Of a stretch of 35,276 nucleotides of DNA, positions 1 to 35,276 are shown one piece after another. The DNA is from a virus. Under the pieces are notes generated by a model. The model saw only the letters and a list, made by a program, of their open reading frames with translations. It made no database searches and was not told the DNA's origin. How positions within the stretch are numbered: the stretch's first letter is position 1; every line of letters begins with the position of its first letter. Where the stretch lies: the IMG/VR virus record IMGVR_UViG_3300021559_000233, positions 1 to 35,276 of that record. One strand, given 5' to 3'. Position numbers and translations under genes: made by a program.

Positions 1-147
1 CGCCTTCGCTTCCGCCTTGGTGCACTTCGCCCGGTAGGCGCCGGGGTAGACGTCGGGCTCCATCGTGTCGACGTCGTAGTTGATGGGTTCGAAGGATTGT
101 CCGCCGTAGGAGCCCTTGCCGGCGTGGTTTTGCGTATCGGTTGCCAT
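1..147 (-). CDS. Partial phage protein, possible single-strand DNA-binding partner (5' end only)
   Basis: The first 49 residues are present and the gene runs off the left edge. The start ATG at 147-145 follows a 56-base gap and has no clear Shine-Dalgarno sequence. The N-terminus is polar and Gly-rich, then reads NYDVDTMEPDVYPGAYRAK before a Lys/Ala-rich stretch. The 'xPGxYxAKxxKAExK' layout resembles the start of DUF669-type phage proteins, which are often encoded beside Sak4-type recombinases and are thought to bind single-stranded DNA. Such a recombinase lies three genes upstream at 601-1443, which fits. With only 49 residues the family is a guess; the existence of the gene is fairly secure. 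Confidence 0.6.
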   Translation of the reverse strand, partial: MATDTQNHAGKGSYGGQSFEPINYDVDTMEPDVYPGAYRAKCTKAEAKA

Positions 148-203
148 TGTCGGTACTTGCTTTCTTGGTGTTGTGTTGTCGTTGGTGTCTCGGAGATGGG
201 GTT

Positions 204-440
204 CTAATCCAACTCGGAGCTTTTTTGAGATTCGATAGCCATGATTCTATTCGTGGCGGTCTCGATGATGTCGAGCATAAGGATCTTCTCGAAGTCATCG
301 CCGAGGCTAGGATGGATCAGATTGAGTAGAATGAGCTCTTCACCTTCACTGGCGACCGCTAGAGAAACCCCGCTCGGGCTGTAGCCATCGTTGATGAGGG
401 CCTGGAGGAAGTCACGAAAGTGGTCGGCGATAGGCGCCAT
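204..440 (-). CDS. Hypothetical 78-aa protein
   Basis: Acidic, mostly helical protein of 78 residues with no family I recognise. It starts MAPIADHFRDFLQ and ends in a polar tail. The start is supported by a strong GGAGGTGA ribosome-binding site about six bases upstream, and by a TAATG junction in which its ATG shares one base with the TAA stop of the 54-aa gene upstream. It belongs to the leftward recombination operon behind the Sak4-like ATPase. Confidence 0.7.
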   Translation of the reverse strand: MAPIADHFRDFLQALINDGYSPSGVSLAVASEGEELILLNLIHPSLGDDFEKILMLDIIETATNRIMAIESQKSSELD

Positions 441-604
441 TAGTTCTCACCTCCACCACGTTCGAGAAGCCCCTCTCGCGTAACTCCGGCGGCCTTGCGG
501 AGGGAGTCGGAGATGGCATCGATGACTTTTTGATCGTCGACGCAGTCTCGGACCATGTCGAAGAGGCGCTCAGCTTCACGATCGGCCCAGTCGGTGCGCC
601 TCAT
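440..604 (-). CDS. Hypothetical 54-aa acidic protein
   Basis: A short gene of 54 residues starting MRRTDWADREAERLFDM and ending RGGGEN. Its ATG overlaps the TGA stop of the Sak4-like gene (ATGA), and its own TAA shares a base with the next ATG (TAATG), so it fits exactly between two well-supported genes and fills a gap that would otherwise be empty. The composition suggests a helical protein rich in charged residues. No function can be named. Confidence 0.7.
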   Translation of the reverse strand: MRRTDWADREAERLFDMVRDCVDDQKVIDAISDSLRKAAGVTREGLLERGGGEN

Positions 605-1443
605 CGCCTCACCATCGGTTGTTGGGCCTTCGCCGCCGTCGTTTGCTTCCTCACCGAAGCCCCGTTGACCTTCCCCTCCGACATCGCCTCGATGAATTGC
701 CCGATGTGAGCCGGCATCACCCCAGTTTTACTCAACGAACGGCATCCTGGGCCCCAGACCCCATCCGACGAGGTGAAGAAGACCCGGTTGTTGTGGCTGC
801 CCCCGGCGGAATCCTTGGGGGCCACATCGAACCAAACGATATCATGGAACATCGCCGCGACCGCACTCCGCGAGGCCATGTTGGGCATCAGTGGAACGAT
901 CCCAGGCCCACTCTTGGGTTTGTCGCCCGCCTCGTCGCCACCGACCTCCATGTAGTGGTTGACCACGATGAGATGCGCGGGGATGGTCTGGAGAAGGTTG
1001 ACGATGTGTTTGATCCTGCGGGTGAACTCCGGGTGGGCCTTGCGGCCATCTTCGTTGCCCTTCTCGGATTTGCTTTGGTGAAGGCATTCCTCCATGAGGG
1101 AGTCGGCGAAAAAGTTCAAGGGGTCGACTACCACCGTCTTGATCTTCTTCTCTTTCGCATCGCGCTTGGCTTCGATAATGTATTTGGTCATCGAGTCGAA
1201 GCCTCCGACGCGCTCGAAGTCGAACCCCTTCGTTTCTCGACGAGCGCCATTCAAGGCAGAGTCAGTCTTCTCGCAAAGGAGAACCCTAACTGGGCCGGGG
1301 GAAGTCGCGACTGCGTGGGTGGTGGAGCCCTTCTTGGGCCACGCGAGCCAGAGCATCCGTAGGAATTGCTCGGAGGTGAGGGAAGAAGCCGGGATCGGCA
1401 TCAGGCGGATCCTTTCGTTGGTGAAGTCGTTGGTGTAGTGCAT
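601..1443 (-). CDS. Sak4-like RecA-family recombination ATPase with altered Walker A
   Basis: 280 residues with the layout of phage Sak4/AAA_24-type RecA-fold ATPases, which anneal DNA together with a phage single-strand-binding protein. A P-loop-like segment (AWPKKGST, residues 34-41) is followed by a strand-turn, a Walker B strand (IKTVVVDP, Asp107) and a sensor-like strand (HLIVVNHY). The P-loop departs from the consensus: the position of the invariant Lys in GK[ST] is Ser40. Lys37 and Lys38 lie just before the Gly. The ATG at 1443 has no obvious ribosome-binding site; an internal ATG at 1401 (Met15) has AAGGA eight bases upstream and may be the real start, giving 266 aa. The downstream gene overlaps by ATGA. 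Fold confident, activity uncertain. Confidence 0.75.
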   Translation of the reverse strand: MHYTNDFTNERIRLMPIPASSLTSEQFLRMLWLAWPKKGSTTHAVATSPGPVRVLLCEKTDSALNGARRETKGFDFERVGGFDSMTKYIIEAKRDAKEKKIKTVVVDPLNFFADSLMEECLHQSKSEKGNEDGRKAHPEFTRRIKHIVNLLQTIPAHLIVVNHYMEVGGDEAGDKPKSGPGIVPLMPNMASRSAVAAMFHDIVWFDVAPKDSAGGSHNNRVFFTSSDGVWGPGCRSLSKTGVMPAHIGQFIEAMSEGKVNGASVRKQTTAAKAQQPMVRR

Positions 1444-1492
1444 CCGAGAGCGGCATTAGGCGGCCTCGGAAGATTGAGAGCGTAAAGCTAGA

Positions 1493-1651
1493 TCAACGCG
1501 GCGGCAAGTCTCTTGAGCGTCTCGCTAGAAGGATTCCTTCGATCTTCTTGACGACCACCGGATCGTCCTCGAACCGCTTCGCTAGGACGGCCAACTCACG
1601 GTCGTTTAGCCCTTCGAGTAGACGGATCGACCAGCCACTAAGGTTAGTCAC
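1493..1651 (-). CDS. Hypothetical 52-aa protein with GTG start
   Basis: A 52-residue gene starting at a GTG that overlaps the TGA stop of the gene upstream (GTGA), preceded by a good GGAGGAGAG ribosome-binding site inside the upstream coding region. The protein begins VTNLSGWSIRLLEGLNDREL and has a helical, charged middle. The frame stays open further upstream, but there it only shadows the 92-aa gene. Function unknown. Confidence 0.65.
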   Translation of the reverse strand: MTNLSGWSIRLLEGLNDRELAVLAKRFEDDPVVVKKIEGILLARRSRDLPPR

Positions 1652-1926
1652 TTCGCCCTCTCCTCCGCATCCTTCTTCCACTCCGCCCTCACGTTCACGA
1701 CGCAAGCCCCGCAAGCCCTCAACCCCCCGAGCGGGATCTTGTTGGTCTCCAAGTCGTAGTTGTTGACCGCATGGCCCGGATGCTCGAAGACCCACTCGGT
1801 CGCCTCTTTGTTCCGGCCGCAGAAGGTCCGATCGCCATGGCTTCTGATGCATGCGATCATCGCGTCGCCCGGCTTTCGGTTGGAGACAACTGGCTCGGCT
1901 TGTTTCGTTGACCAGGGGCCAAACAT
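1648..1926 (-). CDS. Hypothetical Cys-rich 92-aa protein
   Basis: 92 residues with cysteines and histidines spaced as in a small metal-binding protein: MIACIRSHGDRTFCG near residue 25, then a His in EHPGHAV, then ACGACV (residues 71-76), then a basic C-terminal helix. This suggests a zinc-binding fold, although no exact family is recognised. The ATG at 1926 is preceded by GGAGAGG, 11 bases away; that sequence lies in the end of the upstream 51-aa gene, whose TAA is six bases before this start. Confidence 0.7.
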   Translation of the reverse strand: MFGPWSTKQAEPVVSNRKPGDAMIACIRSHGDRTFCGRNKEATEWVFEHPGHAVNNYDLETNKIPLGGLRACGACVVNVRAEWKKDAEERAK

Positions 1927-1931
1927 GTTTT

Positions 1932-2087
1932 TTAGAGCCTCTCCACGGTGAGCTCGTCAGGGTGGCACTGGAACTTGATGGCGGCCTTTCGGCACGCGTC
2001 GAACCAGAGCCGAGCCTTGATGAGCCGGGTCTTGTCTTTGTAAACCGCTTTCCAGATGACGGGCTTGTCGGGAACGTTGGCGGTCAT
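1932..2087 (-). CDS. Hypothetical 51-aa basic protein
   Basis: A 51-residue gene filling the space between two Cys-rich genes. It begins MTANVPDKPVIWKAVYKDK and ends CHPDELTVERL. Its ATG overlaps the TGA of the upstream 61-aa gene (ATGA). The product is Lys/Arg-rich with Trp and Cys residues. Function unknown. The tight packing on both sides is the main reason to call it. Confidence 0.65.
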   Translation of the reverse strand: MTANVPDKPVIWKAVYKDKTRLIKARLWFDACRKAAIKFQCHPDELTVERL

Positions 2088-2269
2088 CGAACGACTAGCT
2101 CCCCCTTAGCACGCGCGTGGACCGTCTTGAGGAGCCATTGGAGTCGCCGGGCAAAGTGGGTGACGCCCCTAGCGCACGCTTGGTCGGCCTTCGCGCCGCA
2201 TCCCCTAGCGGGGCAAGGGAGGACTAGATCCATCTGTTGGAGGGTGGCCCGAAGCGGTTTGGGCTTCAT
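2084..2269 (-). CDS. Small phage zinc-finger-like protein
   Basis: 61 residues with the pattern CPARGCGAKADQACARG followed by a His/Arg segment (THFARRLQW). This matches the common phage treble-clef-like motif CPxCGAxxGxxC...HxxR, thought to bind zinc and DNA, here with a two-residue insertion between the first Cys pair. Both ends overlap their neighbours by ATGA (2266-2269 and 2084-2087). The C-terminal half is basic, which would fit nucleic-acid binding. Confidence 0.7.
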   Translation of the reverse strand: MKPKPLRATLQQMDLVLPCPARGCGAKADQACARGVTHFARRLQWLLKTVHARAKGELVVR

Positions 2270-2643
2270 AGATCAACCGCCCTAACCCGAAGCTCCTCGG
2301 AGAAATAGTCCTGCACCACCAAACGCCGAACGATGCTCCAGTCATCCCTTTGGAAGACGGAGGCTCCGTCGTAGCGTCCGCAGTCGGTGAAGCCTCCAGT
2401 GATGCTCGAACCCCAGAGGGCTTGAGCCTCAGATGCGAAGGCTTCGTCGCCGAAGAGGCCTCGCTTTGGGAGGAAGTAGCCGTGCCTCATCATGAGGTCT
2501 GCTCTAGCATCCGCCCCAAGCAAGCGCAACAGGTCCCCGGCGGCGAGGCAGGAGACCCGTTGCTGAGCACGACTCCGGTTCCGGGGAAAGAAGACCGGGT
2601 GCGTTTCCAAGGGAAGTGTCTCATTAGTGTCTCGGGGAGTCAA
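2266..2643 (-). CDS. Hypothetical 125-aa protein
   Basis: 125 residues, unrecognised. The N-terminus is Pro/Arg-rich (HPVFFPRNRSRAQQR), followed by a hydrophobic helical stretch (CLAAGDLLRLLGADARADL), then a Gly/Phe-rich region with GSSITGGFTDCGRYDG and a charged C-terminus. It overlaps both neighbours by ATGA, so start and operon membership are well supported. No motif suggests a function. Confidence 0.7.
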   Translation of the reverse strand: MTPRDTNETLPLETHPVFFPRNRSRAQQRVSCLAAGDLLRLLGADARADLMMRHGYFLPKRGLFGDEAFASEAQALWGSSITGGFTDCGRYDGASVFQRDDWSIVRRLVVQDYFSEELRVRAVDL

Positions 2644-3644
2644 GGGGACCGCCAGTAGGGCCCTTGGAACGCGGGGAGCAGCCCCTTCGTTTTGATGGCG
2701 AGGTTGGCATCGAAAGCTATACGGGAGCTCCCGAGGGTTCCGTTACCTTCGATGATCTGAAGGGCCTTCACTGCGGTTCTAAGATCCTCGAGCACTTCCT
2801 CGAAGGCCTCCTTGTAACACTGCGCCTCGGCGACGCGGTGGCATACCTCCAGGTGGGGCGAGGGTAGGAGACGGTTGAAAGCCTGTTCGATCCTTTGTTC
2901 CACTCGTTGCTCGGCGGTCATCTCAGGAAGGTCTTTAGGAGGCGGTGCCCTTGGCGAACCCCATCGACACGTGTGGCTTTTGCAATAGCACCTGGCCTCG
3001 CATGGGCATGTCGAAGGAACCTCGTTTGCGTGCTCGCAAAACACCGGGTTGCCCTCTGCTTTCGCGGCGGCGTAGGCAAGATCGATCTCTTCTTGAGAGT
3101 ATCCGACGGCGGCGCTCATCATCGTCGCTCCTACGTTAGCCTTGCCGAGGCCTGCCCCTACGCCGGCCGCGAGCTGGGGCTTGAGGGCATGGGAGGAGGG
3201 CGGGAAGGGGGAGGCCCCCGGTGAGCCTCCTTCCTCTGCCTCCGCCACCCGCTCGATGTACTCACTGATGTCTTCGACCTCCTTCACCGAGTAGGCCGCC
3301 TTGATCCGATCGACCTCCTTTCGCCTCTCCGCCTCCGCGTTGACGACCGGCCACGCCGGAAGATTTTGGATGGCTTCGATGGCCTCGCGGCGGGCGGTCT
3401 CGAAGCCGGCAGAGGAAGCAAGGCTAAGGGCCTCTGCGTCGGCCTCGACGACGTCTAGGTATCTGTCGAGCTCCGTATGATCGAGAGCTTCCCGGAGCCG
3501 CTTCGCGAGGGCGGAAAGGAGCTCTCGGGCGCGAATCACAAAAGCGGCGTCGGCTGCTTTGAGCCCGCTAGCCCATAGTCCCGGCGTCGCCTCGCGATCC
3601 AATTTCTCTGCCTCTTCGATCATCTTCTTGTCTTCGTCGTTCAT
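2640..3644 (-). CDS. Hypothetical phage protein with coiled coil and Cys-rich motif
   Basis: 334 residues that look like a mosaic. The N-terminus has the widespread phage motif 'DREATPGLW...AAFVIRARELL' (residues 17-42). A Glu/Lys/Ala-rich helical region to about 150 and a Pro/Gly hinge follow. Around residue 205 there is a cluster of cysteines, CEHANEVPSTCPCEARCYCK, a short motif seen as an independent peptide in many phages. The last 90 residues are helical and begin TAEQRVEQRIEQAFNRLL. The cluster probably binds metal. An AGAGGCGG ribosome-binding site precedes the ATG, and the 3' end overlaps the next gene by ATGA. Function unknown. Confidence 0.7.
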   Translation of the reverse strand: MNDEDKKMIEEAEKLDREATPGLWASGLKAADAAFVIRARELLSALAKRLREALDHTELDRYLDVVEADAEALSLASSAGFETARREAIEAIQNLPAWPVVNAEAERRKEVDRIKAAYSVKEVEDISEYIERVAEAEEGGSPGASPFPPSSHALKPQLAAGVGAGLGKANVGATMMSAAVGYSQEEIDLAYAAAKAEGNPVFCEHANEVPSTCPCEARCYCKSHTCRWGSPRAPPPKDLPEMTAEQRVEQRIEQAFNRLLPSPHLEVCHRVAEAQCYKEAFEEVLEDLRTAVKALQIIEGNGTLGSSRIAFDANLAIKTKGLLPAFQGPYWRSP

Positions 3645-3652
3645 CGCCGCCT

Positions 3653-3898
3653 CTAGTTGTTGGTGATCAGATCGTAAGCCCAGAGAGCCTTACGGCCCGC
3701 GGGGGTTGGGTAGACATTCGGGCTGCCTGGCCCCCGTCGGCTCGGTTCGGCATACGCTAACCCAGCATTGACGAGGTCTCGGATGGCGGCCTTCTCATCT
3801 TCTTCTAGCGGACCGCCACCTGACTTGTCGTCGACCTCCCCTCGGTCGCAGAGGATCCTTCGCCGAAGGAGATCAGCTTGAAGAGATGTCAGTTTCAT
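3653..3898 (-). CDS. Small winged-helix-like protein
   Basis: 81 residues. The order helix (SLQADLLRRRIL), acidic loop, helix (EEDEKAAIRDLVNAGLA) and a wing-like strand pair ending VYPTPAGRKALWAYDLI is typical of small winged-helix proteins, in which 'L.NAGL...' introduces the recognition helix and 'T.AGR.AL' closes the wing. A DNA-binding or regulatory role is therefore likely but inferred from pattern alone. Its ATG overlaps the previous stop (ATGA). Confidence 0.65.
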   Translation of the reverse strand: MKLTSLQADLLRRRILCDRGEVDDKSGGGPLEEDEKAAIRDLVNAGLAYAEPSRRGPGSPNVYPTPAGRKALWAYDLITNN

Positions 3899-4170
3899 CG
3901 CATCATCTCCTCGATCGAGGCCTGGAGCCGTTGTTCTCTCTTCCTTGAGAAGACGCTCCTAGAAGCAGCCCGGAAGAAGGCCTTCTTGAAGACCTCCCGC
4001 CATCGCTCGGGGATGGCCCCCGCGCTCTGGCCCCGACCTTCTGAGGCGTCCAAGGCCGCAACTTTGATCTCTGCACGGCTCGCGTGGGGAAAAGCCCCGG
4101 CGGACCATTTCCCCTGTTCATTGCCTTCCTTTTCTGCCTGACGTCTACAGGTGATCATCGCCGCTCTCAC
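3895..4170 (-). CDS. Hypothetical 91-aa basic protein
   Basis: 91 residues, strongly basic at both ends, with AIPERWREVFKKAFFRAASRS as the likely helical core. No recognised family. It overlaps the exported beta-helix gene upstream and the winged-helix-like gene downstream by ATGA at both ends, which fixes the start at 4170 rather than the internal ATG at 4158. Confidence 0.6.
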   Translation of the reverse strand: MRAAMITCRRQAEKEGNEQGKWSAGAFPHASRAEIKVAALDASEGRGQSAGAIPERWREVFKKAFFRAASRSVFSRKREQRLQASIEEMMR

Positions 4171-5108
4171 ATCAAGTTGTTGTTCGCCCCGTGGGTGAAG
4201 CTTTCCGCTCCACTGGCCCCGATCAGCGATCCGATCCGGCCTTGCGCGTAGGCTCCCCAGCTAGCGGCGATGCCGAAGGCCCCATTAGCCGCCGTCGAAG
4301 TGTTAGGGGTGTCTTCCGTCTTGGTGCCGGTGGGGTTACCCAGATGAACGACGCTGTTTTCAGAGGCAAAAACCCCATTCTTCCCGTTGGCCCCAATTTC
4401 ATCGGAGGCCACCTCGGCGTAAGAATCGCTCTCGACGTGGACCCCGTCGTTGGTGTTGCCGTCGATCGTAGTGACGTAGATGCGGGCCGCGGAGTTGCGC
4501 TGAACGCGGATGCCATGGCCGCCATTGGAGCTAACGACACACGGGCCGGTGGCGCCTTCGGAAGCCCCAACCCCGTCGGTGAAGCCCACCCGCACGTAGG
4601 AGTTTTCGTTCACCACCACCCCGTTGCCGGGGTTGTTCGTCACGACGGCGTTGACCACGAAGCCGGTGCTGGCCCGCTGGAAGTGGATCCCATGCCGCCC
4701 GGCTTTGTTGACTGTAACTCCGTCGATGGCGATGCGGGAGCCCCCGTTGATCGAGATCCCGTCGTTGCCCCCACTCACCGCGAGGTTTTTGATCAAGAGA
4801 GCCGAAACCCCGTCGAGTTCCAAAACATTGAGGGTGGCATCCGGCCCGTTGATAGTTCCGCCTCCGGTTCCATCGAGGGTGACTCCATTCCCCTCCGGCG
4901 CGGTGAGCAGAATGTTTTCGTTGCAGGTTCCCTGGACCAAAACGGTGTCGCCTCGCTTTGATTTCGCGAGCGCCTTCCCGACGGTGTCGCCCGCAACGCA
5001 GTCGACAACGCGGGTCTTCGGGCCATCGTCGTCGGCCTTTGCGAGGGGGAAACGTGGGGCCAAACACCCGAGGGTGAAGGCGAGGATGATGAGGATGATT
5101 CGGTTCAT
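4167..5108 (-). CDS. Exported right-handed beta-helix repeat protein
   Basis: 313 residues from the ATG at 5108, which has a strong AAGGAGA site and overlaps the HNH stop by ATGA. The longer open frame upstream only shadows the HNH gene. The N-terminus is a signal peptide: MNRIILIILAFTLG, then a likely signal-peptidase I site after PLAKA, before DDDG. The mature part consists of about ten turns of a parallel beta-helix (pectate-lyase/NosD-like), with repeated 'NDGISI', 'RHGIHF', 'GNGVVV', 'GHGIRV', 'NDGVHV' and 'KNGVFA'. These are typical of surface or periplasmic carbohydrate-binding or lyase folds, but no catalytic set is visible. A secreted protein inside a replication operon is unusual; it could modify the host surface or be a moron-type gene. 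Confidence 0.75.
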   Translation of the reverse strand: MNRIILIILAFTLGCLAPRFPLAKADDDGPKTRVVDCVAGDTVGKALAKSKRGDTVLVQGTCNENILLTAPEGNGVTLDGTGGGTINGPDATLNVLELDGVSALLIKNLAVSGGNDGISINGGSRIAIDGVTVNKAGRHGIHFQRASTGFVVNAVVTNNPGNGVVVNENSYVRVGFTDGVGASEGATGPCVVSSNGGHGIRVQRNSAARIYVTTIDGNTNDGVHVESDSYAEVASDEIGANGKNGVFASENSVVHLGNPTGTKTEDTPNTSTAANGAFGIAASWGAYAQGRIGSLIGASGAESFTHGANNNLM

Positions 5109-5977
5109 GATGGGTCTCCTTCTTCGAAAATGTTTGGGGCACCGGCCGGGCGAACGTAGTCGCGCAGCCGATCTTTTGGTCGATTCCGGAAGCGAACCCG
5201 CTGCCACTCGAGCCGCTCTAGGTCAGTATCGTTCGAGAAGGCCGCATGCTGCTCAGGAGTAAAATGAGAACGCGGCTCGAACAAGTTGCACTTGTGGCAA
5301 AAAGCTAAACTAGCGTCGCTCTCGGAGATGTCACCGTGAAAATAGTAACGCTTCAAGTAAAGGGGCGTCGGTGGGACGAGGGCGAGTTTTCTCTCGCGGG
5401 GCCTGAGCGACAGGGGGCGGTAGCGGACCCCAGAGCTCCGCTGCTCTACGTGGCCGAGCTCGGTTAGCCGACGCCCAAAAGCTGTCTGGGAAAGCGGCTG
5501 GAGCTTGACCAGCTCGACCCATTCAACAAAGCGGGCGTAGAGCACCGTCGGGACCTCTCGCCCCGGGACGGTACACGCCTCGATGAAGAGCGCCACGGGG
5601 CAATTCTCACGCTCTTCGGCCTCAACGGAGGGGCCGTCGGCCTTCCCGCGGTTGCACTTGAAGCAGGCGGGAACGAGGTTCTTCTCGTCGTCCGTTCCCC
5701 CGCGTGATCTGGCGAGGATATGGTCGATCTCTAGCTCGGCGTGCCTAGCCGATTTTCCGCAGTAATAACAACGAAATCCATGCTTCCTGAGGATCCTAAA
5801 CCTCTTCCGTAGCCCGATCGGCTTACGGCGGGTTGACGGCACCTTCACGGCAGGTTCTCCAGGCAACATGCCGTACCTTTTCTCTAGGGGATCCATACGG
5901 TTAGCCTTCGGTACGGCACCTACGGCATGTTTTACGCTCTCGGTAGTAGTAGCAGTAGGTTTTCGATCACTTTCCAT
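5105..5977 (-). CDS. HNH endonuclease carrying an SF3-helicase C-terminal-like module
   Basis: 290 residues from the ATG at 5977. A start at 6016 is open, but its first codons fall inside the TGCCGTA repeats. Domains: a polar N-terminus; an HNH nuclease at about 58-112 with CYYC (70-73), the catalytic DH (85-86) and CFKCN (105-109); then at about 127-194 a module that repeats the C-terminus of the neighbouring SF3 helicase (FVEW, an identical TAFGRRLTELGH block, RYRPL); then a 95-residue tail with CHKC and SHF. HNH proteins of this kind are usually homing endonucleases. Fusion to a piece of the adjacent gene suggests insertion into, or recombination with, that gene. The codons of the shared block mostly differ between the two copies. 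Confidence 0.8.
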   Translation of the reverse strand: MESDRKPTATTTESVKHAVGAVPKANRMDPLEKRYGMLPGEPAVKVPSTRRKPIGLRKRFRILRKHGFRCYYCGKSARHAELEIDHILARSRGGTDDEKNLVPACFKCNRGKADGPSVEAEERENCPVALFIEACTVPGREVPTVLYARFVEWVELVKLQPLSQTAFGRRLTELGHVEQRSSGVRYRPLSLRPRERKLALVPPTPLYLKRYYFHGDISESDASLAFCHKCNLFEPRSHFTPEQHAAFSNDTDLERLEWQRVRFRNRPKDRLRDYVRPAGAPNIFEEGDPS

Positions 5978-6109
5978 CGCTATATAACTCCCAACCCTGA
6001 AAAACATGCCGTACATGCCGTACGGTTATGCAACCAACCAATTTCATTGGAACTTTCATACGGCATGTTGAAAAACAAAGGTGCCGTAAACATGCCGTAA
6101 CCTGCCGTA
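5869..6109. repeat. Iteron-like cluster of nine TGCCGTA repeats
   Basis: Nine exact copies of the 7-mer TGCCGTA lie within 241 bases, in both orientations: plus-strand copies start at 5869, 6007, 6016, 6082, 6093 and 6103, and minus-strand copies (TACGGCA) start at 5912, 5921 and 6059. Five extend to ACATGCCGTA or its complement, and CCGTACGG at 6018-6025 is a palindrome. Six copies fill the 135-base gap between the SF3 helicase and the HNH start; three lie in the 5' part of the HNH gene. Chance would give far fewer than one copy. Repeats of this kind beside a replicative helicase suggest a replication origin or a multi-site operator. Confidence 0.7.
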
Positions 6110-6112
6110 CGA

Positions 6113-7615
6113 CTAGTTGCGCGCAAGTGTTCCATCCGAAGCCTTCACTTCGCCCTTTGCTAGTACCCTAAGTGGGCGGTATCGTTGCCCATTTCCAGCC
6201 TTTTGGTCGGCGTGGCCGAGCTCTGTCAAGCGTCGACCGAAGGCGGTTGAGCTCATCTCACGGTGGCCGGTCTCCCCTGCCCATTCGACGAACGCTCGGT
6301 ACAGATCTGGCGGTGAGCTCCAACCGTTCACGATCGATGGCGTCTTTTTCTTCGAGACTACGAGGCACTCCTCGATGAACTCGAACACCGCATCCGTCTC
6401 GCCTCTCCACTCTTGGATCGCCGCGACGTGGCTCTTTGGCTCCAAGTAGCTTCCCCTCGCGATAGCCTTCGCTCCGTTCCTGACGAGCCAGCAAACGATC
6501 GCTGGCCGCTCCCTCCGTAGGATCTCTTCGGCGAGCCCTACGATCTTCGCCGGGTCCCCCGTGAAGCGACGGTTGAAGGTGATGACGATCGGGCGTCGCC
6601 AAAAACCATGAGAGCTATCGGAAAACTTGGGGTAGCCGTTCGCTGCGAAGATATGACCGGCCCTCGGTTTGAAATCGATGGGGGCTTCTCGAATGCGGCG
6701 CCCCCGCATCTCGTCACCGGCAGTGACCGCCTTCAACGTTTCGGCCTCTAGGATGTCGCGTTGCTTCACTTCGGTGACGGTGTTGAGGAGCTTCCCGGCG
6801 AGGTCCGCGCGTGAATACTGGTCCTCGAGGTCCTCCGGCTTGATGGAGCAGGTCGAGCCCGCCGGCATCGCCCCGCGGATCATGTCGATGAGGGTGCTCT
6901 TTCCGTCATCCCCCCCACCTTTGAGAAGGATCCACCGTTGAAGTTTCGTGGCTCCCCCTAAGAGAGAGGCCCCCGCAAATTCCCCGATGAGGTTTATCTT
7001 GGCCTCCACATCTTCGTCGGGCTGAAACATCCCCCGCATCGCGGCCAGAAACTCAGTGGGCTCCTCCTCGGTGTAATCGAAATCGTAGGCGAACCGGGCG
7101 CGATTGGTGGAGCTATGAGGGGCCTTTGTTACCCCTCCGTCAGGCGCGATGGAGACCAGGGCATCTTTGAAGACCAAGCCCGCGGGGGCCGATGAGAAGA
7201 AGCCTTCAACCGAGGCTTCCCGTCTCGCGCAGGCGAGGCCCCCCTTCACATCCGACTCCTTCAGCTTGAGGGGCTGCCTTCCTGCTTGGGCACCATCAAA
7301 GCCTTGGATGATCTTCCCTGCTTTGACCTCGTCGACTCTCTCCCAGACCCCCGAGGTTGGGTTGTACCGATAGAGGCTCCCTTCGTCATAGACCGGGATC
7401 TTTAGCTTTCCATCGGCTACCGACTGGAGCTGTTGGAGGAGCGCATGGGAAAGCTCGACGTGGGAGCCACTTGCGAAGTTGAAGGCCCGAGCCGGAGGCT
7501 GGGGTTGGATAGGTCTCTTGGGGTCGGTCTTAGCTTCTTGCCCGTTTGTCGGAGGCTTAGCCGGGGGCTTGCCGTTGGCCTTCGGAGGAACCGAGGTTTT
7601 GCGCGGAGCGGTCAT
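6113..7615 (-). CDS. SF3 (D5/P4-type) replicative DNA helicase
   Basis: 500 residues from the ATG at 7615, which overlaps the stop upstream (ATGA). The frame to 7669 is only a shadow. A Pro/Lys-rich N-terminal tail (1-45) leads to a D5_N-like region (LYRYNPTSGVWERV), then the SF3 AAA+ core: Walker A GGGDDGKST (233-241), Walker B around LLNTVTEVKQ with Glu282, sensor FAANGYP (323-329) and a WRR arginine finger near 339-342. The C-terminus (about 410-482) is a winged-helix-like module with TAFGRRLTELGH and RYRPL. No primase active site is visible, so this is a helicase without primase. It should unwind DNA at the phage origin; the adjacent iteron-like repeats are a candidate for that origin. 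The last ~60 codons look AT-richer than the core. Confidence 0.9.
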   Translation of the reverse strand: MTAPRKTSVPPKANGKPPAKPPTNGQEAKTDPKRPIQPQPPARAFNFASGSHVELSHALLQQLQSVADGKLKIPVYDEGSLYRYNPTSGVWERVDEVKAGKIIQGFDGAQAGRQPLKLKESDVKGGLACARREASVEGFFSSAPAGLVFKDALVSIAPDGGVTKAPHSSTNRARFAYDFDYTEEEPTEFLAAMRGMFQPDEDVEAKINLIGEFAGASLLGGATKLQRWILLKGGGDDGKSTLIDMIRGAMPAGSTCSIKPEDLEDQYSRADLAGKLLNTVTEVKQRDILEAETLKAVTAGDEMRGRRIREAPIDFKPRAGHIFAANGYPKFSDSSHGFWRRPIVITFNRRFTGDPAKIVGLAEEILRRERPAIVCWLVRNGAKAIARGSYLEPKSHVAAIQEWRGETDAVFEFIEECLVVSKKKTPSIVNGWSSPPDLYRAFVEWAGETGHREMSSTAFGRRLTELGHADQKAGNGQRYRPLRVLAKGEVKASDGTLARN

Positions 7616-7812
7616 GCCTTCGCTTTGGCTTTCGGTCGAAGCCGGACGACTCGGGCCCTGGGGATGCAACGAGCATTGTTGACGGCGTTACTCCTATCAA
7701 AGAATCTCCAGACTCGCTTTTGCCTGAAACTCGTAAGGGCCGTCCGCCGGTTGCCGACGTCTTCCCAGCCAACGATGTACTTGTCGCCGAGCTTTAGGAT
7801 CCAAGTTTTCAT
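7612..7812 (-). CDS. Small basic protein, family A copy 1
   Basis: 66 residues from the ATG at 7812, which has an AAAGGTGG site and overlaps the DUF2493 stop by ATGA. It begins MKTWILKLGDKYIVGW and ends RARVVRLRPKAKAKA. The same beginning and ending (MK..V.K.GD.Y..., VRVVRLKP) occur in the 57-aa protein at 8219-8392, so the two are likely paralogues on either side of the DUF2493 gene. The small, basic, beta-rich look suggests nucleic-acid binding, but this is inference. Confidence 0.7.
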   Translation of the reverse strand: MKTWILKLGDKYIVGWEDVGNRRTALTSFRQKRVWRFFDRSNAVNNARCIPRARVVRLRPKAKAKA

Positions 7813-8222
7813 CCCGCCACCTTTCTCAATCTGACTTCGGTGACTTCCCGTCGAATGAACCGTCGAAGGAGCTTTCCCCAACCCTTCCCGGATGTGTGGA
7901 GGATTCCATCAAGGGCCACTATACAGACTGGGATGGTCAATTGATTTGCCCACCGCTTCACCCCCGCGTGGCTATTCCCGGTCGTTGTCGCGAGCAGGAT
8001 CAAGTCGGGGTTGGCTGCGGGAATATGATTCGCCATGCGATCAGCTTGAAGGATTCGGTAAGGGATGTTGTTTATGTCAACCCAGGAAGAGGCGGCTAGG
8101 TCAACCCCGGATCTTCTTTGTGAGGCCCCATGGATCACCTCAGTGATGCCGAAAAGATCATGGAGCTTGGTTAGGGCTTGTGGGATTCGCTTGCCGGAGG
8201 CGCCGCAAACGAAAACTCTCAT
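7809..8222 (-). CDS. DUF2493-type Rossmann-like protein
   Basis: 137 residues. It opens with a Rossmann-type strand and Gly loop, MRVFVCGASGKRIPQAL, followed by the signature EVIHGASQRRSGVDLAA, which corresponds to the 'hGxxxxGxDxxA' motif of DUF2493 (SLOG/DprA-like) proteins. Later strands PDLILLATTTGN and IPVCIVAL complete the fold. SLOG-family proteins bind nucleotides or their derivatives, and phage copies are common but poorly understood. Both ends overlap neighbours by ATGA, and both neighbours are small related proteins. Confidence 0.75.
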   Translation of the reverse strand: MRVFVCGASGKRIPQALTKLHDLFGITEVIHGASQRRSGVDLAASSWVDINNIPYRILQADRMANHIPAANPDLILLATTTGNSHAGVKRWANQLTIPVCIVALDGILHTSGKGWGKLLRRFIRREVTEVRLRKVAG

Positions 8223-8392
8223 CGGGGCTTTAGCCTCACGACGCGAATGTTCGACCTAAAACGACGGCCCAACGCCATCGCTAGTAGCCTAGGGAACTCG
8301 GGGAGGACGAACTTCCACGCCTCCTTTTGGTTTGGAGACCACGGGACTCCCGGCGAGAAGTACAAGTCGCCAGCCTTCACAACCCATTTCAT
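8219..8392 (-). CDS. Small basic protein, family A copy 2
   Basis: 57 residues, overlapping both neighbours by ATGA (8389-8392 and 8219-8222). It begins MKWVVKAGDLYFSPGVPW, has a middle helix around KEAWKFVLPEFPRLLAMAL, and ends SNIRVVRLKPR. The start and end motifs match the 66-aa protein at 7612-7812, so a shared small fold is likely. Function unknown. Confidence 0.7.
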   Translation of the reverse strand: MKWVVKAGDLYFSPGVPWSPNQKEAWKFVLPEFPRLLAMALGRRFRSNIRVVRLKPR

Positions 8393-8586
8393 GATCGCAT
8401 CCTTATCGGAATTGCATACGGGTTTCCCCCGACCCCCTCGACCATGATGCGGCCCACAATTCCCGCGAGGTCCTTCTCATGCGGGGTAGAAGCGATGGAT
8501 TTGAAGAGCTCGATCCGGAGCCCGTCGGGGCCGGCGATGTAGATCATCTCCCCGTCGAACTCGAGGCGGCGGCCTTTGGGGGTCAT
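8389..8586 (-). CDS. Hypothetical 65-aa protein
   Basis: 65 residues starting at the ATG at 8586, which overlaps the previous stop (ATGA); the longer open frame is a shadow of that gene. The N-terminal half is beta-rich (GRRLEFDGEMIYIAGPDGLR), then IELFKSIA, and the C-terminus is Gly/Ile-rich. No family recognised. Confidence 0.65.
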   Translation of the reverse strand: MTPKGRRLEFDGEMIYIAGPDGLRIELFKSIASTPHEKDLAGIVGRIMVEGVGGNPYAIPIRMRS

Positions 8587-8765
8587 GCTCTGCGCTTCCC
8601 GCAAGCAAGACAGACCCCGTTTCGATCGAAGGGCCCTTGATAGCAAGAACCACGTCGTCGGGCTCGGATAGCTACGACCTTCGCCGTCGTCGCCTTGATG
8701 TCCTCCCGGATCCTAGTCTCGAGGGCCCTCAAAGCCTCCAGCTCCTCTTTTTCAAAGTCGTCCAT
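8583..8765 (-). CDS. Small coiled-coil protein with Cys pair, first gene of leftward operon
   Basis: 60 residues: an acidic helix (DDFEKEELEALRALETRI) that could form a coiled coil, a basic stretch (AIRARRRGS), then C...CLACGKRRA, a possible small zinc knuckle. A good AAAGGCGG site precedes the ATG. It is the first gene of the leftward run that continues to the left edge of the window, facing away from the rightward operon at 8900. Confidence 0.6.
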   Translation of the reverse strand: MDDFEKEELEALRALETRIREDIKATTAKVVAIRARRRGSCYQGPFDRNGVCLACGKRRA

Positions 8766-8899
8766 GTCGCCGCCTTTCTTCCGCTTCCCCCGGAAAGGAT
8801 GACGCTACTCCTCCAGGGGCCTAACGCAAGGGCTGTAGGCTAACTGAGACGCGTTGGAGACTTTGCGGGCGGAAACCGGGATGCTAGGTGTAGGATTCA
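8766..8899. promoter_or_regulatory. Divergent intergenic region, presumed promoters
   Basis: 134 bases between two operons pointing away from each other, so promoters for both are expected here. The left side holds the AAAGGCGG ribosome-binding site of the leftward gene and the right side holds TAGGA for the rightward one. I see no convincing sigma70-type -35/-10 pair; weak candidates exist on both strands. No repeat or strong inverted repeat stands out. Confidence 0.45.
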
Positions 8900-9055
8900 A
8901 TGGGAAACCCGAAGCCCGATCACCCTTGGCGCCAGAAGCGCTACCCGAAGCCTCGCGCTTGCCCGCTATGCGATCCCAGCGACCCGAAGCCTTGCCCTGA
9001 CGCGACCTACGCGGGGGTTCCGCTACCGGAGCCCGAGGAACCCCAGCCTCAATGA
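8900..9055 (+). CDS. Hypothetical Pro-rich Cys protein, first gene of rightward operon
   Basis: 51 residues beginning MGNPKPDHPWRQKRYPKP with CPLC and a later Cys (CPLCDPSDPKPCPD), then a Pro/Glu tail. The ATG has TAGGA five bases upstream, and the stop overlaps the next ATG (AATGA). Another frame is open from ATG 8881 to 9000, but it lacks the overlap and the Cys motif. Likely a small zinc-binding protein of unknown role. Confidence 0.6.
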   Translation: MGNPKPDHPWRQKRYPKPRACPLCDPSDPKPCPDATYAGVPLPEPEEPQPQ

Positions 9056-9183
9056 AACACCTCCTAAGACGGCTCCATTACTTCCTCGTGATCTACACGC
9101 CCTTTTGGCGCGTCTCGCGTTGGTGGACGCTCCGGCAAATTCGGCTAGGGCATCGCCCCAGACCGCCGTTGGTTCCTCGATGA
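9052..9183 (+). CDS. Small basic aromatic protein
   Basis: 43 residues beginning MKHLLRRLHYFLVIYTPFW, very rich in Arg, Trp, Tyr and Phe, with an amphipathic or weakly membrane-seeking N-terminal half and a basic tail. It overlaps the previous stop and the next start by ATGA. No homologue can be named; the tight coupling on both sides is the evidence that it is translated. Confidence 0.5.
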   Translation: MKHLLRRLHYFLVIYTPFWRVSRWWTLRQIRLGHRPRPPLVPR

Positions 9184-9365
9184 CCCATTTCGGCTTCGTC
9201 GAGTTTCCCTGCCCCTTCTGCGGGCGCTATGCCCGTGCCGATGACTCAGATCCTAACGGGACCCCCTTCGTCATCCACGCGGTTCCGATGTGCGAAACCT
9301 TCGAGAAGCTCGACGCTCTGAGCTACATGAAGGCGGTCAACAAAGCCACCAAGGCCCCATTGTGA
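9180..9365 (+). CDS. Small zinc-ribbon-like protein
   Basis: 61 residues from the ATG at 9180, which overlaps the previous stop by ATGA. It begins MTHFGFVEFPCPFCGRYARA, with CPFCG as a zinc knuckle; a later His and Cys (IHAVPMCETFEKL) could complete a site. The rest is helical and charged. Similar small CPxCG proteins are common in phage early regions. Function unknown. Confidence 0.65.
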   Translation: MTHFGFVEFPCPFCGRYARADDSDPNGTPFVIHAVPMCETFEKLDALSYMKAVNKATKAPL

Positions 9366-9616
9366 GGCCCCCCTTCGCCGGCCCCCCCATGAAGCTCCCC
9401 GAGTCCGTCGTCATCTCCGCCCACTTCAAGAACCCGCAAGAGGCGGAGCTGGTGAAGAAGGCAGCGCGGGCCATCGGGTTGACCCCTTCAGCTTTTATGA
9501 GGCAACTAGCCTTGGAAAAAGCAAGCGTGATTTCCGACGGCTGGGACATCAGGCAGATGAAGAAGCGGGCCAAGGGTCAGTTGAAGTTGAGGGTGATCGA
9601 AGGAGGAAAAAAATGA
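9362..9616 (+). CDS. Ribbon-helix-helix (CopG/MobC-like) DNA-binding protein
   Basis: 84 residues if started at the GTG overlapping the previous stop (GTGA), with AAGG seven bases upstream; 75 residues if started at ATG 9389, which has no ribosome-binding site. The core VVISAHFKN, EAELVKKAARAIGL, TPSAFMRQLALEKA has the strand-helix-helix order of ribbon-helix-helix repressors, as in MobC/DUF1778 types. The C-terminus is basic. It is the best candidate for a transcriptional regulator of this operon. Confidence 0.7.
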   Translation: MRPPFAGPPMKLPESVVISAHFKNPQEAELVKKAARAIGLTPSAFMRQLALEKASVISDGWDIRQMKKRAKGQLKLRVIEGGKK

Positions 9617-9714
9617 ATCCAGCGGCTTGGCCTTGGTGGCTCCTCATCCTGATCGGGATCATCATCGCGGTCATCGTTTTCTTCCTCCTCCACTGGATCC
9701 TGGAGAAGATATGA
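9613..9714 (+). CDS. 33-aa single-span membrane peptide
   Basis: A 33-residue gene with an excellent AGGAGG site seven bases before the ATG, overlapping the previous stop by ATGA and the next start in the same way. After MNPAAWPWW comes a continuous run of Leu/Ile/Val/Phe (about residues 10-27) long enough to span the membrane, ending HWILEKI. It may be a small holin-like or accessory membrane peptide, but its size gives no more detail. Confidence 0.65.
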   Translation: MNPAAWPWWLLILIGIIIAVIVFFLLHWILEKI

Positions 9715-9932
9715 CCGCGGTTGCTACAAAGGAGCTGTCGGAATACCAGCTCGACATCCTCAAGGTGTTGGAGCATGACGGGCCAACGAAGGCTTTTCTC
9801 TTCAACGACGAAGACCTCGACCCCCTCTTCAAGATGCGGCCTAGATTGATCCGGATCATACCCGGCCATGTTGAAGCGGTGGTCGACATCACGGGGGATG
9901 GGATCAAGAAGTTGAGGGCTTACGGCCGATGA
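9711..9932 (+). CDS. Small winged-helix-like protein
   Basis: 73 residues from the ATG at 9711 (ATGA overlap). The pattern LSEYQLDILKVLEHDG, acidic turn, then strands ending VVDITGDGIKKLRAYGR resembles a small winged-helix fold, with 'T.DGIKKL' in the usual place after the wing. It could bind DNA or be an adaptor protein. No family is certain. Confidence 0.6.
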   Translation: MTAVATKELSEYQLDILKVLEHDGPTKAFLFNDEDLDPLFKMRPRLIRIIPGHVEAVVDITGDGIKKLRAYGR

Positions 9933-10357
9933 TCGTTTATAACGGTTGGGAGATCTACGTGAAGAGCGCATCGAAACGAATCGGACCTCTAGTCCTCGAG
10001 ATCCACAATATCGGCAACGAGTATTTTTGGGACCTTATGCCGTTCGAGACCCCCTCCGATGACACTTGGGAGCTCCACGGGAAGAGCTCCACCTTCGAGA
10101 AAGCCCAAGCCGCCGCCGAGGCCATGGGCCAAAAAGCTTCGATGATTGATCTCCACTGGGGTGTATGGATCACCCAAGATAAGCCCCGCAAAGGGCGAAC
10201 AGAGCCGGATTCGTATTGGTGGCAAGGCTTGGACTACTCCGGGGACAGCATACTCTCTAAAGAAGAGGCGGAAGCCGTTGCGCTGAAGCTCCAGAAGGAA
10301 TGCTCAACCTGGAGTTATGAGGCTAGGCCCTACCTCCGGTCCGAGGGGGATGGATGA
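9929..10357 (+). CDS. Hypothetical 142-aa protein
   Basis: 142 residues, Trp- and Tyr-rich, joined to both neighbours by ATGA. Sequence includes MIVYNGWEIYVKSASKRIG at the start and a possible two-part repeat: both halves have a Trp-rich strand followed by a helix with EKAQAAAEAM or KEEAEAVALKLQK. No family is recognised. The duplicated strand-helix design suggests two copies of a small alpha/beta unit. Confidence 0.65.
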   Translation: MIVYNGWEIYVKSASKRIGPLVLEIHNIGNEYFWDLMPFETPSDDTWELHGKSSTFEKAQAAAEAMGQKASMIDLHWGVWITQDKPRKGRTEPDSYWWQGLDYSGDSILSKEEAEAVALKLQKECSTWSYEARPYLRSEGDG

Positions 10358-10710
10358 TCGATCTCCACGATGGGGTAGCTTCCCTTTTCGCCGAAGCGAA
10401 CAGCCCTCGAGCCCCCCGCGACGAAGATGAAGTGAGGCATGACAACTGGGGGGCCCACTTCCTCTCCCTCCGCGGTGAAGATGACCTAAACCGCCGGTGG
10501 GAAAAGACCCTCCGAGTGAGCTACAAGATAACCCCCATCGCTCCGGTGAGGTTGATGAGATGCCCCCGATGTAGGGGGCCCGTCGAGGTGAGGCCCGGCT
10601 CCCTCATTGCAATCTGCTTCACTCGCGCTTGCGGAACGATTGGGCTATCAACTAGCCCGAAAGCGGTGAAGCTTCGAGAGTGGAGAGCGAGACGCCGTGA
10701 AAAAACCTAG
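10354..10710 (+). CDS. Hypothetical zinc-ribbon protein
   Basis: 118 residues. The N-terminal half is acidic and unrecognised. The C-terminal half carries CPRCRGPVEVRPGS, then ICFTRACG, making a four-Cys zinc-ribbon candidate (CxxC...CxxxxC). A basic tail ends REWRARRREKT. The gene overlaps the next by 14 bases, and its position directly before a PD-(D/E)XK nuclease suggests a DNA-related role. Confidence 0.6.
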   Translation: MIDLHDGVASLFAEANSPRAPRDEDEVRHDNWGAHFLSLRGEDDLNRRWEKTLRVSYKITPIAPVRLMRCPRCRGPVEVRPGSLIAICFTRACGTIGLSTSPKAVKLREWRARRREKT

Positions 10711-12004
10711 GGGCTTCAAGCATCGGGCGGGCGGCAACTGTTGGGAGGGCATCGCTTCGCCCCAAGACGAAGACGTTTGCCTGAAGCATGAAGAGCCAAG
10801 GGGGGATTGCGGTGAATGCCCCCGGTGCCCCGCCTGCGACAACATGAACCTTGCGACTTCTCTTTCTGCGGAGATTGTCGAAGCCAAGTCTGAAACCTTC
10901 ACCTTCCTTCCAAGCGCCTCGAAGGTCGATCTGCTTTTCGCTTGCACCTTTCCATTTGGCAAGACCCTGAAGCGGGAGGCGGTCGGCGAACGAACCCGCT
11001 TCGGTTCCGCCTTCCATGAAGTGATGGAGGGGATCAAACCTGGATGCCTCCCGTCCAAGTCGACCTCCAAGCGGATCGCTGAAAAGTGGGCCGTCGATCG
11101 AAAAGAGCTCGAGAGTCGGATCTACGAGGCCTCCCCCGTCATCGCGAAGTGGCTCTCCGGCGACAACATGTGGGGGCTGGATTTTATCGCCGCCGGAGTC
11201 GAGACCGAGATTTCCGTCGCGGTTGACCCCAGAACCCATGAAGCCCGCTTCCTTCCGGATGGCCCGGGGGAGCACCACGATTACCCGGGGAGGCAACCGG
11301 GAGAGGTCCCGGGCACCGCCGACGTGGTCTCGGTTACCTTACATGAGAGCGGCGTCAAAAGCCTCTTGGTGCTTGACCATAAATCCGGCTGGAACGTCGC
11401 CCAAGGCTGGCAACCCCAGACCCCCGCCGAATCCGGCCAGCTCCGAACCCTCGCGTTGGCCCTCGCGGAGCTTTACCAGGTCGACCAGGTCATAGTGGCC
11501 TTCTTCCATGCCCCCCTCGAAGGTCAGCCGACGGTTTATGCGGATCTCCTCACCCCATCCGATCTGGAATCCCATCGGAAGGCACTCAAGTCAGCCATAG
11601 GCAACGTCGGATCTGATTGGCTCCGCCCCGGCCCCTGGTGCCCCCTCTGCCCGGCCTTTACCATCTGCCCAACCCAGACCACCACCCTCGTTGAGTTGAA
11701 GCGGGGAAGCGGAAACTTGACTGCGGAGAGGGTGGGGGCGATGCATCAAGCGGCGGCTCTCTATGACAACCTACGGGAGAAGCTCCGGGAAGAGATGAGG
11801 GCCTGGGTAAATAAAAATGGCCCAGGAATCCGGCCCGACGGGCAGCTCGTTGATTTGGTTCCACGGCCCCGGACTAACCTGAGCCAAGCCTCGGTCGTGA
11901 GGGCCTACGGGCCACTAAAAGGGGCAAAGGTTTTAGCGAAACTCAAAAAAGACGGAGCCATTGAGGAAAAGGAAAACCTCGAGCTCCGAGCCGTTAGGAG
12001 ATAA
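10697..12004 (+). CDS. PD-(D/E)XK nuclease (Cas4/AddB-like)
   Basis: 435 residues from a GTG at 10697. The catalytic set of the PDDEXK_1 family is clear: FGSAFHEVMEG (His), VETEISV (Glu), PGTADVV then LLVLDHKSGW (Asp ... Asp-x-Lys) and a QxxxxALALA helix. A distal CPLCPAFTICP cluster resembles the three distal cysteines of Cas4/AddB nucleases, which hold an iron-sulphur cluster. Unusually, the first 50 residues carry several more cysteines (GDCGECPRCPACDN), so the cluster or an added zinc site may involve the N-terminus. Such phage nucleases usually act as exonucleases in recombination. Strong family call. Confidence 0.85.
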   Translation: MKKPRGFKHRAGGNCWEGIASPQDEDVCLKHEEPRGDCGECPRCPACDNMNLATSLSAEIVEAKSETFTFLPSASKVDLLFACTFPFGKTLKREAVGERTRFGSAFHEVMEGIKPGCLPSKSTSKRIAEKWAVDRKELESRIYEASPVIAKWLSGDNMWGLDFIAAGVETEISVAVDPRTHEARFLPDGPGEHHDYPGRQPGEVPGTADVVSVTLHESGVKSLLVLDHKSGWNVAQGWQPQTPAESGQLRTLALALAELYQVDQVIVAFFHAPLEGQPTVYADLLTPSDLESHRKALKSAIGNVGSDWLRPGPWCPLCPAFTICPTQTTTLVELKRGSGNLTAERVGAMHQAAALYDNLREKLREEMRAWVNKNGPGIRPDGQLVDLVPRPRTNLSQASVVRAYGPLKGAKVLAKLKKDGAIEEKENLELRAVRR

Positions 12005-12006
12005 AT

Positions 12007-12390
12007 ATGTTCACCTTCGTTGTCCCCCCCGACGTCATCCTCGACCCTCCGCCCATCATCGCAGCGGCCATCAAACGCGCCGGGGGTACGACCCCTGAGA
12101 CCTTCACGTTTCAGCGCATCGCGCTCGAATGTTGGCTCAACGACGCTAGGGCGATCCGGTCTGGGCCCCCCGGGCAAGAAGGTGGCAGCCTCGTGAAACA
12201 ACAACGGTGGTCAAAAGTGATCGAGAAGTTCCTAACGATCAAAGGCCCGGGTGATTCCATCAGCCTTGAGGACGAAGATTTCCGATCCCTCAAGATGATC
12301 GTCGAATCCCCATCGGCTTACTATTCACCGCTCATTGCATCGTACCTCACTCCATTCAGTGAGGCGGTGCTCGCTGCGAAAAGCGGCTAA
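12007..12390 (+). CDS. Hypothetical 127-aa protein, last gene of rightward operon
   Basis: 127 residues with an AGGAGA site five bases before the ATG, two bases after the nuclease stop. It begins MFTFVVPPDVILDPPPII; the rest is helical with ECWLNDARAI and SLKMIVESPSAYY. No family recognised. Only six bases separate it from the stop of the convergent SGNH gene, and no terminator hairpin is visible between them. Confidence 0.65.
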   Translation: MFTFVVPPDVILDPPPIIAAAIKRAGGTTPETFTFQRIALECWLNDARAIRSGPPGQEGGSLVKQQRWSKVIEKFLTIKGPGDSISLEDEDFRSLKMIVESPSAYYSPLIASYLTPFSEAVLAAKSG

Positions 12391-12395
12391 AGCGG

Positions 12396-13727
12396 CTAGG
12401 CTGCGGCGGCGATGAGCGCGTTGGCAAGGATGGTGCCGGCGCGCTGATCCCCCGGGATGGTCGGGTGGGTGCCGTCTTGGGTGTAGTTCGTGTTAGCTGC
12501 GACAAGAACTGCGTCGGCGCCGAAGTCAGAGAGGACCATCGTCACCCCCGCCGCTCCCCACGAAGCGAAGTTGGCGCGAGTGTTGGCGTTGATCAACTGC
12601 GCGTTTGGTGTGTTCCCTGACGGACCGAAGAGTGTCGTAACGACACAGAATTGAGGCCCGAAGCCGGCTTTAGCGCTCATCGCTGAGCTCATCGCGGTGT
12701 AGAGGGCTTGGGTGCGCGTGTTGATCTGCACAACGGTCGCGCCCGCGCCGAGATCGTTGATGCCCCCCTCGCCTACCGCGACGTTGGGGCCGTTGACGAG
12801 TGAAGGGGCCCCCGTCGTGTTCCATGTGCTGAGGACCGCTGGAAGTTGAGCTCCGCTGACCCCTAGGTTGAGCGGAGTCCCGAAGCGGAACCCTAGCTGG
12901 TTAGCCGCAACGCCCATGAAGGATAGGAAGTCTGCGATTTTCGCGTTGGCGTTCAGAGCCGCCCCCAGCATGATGCTGTCGCCGACACCGATGGTTTGGT
13001 ACCGAAGCGTTTGGTTGGGGGGCGTGATCCGCCACGAGGCCCTAACGTCGGCGTCGACCTGGGCCCGCTCCGAGAGGGATAGAACCCGTGTGTATGGGTA
13101 GATGCAGCCGATGGCCCCCGTTAGAGGCAATCCGACAGCAGCATGGAGGGCCCCGATAGTCGATTGGACAGTAAACGCGCCGGTCCCTGGCGCAACGGCC
13201 GACACCGAGAACGGAACCGTCGATCCGTTGACGTAGAGTGTCGTAGTGGTCCCGTCGCACGTCAGGATGATGTACTGGACCGTATTTCCGATCCCCCAGA
13301 GGGCTCCGTTGCCGTTGTCGGCCAGCTGCAGCCCCCCTGTTCCATTGATGCGGGAGGTCCAGCCTGAGGAGTTCTCGACGCAGACCCCGCGGCTCGCGGT
13401 GACATTACTGGAGAACTCACATAGTGCCGCTTGAGGCCCGTTAGAGCGGAAGACAATGACGATGCTGAACGGAATGCCTAGCGCAAGGCCGATGTTCGTG
13501 AGGAAGTTAGTCTGGGTGACCGCTGCGCTGAGCCGGCCGAACATTGCGCATGGGCCCCCTCCTAGACTGATTGAGTCGTACCAGGGTTGGTTGGCTGCTG
13601 TTGCTTGGAGCCAAACGGTATTCCAGGTGTCGAAGTTTCCGCCGTCGACGACGGTCACCCCCCCTAGGGTCATCGTAGAGGTCAGGCGCGCATCGACGGG
13701 CGACACTGCACCAGCAGGCATTGCCAT
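12396..13727 (-). CDS. SGNH/GDSL hydrolase with N-terminal LamG-like domain, tail-associated
   Basis: 443 residues. Residues about 40-230 form a LamG/concanavalin-like beta-sandwich (for example TLYVNGS, and IYPYTRVLSLSERAQVDADV at its end). Residues 240-443 are an SGNH hydrolase: block I IGVGDSIML with nucleophile Ser251, LNLGVSGAQL, block III EGGINDLG with Asn324, and block V DGTHPTIPGD with Asp418 and His421. Such enzymes deacetylate or cleave esters on surface sugars; with the binding domain and fibre neighbours, the target is probably the host envelope polysaccharide. An AAGGAG site sits six bases upstream of the ATG. Confidence 0.85.
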   Translation of the reverse strand: MAMPAGAVSPVDARLTSTMTLGGVTVVDGGNFDTWNTVWLQATAANQPWYDSISLGGGPCAMFGRLSAAVTQTNFLTNIGLALGIPFSIVIVFRSNGPQAALCEFSSNVTASRGVCVENSSGWTSRINGTGGLQLADNGNGALWGIGNTVQYIILTCDGTTTTLYVNGSTVPFSVSAVAPGTGAFTVQSTIGALHAAVGLPLTGAIGCIYPYTRVLSLSERAQVDADVRASWRITPPNQTLRYQTIGVGDSIMLGAALNANAKIADFLSFMGVAANQLGFRFGTPLNLGVSGAQLPAVLSTWNTTGAPSLVNGPNVAVGEGGINDLGAGATVVQINTRTQALYTAMSSAMSAKAGFGPQFCVVTTLFGPSGNTPNAQLINANTRANFASWGAAGVTMVLSDFGADAVLVAANTNYTQDGTHPTIPGDQRAGTILANALIAAAA

Positions 13728-13737
13728 CGGAGACTCC

Positions 13738-14724
13738 TTATGCCGCCGCGATCATGTGGGCGACACCAGCCGTCGACCACCAGAAGAGGGCCCCGGCGCT
13801 CGCGTACAGGACCCCGCCGCCTGTAGTCGCGACCGTCGGGTTTGTCGTTGCGTTGGTGAGGCCGATGACCCCTTGCCCGCCTCCGAGAGTGGTGCCTGGG
13901 GCCGCTGCAAAGAATTGCCACCCGTCGACATGTGCGTAAACAGCCCTTGTCAGGGCTCCATGCGAAGCGTCGAAGAAGATGAACGAGCCGAACCCAGAGT
14001 TGATCCAGGTGTTGCCGCTCACCTGAGACGCGAGCACGAAGTTGGTGTTGTCTAGTGGTACAGCGAGATCCAAGGGCATCAGCCAGAGGGCGTGCTGGCT
14101 GTTGGAGTTGGACATCGGCCCGATCTGGGCCGCAAGGCTAGTTCCGTAGAATTGCTGCCAGAACGGGAAGTTGCCGCTCCCCGTCGGTAGGCTCATCCGA
14201 TCGATTACATTCCCCGGAGACCCGTTGGCATTAGAGGATGCTTGTGGTTGGAAGGTGAGGTTCTGCCCCGTAGCGTTCGCCGTCGTCGCCTGGGAGATGG
14301 TCGGAGCGGCTTGGGTTGCGTCGAATTGGAGCGCGTTTACGTGAAGGGGGAGGGTTCCGCCTAGGCCCCCGCCTCCGCTTACCCCAGCCACCCATTGGTT
14401 AGTAGCGGTTGAGCCAGCAAGGTCGGCCCCGAAGGCAGTGAGGGCCCCTCCACCGCTCGGTCCGGTTGCCCCGGTTGCGCCCCCCGCTCCGGTGGCCCCC
14501 GTCACCCCAGCTCCGGTAGCGCCGGTCGCCCCTACCCCCGTGGGGCCGGTGGCTCCGGTCGGGCCGTTGGCGCCGGTCGCCCCCGTCGGCCCTGTCGCCC
14601 CCCCAGGGGAGCCAGCCGGTCCGGTAGGGCCAGTGGGGCCGGCGGGTCCAGTAGCGCCTCCACCTCCCCCGGTGGTATTGAGGATGCCTCGGTAGGCGTA
14701 GACCGGAATTTCCTTCTTGCTCAT
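13738..14724 (-). CDS. Collagen-like tail fibre protein 1
   Basis: 328 residues. After a short head ([16 protein letters not shown]) and a Gly run come about 22 Gly-X-Y triplets (residues 24-92, mostly [11 protein letters not shown] types), which form trimeric collagen-like stalks in phage fibres. The C-terminal 230 residues are Gly/Ala/Thr-rich beta structure, probably the tip domain. The sequence on the other strand also reads open because of the repeats, but it is a shadow. An AGAGG site precedes the ATG; the gene is followed 10 bases later by the SGNH hydrolase. Confidence 0.8.
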
Positions 14725-14771
14725 CTCGAGACCTCTTTGAGACGAAGCTTACCTTGACAAGCGGTCCAAGG

Positions 14772-16421
14772 CTAGACCCCGACGAGACTGGCTTCGGTGG
14801 CAGGATTGTGGGCCTGGAAGCCAAATCCGCCGGCCCCAATCGCCGCCGCGAAGTGGGCCCACGTCGTCGTTCTCGTGGCGACGCCCCCCGCTTCGGTGTA
14901 GGCACCCACCGCTTCATTCCAGGCCCGTGCGACGGTCACTACCGCCCCGCCGTTTTGACCGATGAAGCCGAAGTCGCCGAGCGTTCCGGTTACTGTCGGG
15001 ATGGCCCCCACCGAGGCGCTGACCCCGCCGCCAGCCCCCGGGCCCACTGCAATTCCGAGGCCGGTGTTTCCGTTGCCCCAGATGAGCGCCGGGCCCTCAG
15101 ACCCTATGAGCGCAATGGGCGCCCCCAGGTTGGTCGTTACCAGAAACGTGAGGGCCCCTTGGGGCCCAGTCGGTAGGAACGTATTATCGTGAAGCTGTAA
15201 CGTCCCAGCTCCGATGATGGTCGCCTGGCCGACGGTGACGTTGGCGTAACCGATCTGCTGGCCGACGACTAGACCCAAACCGGTGAAATAGACGTCGTTG
15301 AATAGGATGAACTGGCCGGCCCACCCGTCCGTGTCTGTTGACACGAAGAGCCCTGCCTGAAGAACAATGAGGGCCGCCGGGGTAGAAGAGAGCATGAGCG
15401 CGCCAAAAGGACAGTAGCAGTCCAAAAACGCCCCGCTCATGCTGATTGAGTTCTCGAAGGAGCAACGTTGGTAGACTGCGCCGGCTATCGTATTACCCCC
15501 AGAGCTGGCGGTAAAAGCGAAGTCGTTGAATATCGGTTGGCCGCCGGTGCCGCTGTTGTTAGTGTTTACGTAGCCGGTCGCCGTAGCCATCGTGAGGAGG
15601 GACCCTCGAACGATTTGGTAGCTATCGCCGATCGTGAAAACCCCCGCTGGCCCAGAGAGAGACTCCGAGATGAAATTCGCAGGGGAGATGGGTCGGGTGA
15701 CGCTAGCCGTCGCGGTACCACTCACGATCCACGCATCGGTGCCGGCGTTGCCCCCGGTCGTATCGACGATCTTGGTGGGGTGGGGGGCGGTGCCGCCGCT
15801 CCCGAAATTGAAAACGAATGGGGCGAACGTCGCGAGGTCGCTCACGTGAACTAGCTGTCGCTGGCCCCCGCCGGCCGCGAAGGGATTGATTGCAACTGTT
15901 CCCGCGTTGAAGGTCCCCCCGGTATGCAATACCACTAGGGTTCCCTGGAAGATCAAATTGAAGCCGTTGAAGTCGATCGTCGAGAAATCAAGCGATGCCC
16001 CCGCTGCATCGTCAGACATATAGGTTATGGTCCGATCCGCAGGGAGCCTCTTCATGAATAGAAGAGTATTGAGATGAGCTGTAGTAAGGATTGGCCCAGA
16101 CCCCGCTGGGATATTATTGTTAGTGGCCCCGGTATTAGAATCGGAGGCTACCCCACTGACGTTGGATGGGTCTATAAAAGTAACCGGCCCTAGCGGGGTT
16201 CGTTGGATGAATTGGTAGCTTGGAAGCGAGGCAGGTCCAGTTGAGGTTAGAACAGATCCAACAGGGCCAGGAGGGATGACCCCATGGAAGCTACCGGCGT
16301 CAAAAACGATCAGATCCCCCTCGGCCCCCGCCGGCGGTGTAAATCCCCCACCCCCACCTCCAGACTCTAAAAGCTCTAAGGCTTCTAGGCGCTTGACTCT
16401 TCCTCTGTCTGTCGGCTTCAT
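14772..16421 (-). CDS. Tail fibre/spike protein, beta-helix type, paralogue 1
   Basis: 549 residues. The first 15 (MKPTDRGRVKRLEAL) match the 459-aa protein at 17669-19048, followed by a Gly linker, so this is likely a shared virion-anchoring peptide. The motif FIDPSN...ASDSNTGA then opens a long Gly/Thr/Ala-rich beta region, consistent with a pectate-lyase-like right-handed helix. The last 100 residues (for example FGFIGQNGGAVVTVA) differ from its two relatives and may set receptor specificity. The ATG is directly adjacent to the TAA stop of the next paralogue. Confidence 0.75.
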   Translation of the reverse strand: MKPTDRGRVKRLEALELLESGGGGGGFTPPAGAEGDLIVFDAGSFHGVIPPGPVGSVLTSTGPASLPSYQFIQRTPLGPVTFIDPSNVSGVASDSNTGATNNNIPAGSGPILTTAHLNTLLFMKRLPADRTITYMSDDAAGASLDFSTIDFNGFNLIFQGTLVVLHTGGTFNAGTVAINPFAAGGGQRQLVHVSDLATFAPFVFNFGSGGTAPHPTKIVDTTGGNAGTDAWIVSGTATASVTRPISPANFISESLSGPAGVFTIGDSYQIVRGSLLTMATATGYVNTNNSGTGGQPIFNDFAFTASSGGNTIAGAVYQRCSFENSISMSGAFLDCYCPFGALMLSSTPAALIVLQAGLFVSTDTDGWAGQFILFNDVYFTGLGLVVGQQIGYANVTVGQATIIGAGTLQLHDNTFLPTGPQGALTFLVTTNLGAPIALIGSEGPALIWGNGNTGLGIAVGPGAGGGVSASVGAIPTVTGTLGDFGFIGQNGGAVVTVARAWNEAVGAYTEAGGVATRTTTWAHFAAAIGAGGFGFQAHNPATEASLVGV

Positions 16422-17672
16422 TTAGGCCCCTAGGATGTTGCTGATGGCCCCGTGGCCCGGTAGGAACAGCCCATACCCCACTGGGTCGTCGTTGGCATCG
16501 ATGTTCGCGGGGGTAATCGGAATATTAGTCGTCAAAACCCCGGTGGTTTGATTGACGCTACAGGCCGTTGATCGCGAAGAAATGGTGGTGCCACCGGTTT
16601 GGAGCAAAACATCGACGGCCTTTTCACCGCCGGGGAGGAAGACCCTTCCTTCACTTATTTCGAACCGTCCCGGGCCCCACAATCGAGCCTCCCCATACGC
16701 GAAGGGGGTAATGGCGGTGAGATCCCCCACGAGCATCGGCCGGCTTAGGAATACGGTTCCAAAAACGCATCCGTTGCCGACCGGAGATGAGCCATTGAAG
16801 GGACCTACGATGAAGTTTCCATCGAAGACAGTTCCAGCGACGCTGAATCCACCGAAGCCCCCATAGACCTTCGGCCCCGGTACCCCAACGATCATGGTGC
16901 CGATTCCGGTAGTGCACGGGGAGCCCCCCTGTAGACCGAGGGAGTCAGTGAAGATGCAATTGAGGAAAACCGTCGAATGAGCCGAGGCTGGCCTAGCTAG
17001 GATTAGCCTTCGATCGCATCGGCAATCGAGCAGCGCGACCGAATCCCCCAGGTAGCACGCCCCCCCACCTAAAAGGCTTAGGTTTTGGATGATCGCTCGG
17101 CTATTTCCTTCAGCCATCAACGGCTCAAATAGGGCTAAATCAATCTCTATCAACGATTGGATTTCAAAGGCATCGCCATCGGCCCAGGTGTCAATCATGT
17201 TTGGCGCAGCCAAGGAAATTGTTGAGGCCTCCATCGGTTGGCTCAGACTAAAGGATGCCCCGGTAGTGGCGGCGAAGGCCCATGCCTTACTTGGCTTGGT
17301 GATGTTGACGACTAGAGCGTCGGGAAACCCTAGGCCCCCTAAATCCGCGGTTTGAAGGTTTCCAGCGATGTAATCCTTCGGGGTAAAACCGGCTAACACC
17401 CCCGATGCGGCTATCTCTGGGGTCCCCACAAATGTAACTCGAGCTACTCGGGCCATCGTCGGCCTGAAAACGATTGGGTCGCTTCCGTCAGTTGGGGATC
17501 CGTTGAGGAATGTGAAGGTAGTGTCTTGAGGTAACGTTGGGGCTTGGGTTTGGTAGCGCCTCTCAACCTCGGCCCAGGTTTTTACTGGCGTCGAGGAGAA
17601 GGCCCCGTCGTTACTATCGCTCCCGTTGATCGGGTCGATGAACCAATTCGGTTGTAGCCAGAAGCTGTTCAT
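16422..17672 (-). CDS. Tail fibre/spike protein, beta-helix type, paralogue 2
   Basis: 416 residues, clearly related to the 459-aa protein immediately upstream: both have FWL...WFIDP, SDSNDGA, PVKTW or PVLTW, RYQT or RYGT, DTT(F/W)TFL, a shared (V/I)LAG...KDY(I/V)AG block and a TADLG block. It lacks the MKP-DR-RVKRLEAL anchor and begins directly at the conserved domain (MNSFWLQPNWFIDP). Its ATG overlaps the upstream stop by ATGA. It may therefore assemble onto the others rather than anchor itself. The fold is probably a right-handed beta-helix with later motifs LGDSVALLDCRCDRR and GFGGFSVAGTVFDGNF. Confidence 0.75.
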   Translation of the reverse strand: MNSFWLQPNWFIDPINGSDSNDGAFSSTPVKTWAEVERRYQTQAPTLPQDTTFTFLNGSPTDGSDPIVFRPTMARVARVTFVGTPEIAASGVLAGFTPKDYIAGNLQTADLGGLGFPDALVVNITKPSKAWAFAATTGASFSLSQPMEASTISLAAPNMIDTWADGDAFEIQSLIEIDLALFEPLMAEGNSRAIIQNLSLLGGGACYLGDSVALLDCRCDRRLILARPASAHSTVFLNCIFTDSLGLQGGSPCTTGIGTMIVGVPGPKVYGGFGGFSVAGTVFDGNFIVGPFNGSSPVGNGCVFGTVFLSRPMLVGDLTAITPFAYGEARLWGPGRFEISEGRVFLPGGEKAVDVLLQTGGTTISSRSTACSVNQTTGVLTTNIPITPANIDANDDPVGYGLFLPGHGAISNILGA

Positions 17673-19048
17673 GCGGTGTTACTTAGCCCCCCGACGCCCG
17701 GAACATACATCCCCACCCCCGCCGGATCGGCTTGGGCGTCAATGGTGGCCGGAGTGATAGGAACGTTGCCGTTGATGACGCTAGGATTGGCCCTTGTCGC
17801 GGTGAAGGCAAAGCCGCTGCTACCCCCAATAATAATCTTAGGCGACATGGTATTGAGAAAAATGGAAACGGCAGAAGCCGTCAAAAATGTGTGGCCCTCT
17901 TCGATCTCGTATCGAGCGGGCCCCCAGAAGCGAGGCCCATCGAATAGGAATGCCCCGAAGGTGTTCGACCCTTGAGCAACGAGCCCGGCTTGTACGTAGA
18001 CCGTCCCTAGGAGGCAGCCGTTGATAGCGCTTCCTCCGCCCCCCGCGGGCGTGAGGATGACATTCCCGTCGAGGACGGCGCCGTTGATGGTGACCGCCGC
18101 AAACCCACCTAGGATGCGCGTCGTCGGAACCGAATCGACTAGGAGGGCCACCGCGTTTTGGCTTGCCCCTCCGTTGATGCCGAAGATGTCGGTGAAGGCG
18201 CAGTTGACGCAGTAGGTGCTCCTTACCGGGGCCCCCTGGTACATCGCCGCACGCCGATCGATCCTCGACTCTTGGAGCGCTACTCCGTTACCCCAATAGA
18301 AGGGGCTGCCGGCAGTGCTCGCCTCGAACCCTAGCTGTTGGATGTAGGCTCTCGCTACGCTATCGGCGAACGTCGGAGTAAACTGAGCCATCTCGATGGA
18401 ATCCAACAAATAAACATCGAAGGTGTCACCGTTAGCCCAGGTATCCACGAAGGTAGGGATGCTAAGGGGGAGGGTCGTCCGAGTGAGCGCCTGGCTCAAG
18501 TTGAAGGTAGTCCCGGCGACGTTGGCGAAGGTAAAAGCGGCAGAGGATTTACCAGCGGTCGTATTGACCACCAACTGGTTTACCCCAACCGGCCCTGCGC
18601 TTCCCAAATCAGCGGTAAGGAGCTGCCCCGCTACGTAATCCTTCGCGATGACCCCCGCGAGAATCCCAGATCCAATTTTGTTGGCGGCAACGAGGGTCCC
18701 TTGGAAAACCAGTTGAGAGCCGTTAGTGGCGGTCGGGCTGAAGATGATGGGATCGGTTTCGGCGAGCGCGGTGCCACTTAGAAAGGTCCAGGTGGTGTCT
18801 TGCCCCAACGTTGGTGAGTTGGTCCCATACCTTTGGATGACCCCTTTGTTCCAGGTCAGGACTGGGGTCGTCGGGGTAGCCCCGTCGTTGCTATCGGAGG
18901 CCAGGCCGGTTCGATTCTGGGGGTCAATGAACCAAGCCACGCGTAGCCAAAACGGGTTGGGGGTCACCCCACCGCCCCCGCCACCAGATGGGGTTAGTGG
19001 TTGGAGGGCCTCGAGACGTTTGACTCGGGCTCTATCCTTCGGCTTCAT
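17669..19048 (-). CDS. Tail fibre/spike protein, beta-helix type, paralogue 3
   Basis: 459 residues, beginning with the anchor MKPKDRARVKRLEALQP and a six-Gly linker, then FWLRVAWFIDPQN...SDSNDGA and a long beta-rich domain. Compared with its neighbour, the order of motifs is kept along the full length, including YWGNGVALQESRIDRR and GGFAAVTINGAVLDGN, so the pair arose by duplication. Its ATG overlaps the stop of the transglycosylase gene by ATGA, placing cell-wall entry and host binding in one operon. Confidence 0.75.
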   Translation of the reverse strand: MKPKDRARVKRLEALQPLTPSGGGGGGVTPNPFWLRVAWFIDPQNRTGLASDSNDGATPTTPVLTWNKGVIQRYGTNSPTLGQDTTWTFLSGTALAETDPIIFSPTATNGSQLVFQGTLVAANKIGSGILAGVIAKDYVAGQLLTADLGSAGPVGVNQLVVNTTAGKSSAAFTFANVAGTTFNLSQALTRTTLPLSIPTFVDTWANGDTFDVYLLDSIEMAQFTPTFADSVARAYIQQLGFEASTAGSPFYWGNGVALQESRIDRRAAMYQGAPVRSTYCVNCAFTDIFGINGGASQNAVALLVDSVPTTRILGGFAAVTINGAVLDGNVILTPAGGGGSAINGCLLGTVYVQAGLVAQGSNTFGAFLFDGPRFWGPARYEIEEGHTFLTASAVSIFLNTMSPKIIIGGSSGFAFTATRANPSVINGNVPITPATIDAQADPAGVGMYVPGVGGLSNTA

Positions 19049-19734
19049 CTCCGTCGTTTCCTAGGTCTAGGAGCGTCGATGCTTAGGCCGTAGGCGACGG
19101 CGGCACTGGAGAGGAAGATTGCTCCAGCGATGAACCAAGGGCGGTGCTTGTCGTAGAAGCCAAAATCCTCTCCGTAAACCGGATCAGTTTCGGGCCCGTG
19201 GGGATTGCTCCCCGAAGCGTCGATGCTGTAGGCCTGGGCAATGGCATCCTTGACCGTTTGGGTCGCCGCGGCTCGCGCGACGAAGTTGGCCAAATCCTGG
19301 ACCGTAATGTTGCCCTTCCCCTTTGGATCCAACCCCGCGTTGTGGGTGTAATAGGGAGAGGGGGCCGCTGTTACGACGTCAGTAAGATGCTTTGCGGTGT
19401 TGAGGGTCGCCGGAAGAAAGTTCGCCTGATAGAGCCTGACCCCACTCCTCAGGGGGCCATAGTTTTTGACCTGGTTCGCGATGTAAGGGCCGACGACAGT
19501 GGTGAGCTGCTGGGAGGCCGGCCAGGTGAGGTAGTCCTCCGGTGTGACCCCGATGTTTTTGAGCCAAGCGGCTGAAATCTGGTTCAGGCCGTAGAACGGC
19601 TCCCCTGCTTGGTTTGGGATGGCGGGGTTGAGCCCGCTCTCGGCGTAGAGCACCGGGAGGACCCACTCAGGCCGCACGCCGGTTTGGGCGGTGATGGCCC
19701 AGAGAGCCGGGTAGGAGGCGGCATCAAGGGCCAT
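19045..19734 (-). CDS. SLT-type transglycosylase with C-terminal membrane segment
   Basis: 229 residues. The N-terminal domain has the lytic transglycosylase signature: VLYAESGLNP with catalytic Glu32, followed by FYGLNQIS, then a helical core with YQANFLP and SPYYTHNAG. It should cut peptidoglycan glycan strands, probably during DNA entry. After a polar linker a hydrophobic segment (WFIAGAIFLSSAAVAYGL, about 200-217) and a basic tail follow, so the enzyme may sit in a membrane or be held in the virion by it. The gene heads the fibre cluster. Confidence 0.8.
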   Translation of the reverse strand: MALDAASYPALWAITAQTGVRPEWVLPVLYAESGLNPAIPNQAGEPFYGLNQISAAWLKNIGVTPEDYLTWPASQQLTTVVGPYIANQVKNYGPLRSGVRLYQANFLPATLNTAKHLTDVVTAAPSPYYTHNAGLDPKGKGNITVQDLANFVARAAATQTVKDAIAQAYSIDASGSNPHGPETDPVYGEDFGFYDKHRPWFIAGAIFLSSAAVAYGLSIDAPRPRKRRR

Positions 19735-20044
19735 GGTCTTCGTGCCTCATCCAAGGCTCGCCACAATCGGGGCAGTTCTTACTTGCGTCAGCGTCGACCT
19801 CCGCGACGGCCTCTTCGATGCCAACTTTTAGGGCCGGAATGCGGTTGATGAACGATAGGGGTAGGAATCGGAACACCAAATCAATCGGCCAAAGTAGGAT
19901 CGCGATGAGCGACACCCACCACGTGACCCCCATACTTTTCAAGCCGACTTCCGCCCCTCTACCACCGAACCTAGCCCGAAGGTAAATTCGCCCGCCGAGC
20001 TGAACAATCGACCCCATGAGGACCCAAGCCAGAACCCAACGCAT
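19724..20044 (-). CDS. Small membrane protein with C-terminal zinc knuckle, first gene of tail-fibre operon
   Basis: 106 residues with two hydrophobic segments (WVLAWVLMGSIVQLG near the N-terminus, and WWVSLIAILLWPIDLVFRFL near 45-65), an acidic helix, and CPDCGEPWMRHED at the end, a possible one-knuckle metal site. It overlaps the transglycosylase by 11 bases and is the first gene after a divergent promoter region. There is no clear ribosome-binding site before its ATG. Role unknown; it could help position the transglycosylase. Confidence 0.65.
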   Translation of the reverse strand: MRWVLAWVLMGSIVQLGGRIYLRARFGGRGAEVGLKSMGVTWWVSLIAILLWPIDLVFRFLPLSFINRIPALKVGIEEAVAEVDADASKNCPDCGEPWMRHEDHGP

Positions 20045-20100
20045 CGTCGCTAAGACTAGCCTTGCGCCTCTGTCAAGTCTACACTCAGTCTCAGAAGCCG
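20045..20100 (-). promoter_or_regulatory. Divergent intergenic region with a candidate leftward promoter
   Basis: Between the leftward fibre operon (ATG at 20044) and the rightward membrane-protein gene (ATG at 20101). On the minus strand a perfect -35 hexamer TTGACA lies at 20076-20071. The best -10 candidates (TTAGCG or TAGTCT) are poor, and a start site here would leave a very short leader before the ATG, which has no ribosome-binding site. No rightward promoter stands out. Confidence 0.35.
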
Positions 20101-20610
20101 ATGCCCCTCATTCGTGGGACTACTGATGCAACCCGGAGCGAAAACATCCGCCGCCTCCGTCGCGAGGGCTACGACTTCCATCAAGCTGCCGCGATTGCAT
20201 ACCGGATCCAACGAGAAGAGCTGAAAAAGCGCCACCACAAGGCTGGAGAACCCATGAGCCGATCCCTCGCCCGTAGACGTCGTTCCCGCCGTGGCATCGC
20301 CCGGCTCAACCCTGTCGGCAAAGGGCCGGTTACAACCGCACTGAAATGGCTCGGCGCCGGAGTTCTCGTCGGTGGAGTCGCCGGGGGCGTTGGCTCGGCA
20401 AGCGGGATGACCTCCGCGAACCTTCCAACGGGCATCATCGGGGGCGCCTCAGCCGTTGTCGGCTTAGAGGTCCTCGGCGGTCTCGTGGTTGGGCTCGCCT
20501 CGCCTCAGTACCGGAACCCAGCTCTTGCTACGGCTGGGATCGGTCTCGCGGCTCTGCTCGTTACGCAGCTCATTACAACGACGGCGTTTGCGGCTCCGAA
20601 GACGGCTTAG
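20101..20610 (+). CDS. MPLI-type phage small protein fused to a membrane protein
   Basis: 169 residues in one frame. Residues 1-50 match the widespread small phage protein type 'MPLI.G......NI..L...G....QA.AIAY...R' (here MPLIRGTTDATRSENIRRLR). After a basic stretch, residues 75-163 hold two or three hydrophobic segments with Gly-rich packing (LGAGVLVGGVAGGVG, VVGLEVLGGLVVGLA, AALLVTQLITT). The first part normally stands alone, so this is a fusion. An internal ATG at 20254 (Met52) has GGAG six bases upstream and would give the membrane part alone, so two products are possible. The position before the lysozyme would suit a holin-like role. Confidence 0.65.
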   Translation: MPLIRGTTDATRSENIRRLRREGYDFHQAAAIAYRIQREELKKRHHKAGEPMSRSLARRRRSRRGIARLNPVGKGPVTTALKWLGAGVLVGGVAGGVGSASGMTSANLPTGIIGGASAVVGLEVLGGLVVGLASPQYRNPALATAGIGLAALLVTQLITTTAFAAPKTA

Positions 20611-20615
20611 AGACG

Positions 20616-20659
20616 CCGCGGAGACTTGCCGCGGTGGGGGCCGAGAGGGATGATCCCTC
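20616..20659. terminator. Two inverted repeats after the membrane-protein gene
   Basis: Right after the stop at 20610: CCGCGG at 20616-20621 pairs with CCGCGG at 20629-20634 across a 7-base loop, and GAGGGA at 20645-20650 pairs with TCCCTC at 20654-20659 across a 3-base loop. Neither is followed by a T-run, so they are not classical intrinsic terminators. They could slow transcription, protect an mRNA end or hide a ribosome-binding site. Confidence 0.3.
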
Positions 20660-20737
20660 AATGTACCGATGGCGATGTGTTCCGTTCGGAATCGCATGGG
20701 GGTCAGGCGTCGAGTGGCGTTGGGTCTTGGTGTGGGG

Positions 20738-20908
20738 ATGACTTACCCCCAAAGCGCTGACACTTTCTCGGATCTCGTCAAAGTCGCCCGCCGCGTCATC
20801 GACCGTCAAAGCGGAAGCATGGCCGAAGACGCGATCGTGTTGGCCCGATGGATCTTGGCTGCCGACGAAGCTCGCGAAGACCCGCGGTTGTCTTGGGTCA
20901 AGAAATGA
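20738..20908 (+). CDS. Hypothetical 56-aa protein
   Basis: 56 residues: MTYPQSADTFSDLVKVARRV and a helical, acidic remainder ending DPRLSWVKK. The frame is open back to 20669, but that stretch is Arg/Gly-rich and looks non-coding. The ATG at 20738 overlaps the stop of a possible 26-codon reading frame (20661-20741), and the 3' end overlaps the next gene by ATGA. No family recognised. Confidence 0.55.
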   Translation: MTYPQSADTFSDLVKVARRVIDRQSGSMAEDAIVLARWILAADEAREDPRLSWVKK

Positions 20909-21129
20909 GCTCCCTAGAGGACCTCTCCGCCAACGAACGGGCTCTACGGCTCTTCATTGCCGAGCTTCCCCTTGGCCCCCACCTCAAGTCAGTGTTGATT
21001 GCGAAGCTCGACGTTTGCCTCGACGAGGTGGGGCACGACTTCGGCAACTTCCTCAAGGAAATCTGTTGCGACGAATGCCTCGAGAGAGTAAAGGCTTGCC
21101 TTGAGGCCCCGGGGGAAGAGCCATCATGA
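20905..21129 (+). CDS. Hypothetical acidic Cys-containing protein
   Basis: 74 residues from the ATG at 20905 (ATGA overlap), overlapping the lysozyme start by ATGA. It begins MSSLEDLSANERALRLFIAE and has a C-terminal group of cysteines (ICCDECLERVKAC) in a helix, which could bind metal or form disulphides. Co-transcribed with the lysozyme; it could be a lysis accessory, but nothing in the sequence proves it. Confidence 0.6.
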   Translation: MSSLEDLSANERALRLFIAELPLGPHLKSVLIAKLDVCLDEVGHDFGNFLKEICCDECLERVKACLEAPGEEPS

Positions 21130-21674
21130 AAACATCCGACGCGGGGTTGAAATTTATCGAGGGCCAAGAAGGCTATAGGTCGTCAGTATACCGGGACATC
21201 GCGGGGGTGCCGACGATCGGGTTTGGGCATGTCCTCAAGATGGGCGACCCGGTGACAGTCACCAAAGAGCAGGCCATGGATCTTCTTCGCCATGACGTCG
21301 CCTCTGCGGAATCCGCCATCAACTCGATGGTCAAGGTCGACCTCAATCAAAACCAGTTTGATGCGCTTGTCGACTTCACATTCAATGCGGGTAACGGGGC
21401 TCTCGCCACAAGCGCGATGCTCCACTTCATCAACCTCGGTGCCTTCCTGACCGCCGCCGATGAGTTCCCCAAGTGGTGCCACGCGCGGGTCAATGGAGAG
21501 ATGGTAGTAGTTTCCGATTTGTTGAAGCGACGCCAACTCGAGAGGGCCCTATTTCTGTCGACGGCGGTCGAAATTCCCCCGCCTGGGCCTCTGCCGATCA
21601 CCATCAACGATGCCCCGCCGGTGTTGCCGGATGAGGGGCAACCAACACCGCCCGGAGACCTTACGGAGACGTGA
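21126..21674 (+). CDS. GH24 (T4-type) lysozyme endolysin
   Basis: 182 residues. The GH24 signature is complete: EGYRSSVYRDIAGVPTIGFG with catalytic Glu15, Asp24 and Thr30, then His35, followed by the usual helical lobe (NQNQFDALVDFTFNAGNGAL). It hydrolyses peptidoglycan between N-acetylmuramic acid and N-acetylglucosamine at lysis. No signal peptide or anchor segment is visible, so release should depend on a holin; the membrane gene at 20101-20610 is a candidate. The last 35 residues are a Pro-rich tail not seen in T4 lysozyme. Confidence 0.9.
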   Translation: MKTSDAGLKFIEGQEGYRSSVYRDIAGVPTIGFGHVLKMGDPVTVTKEQAMDLLRHDVASAESAINSMVKVDLNQNQFDALVDFTFNAGNGALATSAMLHFINLGAFLTAADEFPKWCHARVNGEMVVVSDLLKRRQLERALFLSTAVEIPPPGPLPITINDAPPVLPDEGQPTPPGDLTET

Positions 21675-21705
21675 AATAGCTTCGGCCTTGGGCTACGACG
21701 TCGGG

Positions 21706-22287
21706 ATGGATCATTCCGATGATTTCGAGATGAGCTTCTGGGTCGATTGTACCCGTAGCTATGGGGAAGAGGTAAAGCAACAGCTTTACATGCGCTACAT
21801 GGGGGTCCCCGAGGTTGTGACTTGGCGGAGCCCGGTCAATTATGACTTCGGTGGCCGAAGCGTGATCGACATCGGCGGAGGCCCTTGCTCCGTGCTGCTA
21901 AAGGGAGAGAACCTGAAGCCTCGGAGTGTTGTCGTTGACCCCGGGGATTACCCCGATTGGGTTTTGATGCGTTACTCTCAGGCGGGCATCATCTGGCTAA
22001 AGATTGAAGGCGAAGACCTTGAGCTTGATGCGGGGGCAAATTTCGATTTGGCTTTGATCTACAACTGCCTCCAGCATTGCCGGAGCCCCGAGAAGATCGT
22101 CGTCAACGCACTTGAGGCGTCACGGGGGAAATTGAAGATCTTTGAGTGGGTGGATATTCCGCCTCACCCTGGCCACCCTCATTGCCTCCGCGCTTCGGAT
22201 CTCGAGAGGTGGACCGGCCAAAAAGGGGAGGTCGTTTCTCTTCATGGGGAGTATGGGTGTAGCGGAAGGGCATGGGTGTTGCGATGA
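21706..22287 (+). CDS. Class I SAM-dependent methyltransferase
   Basis: 193 residues from ATG 21706 (no strong ribosome-binding site; the frame extends upstream into the lysozyme gene as a shadow). Motif I is VIDIGGGP (53-60), an acidic post-I residue follows in VVVDPGDYP, and LALIYNCLQHC (about 111-121) corresponds to motif IV. The C-terminus has EWVDIPPHPGHPHCL. This is a small methyltransferase of the type often found with glycosyltransferases in phage genomes, so a sugar or a small molecule is a more likely substrate than DNA. It is separated from the glycosyltransferase fusion only by an HNH gene. Confidence 0.75.
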   Translation: MDHSDDFEMSFWVDCTRSYGEEVKQQLYMRYMGVPEVVTWRSPVNYDFGGRSVIDIGGGPCSVLLKGENLKPRSVVVDPGDYPDWVLMRYSQAGIIWLKIEGEDLELDAGANFDLALIYNCLQHCRSPEKIVVNALEASRGKLKIFEWVDIPPHPGHPHCLRASDLERWTGQKGEVVSLHGEYGCSGRAWVLR

Positions 22288-22997
22288 ATAGGTTCTGCAA
22301 AAGGTGTGAAATCGAAACGGATCGTAACGGTAGCGGCAAATGTCGCCCGTGCGTTAGCCGCCGCAATTCCGAATGGAAGAAAAAGAACCCAGAGCGCGTG
22401 AAGGCCAACGAAGCTAGATTTAGGGCTAATAACCCAACGGCCGTACGCGAGTCGCGCCGTGAGAGCACCGCCAAATGGCGAGCGCTAAACCCGGACAAAT
22501 CTCGCGAAGTAACCGCTAGGGCTGAGACCATCGCTAAAGAGGCGCGCCGGATAGCGAGGGAGGCCCGACGCAAGCAACGCGAAGCTTATCTAGCCGCAAA
22601 CGCGGACAAAATTAGGGAGGAGAAGAACCGTCGATGCCGCTTATGGCATAAGGCTAATCCCGATAAAGTCAGGGAGCTCAACCGAAGATGGAGGGGTGCG
22701 AATAAGGAGAAATTGAAATTGTTCGCCCGCCATCGTACATGGCGCAAAAATGGCTGGACCCCCGAGAGGTTCGATATTGTCTGGAGACTACAAGGTGGTA
22801 AATGCGCAATATGCCCGCGGGAGCTGACGACTGGATGGCGCGAGGAGAATAGCGTTTTTGCGGACCATGATCACGCTACGGGGTCGCCGCGCGGGCTTCT
22901 ATGCCGAAACTGCAACACGGCTATTGGTTTACTAAAGGATAACCCAAGCCGAGCTCGGGAAGTCGCGTTGTACCTGGAGTCCGATCATGCCCTTTAG
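22284..22997 (+). CDS. Endonuclease VII-like HNH nuclease (probable homing endonuclease)
   Basis: 237 residues from ATG 22284 (ATGA overlap). The N-terminus is a zinc knuckle pair (FCKRC...KCRPC). A long Lys/Arg-rich helical region (30-165) repeats W..-NP-(E/D)K-(V/S)RE units about four times. The nuclease is at 165-225: GGKCAIC (Cys174, Cys177), ADHDHATG with the catalytic DH (Asp194, His195), LLCRNCN (Cys207, Cys210). This matches the recombination endonuclease VII (T4 gp49) family, but the long repeat arm and the position between two related genes fit a free-standing homing enzyme. Its codons are AT-richer than those of its neighbours. It overlaps the next gene by 11 bases. Confidence 0.8.
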   Translation: MNRFCKRCEIETDRNGSGKCRPCVSRRNSEWKKKNPERVKANEARFRANNPTAVRESRRESTAKWRALNPDKSREVTARAETIAKEARRIAREARRKQREAYLAANADKIREEKNRRCRLWHKANPDKVRELNRRWRGANKEKLKLFARHRTWRKNGWTPERFDIVWRLQGGKCAICPRELTTGWREENSVFADHDHATGSPRGLLCRNCNTAIGLLKDNPSRAREVALYLESDHAL

Positions 22998-24744
22998 ATT
23001 TCATGTATTGGGGCTGGTCCACACTCAAATCAACGCTGAATATGTGCACTGCGCCTACAGTCAAAAAGTCAGAAAATTCTGCCAGATGATGGTGCCCCGC
23101 GGTCACTCCGTCACTCTCTACTCCCCCGAAGGCGCCGACGTCCCTTGCGAAAACGTCGAGGTCATGTCGGAGGCCGAGCGGGCCTCATATTTTGGCCCCC
23201 ACGATCCGCAGAAGCTCTACGATCTCCTTTGGGATTCCGGTCAACCCTACTGGCAGCTCTTCAACCAACGTTGTATCGAATCGCTTCGCTCAAGGGTAAG
23301 AAAAGGCGACTTCATTCTGACGACCTCGGGATGCGTTCAGCAGCCGGTGGCCGACGCCTTTCCCGGAAGCTACTCTGGGCCCCCCGGCCCCGTTTTCTTC
23401 GTAGAGCCCTTCATTGGCTATTATGGCACCTTCAGCCGTTACCGGGTCTACGAAAGCCACGCGCATCGGGAGTGGTGTATGGGGAAGGCTAACGTCGGAA
23501 CCGCAGATAACGACACTGCGGTAGTCGAAAACTACTGGAACCTCGATGATTTCGTCGTTAGGGAGGTTTCACCCAAGGTGAAGGCCTTTCAAGCTAAGGG
23601 GCCCTATTACCTTTTCTTTGGTCGCGTCATTCCGGTCAAGGGATGGCACGTCGCCGTTGAGGTAACCCGCCACATCGGGGCTCGGCTCATCATAGCCGGC
23701 CAAGGCGACCCCGGCGTTTTGGAGCCCCACGTCGATTTCTTCGGGGCTGCCGACGTCGCCGACCGAGCGGCTTTGGTTACGGGGGCCATCGCTTGCTTCT
23801 GTCCGACCGCGTTCCGCGAGCCCTTCGGAGGAACGGCCGTTGAGAGCCAGCTTTGCGGTACCCCTGCCATCACGACCGACCACGGGGCCTTCACCCAAAC
23901 GGTCGACGAAGAATGGCGTTGCAACACCCACCGGGAGTTCATCGAGGCGGCTAGGCATGCGGCTAAATTGCTTCCGAGTCAGAGGGCCCTTATCAAGAAG
24001 GATGCTGAGGCTAAATATTCTCTTGAGGCGATTGCCCCTAAGTTCGAGCGCTACTTCCAACGCCTCACTGACCGGTGGGGGGCCGGATACTACGCTAGGA
24101 CCCCAGTAGCGGTTCCAGAGCCGGAGCCGATTGCGCTGCCACCCTCGGTGGATCAACCCCCGCCTCCCCCGAGCGCCGTCTGCGACTTCATCAAGATCAC
24201 CGACGAGGAGACTCCCCAAGCAATCCGGATAGCCCAATGGATGAAGCAGAAGCATCCGGATAAGCGAATCCTAGACGTCGGTTGCGGCCCCGGGATCTAT
24301 GTCGAGGAGATGCGGAAGGTTGGGATCGAGGCCTATGGGGTAGATAACGATTCTCGGTTGATCGAAGGGCCATACCTTATTCGGTTTGACATCACTGAGT
24401 TTTGGGAAGAGTTTACCGACGGTTTCAATGCGCGAGCCTGCCCTGATATCGTCTTGAGCCTTGAGGTCGGCGAACACATTCCCGAGGAGAAGGCCGATGC
24501 CTATATCGAGTTCCTTATGATGTGTGAGCCGGATCTGATTTACTTCAGCGCAGCTCGCCCCGGCCAGGGCGGCAATGGTCACATCAACCTCCAACCTAAA
24601 TCTTACTGGATCGAGAGGTTTTACGCTGCCGGGTTCTGGCTTGACGTTGATGCGATCGAGGAAGCCTTAGTATTCATTCGGTCTGGGTATCACCTTGGGT
24701 GGCTTACCCAGAACCTTTGCGTCTTTCGCCGAGCCCGCGACTAG
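22987..24744 (+). CDS. GT4-type glycosyltransferase fused to a methyltransferase
   Basis: 585 residues. Residues 1-365 are a GT-B glycosyltransferase: YLFFGRVIPVKGW (about 208-220) and the nucleotide-sugar site FREPFGGTAVES with the EX7E pair Glu278/Glu286. A Pro-rich linker (373-396) leads to a SAM methyltransferase with ILDVGCGPG (428-436) and EVGEHIP. The fusion suggests a sugar is transferred and methylated by one protein, possibly acting on host surface glycan or a virion component. The first ~35 codons, next to the HNH gene, are AT-richer than the rest. The stop shares CTAG with a convergent gene. Confidence 0.85.
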   Translation: MPFRFHVLGLVHTQINAEYVHCAYSQKVRKFCQMMVPRGHSVTLYSPEGADVPCENVEVMSEAERASYFGPHDPQKLYDLLWDSGQPYWQLFNQRCIESLRSRVRKGDFILTTSGCVQQPVADAFPGSYSGPPGPVFFVEPFIGYYGTFSRYRVYESHAHREWCMGKANVGTADNDTAVVENYWNLDDFVVREVSPKVKAFQAKGPYYLFFGRVIPVKGWHVAVEVTRHIGARLIIAGQGDPGVLEPHVDFFGAADVADRAALVTGAIACFCPTAFREPFGGTAVESQLCGTPAITTDHGAFTQTVDEEWRCNTHREFIEAARHAAKLLPSQRALIKKDAEAKYSLEAIAPKFERYFQRLTDRWGAGYYARTPVAVPEPEPIALPPSVDQPPPPPSAVCDFIKITDEETPQAIRIAQWMKQKHPDKRILDVGCGPGIYVEEMRKVGIEAYGVDNDSRLIEGPYLIRFDITEFWEEFTDGFNARACPDIVLSLEVGEHIPEEKADAYIEFLMMCEPDLIYFSAARPGQGGNGHINLQPKSYWIERFYAAGFWLDVDAIEEALVFIRSGYHLGWLTQNLCVFRRARD

Positions 24745-25001
24745 CGTTGCCTCTCCATCCACTTCGACAGCGCAGCCCGATCCACAAAGCGCTTGCCCCA
24801 GCAAATCTCGCACGTCTGTCGCGTCGCTTGATGGAGATGGCCCTCGAACCACGTCTCGGTGACGATCTCCCCCGTCGGCTCCCCGTTTGGTCCCGGGCAT
24901 GCTGGGCATTTCGCAACAAACCTGTCGGGTTTGGTGTCCTCCTCGTCGTTGAAGGTGAGCCCCCTCTGGGCTTTCGGGAACTTCGACGGATCCTTCGGCA
25001 T
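24741..25001 (-). CDS. Zinc-finger protein, single leftward gene
   Basis: 86 residues. CPACPGPNG and a later CEICWGKRF give four cysteines (CxxC ... CxxC), with a His (EGHLHQATRQT) between, a good zinc-ribbon candidate. The N-terminus is polar and the C-terminus helical (RAALSKWMERQR). It faces away from the membrane gene at 25021 across 19 bases and ends in the same CTAG tetranucleotide as the glycosyltransferase fusion. No ribosome-binding site is visible. Confidence 0.7.
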   Translation of the reverse strand: MPKDPSKFPKAQRGLTFNDEEDTKPDRFVAKCPACPGPNGEPTGEIVTETWFEGHLHQATRQTCEICWGKRFVDRAALSKWMERQR

Positions 25002-25020
25002 TTGCTAATGTTTCTCTAGC

Positions 25021-25443
25021 ATGCCTGAGCGGACAAGCTCCAATGACCTACTTTTCGAGCTCCTTCAGGAGATCGTCAGGGAGCGCCAGCGCGACATGGG
25101 GGAGGGCATCACCCTCCGAGCCCTAAACAAGCGCTTCGACGATCACCTAGCCGAAGATGAGCGCCGCCACGAGAAGAGCGACGACCGGATCCGAAAGCTC
25201 GAAGAGCACATGGCTCGTTCTGAAGCCCACGTAGAGACGACGGCTCGCTTCATCATCCCCCCGGTTCCTCCGGTAGCCCAGGTCACCATCAACGGGAACC
25301 ACTCGAAGCGACCGACAATCACCAAGGGCCTCAAGGAAGCCATGGGCAACCCGATCATCAAGTGGGCTGCCGTCGCCCTCGCGATTGCGATTTCACATCT
25401 TCTGGCGCGGTGCGGCTACCCCCCGTTGGGGCCTCCACACTAG
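25021..25443 (+). CDS. Coiled-coil protein with C-terminal membrane segment
   Basis: 140 residues: helical N-terminal part ([19 protein letters not shown]), a charged coiled-coil region ([19 protein letters not shown]), a Pro/Val linker, and a C-terminal hydrophobic helix ([18 protein letters not shown]). This layout is common for phage holins or spanins with one span, but it has no diagnostic motif. No ribosome-binding site is seen and only 19 bases precede it, so it may be translated from a leaderless mRNA. Its TAG overlaps the convergent collagen-like gene's stop in CTAG. Confidence 0.65.
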
Positions 25444-26294
25444 GGGCCGAATATCCGGAGCATCAGGTGCCCTTCGCTCGCCGGCACCTGGCAGTTTCCG
25501 GTTCCCCCCGTAGCGGTGCAGACGAGCGTACAAGTGTGGGCGCCGACGGAAAACCCGTGGTCACCGACGAACGTAGAGCACTCGCAGAAGGTCTGACCGG
25601 ATAGGAGTTCATCCTGTTGAGGAATCCCCGATAGGATCGAGCCCCCATCGACGAAGATATCAACGGTGACCTGGCTTCCGGTGGCTAGGGCCTCACTGAT
25701 GTTTTGGAAAGTGACCGCGGCATGGAAGTCGACGGTCTGCCCGACATTGGTGATGGTGAAGCCCCCGACGATGGTCGCGACCGTCGTGTTCGTCGCGCCG
25801 ACAGGGACAGCGGCTACGTTTCGGATAGTAGCGGCAGTAGAGGTAGGGCCGGCCGGACCCGTCGGCCCCGTGGCTCCGGATGCCCCCGCGGGTCCCGTCG
25901 CTCCGGTTGGGCCGGTTGCCCCTACTCCAGTCGGGCCTGTCGGTCCGGAAGGCCCAGTCGGCCCTAAAGCGCCTGTAGCGCCAGTGACTCCCGCGCCTGT
26001 TGCGCCGGCTGGCCCAGTTGCCCCCGTCGGTCCGCTGGGTCCGGTAGCGCCTGCGCCTGGTCCGGTAGCGCCTTGGGCGCCAGTCGCGCCTGTTGCGCCG
26101 GCTCCAGTGGGCCCTGTCGGTCCACTAGGGCCGGTCGGGCCAGAGGGCCCCGTCGCTCCGGTTACCCCAGCGCCGGTTGCTCCAGTCGGGCCCGTAGCTC
26201 CACCAGGACCAGAGGGGCCAGTGGCGCCCCCAGGAGCGTCAGATCCGAAGACCCCGCCACGCCTCAGCCTACCGCCACGCTCGAGTCTGCTCAT
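25440..26294 (-). CDS. Collagen-like tail fibre protein 2
   Basis: 284 residues. A basic head ([17 protein letters not shown]) precedes some 44 Gly-X-Y triplets with small breaks (about residues 21-152, GATGPTGAT types). The last 130 residues form a compact beta domain ([32 protein letters not shown]) with several cysteines, the likely tip. It is related in design to the fibre at 13738-14724, but the tips do not resemble each other. The plus-strand open frame over the triplets is a shadow. Confidence 0.8.
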
Positions 26295-26297
26295 GGC

Positions 26298-27101
26298 TCA
26301 ACCGTCCACGATTTGAACAACGGTTCTCGCTACGTTGACCGTAACGGCCCCCGGTGACGTCTCTCCGGCCGCTATCCCGAAGGTCCGGGCCAAGCCGTTG
26401 CCGGGGACTTCAAGGGTCCAGCTGACAGTCGAGAGCCCTGGGAGGACATCGACCGCGGAGTTACCAACGGTTTGGGAGAACCCGTCGATCTGCGTAGCCG
26501 CAACCCCGTCGAAGATTTGCATCGCGACGTTGTCTTGGGTGCCGGCCGTCGCGCTCATCGTAAGGCTACAGCTGATGATCGCCTTTTGAAGCGCGGTGAA
26601 GGGCGCCGTCGTGACGCTTGCCCCCGCGATGGCGACGAAGACTCCGGTAAGAATCTGAGGGGTGGTGCTCTTCGCGGTGTAGGTAGGGGGTGGGGTGAAG
26701 ATGCCCCCGGCAGTCGGCGCGGTGATGGCGAACCAGGCCCCTACGGAGACGTCGTAGAAGCAGACCGCAAAGGCCCCTGCGGAGGCCGGCAGCACCAACG
26801 ACGATGCCCCGTTGATGAGCTTCCCGTCCGGAGCGGTGATGGTGATCACCTGAGCCCCATCTACGTCCAAAATTCCGACACTATGTGCCTCTTTCAAACC
26901 AGCCCCCGGCGGGATTGCGGCGGTGGTTGCGTTTGGAAGAAGGATCGAGACGGGTGCGGATGCCCCCTGAATTGCCGTCAGGGCGCCGTATGGTATTGAG
27001 CCGACAGAGCTACCTGCGATAACACGTACTCTCTCGAAAAAAGAAGTGTACGCAAGTCGTGCCCATAGGGCTAACGCCGATTGAGTTCTTCCCTTGGCCA
27101 T
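26298..27101 (-). CDS. Putative virion structural protein
   Basis: 267 residues with low charge and many Ala, Gly, Thr and Val, like phage fibre, appendage or decoration proteins. Segments such as LPNATTAAIPPGAG, VDGAQVITITAPDG and VSWTLEVPGNGLARTFG look like beta-strands of a jelly-roll or fibre head. It lies four bases before the collagen-like gene, so the two may form one appendage. The first ~37 codons, beside the HNH gene, are AT-richer than the remainder. Confidence 0.6.
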   Translation of the reverse strand: MAKGRTQSALALWARLAYTSFFERVRVIAGSSVGSIPYGALTAIQGASAPVSILLPNATTAAIPPGAGLKEAHSVGILDVDGAQVITITAPDGKLINGASSLVLPASAGAFAVCFYDVSVGAWFAITAPTAGGIFTPPPTYTAKSTTPQILTGVFVAIAGASVTTAPFTALQKAIISCSLTMSATAGTQDNVAMQIFDGVAATQIDGFSQTVGNSAVDVLPGLSTVSWTLEVPGNGLARTFGIAAGETSPGAVTVNVARTVVQIVDG

Positions 27102-27108
27102 AACGCCC

Positions 27109-27960
27109 TCAGTAGTGAATAGCTCGCGCTAGATCATCGGAAGTACCGGTGTGGTTAGCGCTACGGTGTTTTGGGGTGGTCAACGCTTTCTCGGCGGACC
27201 ATCCAAGGCTAGTTATTCTCGTCCACACTAAGTAAAGGTCTGCGCCATAATTATCGCAGGCCTCTTTGAGGCTCATGCGCTCGCCGTAAACTACGATCCA
27301 GCGTGTAGATCTACGATTGCGTGTTTGTTCTATTCGTGTAGCCCAGCGACAGTTATCGGGAGAGTACGGTCCGTTGCCGTCAATACGATCCACTGAGTGG
27401 CTCTTGGATGGTCTAGGACCCATATCGGCTAGAAACCGCATGAAGCCTCCCGGCCCTAACCAAACGGGATCAACAGTGATCCCACGTCCGCCGTATCGGA
27501 TATACGACTTAGTTTTGGTATTCTGGCATCTTCGAATAATGCCGCACCAAATACCGTACTCGTTTGTCTTCGATCTCCCGTGGGGCCTATTTATACATCC
27601 GCAAGATTTTGTCTTGCCGGACTTGAGCCGCGTGACAAAGGAGTGCATCTCGCGCCCGCAATCGCAGCGGCACACCCAGCCCCATTTACCATCACGGGCT
27701 CTACGCTCAGGGCGTAGGGCAACTAGCCGCCCAAACCGTTCACCGGTGATGTCGATCCAGGGCGCAGCCGATACTTTACGTCCAACTGGCTCACACCCAC
27801 ACGATCGCACACCGCCGTTGCGTAGGTGCCCGCTGCGGACGAGCTTATCATTACCGCAATCGCATCGGCAGAGCCAGACGGCTCCATTGTGACGTTCGGC
27901 TACAGCAACAGCGACCAGTCGTCCGAACTTCTGGCCTCTGAGATCGATCGACGTGGTCAT
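27109..27960 (-). CDS. AP2/HNH-type homing endonuclease with doubled Cys domain
   Basis: 283 residues from ATG 27960 (a GTG at 28005 would add 15 residues). Two copies of a Cys domain open the protein: FGRLVAV...CRCDCG...SCGC at about 10-57 and FGRLVAL...CRCDCG...SCGC at about 75-122. The HNH-type core follows: YGIWCGIIRRCQN, YGGRGITV, DMGPRP, the HSVDRIDGNGPY block and NCRWAT, then a C-terminal helix-turn-helix (MSLKEACDNYGADLYLVWTR). This is a free-standing homing endonuclease family of phages. The 207-aa protein at 32361-32984 is a relative with a single Cys domain. Confidence 0.85.
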   Translation of the reverse strand: MTTSIDLRGQKFGRLVAVAVAERHNGAVWLCRCDCGNDKLVRSGHLRNGGVRSCGCEPVGRKVSAAPWIDITGERFGRLVALRPERRARDGKWGWVCRCDCGREMHSFVTRLKSGKTKSCGCINRPHGRSKTNEYGIWCGIIRRCQNTKTKSYIRYGGRGITVDPVWLGPGGFMRFLADMGPRPSKSHSVDRIDGNGPYSPDNCRWATRIEQTRNRRSTRWIVVYGERMSLKEACDNYGADLYLVWTRITSLGWSAEKALTTPKHRSANHTGTSDDLARAIHY

Positions 27961-27982
27961 CCCGAGGAGGATAATACCAGCT

Positions 27983-28267
27983 CTAGTGAGCCATCGCAAC
28001 GCCACCGAGTAGCCCCAAAATGCCTAGCGCTACCGCAGCTCCAGCGACTGCCCCCGCAATAGCCCCCGGGACCCAGCTCGTGAGAACCTTGGCCGCTGCA
28101 AGCTTCAACGCAGTGTTGGCGAGGCTCTTCGTCATCACCTCGCATCGGGTGATCCGGTCATCAAACCCATCCACCATGGGGATGCGCGTCTCGATGCGAT
28201 GGATGAGGGTGTCAACCTTCGAGGTGAGGAGTTCCAGTTGGCCCCGGATTCCGTCGAGGTCGTTCAT
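27983..28267 (-). CDS. Coiled-coil protein with C-terminal membrane segments
   Basis: 94 residues from ATG 28267. N-terminal coiled coil (LELLTSKVDTLIHRIETRI), an acidic middle, then a hydrophobic Gly/Ala-rich end (VPGAIAGAVAGAAVALGILG). Similar in plan to the protein at 25021-25443, though not in sequence. Holin-like or membrane-associated proteins have this form. The ribosome-binding site is weak (AGGG next to ATG), and the gene ends 22 bases before the HNH start. Confidence 0.6.
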   Translation of the reverse strand: MNDLDGIRGQLELLTSKVDTLIHRIETRIPMVDGFDDRITRCEVMTKSLANTALKLAAAKVLTSWVPGAIAGAVAGAAVALGILGLLGGVAMAH

Positions 28268-28299
28268 CCCTAAAGTTTGCGCCGAAGCGGCCGTAGACG

Positions 28300-28449
28300 T
28301 CAAGGCGGGGTTTTGCCGGACCCTTTGCAATCGGGGCACTGCTGGTAGAGCATGTGGGGGCTGTCGGAGGGAATGTAACCGTAGCCATCACAACGCTTGC
28401 AAAACTCCCGCCTTGCTTTGCGGAAGAGGAAAAGGAGCCATGGGATCAA
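28300..28449 (-). CDS. DnaJ-type zinc-finger miniprotein
   Basis: 49 residues from a TTG that overlaps the TGA of the preceding gene (TTGA). The second half is a neat pair of CxxCxGxG motifs: FCKRCDGYGYIPS and QCPDCKGSGKTPP, as in the cysteine-rich domain of DnaJ, which binds zinc. No J-domain or other part is present. The first 12 residues are hydrophobic (IPWLLFLFR), so it may touch the membrane. It could hold unfolded proteins or serve as a zinc structural element. The rare start codon lowers certainty about the N-terminus. Confidence 0.65.
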   Translation of the reverse strand: MIPWLLFLFRKARREFCKRCDGYGYIPSDSPHMLYQQCPDCKGSGKTPP

Positions 28450-28640
28450 TCGGTCATCCTCTCCTTTAGGATCTTCTGGAGTTGAGCGAAGAGGCCGTCG
28501 GCTACGGTAAGGCCGTAGAAGACCCTCGCGATGATTTCCTCGGGGAGGGGCTTCAGCAAGGCGAGGGTGAAGGTTCGACCTCGGGTGTTGACGAGCTCTC
28601 GGACGGTGAAGCGCTCTTGGGTGCCGCGGGTTTCCATCAT
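28446..28640 (-). CDS. Hypothetical 64-aa protein
   Basis: 64 residues from ATG 28640 (ATGA overlap with the membrane peptide upstream); a second ATG follows directly. It includes TQERFTVRELVNTRGRTFTL and a helical C-terminus (VADGLFAQLQKILKERMTD). Unrecognised. An AGGA site lies a few bases before the ATG pair. Confidence 0.6.
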   Translation of the reverse strand: MMETRGTQERFTVRELVNTRGRTFTLALLKPLPEEIIARVFYGLTVADGLFAQLQKILKERMTD

Positions 28641-28735
28641 TTTTCCTGCTCGTAGAAGGTTCGGCAAGCGAGCCATCCGAATGAGACCCAGAAGACGATA
28701 AGGAGGAACATTTGGCCCCCGCTAATGTCGATCAC
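28637..28735 (-). CDS. 32-aa membrane peptide with GTG start
   Basis: A short gene starting at a GTG that overlaps the stop of the lipoprotein gene (GTGA), with GGTGG upstream. It reads VIDISGGQ then a membrane-spanning run MFLLIVFWVSFGWLAC and a polar end RTFYEQEK. An internal ATG at 28711 would give only 24 residues. Small single-span peptides next to lipoproteins may be lysis or exclusion factors, but this is speculation. Confidence 0.5.
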   Translation of the reverse strand: MIDISGGQMFLLIVFWVSFGWLACRTFYEQEK

Positions 28736-29298
28736 TGGCAAACCACCACACTTCCCGGCTTCATCCCAGGGGCCCCGTTGTCGATGCATCTCGCAACCGT
28801 CTGACCGTAGATCGCGCAAGGGTTGGGGTTAGCAGCGAGGATGCATCGGCAATTGTAATCGCATCGACAAGCATTTGGGGTTGGGGTTGAATGGCCCGGC
28901 GCGGTTGTTTGAGCTGCTTCATCGACGCAAAAGTCGCCTGGCGCCAAAACCGCGATTCGATCGGTGCCGCAACTAAAGGCGCTCGCTGGAATCGGGGAGC
29001 AAACATCCGGCGGGGGTTGTCCGGCTTCGGCTTCAATGGGGGAGGCTTCGATAGGGGAAGCATCGGCTTCATGGAAAACATCGGGGGCCCCGGCTTCAGG
29101 CTTGGGGGCCTTGAAGGCATCCGGGGCCGTTGCTTCCTGGGTGATTTCCTCAATGGGGTTTGCTTCAGGTGGGCCCGCTTCGCCAGTAGGATCTGGTCCC
29201 AAAATAGTGAAGGCGGCTCCGCCGCAGCCGAAGGCCCCGAAGATGAGGGCTAGCTCGAGGAGTGCGATGATAATGATGAAGAAATAAGCGATTTTCAT
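28732..29298 (-). CDS. Exported, probably lipid-modified protein
   Basis: 188 residues. A hydrophobic signal (IAYFFIIIIALLELALIFGA) ends in AFGC, a near-lipobox, at about residue 25. After it comes an unstructured Ala/Pro/Glu/Asp-rich stretch (for example DASPIEASPIEAEAGQ), then a Cys-rich C-terminal domain with eight or more cysteines (for example NACRCDYNCRCILA). The acidic Pro/Ala linker after CGG is typical of lipoproteins in Myxococcota, which is the main host hint in this window. The Cys-rich domain is likely disulphide-bonded outside the cytoplasm. Possibly a receptor-blocking or moron-type protein. Confidence 0.7.
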   Translation of the reverse strand: MKIAYFFIIIIALLELALIFGAFGCGGAAFTILGPDPTGEAGPPEANPIEEITQEATAPDAFKAPKPEAGAPDVFHEADASPIEASPIEAEAGQPPPDVCSPIPASAFSCGTDRIAVLAPGDFCVDEAAQTTAPGHSTPTPNACRCDYNCRCILAANPNPCAIYGQTVARCIDNGAPGMKPGSVVVCQ

Positions 29299-29615
29299 GT
29301 GTCGGCTGTTTTGGCTAGGAGTTTGTTGTCGTCTTGAAGGTCCTGAATCTGAGCTTCCAGAGCCGCCACCTTCGCGCGCTCGGCGTCGAGTTCCGTAGCG
29401 AGCGCCTTACACACCGCCGCCGCGTCCGACGCCTGACTGAGCGCTGCATCGGTGCCGTACCGCTCGATCGCAGTGGCCTCGGCTACGGAGTGAAAGCCGT
29501 GCCCGAGGTAGCCGCAGCGAAGGCACCGGAAGACGCTCACCCCGTCGAGAAAGCCTCGCCCGTGCGTCGCCGAGCAGGTGGGGCATGTGAAGCGGATCGG
29601 CTGCGAAATTGCCAT
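29295..29615 (-). CDS. Zinc-ribbon coiled-coil protein
   Basis: 106 residues: an N-terminal zinc ribbon (FTCPTCSATHGRGF ... FRCLRCGYLG), a middle helix (VAEATAIERYGTDAALSQA) and a C-terminal coiled coil (ELDAERAKVAALEAQIQDLQ). The ribbon could bind nucleic acid and the coil could dimerise. Its ATG shares a base with the upstream TAA (TAATG), and its stop overlaps the lipoprotein start (ATGA). Confidence 0.7.
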   Translation of the reverse strand: MAISQPIRFTCPTCSATHGRGFLDGVSVFRCLRCGYLGHGFHSVAEATAIERYGTDAALSQASDAAAVCKALATELDAERAKVAALEAQIQDLQDDNKLLAKTADT

Positions 29616-30310
29616 TACTTCTTCTCCTTGAGCGCCTCGGCGGCGATGGGGTGCAACTCCCAGACGTCACACATGTGCTTCGGTTCGAAGCGACGTACGG
29701 TCCACTTCCTCAGCGCTGCCTCGAGCTCGGCGATGCGAGCGGTGGAGATCTCCAGCAACCGATCACGCGCAGCGGACAGCTTACCTCCAAGCTCGCAGTT
29801 TGGCTGATGCTCGGCCCAGATCGCCTCGAGTTCGGCGAGGCGCTTCTCCTTCTTGTCGACCACACGATTCTGGAATTCGAGCGCTTTGGCGGTCAGCTCT
29901 ACCTCCACCAGGCGCTCGCAAATCATCGCCACGTCGAGCGCGGTGGAGGCGAGAATTGATGGCGGAATCCTTGCGTGCTTCTCCCGGTAGATTGGGGCCA
30001 ACTCCGCCGCTCGCTTCGCAAGCTCGCTCGTACCCTCCGCGCGGGCCCGCTCGATGTCCGCCAGGCGCTTGACCGCCCCCAGCAGCCCATCGCATACGAG
30101 ATGCACCGACTCGCCCTCGGCGCCGTCGTTGCGGAACGACTCGCGCAGAAATGGGATCGCTGCCGTCGCCCTGGGGCTGACTCCCGCGCGTTCCGTCGAC
30201 GCCTCGATGTCTGCCAGACGGTCGAGGGCGGTGGCGATCGCCTCGGCTTCCGTGCCTGAAATGCCGGTGCCGCTTCGCAGTACCTTCGCCAACTCTCTCG
30301 CGTCCCTCAT
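29615..30310 (-). CDS. Helical coiled-coil protein
   Basis: 231 residues, nearly all helix-forming and charged, with heptad-like stretches (TEAEAIATALDRLADIEAST, KKEKRLAELEAIWAEHQ, TARIAELEAALRKW). The two 'RLADIE(A/R)' segments suggest an internal repeat. No motif for an enzyme. Joined to the lipoprotein gene before it by ATGA and to the zinc-ribbon gene after it by TAATG. Confidence 0.65.
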   Translation of the reverse strand: MRDARELAKVLRSGTGISGTEAEAIATALDRLADIEASTERAGVSPRATAAIPFLRESFRNDGAEGESVHLVCDGLLGAVKRLADIERARAEGTSELAKRAAELAPIYREKHARIPPSILASTALDVAMICERLVEVELTAKALEFQNRVVDKKEKRLAELEAIWAEHQPNCELGGKLSAARDRLLEISTARIAELEAALRKWTVRRFEPKHMCDVWELHPIAAEALKEKK

Positions 30311-31461
30311 GGGTGCGCCGAGATGATAGGCGATACTTCCATCGTCGAAGTCACGTCACCGCTACCGGTGAGGATCGTGACCGTATCCGACGGGGAGGCC
30401 GTAGCAACTGCGCCCCCGAAGTGCATTTGCTTGTTGCTAAAGTAGCATCCTTGAAAAACACCCGTGCTAGCGGCACCGAATGGGAACGAGAAAAACCACT
30501 TCTGCCCGCCCAGGGGAGTAAACTGGCTAGGCCCACAAGAGTTACATTGCGTCCCGTACTGCCAGGTGAGAAGCCCGCTCGTGGATTGGGGTTCGCTCAG
30601 GAATACGCCGGCGCTCGCCGCGAACGTGCTCGTGTATCGGCTAGCGTATGCGATCCCATCGGAATCACCCACCGGGCCCTTGTAGTAATAGGAGACAAAC
30701 TCCTGATCCTGCCCTGGCTGCCGAACCGCCGGCCACCAATCGATGTAGGCCCCACCCTCATCACCGTACGAGAGCGTACCGCCTAGGGCCCCATGACTCG
30801 TATCCGTGAGGTAACCAGTGCCGATGAAGTAGGACCAGGAGTCGGTGGCGATCGTGTCGAACGCACTCCAGAACCCGAACCCGATCCATCTCTGAGCTAG
30901 CGCTTGAGACCAGGCTTGCAGCGTTACGTTTTGACCGGCCGACGACGCCGTGACCGAATGGTCGTACACCCAGTTATAGAGCGTCGCATTCGGGGCCAGG
31001 ATGAAGTCCTGACTGATCCAAGATCCTCGTGCGGGCTCCATCTGACAGGCGGTGACGAACACGTTGTAGCCGTCCGTGTCGAGGCACCATCCGGGCGCCT
31101 GCCGAAGCGTGATCTCGTAGTGGGAGCAGTAGCTAACGGTCGGATCGCAGCCGGAATAGATCGACGTCAGCGTCCAGTCTTGCTGGCGGCTACCGCTTAC
31201 TGGGTTGGCCCTGACGGCCATGTGGTCGGCCGGGGGCCAGCCGGAAAGCTCGAGAGCCAATCCGGCCCCTCCGCCCGCTCCCAAGCCGCCGTTGGTGATC
31301 CCGCCGTACGCCGCGAAGCCCGACGTGGGTTGACTGATCGATGCGCTGGCGACGTTATTCGTCATCCCGTCGACTATGAGGTCCCCGAGCTCGGGGGGCC
31401 TCGGCGATTCGCTGCTACATGCGCAGCAGAAGGGTACAGCTAGGATCACTAATTTTTTCAT
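30307..31461 (-). CDS. Probable lipoprotein with large beta-rich domain
   Basis: 384 residues from ATG 31461 (a start four codons earlier is also open). The signal peptide MKKLVILAVPFCCACSSE has cysteines at the expected lipidation site. The mature protein is rich in aromatic and polar residues: WCLDTDGYNVFVTACQ, WIGFGFWSAFDTIATDSW, EFVSYYYKGPVG, and many Gly/Trp repeats, like secreted carbohydrate-binding or surface proteins. A short resemblance to ricin-type lectin repeats (CLDTDG) was seen, but the QxW motif is missing. Function unknown. Confidence 0.65.
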   Translation of the reverse strand: MKKLVILAVPFCCACSSESPRPPELGDLIVDGMTNNVASASISQPTSGFAAYGGITNGGLGAGGGAGLALELSGWPPADHMAVRANPVSGSRQQDWTLTSIYSGCDPTVSYCSHYEITLRQAPGWCLDTDGYNVFVTACQMEPARGSWISQDFILAPNATLYNWVYDHSVTASSAGQNVTLQAWSQALAQRWIGFGFWSAFDTIATDSWSYFIGTGYLTDTSHGALGGTLSYGDEGGAYIDWWPAVRQPGQDQEFVSYYYKGPVGDSDGIAYASRYTSTFAASAGVFLSEPQSTSGLLTWQYGTQCNSCGPSQFTPLGGQKWFFSFPFGAASTGVFQGCYFSNKQMHFGGAVATASPSDTVTILTGSGDVTSTMEVSPIISAHP

Positions 31462-31463
31462 GG

Positions 31464-31637
31464 TCAATTCCATTTCTCATCGGGTTTGGGTTGCTGCCAT
31501 CGGCCCGTTTTCTCTTCCGGGTCGACGAGGGTGTTTTTTGAGGCCTCCCAGACGTCGCCAAAGGCGAGGAGCTTTGCGGAGAGGTTGAAGAGGAGGCCCC
31601 CGAGGCGGAGGGCTATGAGTTTGAAAATGTTTTTCAT
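31464..31637 (-). CDS. Small basic amphipathic protein
   Basis: 57 residues from ATG 31637, which has AAAGGA eight bases upstream and overlaps the RNA-ligase-like gene's stop by ATGA. N-terminal amphipathic helix MKNIFKLIALRLGGLLFNL followed by a polar tail ending PKPDEKWN. Possibly membrane-associated. Function unknown. Confidence 0.6.
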   Translation of the reverse strand: MKNIFKLIALRLGGLLFNLSAKLLAFGDVWEASKNTLVDPEEKTGRWQQPKPDEKWN

Positions 31638-32224
31638 CGTCGGTTTCCTTTCGAGCCCCACGGGAGGCCGTAGTCATCGCGCCGGATCTTCGTTCGCGGC
31701 TCACCGTCGAGCCAGAAAACGATCCCCTCGATGTTAGCCGCGCTGAGGAATACCCGAAGACCTTCGAAGCTTCGAGGGGCTACGTCAAGAACCTCGGCCC
31801 CGTGAGGGATAAGCATATCTACGTCGAGGCCCTCCGGGTTTCCTTGAAAGTGGGGCCCGCATAGCTCATAGGTGCCGTCGGGAAAGCTTGATTGACGCTC
31901 AAAGGCTAGGCGATGCCATTTGCTTTCCGGCTCAGTGTCGACCGGGATCCAGTGGGGCCAGTGGCCTGTCGTTTCGTCGGGGGAGGGTTGACAGGGGATG
32001 CCGAGCGGAGGCGGCGGCTTCCCCGATTTGGCGTCGTAGCGCTTGTAAAGTTGACCGTCTTTGATCAAGCAAGCGGTGCCATCGCGCTTTCGCGTAGCGG
32101 CGCCTTTGCCTTCAAGAACCCACTCGAGCCCCGGGGTGACGGCGGAGGTGAGAACCGCCGCGGTTCCTTTCCCGTTAGCGCGTGGAATGAAGTTCCGAAC
32201 GAAGAGGCAAGGGATCTTTTTCAT
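31634..32224 (-). CDS. RNA-ligase-like nucleotidyltransferase (DUF5565 type)
   Basis: 196 residues. The order of motifs is that of the covalent nucleotidyltransferase superfamily: motif I RKRDG with the predicted nucleophile Lys46, a tyrosine-containing stretch (LYKRYD), GHWPHW, DGTYELCGP, motif IV EGIVFW (166-171) and motif V TKIRRDDYG (178-186). This matches the DUF5565 family, annotated as RNA ligase 1-like in other phages. It would seal RNA breaks, for example after host tRNA cleavage. Only the catalytic module is present. Its ATG overlaps the displaced helicase tail's stop by ATGA. Confidence 0.7.
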   Translation of the reverse strand: MKKIPCLFVRNFIPRANGKGTAAVLTSAVTPGLEWVLEGKGAATRKRDGTACLIKDGQLYKRYDAKSGKPPPPLGIPCQPSPDETTGHWPHWIPVDTEPESKWHRLAFERQSSFPDGTYELCGPHFQGNPEGLDVDMLIPHGAEVLDVAPRSFEGLRVFLSAANIEGIVFWLDGEPRTKIRRDDYGLPWGSKGNRR

Positions 32225-32358
32225 TCCTCAGCCTTCAACCTTTCATACAAACGAGCCATCCGTTCCGCCGCCGACGACCCTTCGAGCCCCTTCAGATCCG
32301 CATGAAGTTTATCATCGGTCCTCCCGATGGCCCCCGCGAATTTGTCGAGCTTGGCCAT
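32221..32358 (-). pseudogene. Displaced copy of the SNF2 helicase C-terminus
   Basis: 45 codons (MAKLDKFAGAIGRTDDKL ... YERLKAEE) located directly after the HNH stop. Codons 3-45 align without gaps with the last 43 residues of the helicase at 32981-34564: 33 of 43 are identical. Among those 33, 21 use a different codon, so this is not a recent copy. It ends with the same AEE-stop and keeps an ATGA overlap with the RNA-ligase-like gene, which is where the original helicase should have ended. It has an ATG with CGAGG six bases upstream, so it may still be translated. Confidence 0.8.
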
Positions 32359-33170
32359 AGTTAGCCTCGCCCCACTGCCCTCTCGGCACCCCATCCTCGA
32401 CGAATACGGGCGCGGACCGTATCCCGATGTAAGCCTAGCCGACGTGACCATTCGGTCAACGTAAAGGACTCGCCGTGAACAGTTAGCCGGACGTTGGTCC
32501 GGCAGTTATTGCTCTGCTGTTTCGGGGTGGCCCATCGGCAGTTTCCGGGTTCGTAATTTCCGTCGCGATCGGGAAACCGATCAATTGTATGGCCTACAGG
32601 CCTAGGCCCCATGTCGGACAAGAAATTCTCGTAGTGACGCCACCTCCTACAAACCCTGACACCCTTAGCCCCGTACCTAGGGTAGTCCTTAGAGGACTTA
32701 CTATAACAGCGCCGAAGCATGGCCTGCCATGTCGTCCAAGTAGGGCTATACGTATCCCCGTGGCGTCGATTACGCTTACCGTTCTCCCGTCCTCGTTCTC
32801 GCCCAAGACACCCACACGACTGGGATCGTTTAGCGATTAGGTTAGATTGCTGAATCGTTTTTTGAGTGCCGCAGTCACATCGGCAGACCCAGGCGATATT
32901 ATAGCCTGACCTAACCTCTCGAATGAGTCGGAGTCGACCGAAACGGTCACCTCGTTTTAGTTGGTGCTTTCGGGGAGCGCTCATTCTTCGGCCTTTAGTT
33001 TTTCGTATAGACGTCTCATACGTTCGGCCGCACCTTCAGCCTCTAAGCCGCGGAGGTCTTCGTTTAGCTTATCGTCAGTTTTTCCTACGGCACCGGCGAA
33101 TTTATCCAACTTGCTGAGCACTATTTTTTTTAGAAGATCGTCGGCTGTTGCTCTAGCTACGTAATACTGG
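32359..33170 (-). mobile_element. Candidate HNH element bringing its own recoded helicase 3' end
   Basis: Proposed unit: the last ~60 codons of the SNF2 helicase as now found (AT-rich, for example YYVARATADDLLKKIV with AAA, CTA, GTA, AGA codons) plus the whole HNH gene. The right boundary, estimated from the change in codon style near 33165-33175, is approximate; the left boundary is the duplicated 'KLDKF' join just after the HNH stop. No inverted repeats or target duplications are visible, which argues against a transposon and for homing by recombination. Confidence 0.55.
32361..32984 (-). CDS. HNH homing endonuclease inserted after the SNF2 helicase
   Basis: 207 residues, start overlapping the helicase stop by ATGA. 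One Cys domain (FGRLRLIREV...CRCDCG...SCGC, about 14-59), then the HNH-type core (WQAMLRRCYS, YGAKGVRV, DMGPRP, HTIDRFPDRDGNY, NCRWAT), then a helix-turn-helix (FTLTEWSRRLGLHRDTVRAR) that should set target specificity. It is a relative of the 283-aa protein at 27109-27960. Codons include CTA, GTA, TAC and AGA more often than in phage genes nearby. It lies between the two copies of the helicase C-terminus. Confidence 0.85.
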   Translation of the reverse strand: MSAPRKHQLKRGDRFGRLRLIREVRSGYNIAWVCRCDCGTQKTIQQSNLIAKRSQSCGCLGRERGRENGKRNRRHGDTYSPTWTTWQAMLRRCYSKSSKDYPRYGAKGVRVCRRWRHYENFLSDMGPRPVGHTIDRFPDRDGNYEPGNCRWATPKQQSNNCRTNVRLTVHGESFTLTEWSRRLGLHRDTVRARIRRGWGAERAVGRG

Positions 33171-34564
33171 ATCAAGATGTTGGCCCCCTCATGTCGGCCG
33201 AAGCGGCCCTCCCACTGGATCAACGTCGAGGGGGTCCACACCAATTCCGCGACGATCGCGACGTTGGCATAGCTTAGGTTGATGCCGGCTCTTGTTGAAT
33301 CCAACGTAGCGCAGAGAAGATCCGGTTGGCTTTCGATGATGGCCTTCCTTTTTTTGATCGGCACCTCGCCGGTGATGACCTCGACCCGGCAAGGGCGCTT
33401 CTGCCGGATCCCGTCGGCGATGAGGTCCGCGATGTGTTTCCGGTAGGTACCGACGACCACCTTCGCCCCCTTGCTGAGGTGGGTCTCGATAGAGTCGATC
33501 ACCTGAGGGAACTTTCCATCGGCGGCCATGTCGAGGGCCTTCCGCAGAAGCTTGTCAGACCTCAACGCGCTCGACGGGGCGACGATGTGCTTCTTGTCGA
33601 CCTCTAGGGTGATGATCTGGCGGGTTCGAGCCGGGAGCTCCAACGCGACGTCAGACTTGAGCCGACGGAGCATGAAATGCTTCAACCTCGCGTTTAGCTC
33701 ATCTAAATGAGAACTCCCCTTGAAGTTCCAAACATCGCGGGTGGTCTTCACCCCTTCGACTCGGATCTCAATGCTTTCCTTCTTGGCCCCCGCGTAGCGG
33801 ATGGCGAAGCCAAACCATTTCCCAAACCTCCCGGGGGAGATGGTCTCAACCGGGGCCCACAAGTCGACAATCTTGGACTGCACCGGGGTGCCGGCGAGCA
33901 TCATCCGGTAAGAGCAAACCGACGCGATGGCCATCGTTGACTTGGTTCGCCGGGATCCGGCTGACATGAGGTAATCCCCTTCGTCGATGATGATCGTTTT
34001 GGGGCCCCACTGTAGGATGGTTTCCTTCCAGGCGTGGAGGATGTCGTAGTGGATGATGACTACGTCGGGGTCGCCCTCGATGAGGTTTGGCTCGGTTCCC
34101 CAAAGGCGGGTTGTTTTGGCGACGGACCACCATCGGGGGATTTCGGAATCCCAAACCCCACGGACGAACATAGGGCAAACGATGATGGTTTTGCACTTGA
34201 GGGCCCGGGCCGCGGTGATGGCCTGGATCGTCTTTCCTAGGCCTAGATCATCGGCGAGGATGGCGCCCTCTTGCGCCTTCGCGATGAGGAACTCAACCCC
34301 CACATTTTGGTACCCCCGGAGGTTAGCGTAAGCCACCGGCATAATCGGGATCCCGACGGCGGTGTCGACTTCGCCGGTGACTTTGAGGCCCCTTTTCTGA
34401 AGCCGAGCCGCTGTTACCGCTACCGCATCGGCGTAGCCGACCCAAGCCTTGTTGGGGTCATCCCAACGCATCCCTGGGGTTGCTTTGCACTCGAACCTGA
34501 CGACGTTCGAGAAGCCGGACTTGATACCCCAGGTTTGGCGGTCGATGCGCACCACCGAGATCAC
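32981..34564 (-). CDS. SNF2-family DNA helicase/translocase with recoded 3' end
   Basis: 527 residues from a GTG at 34564 that overlaps the previous stop (GTGA) and has AAGGTGA upstream; the frame beyond is a shadow. Helicase motifs: I ADDLGLGKT (Walker A about 104-112), Ia-like IIVCPMFV, II IIIDEGD (about 191-197), III AGTPVQ (about 224-229), V/VI TPSTLIQWEGRFGRH with GRFGR at 453-457. An N-terminal beta domain (about 1-75) precedes it. SNF2 proteins move along DNA and may remodel replication forks or strip proteins. The last ~60 codons are AT-rich and have a diverged duplicate downstream of the HNH gene. Confidence 0.9.
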   Translation of the reverse strand: MISVVRIDRQTWGIKSGFSNVVRFECKATPGMRWDDPNKAWVGYADAVAVTAARLQKRGLKVTGEVDTAVGIPIMPVAYANLRGYQNVGVEFLIAKAQEGAILADDLGLGKTIQAITAARALKCKTIIVCPMFVRGVWDSEIPRWWSVAKTTRLWGTEPNLIEGDPDVVIIHYDILHAWKETILQWGPKTIIIDEGDYLMSAGSRRTKSTMAIASVCSYRMMLAGTPVQSKIVDLWAPVETISPGRFGKWFGFAIRYAGAKKESIEIRVEGVKTTRDVWNFKGSSHLDELNARLKHFMLRRLKSDVALELPARTRQIITLEVDKKHIVAPSSALRSDKLLRKALDMAADGKFPQVIDSIETHLSKGAKVVVGTYRKHIADLIADGIRQKRPCRVEVITGEVPIKKRKAIIESQPDLLCATLDSTRAGINLSYANVAIVAELVWTPSTLIQWEGRFGRHEGANILIQYYVARATADDLLKKIVLSKLDKFAGAVGKTDDKLNEDLRGLEAEGAAERMRRLYEKLKAEE

Positions 34565-34809
34565 GGCTTCACCTTGATCGCCTCGAAGATCCTCTTTGCT
34601 TCCAACCCCAGGCTCGTTATCCGCGCATGGCAAACATTTTCTGGGTCACATGCGCAGTCGTAGATCTCAACGAGGCCTCGCTCTTGGAGCCCGGTTAGGA
34701 TTTTGGTGACCGCGAAGGGAAAATGAAAGGCCGCCTCACAAGCCGGGGAGCAAACGTCACCGACGGCGGTCGAGAGGGCCCAATACTCTTGGCTGCTGAG
34801 GCCTTTCAT
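34561..34809 (-). CDS. Winged-helix-like protein with Cys residues
   Basis: 82 residues: SSQEYWALSTAVGD, then CSPACEAAFHFPFAVTKILT, GLQERGLVEIYDCACDPENVC and ARITSLGLEAKRIFEAI. The recognition helix followed by 'GLQERGLVEI' and 'ITSLG' is a common winged-helix layout. Extra cysteines (CSPAC, CAC, C) may bind zinc. It is translationally joined to the helicase by GTGA and could regulate or assist it. Confidence 0.6.
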   Translation of the reverse strand: MKGLSSQEYWALSTAVGDVCSPACEAAFHFPFAVTKILTGLQERGLVEIYDCACDPENVCHARITSLGLEAKRIFEAIKVKP

Positions 34810-35069
34810 TCTTCCTCTTTGAGCTCGGCGGCTAGTTTGAGTAGCTCGCCATCAGTCTTTTGGATGTCTTCCTCCCACCCTACCGCGTTCTCTTTGCTCG
34901 AGACTCCCTTGAGTCGGATCGCCCGCGCCCTTTGCCGTTCCAAGATAGCTTTCCGCTCCTCGTAGCTACTCGGCCCCGGCTTCATCAACCGATCCGCAAA
35001 CCAAAGGCCCCCGAGTGTAACCGTAGTGACGGTCGCGAAGAGCCCGATGATGATGGTCTCGAGGATCAT
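34806..35069 (-). CDS. Small membrane-anchored charged protein
   Basis: 87 residues from ATG 35069 (ATGA overlap); the longer frame upstream is a shadow. N-terminal span ILETIIIGLFATVTTVTLGG (about 2-21), then a charged helical region (YEERKAILERQRARAIRL) and an acidic end ELLKLAAELKEEE. Single-span protein with a cytoplasmic coiled coil. Function unknown. Confidence 0.6.
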   Translation of the reverse strand: MILETIIIGLFATVTTVTLGGLWFADRLMKPGPSSYEERKAILERQRARAIRLKGVSSKENAVGWEEDIQKTDGELLKLAAELKEEE

Positions 35070-35164
35070 GGCCGAAGCCCTTCCATCATCTTGTAGATCG
35101 CCATCGCCGCAATGACGACGAGGGCGAACGTAGCGACGACGGCGAAGATGGGGTCTTCTTTCAC
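35066..35164 (-). CDS. 32-aa membrane peptide with GTG start
   Basis: Short gene starting at GTG 35164-35162 (GTGA overlap with the gene upstream) and ending in an ATGA overlap with the next. It reads VKEDPIFAVVATFALVVIAA and on to MAIYKMMEGLRP, one membrane span with a basic end. Together with its neighbour it forms a pair of small membrane proteins ahead of the helicase. Confidence 0.55.
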   Translation of the reverse strand: MKEDPIFAVVATFALVVIAAMAIYKMMEGLRP

Positions 35165-35276
35165 AACCCGAGCCTTTCGCGGATGGACTTCCTCGACAGC
35201 CGCGACTCGACCCACCAGAAGATGCGCTTCCAGAAAGGAGGCCGTCGACTGCGGGCCGCGGCAATTGTCGTCGTGG
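35161..35276 (-). CDS. Partial basic protein at right edge
   Basis: The last 37 codons of a gene entering from the right edge: basic with aromatic residues (RRPPFWKRIFWWVESRLSRK) and ending RERLGL before TGA. The stop overlaps the next GTG (GTGA). Too little is present to classify it; the aromatic-basic composition suggests a small amphipathic or membrane-bound protein. Confidence 0.45.
   Translation of the reverse strand, partial: TTTIAAARSRRPPFWKRIFWWVESRLSRKSIRERLGL

Follow-up and report, generated by a model that had tools for sequence, protein, structure and literature searches.

In the window, the whole 35,276-nt stretch of IMG/VR record IMGVR_UViG_3300021559_000233, an HNH endonuclease gene lies between two diverged copies of the C-terminal end of an SNF2-family helicase (Table 1). 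The unit 32361–33166, consisting of the HNH gene and the recoded helicase end attached to it, is very probably a free-standing homing element of the HNH type whose mode of occupying coding sequence is 'end replacement'. The helicase appears to be kept whole by the rewritten copy of its end, which is presumed to have been brought in by the element together with the HNH gene. The coordinates of the helicase, the HNH gene and the detached tail given in the earlier note, as well as the ATGA overlaps and the position of the HNH gene between the two tails, all hold on recheck.

Table 1. Features of the helicase–HNH locus in the window.
Feature	Coordinates	Strand	Basis
SNF2-family helicase, whole gene	34633..32981	-	ORF
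Native-style helicase body	33167..34633	-	PF00176 E 5e-35; PF00271 E 2e-8; GC3 0.76; 61–65% aa to L004
Recoded helicase 3′ end, attached, ~61 codons + stop	32981..33166	-	GC3 changepoint; lower-GC3 codons like HNH gene
Repeated 43-codon tail, attached copy	32984..33112	-	33/43 aa, 80/129 nt vs detached copy
HNH endonuclease gene, 207 aa	32361..32984	-	phrog_374 E 1.2e-61; phrog_3377 E 2e-46; ATGA overlap with helicase stop
Detached (presumed native) helicase tail, 45-codon ORF with own ATG	32221..32358	-	GC3 0.65; DNA nearer L004
Repeated 43-codon tail, detached copy	32224..32352	-	Alignment with attached copy
ATGA stop/start overlap of detached tail and RNA-ligase-like gene	32221..32224	-	Presumed native junction
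RNA-ligase-like gene, downstream of native helicase tail	31634..32224	-	phrog_14301 RNA ligase E 2e-58; PF17720 RLIG1 E 2e-8

The attached and detached tails are 77% identical in protein and 62% identical in DNA over 43 codons, and 21 of their 33 identical residues are indeed encoded by different codons, as had been reported from first inspection. The match is not due to chance, since the pair is detected by tblastn with an E-value of about 1e-17 to 1e-18 and its alignment score of 179 lies far above the 99th percentile of 43 obtained with shuffled locus pairs. Comparison of the codon use of the two tails, as the earlier note had proposed, shows a different GC3 in each. Within the helicase gene GC3 drops from 0.76 to 0.41 at a changepoint at codon 490, which corresponds to position 33166 (permutation p = 0.002). 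The attached end is therefore foreign in style, and the recoded stretch comprises ~61 codons, exceeding the repeated tail; the border placed earlier at 33175 is correct to within three codons. The codon kinship claimed between the attached tail and the HNH gene is reflected in a lower GC3 of both (0.41 and 0.55, respectively), the detached tail having a value of 0.65 versus 0.76 for the helicase body. In the tail pairs of 11 cases the synonymous sites are saturated, with the same codon at 54 of 154 sites against 50.3 ± 5.3 if the tails were independent. Codon identity equals the random value and does not fall below it, so that divergence before transfer may account for the recoding as well as selection. 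The longest exact word common to both window tails is 8 nt, and it amounts to 6–8 nt in the six cases measured.

The HNH protein consists of a zinc-ribbon-like N-terminus, an HNH core and a C-terminal HTH-like region, where the HTH match at residues 174–196 is weak and lies under the curated cut-off. Searches of the protein against Pfam and NCBIfam gave no HNH match. The gene has its own start and stop, with the recoded end closing the helicase frame, and it is free-standing, lying neither in a self-splicing intron nor in an intein; an Rfam search including matches up to E 1 revealed no intron. At its 3′ end a GAGG motif is located six bases ahead of the ATG of the detached tail.

The same anatomy is present with many other targets. 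About 330 HNH loci contain eight further clear C-terminal cases, all with different targets, i.e., an ASCH-like protein (L161), a GH19 endolysin (L293), a portal protein (L015), an SbcC-like protein (L142), DnaB (L017), a perhaps spanin-like protein (L009), a DUF1064-like protein (L201) and a deaminase with a 52-residue tail (L563). Additional cases, again with all targets different, comprise one from a Vibrio phage in culture, a probable C-terminal case (L315) and three in which the N-terminal end is duplicated in mirror image (L237, L023 and Xanthomonas phage LucasX). The short tails in L017, L009, L315 and L603 rest on 10–17 residues.

For several of these loci alleles without the HNH gene are available, and in one case the empty allele is 92–93% identical in nucleotide sequence. 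The endolysin body of L293 matches the HNH-less Pseudomonas phage MR13 with 92.2% nt identity over 500 nt, and its detached tail and downstream DNA match with 93.4% over 290 nt, whereas the tails themselves share 37/75 nt (attached) and 68/75 nt (detached) with MR13. Thirteen Pseudomonas phage records match the L293 locus, with a two-piece match in nine of the ten listed. The comparison of L293 with MR13 is the decisive case for a foreign attached tail and a native detached tail. The detached tail of L161 and the native 3′ ends in LKA5, Magia and BgManors32 are 83–85% identical in DNA, whereas the attached tail cannot be aligned to them beyond an 18-nt stub, and in LKA5 a single gene matches both the L161 body and its detached tail. 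In L201 the detached tail outscores the attached one against all three uninterrupted relatives (3/3). In Vibrio phage 1.133.O the HNH gene and second tail are absent from five relatives that are 95–97% identical over the gene, and the polarity is reversed: here it is the attached tail that is native, and recoding affects the copy fused to the HNH gene. HNH presence thus varies at the same site, the gene being absent in L004 (the window's relative, see below), in MR13 versus L293 and in the five Vibrio relatives. The earlier proposal that such an element combines a nuclease with a recoded target end and displaces the old end is supported, most directly by L293/MR13 and consistently by L161 and L201. 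In Vibrio 1.133.O the detached end is not the native one, and for the window the two tails differ in their identity to L004 by only 86 versus 76 of 129 nt.

The Vibrio polarity is exactly what would be expected if the HNH gene entered beside the gene end and the second tail only restores the start region of the downstream gene (RBS, stop/start overlap), which is located within the tail. The exchange of the protein end would then be a by-product, and the attached tail may be native. The stop/start overlap between the detached tail and the ligase gene in the window, and the GTGA overlap of the native L293 tail with the next gene, agree with such an insertion. It is nevertheless unlikely, because in L293, L161 and L201 the foreign copy is the attached one, the codon-style break in the window falls in the attached end, the genes that follow in L161 and L142 begin further downstream and have start signals of their own, and the N-terminal versions duplicate the opposite gene end.

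The scans were tail-anchored, with shuffled pairs and curated gene triples as controls. End duplications occur in 7 of the 160 curated triples with an HNH gene in the middle versus 3 of the 1195 with other middle genes (Fisher p 2.5e-5), and these three control passes are two tandem whole-gene paralogs and one low-complexity sequence. A raw-ORF control was discarded, as GC-rich DNA has non-coding frames that match one another (67/1787 pass). High scores of L207, L158, L214, L187 and similar loci reflect HNH–HNH arrays or low-complexity frames, and L231, which was retrieved with the endolysin tail, is not counted as a case: its HNH gene, a shortened relative of the one in L293, is still fused to an endolysin tail but adjoins a tail gene. 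Bacterial genomes yielded few HNH loci. A second tail is missing at most HNH loci, which implies that either only a subset is of this type (~3–4% detected) or the old tail disappears as a rule.

This recurrence bears on a one-off horizontal transfer, in which the helicase end of a diverged relative and the adjacent HNH gene were recombined in, an unequal crossover leaving the old tail in place and the nuclease being a passenger. Co-transfer predicts that the attached end and the HNH gene share a lower-GC3 style, as they do, and horizontal transfer has been invoked for foreign C-termini in the mtDNA of Glomus (PMC3630166). However, the same anatomy is found around HNH genes with at least 12 targets, at the frequencies given above, and the presence of an HNH gene each time indicates that it is not a mere passenger. 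A single transfer of this kind therefore has a low probability; transfer is, moreover, largely compatible with a homing element, homing being a transfer route. It is very improbable that the helicase was split by the HNH gene, with the detached 45-codon ORF now acting as a subunit or peptide in its own right. The ATG of this ORF, the GAGG motif upstream and its conserved reading agree with that possibility, and split genes that remain functional with an HNH insert are known (nrdA of phage Aeh1; PMC2988022), but the helicase retains its full end and requires no split, and in L009 the detached tail is in a different frame from the HNH gene and lacks an evident start.

An uninterrupted relative of the joined helicase gene, which the earlier note had suggested looking for, is L004, a syntenic relative with a single tail and without the HNH gene. 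The two window tails are 60–65% identical in protein to that of L004, and at the DNA level the detached tail matches it in 86/129 nt and the attached tail in 76/129 nt; the helicase body (61–65% aa) is near synonymous saturation. Besides L004 the searches yielded just one distant helicase relative, and phage-database helicases share <30% identity and say nothing reliable about the tail, one of them scoring nearer to the attached copy (49 versus 37). A plasmid search with the attached tail gave no match and hence no donor. No close empty relative of the window was found, and the detached tail is presumed to be native mainly on the basis of codon style and the parallel cases rather than of phylogeny. 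These two lines speak for the earlier view that the old tail was pushed aside by a recoded end; in protein the window tails are closer to each other than either is to L004, and in DNA the detached one is only modestly nearer to L004. The closeness in protein would also fit a tandem duplication of the helicase end in this genome with later divergence and separate HNH insertion between the copies, but this is extremely improbable in view of the saturated synonymous sites, which also argue against the recent in-genome duplication named earlier as contrary evidence, the differing codon styles, the MR13 and Vibrio comparisons, which show duplication and HNH gene arriving together, and the result that no HNH-less relative with both tails, the other contrary finding named, occurs among L004, MR13, the five Vibrio phages and the ASCH, DUF1064 and portal relatives.

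From these sequences we infer cleavage, homing, self-immunity and translational coupling for the end-replacing HNH element. The enzyme would recognise the native helicase 3′ region where body and tail meet, near the point at which the detached tail begins. Once an uninterrupted allele has been cut, its repair with a copy that bears the element would insert the recoded last ~61 helicase codons together with the HNH gene. The recoded end would close the helicase frame and start the HNH gene through the ATGA, while the old tail would be displaced behind the HNH gene, open to translation and keeping its ATGA coupling to the RNA-ligase-like gene. Recoding would remove the recognition sequence and, with such short shared words, would deny homologous recombination a direct repeat for deleting the element.

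The closest known counterparts are fungal mtDNA endonuclease ORFs with a carboxy-terminal duplication, described for atp6, atp9, cox2 and nad3 of Glomus sp., atp6 of Allomyces macrogynus, cox2 of Phlebia and rps3 of Ophiostoma (PMC3630166, PMC4019555). As in the window, an endonuclease gene lies between an in-frame attached C-terminus and a displaced one, and the tails are alike in protein and poorly alike in DNA (91% aa and 63.5% nt for Glomus atp6; PMC3630166, PMC4019555); in the fungi the attached C-terminus is foreign and the displaced one native, as is presumed for the window, and the native tail is nearer to relatives. The fungal ORFs encode LAGLIDADG or GIY-YIG enzymes in mitochondria, whereas here HNH enzymes in bacteriophages are involved, with many targets, operon stop/start overlaps and N-terminal versions of a free-standing gene. 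The window element appears to work like the fungal mORF hybrids, yet it is not filed as a member (HNH, virus contig). Allomyces atp6, with which the earlier note had drawn a parallel, belongs to this group. In keeping with that note, no description of an end-carrying HNH element in phages was found in the literature, fungal mtDNA being the known setting. Introns bringing a substitute gene start are similar in that a mobile element supplies the start of its target, but no intron is found here and the HNH gene is free-standing. Phage free-standing HNH homing endonucleases, including T4 mobA-E (PMC2988022), the I-HmuI-like enzymes of Skunavirus (PMC12724721) and the HNN-AP2 genes of Xanthomonas phage (PMC2248197), share the HNH core with a C-terminal DNA-binding region and the variable presence among relatives, and the mobE start codon likewise overlaps the stop of the upstream gene; in the available portions of these reports they are described as intergenic or gene-splitting, and no second target end is reported. 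In HomeR, a synthetic Cas9 home-and-rescue gene drive in an insect (PMC7968924), a nuclease similarly targets a gene at its 3′ end and is inserted there along with a re-coded version of this end, so that the gene remains functional, whereas the present system is natural and occurs in phage.

We consider it rather likely that phages host widespread natural 'cut and rescue' HNH elements that carry a recoded 3′ or 5′ target end, and that many HNH genes merely overlapping an upstream stop are their aged remains. If true, this would add a further mode of gene occupation to introns, inteins and intergenic sites, and engineered home-and-rescue gene drives would have an equivalent in nature. The proposal is testable with existing phages and sequences, such as the occupied L293 versus the MR13-type empty endolysin allele, and Vibrio breoganii phage 1.133.O versus its HNH-less relatives. 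It would explain how important phage genes, such as those for the replicative helicase, portal and endolysin, can be colonised without splicing, and why mismatched gene ends are found beside HNH genes.

The window, an IMG/VR virus contig, shows exactly the layout described in the earlier note, in which an HNH gene lies between two diverged copies of the C-terminus of an SNF2-family helicase. The coordinates (see table), the ATGA overlaps and the number of recoded codons all hold. The start of the HNH gene overlaps the helicase stop codon (ATGA), and a second ATGA overlap joins the detached tail, i.e., the copy behind the HNH gene, to an RNA-ligase-like gene (phrog_14301). The detached tail and the attached tail, which is in frame with the helicase, share 33 of 43 residues and 80 of 129 nt; 21 of the 33 identical residues are encoded by different codons. 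Third-position GC (GC3) of the helicase gene breaks best at codon 490 (position 33166), with values of 0.76 before and 0.41 after the break (permutation p = 0.002), and therefore the foreign-looking stretch comprises about 61 helicase codons together with the HNH gene. The GC3 values of the HNH gene and the detached tail are 0.55 and 0.65, respectively. No tail duplication was scored around the second phrog_374-family HNH gene of the window.

Genes and tail copies at the compared loci
Source	Positions	Strand	Feature	Assignment or remark
Window	34633-32981	minus	SNF2-family helicase, 550 codons	PF00176 + PF00271
Window	32984-32361	minus	HNH gene, 207 codons	phrog_374, E 1.2e-61
Window	32358-32221	minus	Detached tail, 45-codon open frame	Repeats last 43 helicase residues
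Window	30307-31473	minus	388-aa lipoprotein-like gene	In L004 closely conserved and adjacent to the helicase
Window	27109-28005	minus	Second phrog_374-family HNH gene, 298 aa	E 1e-77; extra N-terminal zinc-ribbon-like repeat
Window	5105-6016	minus	Third, different HNH-type gene	phrog_14314, phrog_2118
L161			ASCH-like target	Domain match below curated cut-off; phage relatives found
L293			GH19 endolysin target	Domain match
L015			Portal target	Domain match
L142			SbcC-like target	Domain match
L017			DnaB target	Domain match
L009			Spanin-like target	By guess
L201			DUF1064-like target	Domain match below curated cut-off; phage relatives found
L563			Deaminase target, tail about 52 residues	Domain match below curated cut-off
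L315	8550-9380		Endolysin-like gene	Two tail copies (GRVVALFKPKRMP / GRVLDLFKPKRT) flank opposite-strand HNH gene
LucasX (L597)	713-775		Orphan native-like start	Upstream of HNH gene; cultured phage
LucasX (L597)	1647-1709		Second start, in use	Downstream
L231	7140-7735		HNH gene shortened at N-terminus	In-frame fusion to endolysin tail, joined to tail gene
L004	about 9666-10049		HNH relative	37% aa identity

Recurrence of this layout was surveyed at about 330 loci where an HNH relative closely follows the end of another gene. The last 60 residues of that upstream gene were compared with the 300 nt that follow the HNH gene, with shuffled pairs as control. Clear further C-terminal cases are present at eight loci (L161 to L563 in the table), every one with a different target. 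Locus L315, where the HNH gene has the opposite orientation, is probably a further case, in which the end duplication would lack translational coupling to the nuclease gene. The cultured Vibrio phage 1.133.O provides a short C-terminal case. Mirror images at the gene start are found in L237, L023 and Xanthomonas phage LucasX, with an orphan start upstream and a second start heading the downstream gene; in L237 and L023 the orphan start and the HNH gene form one continuous frame, and relatives of the LucasX target are annotated as ADP-ribose binding protein. Among curated gene triples, end duplication occurs with 7 of 160 HNH middle genes versus 3 of 1195 others (Fisher p 2.5e-5), the latter being two tandem whole-gene paralogs and one low-complexity case.

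The cleanest test of which copy is native is offered by the endolysin locus L293 and Pseudomonas phage MR13, in which the HNH gene is absent at this locus. The endolysin genes are 92.2% identical over 500 nt of DNA, and the detached tail with downstream DNA matches MR13 at 93.4% over 290 nt. The detached tail shares 68/75 nt and 24/25 residues with MR13, versus 37/75 nt and 15/25 residues for the attached tail. Because the gene body and detached tail match MR13 and the attached tail does so poorly, these alignments identify the MR13 gene as the empty allele, and the L293 insert as a recoded endolysin end plus HNH gene. The locus is matched by 13 Pseudomonas phage records, in two pieces in nine of the ten matches listed. 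The fusion at L231 would be an L293-like element that has recombined or decayed.

At L161 the detached tail is 83–85% identical in nt to the native ends of phages LKA5, Magia and BgManors32, to which the attached tail cannot be aligned except for an 18-nt stub. The detached tail of L201 outscores the attached one against 3/3 phages, with a margin of one point in one phage, and the orphan start of LucasX is closer to two relatives than the start in use, both scores being low. The polarity of Vibrio phage 1.133.O is opposite. Five relatives lack the HNH gene and have one tail each; their target gene, which the annotation of one of them calls NTP pyrophosphatase, is 95–97% identical to that of 1.133.O. 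They share 32–34 of 36 nt with the attached tail, and in the other copy, which is joined to the HNH C-terminus, the first 18 nt are altered. Here the attached tail is native and the recoded copy, on the other side, seems to keep the start region of the downstream gene; insertion and duplication again arrive together. Since this case runs the opposite way, polarity needs testing case by case.

For the window, the earlier note took the attached tail as foreign and the detached tail as old, a polarity to which the codon break and the parallel loci point. In the one syntenic relative, L004, the neighbouring genes are shared, the helicase shows 61% identity and a single tail is present; both the HNH gene at the helicase site and the ligase gene are absent. 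Between the L004 tail and the detached copy, 28/43 residues and 86/129 nt are identical; for the attached copy the counts are 26/43 and 76/129. The difference favours the same polarity, but weakly, because the helicase bodies are near synonymous saturation and the window tails are closer in protein to one another (77%) than either is to L004. Distant phage helicases are uninformative, one scoring closer to the attached copy and another being indifferent. The HNH relative elsewhere in the L004 genome indicates that such genes move about within this phage group.

In 11 tail pairs the same codon is used at 54 of 154 identical degenerate residues, versus 50.3 ± 5.3 if codons were independent; synonymous sites are thus fully saturated, with protein identity at 66%. 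The longest exact word common to both copies is 6–8 nt in the six cases measured, well below the about 25 nt needed for homologous recombination by RecA. Recoding fits two needs of the element, escape from its own cutting and from deletion via recombination between the copies. The saturation would be compatible with selection for recoding or with old divergence, and does not in itself prove selection.

The element is probably a free-standing homing endonuclease with its target inside coding sequence. The native allele would be cut near the gene end, and repair off an occupied copy would import the HNH gene together with the recoded end. The original end would be displaced but retained, mostly as an open frame that may keep overlapping downstream genes translatable. 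In L015, L017, L293 and L201 the detached tail continues the HNH reading frame; in the window, L161 and L142 it starts at an ATG of its own, and in L009 it is out of frame. Related portal genes in L005 and L006 are accompanied by a related HNH gene, with 62% identity to the L015 one; no second tail is recognisable at these loci, as expected if the displaced end decays later.

The known counterpart in fungal mtDNA consists of endonuclease genes associated with a foreign C-terminus, the native one being displaced (PMC3630166, PMC4019555), whereas the window case is in a phage; Tremella has introns with N-terminal duplications (PMC7315562). In the engineered gene drive HomeR, the 3′ end of the target is re-coded such that the target stays working (PMC7968924). 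The passages found in phage HNH gene papers (PMC2988022, PMC12724721, PMC2248197, PMC3706429) do not mention end duplication, and a phage case of this layout was not found in the open-access literature, where absence is no proof of novelty. Endonuclease-borne replacement of gene ends is already known as a kind from fungal mtDNA, and the phage form is a variant of it.
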